Positions 1 to 7,989 of a stretch of DNA of 7,989 bases are shown here, piece after piece; position 1 is the first letter of the stretch, and every line of letters starts with the position of its first letter. This DNA comes from Halobacteriales archaeon QH_10_70_21 (lineage in GTDB: Archaea > Halobacteriota > Halobacteria > Halobacteriales > Haloarculaceae). The notes below the pieces were generated by a model. The model ran no database searches. It saw only the letters and a list, made by a program, of their open reading frames with translations, and had not been told where the DNA came from. The position numbers were made by a program, and so were the translations under genes. The stretch lies in assembly GCA_003021325.1 (NCBI GenBank), contig PXQM01000120.1, positions 1 through 7,989 of the forward strand, read 5' to 3'.

Positions 1-147
1 GACGGGCGTGCGGAACTCTACCTCGGCCTCGTGTTCATCGCGTTCGTCCTGTTCGTGCCGCGCGGCATCCTCGGCACGGTCCGGGACCGCCTCGGCGGCA
101 CCGTCGCCGAGAAACTGCCCGAGCGGCTCGACCGCTACCGGCGATAG
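1..147 (+). CDS. Branched-chain amino acid ABC transporter permease, LivM-like (3' end only)
   Basis: The window opens inside this gene in frame 1; 48 residues are visible before a TAG stop. They contain a hydrophobic helix (YLGLVFIAFVLF) followed by VPRGILGTVRDRLGG and a charged tail. A last membrane helix of the form 'GLxFIxxVLFxPRGLxG' is characteristic of the C-terminus of LivM-type permeases of the branched-chain amino acid (HAAT) ABC importer family, which form the membrane channel with LivH. Assignment rests only on this short tail, so a related permease (for example a urea-type importer) is possible. The rest of the gene and any operon partners lie left of the window. It converges on the DUF84 gene, with about 107 bp between the two stops. 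Confidence 0.6.
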   Translation, partial: DGRAELYLGLVFIAFVLFVPRGILGTVRDRLGGTVAEKLPERLDRYRR

Positions 148-220
148 GGCGTACTGCCGGACGGGATTTCGCGGGTGCTCGAACCGGGACGGGGCCGAAA
201 CCCCCGCCGAGAGCGGCTGT

Positions 221-249
221 AGACCGGAGCGCGATGCAGGGGTCTCCGG
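221..249. terminator. Inverted repeats between convergent genes, possible terminator
   Basis: Between the convergent stops at 147 and 255 there are two overlapping, mutually exclusive stems: AGACC (221-225) with GGTCT (241-245), and CCGGAG (224-229) with CTCCGG (244-249), both with loops of about 14-15 nt. There is no clear T tract on either strand, so a terminator role is a guess from position. The rest of 148-254 shows no gene. Confidence 0.2.
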
Positions 250-254
250 CAGTA

Positions 255-767
255 TCAGTACAGGTCGGTCACGAACGGCCCGAGCGCGCCGGCGACGGCC
301 GTCGAGAGCGCCGCCGTGCGGTCGACCCGCCCGCCGGTGAGCGCGCCGGACGCCCCTCGCCCCCGTGCGACGCCCGACTCGTCGAGGACGTCGTCCATCA
401 CGGGGCCGAGTTCCTCGCCGTCCCGCACCCGCCGGGCGACGTCCTCGGGCAGGCGGATGGCCGGGCCGGCGCCGCGCTCGAGGCGGTCGCCGTCGGTCGC
501 GGCGGCCCACATCACGAGGTACAGCCCCGGGGCGCCGTCGAACCCGGCGACGCCGCCCTCGATGCCGACCCCGAGGTCGTGGCCCGCGAGGGCGTTCTCG
601 GCGCGGGTCTCCGCACCGGCGACGGTCTCGGGGTGACCGGTCGGCTGCTCGCTGACCCCCGAGTCGACGGCGACGGCCTCGACGGTTGCGTCCGTGCCGG
701 TCCCCTCTAGCGCCGACGCCACGGCCCGCCGCTTGACCGGGTTTCCGCTTCCGACTCCGACGTGCAT
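255..767 (-). CDS. DUF84 family inosine/xanthosine triphosphatase (YjjX-like house-cleaning NTPase)
   Basis: Predicted 170-aa cytosolic enzyme of the DUF84/YjjX family, which hydrolyses non-canonical purine triphosphates (ITP, XTP) to keep deaminated purines out of nucleic acids. Visible motifs in order: N-terminal HVGVGSGNPVK (residues 2-12), the family's NTP-binding 'S/T-x-NP-x-K' signature; QPTGHPETVAGAETRAENAL (41-60), the conserved 'Q-P-x-x-x-x-E-T-x-x-G-A-x-x-R-A' block; DLGVGIEGGV (64-73); and a C-terminal G-x-LTGG-x-VDRT block (141-151) followed by GPF. Length matches the family. I chose the ATG at 765-767 because the GSGNPVK motif should lie at the extreme N-terminus; the reading frame stays open to a TTG at 827, but those 20 extra residues look non-homologous. 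It is divergent from the opsin gene and looks functionally unrelated to the retinal genes. Confidence 0.92.
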   Translation of the reverse strand: MHVGVGSGNPVKRRAVASALEGTGTDATVEAVAVDSGVSEQPTGHPETVAGAETRAENALAGHDLGVGIEGGVAGFDGAPGLYLVMWAAATDGDRLERGAGPAIRLPEDVARRVRDGEELGPVMDDVLDESGVARGRGASGALTGGRVDRTAALSTAVAGALGPFVTDLY

Positions 768-824
768 GCAGCCCGGTTCCACGCCGGACAGCAAGGGCGT
801 TGTGGAACGGGTATCCGCCTCCGG

Positions 825-831
825 CAAAATA
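825..831 (-). promoter_or_regulatory. Candidate TATA element for the DUF84 gene
   Basis: On the - strand the sequence reads TATTTTG here, the only A/T-rich stretch upstream of the DUF84 start at 767 apart from the opsin promoter itself. It is about 58 bp from the ATG, implying a leader of roughly 30 nt. Placement is inferred from A/T content only. Confidence 0.3.
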
Positions 832-846
832 CCCCAATCAGTTGGG
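831..846 (+). promoter_or_regulatory. Bop-type upstream activator sequence (putative Bat-responsive site)
   Basis: ACCCCAATCAGTTGGG contains a 5-bp inverted repeat, CCCAA (833-837) and TTGGG (842-846), around TCAG. From memory, the UAS of the Halobacterium salinarum bop promoter was defined by mutagenesis as roughly ACCnnactagTTnGG. This sequence keeps the outer CC...TT-n-GG framework, with ATCAG in place of ACTAG. It lies directly upstream of the TATA-like element of the opsin gene, as in H. salinarum, and a Bat homologue is encoded about 2.6 kb away. Similarity and position are seen; binding by Bat is inferred. Confidence 0.5.
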
Positions 847-848
847 TG

Positions 849-857
849 ATTAATTCA
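849..857 (+). promoter_or_regulatory. TATA-like element of the opsin promoter
   Basis: ATTAATTCA is the most A/T-rich stretch before the opsin start. Its centre is about 35 bp upstream of the ATG at 888. With the usual archaeal TATA-to-start distance of about 25-30 bp, transcription would begin near 878-885, giving an almost leaderless mRNA. That agrees with known bop transcripts and with the absence of a Shine-Dalgarno motif before 888. Confidence 0.5.
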
Positions 858-887
858 TTGTGGCAGGTGGTGTAGCTCCAGATACCC

Positions 888-1594
888 ATGCCGACACCTG
901 GAGCCGAACAGATCTGGCTGTGGCTCGGGGCGGTCGGCATGCTGGTGGGCACCCTGTACTTCCTTTCGGACGGCTGGGGCGTCGAGGACCGACGGCGGCG
1001 CGAGTTCTACGTCGTCGTCCTCTTCGCCACCGGCACCGCGTTCGTGAACTACCTGGCGATGGCGGTCGGGTTCGGCATCGCGACCGTCGAGTTGGGCGGT
1101 CGGCCGACCGCGATCTACTGGGCGCGGTACACCGACTGGATATTCACGACGCCGCTTCTGTTCATCGCGCTCGGGTTGCTCGCCGGAGCGACGCGAAACC
1201 AGCTCGCGTTGCTGGTCGGCCTCGACGGCCTGATGGTCGTTGCGGGCGTGCTCGCGACGCTCTCGACCGCGACCGGGCTCTACGCGCCCGCCGGGCAGCC
1301 GCTCGTGTGGTGGGTGGTCTCGTCGGCGTTCTTGCTCGGACTGCTGTACTACCTGTTCGGCCCGCGCTCCGGAACCTCGTCGCGGCCACGTGGCTCTGCT
1401 ACCCCGTCTGGTGGCTGGCCGGCACGAACGGGCTCGGCGTCACCGGCATCGTCGTCGAGACCGCCGGCTTCGTGGTGCTGGACCTCGTCGCGAAGCTCGC
1501 GTTCGGCTACGTCCTCCTGTCGAGCGACGAGGCCCTCGAGGACGCGGCGCAGGCGGCCGACGGCGCGGTCGGGCCGAAGCATCCGGCCGACTGA
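888..1594 (+). pseudogene. bop: Bacteriorhodopsin-family opsin, frameshifted with the E-F loop missing
   Basis: Seven-helix retinal protein of the haloarchaeal bacteriorhodopsin (BR) family, interrupted. From ATG 888 the frame encodes helices A-E: GTLYFLSDGWGV (21-32), helix C with YWARYTDW (77-84) and FTTPL, D113 (BR Asp115) and WW at 141-142 (BR Trp137/138), then LLYYLFGP ending at 1364. Helices F and G continue in another frame from about 1364: ALRNLV, WLCYPVWWLAG (BR Trp182, Tyr185, Pro186, Trp189), and ETAGFVVLDLVAK with BR Glu204, Asp212 and the retinal Schiff-base lysine 216, to a TGA at 1592-1594. About 18 loop residues that relatives carry between E and F are missing, so some 46-52 bp appear deleted, a 3n+1 loss that shifts the frame. 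Unshifted translation runs in the wrong frame to 1709 and lacks the retinal lysine. BR positions: Asp85 D, Thr89 T, Asp96 A, Glu194 N. Family certain; genuine lesion versus assembly error cannot be decided here. Confidence 0.88.
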
Positions 1595-1598
1595 CACC

Positions 1599-1709
1599 AT
1601 GAGGACGACCCGACTCGACATCGAGGCGGCGAACGAACGGTGCGGCGGCAGCCGCCGCTCCGTGCCGGCGGCCTGGGTCGCGACGACGGCCCGTGGTGGA
1701 CCGTGGTGA
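1599..1709 (+). CDS. Possible small basic protein between opsin and crtY (36 aa), doubtful
   Basis: An ATG 5 bp after the opsin stop opens 36 codons, ending in a TGA at 1707-1709. That stop overlaps the likely crtY start GTG (1706-1708) as GTGA, the pattern of translational coupling. The product is arginine-rich, begins MRTTRLDIEAANER, and has one cysteine. Third positions are about 86% G/C, but the overlapping crtY frame is equally G/C-rich here, so this does not discriminate. No Shine-Dalgarno precedes it and I recognise no family. It may simply be leader sequence that lets ribosomes reach crtY. Confidence 0.25.
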   Translation: MRTTRLDIEAANERCGGSRRSVPAAWVATTARGGPW

Positions 1710-2500
1710 GCGGCCCCTCCTACCTCCAGTTCCACGTCGCGTTCATCGTCCCCGCGCTGTCGATGCTGGCGGCGGCGGCGGTGGTGTCGCGGACCCGCAC
1801 CTCCCGCCGGACCGTCTGGTCGGTCGGCGCGCACAGCTACTGGGTCGGCGTCGCCGTCGTCACCCTGCTGGCGGTGGTCTACACGACGCCGTGGGACAAC
1901 TACCTCATCTCGCAGGGCGTCTGGGGCTACGGCGAGGGACAGACGCTCGTCCGGTTCGGGCTGGCGCCGCTCGGCGAGTACCTCTTTTTCGTGCTGCAGC
2001 CGATACTGACGGCGCTGTGGCTGGGCCAGCTGACCCTCCGGGACGGGTGGCCGACGCCGGAGCCGCTCGCCCGCGACGCAAACGGCGCCCGCATCGACTG
2101 GGCTGCGCTGTCGGTCGGCCCGCGGGTGGCTGGCGGCGCGGCCGCCGGCCTGCTCGGCGCCGCCGGTCTGGTGCTGGGCTCGACGACGTCGACCTTCTAC
2201 CTCGGCGCCATCCTGGCCTGGAGCGCTCCCGTGCTCTTCATCCAGTGGGTCGTCGGGCTCCCGCAGCTGCTCCACCAGCGCCGGGTCGTCGCGGTCGGCG
2301 TCGCCGTCCCCACGCTGTACCTGTGGGTGGTCGACCGGGTCGCCATCGCGACCGGCATCTGGCACATCTCCGCCGAGCACACCACCGGCCTGGACATCGT
2401 CGGCCTGCCCGTCGAGGAGGCGCTGTTCTTCGCGGTGACGAACCTCTTCGTCGTCCAGGGGCTGGTGCTGTTCCAGTGGGTGATGGACCGATGGGGGTGA
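1706..2500 (+). CDS. crtY: Lycopene beta-cyclase (fused CrtYc-CrtYd type)
   Basis: Membrane enzyme of 264 aa that cyclises both ends of lycopene to give beta-carotene, the precursor of retinal. It is the heterodimer-type cyclase fused into one chain, and the internal duplication is visible. The first half has PWDNYL (62-67), W73/Y75, R83 and PLGEYLFFVLQP (88-99). The second half has DRVAIATGIWHIS (210-222), TG (227-228) and GLPVEEALFFAVTN (233-246). Several hydrophobic segments cover the chain. I start it at GTG 1706 so the protein begins MSGPSYLQFHVAF, matching the family's N-terminus ('YLQFHxxF'); the frame is open from GTG 1640, but those 22 residues look unrelated, and GTG 1703 is equally possible. 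A weak GGTG-containing Shine-Dalgarno lies about 6 nt upstream. It follows the opsin and overlaps brp by 10 bp, indicating one operon devoted to chromophore supply. Confidence 0.93.
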   Translation: MSGPSYLQFHVAFIVPALSMLAAAAVVSRTRTSRRTVWSVGAHSYWVGVAVVTLLAVVYTTPWDNYLISQGVWGYGEGQTLVRFGLAPLGEYLFFVLQPILTALWLGQLTLRDGWPTPEPLARDANGARIDWAALSVGPRVAGGAAAGLLGAAGLVLGSTTSTFYLGAILAWSAPVLFIQWVVGLPQLLHQRRVVAVGVAVPTLYLWVVDRVAIATGIWHISAEHTTGLDIVGLPVEEALFFAVTNLFVVQGLVLFQWVMDRWG

Positions 2501-3516
2501 CCGTCGGCGGGCGCCCGCGGGCGGTCCTCGACCGGGTCGCGACCCGCCCCGCCTGGGTCGTCTGTGGCGGTCTCGTCGTCCTCTCGGCGCTGTCGGCGCT
2601 GGCCGGCGTCTCGCCCGGACCGACGCTCCGGTACCTCCCGCTGGCGGCCAGCGTCGTCGTTCTCGGGCTTCCGCACGGCGCGGTCGACTACCTCGTCCCC
2701 GCCCGCCTGGGCGACCGCCCGCTGCCGGAGTCGATGGCGCTCGTCGGCGCCGTCTACCTCGTCTTGGGCGGCGCCTACGCCGCGCTCTGGCTCGTCGCGC
2801 CGCTCCCCGCGGCCCTGTGTTTCATCGCCATCACCTGGTTCCACTGGGGGCAGGGCGACGTCCACGCGCTCGTCGCGTTCCTCGACGCCGAACACCTCCG
2901 GTCGCGGCCGCTGCGGGTCGCGACGCTGTTCGTCCGCGGCGGGCTTCCGATGTTCGTCCCGCTCGTCGCCTTCCCCGCCCGGTACCGCGAGGTTGTCGGG
3001 ACGTGGGTCGAGCTGTTCGGCGCGGAACTGGCCGTGGCGTGGCTGTTCGCGCCGGAGACCCGGCTCGTCGGCGGCGCCGCATTCCTCGCGGTCACGGTCG
3101 CGACGCTCGCGGCCGGCTACCGGGTCGCTGGCGCCGCGCGCGGCTGGCGGGTCGACGCCGGCGAGACGGCGCTGCTGTGGGTCGTCTTCCTCACCGTCCC
3201 GCCGCTCGTCGCGGTCGGGGTCTACTTCTGTGTCTGGCACTCGCTGCGGCACGTTCTCCGGGTGGCGTCGGCCGACGAGGCGGCGACGACGGTCCGGGAC
3301 GGGCTCCGGCAGTTCGCCCGCGAGGCCGCGCCGCTGACAGCGCTGGCGCTCGCCTTCCTCGTCGGGTTCGGCGCGCTCGTCCCGGCGTCACCGTCGACGC
3401 CGGCGGAGCTCGCGGGACTGTATCTCGTCTTCGTCGCGGTGCTGACGCTCCCGCACGTGGCCGTCGTGACGTGGATGGACCACCGAGAGGGCGTCTGGCG
3501 CCCTACCCGTGGGTGA
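2491..3516 (+). CDS. brp: Brp/Blh family beta-carotene 15,15'-dioxygenase
   Basis: Integral membrane enzyme of 341 aa that cleaves beta-carotene at the central 15,15' double bond to two molecules of all-trans retinal, the opsin chromophore. Brp/Blh proteins use a non-haem iron held by conserved histidines in membrane helices. Matching residues are H62 in GLPHGAVDYL, H118 in WFHWGQGD, and H250/H254 in WHSLRHVLR; H322 in LPHVAVVTWMD is a further family histidine. About eight hydrophobic segments are evident. The start is ATG 2491, inside the last codons of crtY (10-bp overlap); the reading frame is open upstream to 1693, but that part is a shadow of crtY. The 3' end overlaps the end of bat on the other strand by 14 bp. 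All iron ligands are present and length is normal, so it should be functional. Confidence 0.94.
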   Translation: MGVTVGGRPRAVLDRVATRPAWVVCGGLVVLSALSALAGVSPGPTLRYLPLAASVVVLGLPHGAVDYLVPARLGDRPLPESMALVGAVYLVLGGAYAALWLVAPLPAALCFIAITWFHWGQGDVHALVAFLDAEHLRSRPLRVATLFVRGGLPMFVPLVAFPARYREVVGTWVELFGAELAVAWLFAPETRLVGGAAFLAVTVATLAAGYRVAGAARGWRVDAGETALLWVVFLTVPPLVAVGVYFCVWHSLRHVLRVASADEAATTVRDGLRQFAREAAPLTALALAFLVGFGALVPASPSTPAELAGLYLVFVAVLTLPHVAVVTWMDHREGVWRPTRG

Positions 3517-5542
3517 CCGCCCGCTCGAAGAACGCCTCGGTCAGCTTCCGCTCGGCCGCCCGGAGGTGCTGGTGGTACGTCGAGCGGTCGATGCCCATCG
3601 ACTCGGCCAGCTCCTCGCCGGTGACCGACCGGTTCCACTCGTAGTAGCCGCTGACGTGGGCCTTCCGGAGCGCCGTCAGCTGGCGCTCGGTGAGCCGCTC
3701 CTCGAGGTCGGCGATGAAGCCGCGCTTGGTCTTCGGCGGCCGCTCGCGCTCCCGGTGAGCCGTTATCGTCGTCTCCGGGTACTGCTCCTGGATGAGCTCG
3801 ACGATGGCCCGGACGTCGTTCTCCTTCGGGAGCTCGACGGAGAGCTCGGCGACGCCGTCATCGACGGTTATCGACCGGAGCTTCACGCCGCGCTCGGCCA
3901 GCGTGGCCGTGATGGAGGCGTCGGTGATGTCGAACTCCCAGAGGGTGGCGTCGTCGTACTCGTGGATGGGGGTCGCCGCCTCGATGTCGGGGTAGCCGCC
4001 GGCGACCCCGCGGACGGCCTCGTCGTCGGCGTCCGTCGTGAAGAACATCAGCACCGAACCGTCGTCGCGGTAGACCGACCCCTGGAACTCGAGGTGGCTG
4101 CCGGTCTGCTTCGAGAGGTCGACGAAGAAGAGGTCGCTGTCCGTCGTCTCGAGGACGAGCTCGGTCACGCTGTCGGAGGCGAGTATCCGGCCGCGCTCGA
4201 GGGCGTTGATGGCGGTCCCGGCCGCCCGGCCGAGCGCCTCCAGCACCACCATCTCGTGGTCGTTCAGCGCCTCGCCGTCGGTCGTGTACAGCGTCAGCAC
4301 GCCGTAGGTCGTCTCGCCGTACGACAGCGGAATCGCGGCGATGCCGCTGAGCTCGTCGCCGTCCATCCCCGGCCACCCGGCGGCGGTGTCGGCGAGCGTC
4401 TCCGCGTCCGTACGGAGCTGTATCTCGCCGGTCTCGTAGGCGGCCACCGTCGGCCCGGAGCCGCCGCCGGAGATGTCGACCGCCAGCGCCTCCTCCGGCG
4501 GGGACCACTCGCCGGCCCAGGCGGTGGGGACGAGCGTCTCGACCGAGTAGTCCGGCGCGCCGACCCAGCCGAACTCGTAGGTGCCGTCGGCCGCGACCCG
4601 CTCGCAGACGGCCCGCTCGATCTCCGGCCGGGAGCCCGCCTGCACCAGCTCCCGGGTCACGTTCTGGAGGAGTCCCTCGATGCGGACGAGCAGGTGCTCC
4701 AGCTCCGTCCGCCGCTGTCTGGCCTCCATCTCGGCCTCCTTCCGGTTCGTGATGTCCATCTGGAAGCCGACGAAGTTCGTCACCTTGCCGTCGGCACCGT
4801 GGACCGGCGCGATGTCGACCCGGTTCCAGAACGGCTCGCCGTCGGCCCGGTAGTTCAGCAGCTCGACGGAGACCGGCTCGCCCTCGTCGACCGCCTCCCG
4901 CATCGCGTCGATGGCCTCCTGGTCGGACCCCTTCCCCTGCAGGAACCGACAGTTCCGGCCGACCGACTCCGCCTTCTCGTAGCCGGTCAGCCGCTCGAAG
5001 GCGTCGTTGATGTATATCATCGGATTGTCCGGCCGGTCGGGATCGGTGATGGTGATGCCGACTGGCGCCTCGTCGATGGCCCGCTGTTTCAGGCGGAGCT
5101 CCTCCCGAATGCCGACGTCGTCGATCGGCATCGGCACGGCGCCGCCGTCGCGCGCGGGCCGTCGCCTGCGGACGGCGCTCTCGACGCGGTCGACGAGCGT
5201 CGCCTCCGTCTCCGGGTCCGAGGCCGGGACGAACTCCGAGACGCCGGCCGAGATCGCCCGGCTGGCCACTCGCCCCTCGTCCGACCCCGCGAGCAGGACG
5301 ACCGGAAGCGACGGTCGCGACTCGCGGACGGCCCCGAGGAACGCCAGCCCGTCCGTGGTCTCGTCGTGCGTGACGACCACGCAGTCGACGTCCGCGCCGA
5401 CGCGGTGCGGCTCCGGGACGTCGTCCGGCGCTGCGACCGAGAGGCCGTCCCGCGCTTCGAGCGCGGCCCGCGCCGTTCGCCACCGAGGCGGCCGTTCGGT
5501 GACGAACAGCACGCGAGCCGCCGGACCCCCTGTGTCCTTCAT
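3503..5542 (-). CDS. bat: Bacterio-opsin activator Bat: pseudo-receiver, LOV/PAS, GAF and HTH_10 domains
   Basis: Cytosolic transcription regulator of 679 aa, close in size to H. salinarum Bat (about 674 aa by memory), which activates bop and retinal genes under low oxygen and light. Domains: residues 10-127 resemble a response-regulator receiver (DGLAFL, ISAGVSEFV), but the phospho-Asp position after CVVV is Thr58, so it is probably not phosphorylated; about 150-268 is a PAS domain of LOV type with GRNCRFLQG (Cys198), N230 (ELLNY), N240 (FWN) and Q261 (FVGFQ), the photoactive cysteine and FMN contacts of blue-light receptors; about 268-300 is a probable coiled coil; about 300-448 a GAF domain; about 455-600 the region typical of Bat-like proteins between GAF and HTH; 613-670 an HTH_10 domain (LTERQLTALRKAHVSGYYEW, then ELAESMGIDRSTYHQHLRAAERKL). 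It starts at ATG 5540-5542 with a TATA-like box about 33 bp upstream, and it ends tail to tail with brp. Its predicted target is the opsin promoter at 831-857. Confidence 0.93.
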   Translation of the reverse strand: MKDTGGPAARVLFVTERPPRWRTARAALEARDGLSVAAPDDVPEPHRVGADVDCVVVTHDETTDGLAFLGAVRESRPSLPVVLLAGSDEGRVASRAISAGVSEFVPASDPETEATLVDRVESAVRRRRPARDGGAVPMPIDDVGIREELRLKQRAIDEAPVGITITDPDRPDNPMIYINDAFERLTGYEKAESVGRNCRFLQGKGSDQEAIDAMREAVDEGEPVSVELLNYRADGEPFWNRVDIAPVHGADGKVTNFVGFQMDITNRKEAEMEARQRRTELEHLLVRIEGLLQNVTRELVQAGSRPEIERAVCERVAADGTYEFGWVGAPDYSVETLVPTAWAGEWSPPEEALAVDISGGGSGPTVAAYETGEIQLRTDAETLADTAAGWPGMDGDELSGIAAIPLSYGETTYGVLTLYTTDGEALNDHEMVVLEALGRAAGTAINALERGRILASDSVTELVLETTDSDLFFVDLSKQTGSHLEFQGSVYRDDGSVLMFFTTDADDEAVRGVAGGYPDIEAATPIHEYDDATLWEFDITDASITATLAERGVKLRSITVDDGVAELSVELPKENDVRAIVELIQEQYPETTITAHRERERPPKTKRGFIADLEERLTERQLTALRKAHVSGYYEWNRSVTGEELAESMGIDRSTYHQHLRAAERKLTEAFFERAVTHG

Positions 5543-5572
5543 GGTACTCCCTGGAAATCACGCGCTTGTGGG

Positions 5573-5579
5573 TAATAAG
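5573..5579 (-). promoter_or_regulatory. bat: TATA-like element of the bat promoter
   Basis: The - strand reads CTTATTA, about 31-37 bp upstream of the bat ATG, which predicts a start site near 5546-5550 and a very short leader. Six bases further upstream on the same strand is ACTAG (5585-5589), the pentamer at the centre of the remembered bop UAS consensus; the flanks match poorly. Position and A/T content are seen; function is inferred. Confidence 0.4.
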
Positions 5580-5658
5580 CGTGGCTAGTCGCGGGCGGCA
5601 CGGCGCGACTGCAGTGCCGCGGGAGTGGGTCAAACGGCTCTTTGTCCTTAGGGGAGGA

Positions 5659-5667
5659 GTTTATGAG
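5659..5667 (+). promoter_or_regulatory. TATA-like element of the beta-propeller gene
   Basis: GTTTATGAG lies about 25 bp upstream of the ATG at 5688, the spacing expected for a leaderless haloarchaeal transcript. A purine-rich run, GGGGAGGAG (5651-5659), sits immediately upstream in the place of a BRE. It also looks like a Shine-Dalgarno, but it is too far (about 28 nt) from ATG 5688 to serve it. Confidence 0.4.
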
Positions 5668-5668
5668 T

Positions 5669-5684
5669 AGCCGCCGTAGCGGCT
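5669..5684 (+). repeat. Perfect 6-bp inverted repeat just before the beta-propeller start codon
   Basis: AGCCGC (5669-5674) and GCGGCT (5679-5684) are perfect inverted repeats separated by CGTA and end 3 bp before ATG 5688. As RNA this would fold into a tight G/C hairpin hiding the start; as DNA it could be an operator near the predicted transcription start. With such G/C-rich sequence, chance is also possible. Confidence 0.35.
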
Positions 5685-5687
5685 CGC

Positions 5688-7739
5688 ATGACCCGGACGA
5701 CAGCACTCTCGACGGTTCAGGTGGCCGCGTTCGTCGTCGTGGCCCTCGTCGCGGGCGGGCTCGGGGCGGTCGCGCTGGCGAACGTCAGCGGCGACCAGCC
5801 CGGCGCCAACGCGACCGACCAGCCCGGACCCCAGCCCGACAGCGCGCCCGCGGTGTCGACCTTCGACTCCGCCGAGGAGTTCCGCTCGTACCTCCGGAGA
5901 GCGGACCGCCCGAGCCGCGTCCGATGGACCGGCGGCCCGCGGACGACCAGCGGGGACGTCAGTGTCAGAAACGCGGAGGCCGGTGACGACGCCGCGATGG
6001 ATGAGCCCGCCGAGGTCGACCGCGCGGCGCAGACGCCGGCACCACAGCGGACCGCGGTCGAGGAAGCAGAGAGCGGGGCGCCCGGCGACGAGCGGCGCGC
6101 CTCCGACACCAACGTCCAGGTGGCGGGCATCGACGAACCCGACATCCTGAAGACGACGCCCCGGACGGTCTACTACTCGCCGCCGAACCCCCGCCATCGG
6201 GTCGTCCACGACACCGAGGACGGGCGGCGGTCCGACGCCGAGAACGGCGTCCGTCTCGTCAACACCAGCGACCCGGCCGCGCCGGAGGTGGCCAGCCGGC
6301 TGGACGTCTCCGGGCGGCTGCTCCTCGCCGGGGACACGCTGGTCGTCTTCCAGGAGGACCGGCTCCTGGGGTACGACGTCAGCGACCGCGACGACCCCGA
6401 ACGGGTCTGGACGAAGGAGCTGTCGGACCGCGTCGTCACCGCGCGCCTCCACGCCGGGACCGTCTACCTCGTGACGGCCAGCGGCGTCGACCGCGACGAG
6501 CCCTGCCCGGTCGAGCCGATGGAGGACGTCTCCGTCCCCTGTACGGAGATTCACCACCCCGAGGAGCCGACGCCGGTCGACGCCACCTACACCGTGACGC
6601 TCCTGGAGCCGACGGACGGTACCGTCCACGACTCGGCGTCGTTCGTCGGCGCGGGCGGCCGGTCTGTCGTCCACGTCTCGACCGACCGCGTCTACGTCAC
6701 CTACCCCCAGCAGGTCGACCGCGCGGACATGATGGCGCGGTTCCTGCTGGAGAACCAGTCCGACCGCCTCGACGGGGCGACGCTGGACCGGATCGAGGAG
6801 ATACGGAGCTACGACCTGGGACCGCGCGCAAAGCGCATCGAAATCGAGCGCGCCATCCAGTCGTGGCTGGCCGGCCTCGAGCCCGGGGAGCGCCGCGAGG
6901 CCGAGCGGAAGCTGCGCGAGGACATGCGGGCGTGGGCGGCCGACAACAAGCGCGGCTTCGAGCGCACCGGCATCGTCGCCTTCGACGTCGAGGGCGCCGA
7001 CGGCGACGACCCGACGGTCGCGGCCGGCGCGACCGGCTCCGTCCCCGGCAGCCCGCTCAACCAGTTCTCGATGGACGAACACGACGGCGAGTTCCGCATC
7101 GCGACGACCGTCTCCGGCGCCATGGGGACCGACAGCGAGAACGACCTCTACGTCCTCGACGAGTCGCTGTCGGTCACCGGGTCGGTGCAGGGGATGGGCA
7201 TCACCGAGCGCATCTACTCGGTCCGCTACGTCGGCGACGAGGCCTACGTCGTCACGTTCCGCCGCATCGACCCCTTCCACGTGGTCGACCTGTCGGACCC
7301 CACCGAGCCGACGGTGGAGGGCGAACTGAAGCTCCCCGGCTTCTCGTCGTACCTCCACCCCCTCTCCGGGGACCGCGTGCTCGGCATCGGCGAGGAGGAC
7401 GGCAGAGTGAAGCTGGTCGTCTTCGACGTCTCCAATCCCGGGGACCCGAAAATCGAGTCCCGGAAGCTACTCGACGCCCGGTGGTCGGCCGTCGCCGAGA
7501 GCCACCACGCGTTCCTCATGGACCGCCGCCACGGCGTCTTCTTCCTGCCGGCCGGCGAGGAGGCCTACGTCTTCGACTACACCGAGGGTCTCGAGGTCGA
7601 GACGACCGTCAAAACCGAGGGCCGCGTCCACCGGACCGCCTACGTCGGCGACTACCTCTACGTCTTCGGCGACTCGTCGGTGACCGTCGTCGACGAGCGG
7701 GACTGGGAGCGGACGAACGAGGTGGCGCTCGACGAGTAG
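5688..7739 (+). CDS. Secreted or anchored beta-propeller domain protein (PF09826-type)
   Basis: Protein of 683 aa of unknown function. Residues 1-9 are followed by a hydrophobic helix (about 10-32: VQVAAFVVVALVAGGLGAVAL), a signal peptide or membrane anchor; there is no lipobox and no twin-arginine motif. About 35-140 is an acidic, Pro/Gly/Ala-rich linker. TNVQVAGIDEPDILKT (141-156) is the hallmark entry motif of the 'secreted protein containing C-terminal beta-propeller' family, usually seen as NVQVxGVDExDIVKTD. Propeller-like strands with repeated V-x-D-V-S-D-P patterns follow (229-236 YDVSDRDD, 532-539 VVDLSDPT, 578-585 VFDVSNPG) up to about 670. A charged helical stretch (about 343-425) interrupts the blades. 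Cys273 and Cys285 could form a disulphide outside the cell. Start ATG 5688 was chosen because the signal segment follows directly. It is divergent from bat; nothing in it suggests a role in retinal metabolism. Confidence 0.82.
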   Translation: MTRTTALSTVQVAAFVVVALVAGGLGAVALANVSGDQPGANATDQPGPQPDSAPAVSTFDSAEEFRSYLRRADRPSRVRWTGGPRTTSGDVSVRNAEAGDDAAMDEPAEVDRAAQTPAPQRTAVEEAESGAPGDERRASDTNVQVAGIDEPDILKTTPRTVYYSPPNPRHRVVHDTEDGRRSDAENGVRLVNTSDPAAPEVASRLDVSGRLLLAGDTLVVFQEDRLLGYDVSDRDDPERVWTKELSDRVVTARLHAGTVYLVTASGVDRDEPCPVEPMEDVSVPCTEIHHPEEPTPVDATYTVTLLEPTDGTVHDSASFVGAGGRSVVHVSTDRVYVTYPQQVDRADMMARFLLENQSDRLDGATLDRIEEIRSYDLGPRAKRIEIERAIQSWLAGLEPGERREAERKLREDMRAWAADNKRGFERTGIVAFDVEGADGDDPTVAAGATGSVPGSPLNQFSMDEHDGEFRIATTVSGAMGTDSENDLYVLDESLSVTGSVQGMGITERIYSVRYVGDEAYVVTFRRIDPFHVVDLSDPTEPTVEGELKLPGFSSYLHPLSGDRVLGIGEEDGRVKLVVFDVSNPGDPKIESRKLLDARWSAVAESHHAFLMDRRHGVFFLPAGEEAYVFDYTEGLEVETTVKTEGRVHRTAYVGDYLYVFGDSSVTVVDERDWERTNEVALDE

Positions 7740-7989
7740 CCGGACGCGAAAGCGGCTCCCCGGCGCGTCCCGGAGCCAGGCGAGCGACGCCGGGGGCATC
7801 CCCCGCCCACGACGGTCCCCGACGACGGCGGCGACGAGACCGGCCCCGAGGCCGACGAGCATCGAGCGGACGACGCCGGGGTCGACGAGGACCGCCATCA
7901 CGACGGAGGTCCCGAGGAACGCGGCACCGAAGGCGGCGACGGTGAACGCGACGCGCCGGGGTCCGGGGCCGTCCCCGGCGACCCCCCGG
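7467..7989 (-). CDS. Unidentified membrane protein, 5' end beyond the window; 3' end uncertain
   Basis: Reading leftward from the right edge, one - strand frame is open and strongly coding-like from 7988 to about 7740: nearly all third positions are G/C and second positions are hydrophobic. It encodes RRVAFTVAAFGAAFLG, VVMAVLVDPGVVRSMLVGLG and AGLVAAVVGDRRG, probably two membrane helices joined by a short turn, then a more polar part ending near DAPGSRFRVR. The first stop in this frame is TAG at 7467-7469, which would put about 270 bp inside the convergent beta-propeller gene; that tail looks like the antisense shadow of the propeller. Either the gene overlaps deeply, or its true stop was lost to a frameshift near 7740-7790. 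I recognise no family. No other gene is visible in 7740-7989. Confidence 0.4.
   Translation of the reverse strand, partial: RGVAGDGPGPRRVAFTVAAFGAAFLGTSVVMAVLVDPGVVRSMLVGLGAGLVAAVVGDRRGRGMPPASLAWLRDAPGSRFRVRLLVERHLVRPLPVPLVDDGHRRVAEDVEVVADVGGPVDAALGFDGRLDLETLGVVEDVGLLAGRQEEDAVAAVHEERVVALGDGRPPGVE

Follow-up and report, generated by a model that had tools for sequence, protein, structure and literature searches.

A 52-bp gap breaks a bacteriorhodopsin-type opsin gene in a haloarchaeal opsin cluster and may reflect a rare deletion allele

In the window (the whole stretch of 7,989 bases analysed here), a bacteriorhodopsin-type opsin gene is split between two reading frames by the absence of 52 bp; near-identical proteins are intact, and so are the neighbouring genes. 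We lean slightly toward a real, rare allele of the opsin over an artefact of the library or assembly. One recent deletion in this copy would have taken 17 codons and one base, a stretch that begins at the end of helix E and reaches the start of helix F. The lesion belongs to a common class, small deletions that disrupt a known gene; most likely this is either a rare broken copy of an ordinary sort or an artefact of sequencing.

The window holds a haloarchaeal opsin cluster composed of opsin, lycopene cyclase, Brp/Blh dioxygenase, and Bat-like activator (Table 1), with genes for retinal synthesis and a Bat-type regulator adjoining the opsin (1706-5542), as in bop-type clusters. The start codon of the cyclase is GTG at 1703 or 1706. 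The cyclase, dioxygenase, and activator, which had been described as intact in the initial annotation, all have open frames and family matches. The PAS domain of the Bat-like protein contains GRNCRFLQG, which resembles the flavin-binding motif of LOV domains, and the NCBIfam model YtvA_fam gave 161 bits against this protein, below its cut-off of 250. Judging by this domain, a blue-light input to opsin regulation through the Bat-like PAS is possible.

Table 1. Features of the window, with the branch to which its opsin belongs (positions in the window; the minus strand is given as -).
Feature	Position	Strand	Evidence
DUF84 NTPase-like gene	255-827	-	
Opsin 5′ part: helices A-E, 159 codons, frame of ATG 888	888..1364	+	PF01036 Bac_rhodopsin, profile positions 2-152, E 1.4e-36, 126.5 bits (cut-off 24.6); 158/159 residues identical to P0001
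Deletion junction, 52 bp missing relative to 4/4 intact relatives	1362..1367	+	Breakpoint scan, alignment
Opsin 3′ part: helices F-G with retinal lysine, out of frame with 888	1364..1594	+	PF01036 Bac_rhodopsin, frame 1364, profile positions 168-219, E 2e-12, 47.5 bits (cut-off 24.6); 76/76 residues identical to P0001
Actual ATG 888 frame: 273 aa, helices A-E plus non-opsin tail	888..1709	+	Stop overlaps cyclase start
Lycopene cyclase (CarR/CrtY type), intact	1706..2500	+	TIGR03462, 135 bits (cut-off 39.4)
Brp/Blh beta-carotene 15,15′-dioxygenase, intact	2491..3516	+	PF15461, E 1e-77; TIGR03753, 244 bits (cut-off 95.25)
Bat-like activator, intact	3503..5542	-	PAS, GAF, BAT, HTH_10 domains
Beta_propel protein	5688-7739		
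Branch lacking Asp96 and Glu194, opsin beside cyclase	888-1594; also L001-L003, L014, P0001-P0009		

The frame of ATG 888 codes for helices A to E up to LLYYLFGP, with codon 159 ending at 1364, and the next opsin residues (ALRNLV...) begin at 1364 in a different frame that reaches its stop at 1592-1594. No single frame holds all seven helices, A-E lying in frame 888 and F-G in the other. A breakpoint scan against four intact DNA loci (L014, L001, L002, and L003) gave a gap of 52 bp (3 × 17 + 1) in all four comparisons. Alignment with intact orthologues, which the initial annotation had proposed as the way to locate the junction and any repeat at its edges, placed the breakpoint best after base 1364 or 1365 (against L014, positions up to 1367 score equally well); the homology between the junction and the lost stretch amounts to 1 bp, or at most 3 bp. 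What is missing is the E-F loop, along with the adjoining margins of both helices. When the two pieces of the window opsin were aligned with the best 120 of 401 protein matches and the four loci, giving 124 rows besides the window, the stretch from G158 to LRN measured 19 residues in 124/124 sequences. The window keeps two of these residues, with the frame broken, so the gap is not chance variation in loop length.

No N occurs anywhere in the window. The repeats found in 1280-1450 are a 14-nt pair at 1304/1405 and one inverted pair; none lies at the junction. There is thus no evident sign that the assembly collapsed at a long word occurring twice, and repeat-mediated deletion was rejected since these repeats are away from the break. 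DNA folding of three intact relatives, run without shuffle controls, gave no clear hairpin across the gap. The initial annotation had described an opsin broken by an out-of-frame deletion that loses the E-F loop, and the four DNA relatives together with the five protein representatives described below confirm this description. Its estimate of 46-52 bp, of the form 3n+1, narrows to 52 bp, and we agree with its exclusion of a single-base sequencing error, because 52 bases are absent.

Loci L001-L003, from Halobacteriales/Haloarculaceae MAGs, were found in genome contigs, and L014 (genome G123) was obtained by a family-wide DNA search of 146 genomes. Their DNA identity to the window was 86% over 461 bases for L014, 83% for L003, and 81% for L001 and L002. 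Like the window, these loci carry the same gene beside a cyclase (5/5 loci, the window included); unlike the window, they have an opsin that is intact in one frame (4/4). Five representatives of protein clusters (P0001-P0005), which by the listing comprise 16 sequences, are likewise intact, with 250-252 residues and 96-98% identity to the window, intactness being read from the representatives and not from each of the 16 members. The cluster of P0001 (98% identity) has 11 members, found on 11 contigs; those of P0002-P0005 (96-97%) have 2, 1, 1, and 1. In all five representatives, GP and the LRN segment are separated by LTARAEPLSAELRSTF(R/G). P0001, a protein of 252 aa listed as bacteriorhodopsin, differs from the window in having LTARAEPLSAELRSTFR between GP and ALRN, and 234/235 of the retained residues are identical, the sole difference being Thr146 in P0001 against Ser146 in the window. 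This serine (TCG, 1323-1325) is encoded about 40 bases upstream of the junction, at a position occupied by Thr in 123/124 aligned sequences.

Compared to L014, dN/dS was 0.215 for helices A-E, 0.35 for helices F-G, and 0.354 for the cyclase; the opsin appears to have been under ordinary constraint until very recently. The view that the remainder of the opsin is normally conserved holds, both in these ratios, which are like that of the cyclase, and in the match to P0001. The four intact loci and the five intact representatives likewise bear out the initial annotation in calling the lesion recent or artefactual. It had also looked to an intact version of the same strain, some 50 bases longer, as evidence against a lesion; intact proteins at 96-98% identity, possibly from other strains, supply such evidence in part. 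They leave the lesion in the present sequence as it is, and they speak against its being a fixed state of the species. A search of plasmids with window 800-3520 gave no near match, and 17 stretches of viral contigs matched the P0001 pattern, none of which encoded a relative.

The product of ATG 888 consists of helices A-E followed by 114 residues in a non-opsin frame, and its TGA (1707-1709) overlaps the cyclase GTG start. The Schiff-base lysine of helix G, which we take to be the equivalent of bacteriorhodopsin Lys216, is present in 124/124 relatives and lies in the 3′ piece of the window gene, outside this product. By what is established for type I rhodopsins, the loss of helices F and G precludes formation of the pigment. 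Since helices F and G and the retinal lysine are out of frame, the window copy would be null, with no photoactive protein expected, and the 273-residue frame of this contig should not be annotated as bacteriorhodopsin. The shifted frame merges in frame with a short ORF (1599-1709) between opsin and cyclase. This ORF has 36 aa in the window, 48 in L014, 30 in L001 and L002, and 31 in L003; in all five loci it ends in GPW or RPW and its stop overlaps the cyclase start. Downstream of the more distant opsins L018-L033, no clear counterpart was seen by eye.

Further opsins were found in related genomes. G001-G003 carry another bacteriorhodopsin, with Asp96 and Glu194 (L004, L005, and L006), so loss of the paralogue seen in the window could be tolerated. 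A Bac_rhodopsin search of 50 relatives of G003 gave 91 matches in 37 of them, and among the matches inspected, signs of breakage were noted in G002 and G154. In G002 (MAG QS_8_69_73), a halorhodopsin gene (L012:1501-2100) has an out-of-frame gap of 118 bp (3n+1), as judged against one intact relative, L011; the gap starts where helix E ends, reaches into the F-G region, and shows 1 bp of homology. In G154 (G154:C12:165001-167655), an opsin match contains a single internal TGA and is followed, about 2 kb further on, by a C-terminal opsin fragment; this is possibly an interrupted gene. Broken opsins look like a minority among these 50 genomes.

That the cell's own gene is intact, and that the 52 bp were lost through amplification, a chimeric read, or contig joining, is an explanation to which we give considerable weight, somewhat short of an even chance. 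The deleted form with its tail was absent from the 120 matches listed of 401 for the window's 273-residue frame, every one of which covered at most 68% of that frame, and the five representatives of 16 sequences are intact. The rest of the gene equals P0001 at all but one of the 235 retained residues, and the unusual Ser146 is clustered with the junction, which fits an error as well as a mutation. The L012 gap, of similar form and homology and without an explanation of its own, raises suspicion of an artefact here as well, even as scored against its one intact relative. The single occurrence, the nearby serine, and the gap in a related MAG thus weaken the case for a real deletion. Against an artefact stand the sharp junction, with only 1-3 bp of homology, and the lack of N; joins made by an assembler normally depend on a long word common to both sequences. 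Together with a loss that could be tolerated, these features favour a real deletion, and its junction homology would fit end-joining or replication slippage, not recombination between repeats.

We consider it highly improbable that the altered gene is functional, be it as A-E alone, as A-E fused to the downstream frame, or through a ribosomal -1 shift that rejoins F-G. The shifted frame does remain open to 1709, where its stop overlaps the conserved cyclase start, so that translation of the cyclase could be coupled to it. Against this, the retinal lysine is out of frame, no standard slippery heptamer is seen by eye at the junction, and, again by eye, the 3′ part has no in-frame start before one inside helix G; moreover, the E-F stretch of 19 residues is invariant in 124/124 relatives and the altered form was unseen elsewhere among the 120 matches listed of 401. 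It seems scarcely credible, too, that this is a maintained allele, in which an A-E half without chromophore would be fused in frame to the short ORF whose end lies on the cyclase start; such a locus would no longer supply a pigment of its own and yet would go on translating the retinal-pathway genes that serve the other opsins. An old opsin pseudogene, fixed across the whole lineage, might be suggested by the broken frame and by the second bacteriorhodopsin in related genomes. We rejected it as extremely unlikely because near-identical sequences (P0001-P0005, 96-98%) are intact, and because the retained parts, matching P0001 so closely, hold no further frame change or stop.

As a single broken copy of a gene already known, the lesion is of small consequence. 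A real deletion would mean that an accessory opsin is being lost, as a segregating allele, from a haloarchaeal population in the wild whose genes for retinal synthesis stay intact.

The branch to which the intact opsin belongs may deserve more attention than the lesion. In bacteriorhodopsin numbering, the equivalents of Asp85 and Thr89 are present in the window and in 124/124 rows of the alignment. The equivalent of Asp96 is Asp in 111/124 rows and Ala in the window and P0001. Ala or Gly occupies this position in 13/124 rows, which are the closest relatives of the window in the set, and the same 13 rows have Asn, Gly, or Asp at the position of Glu194 (Asn in the window branch). The intact opsin belongs to a side branch of the bacteriorhodopsins that lacks the equivalents of Asp96 and Glu194, two sites at which its residues differ from those of pumps.

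The solved structures closest to P0001 are 4pxk (E 2.9e-87), tabled as Bacteriorhodopsin and presumably Haloarcula marismortui bacteriorhodopsin I, and cruxrhodopsin-3 (4jr8; E 1e-85). Compared to both, the window branch has Ala at Asp96 and Asn at Glu194, and the window copy is broken. In Halobacterium, insertion elements give rise to spontaneous bop mutants. The window resembles these mutants in the loss of an opsin gene to what would be a spontaneous lesion, and differs from them in that no insertion element is present at the site, where the gene is instead interrupted by an apparent small deletion.
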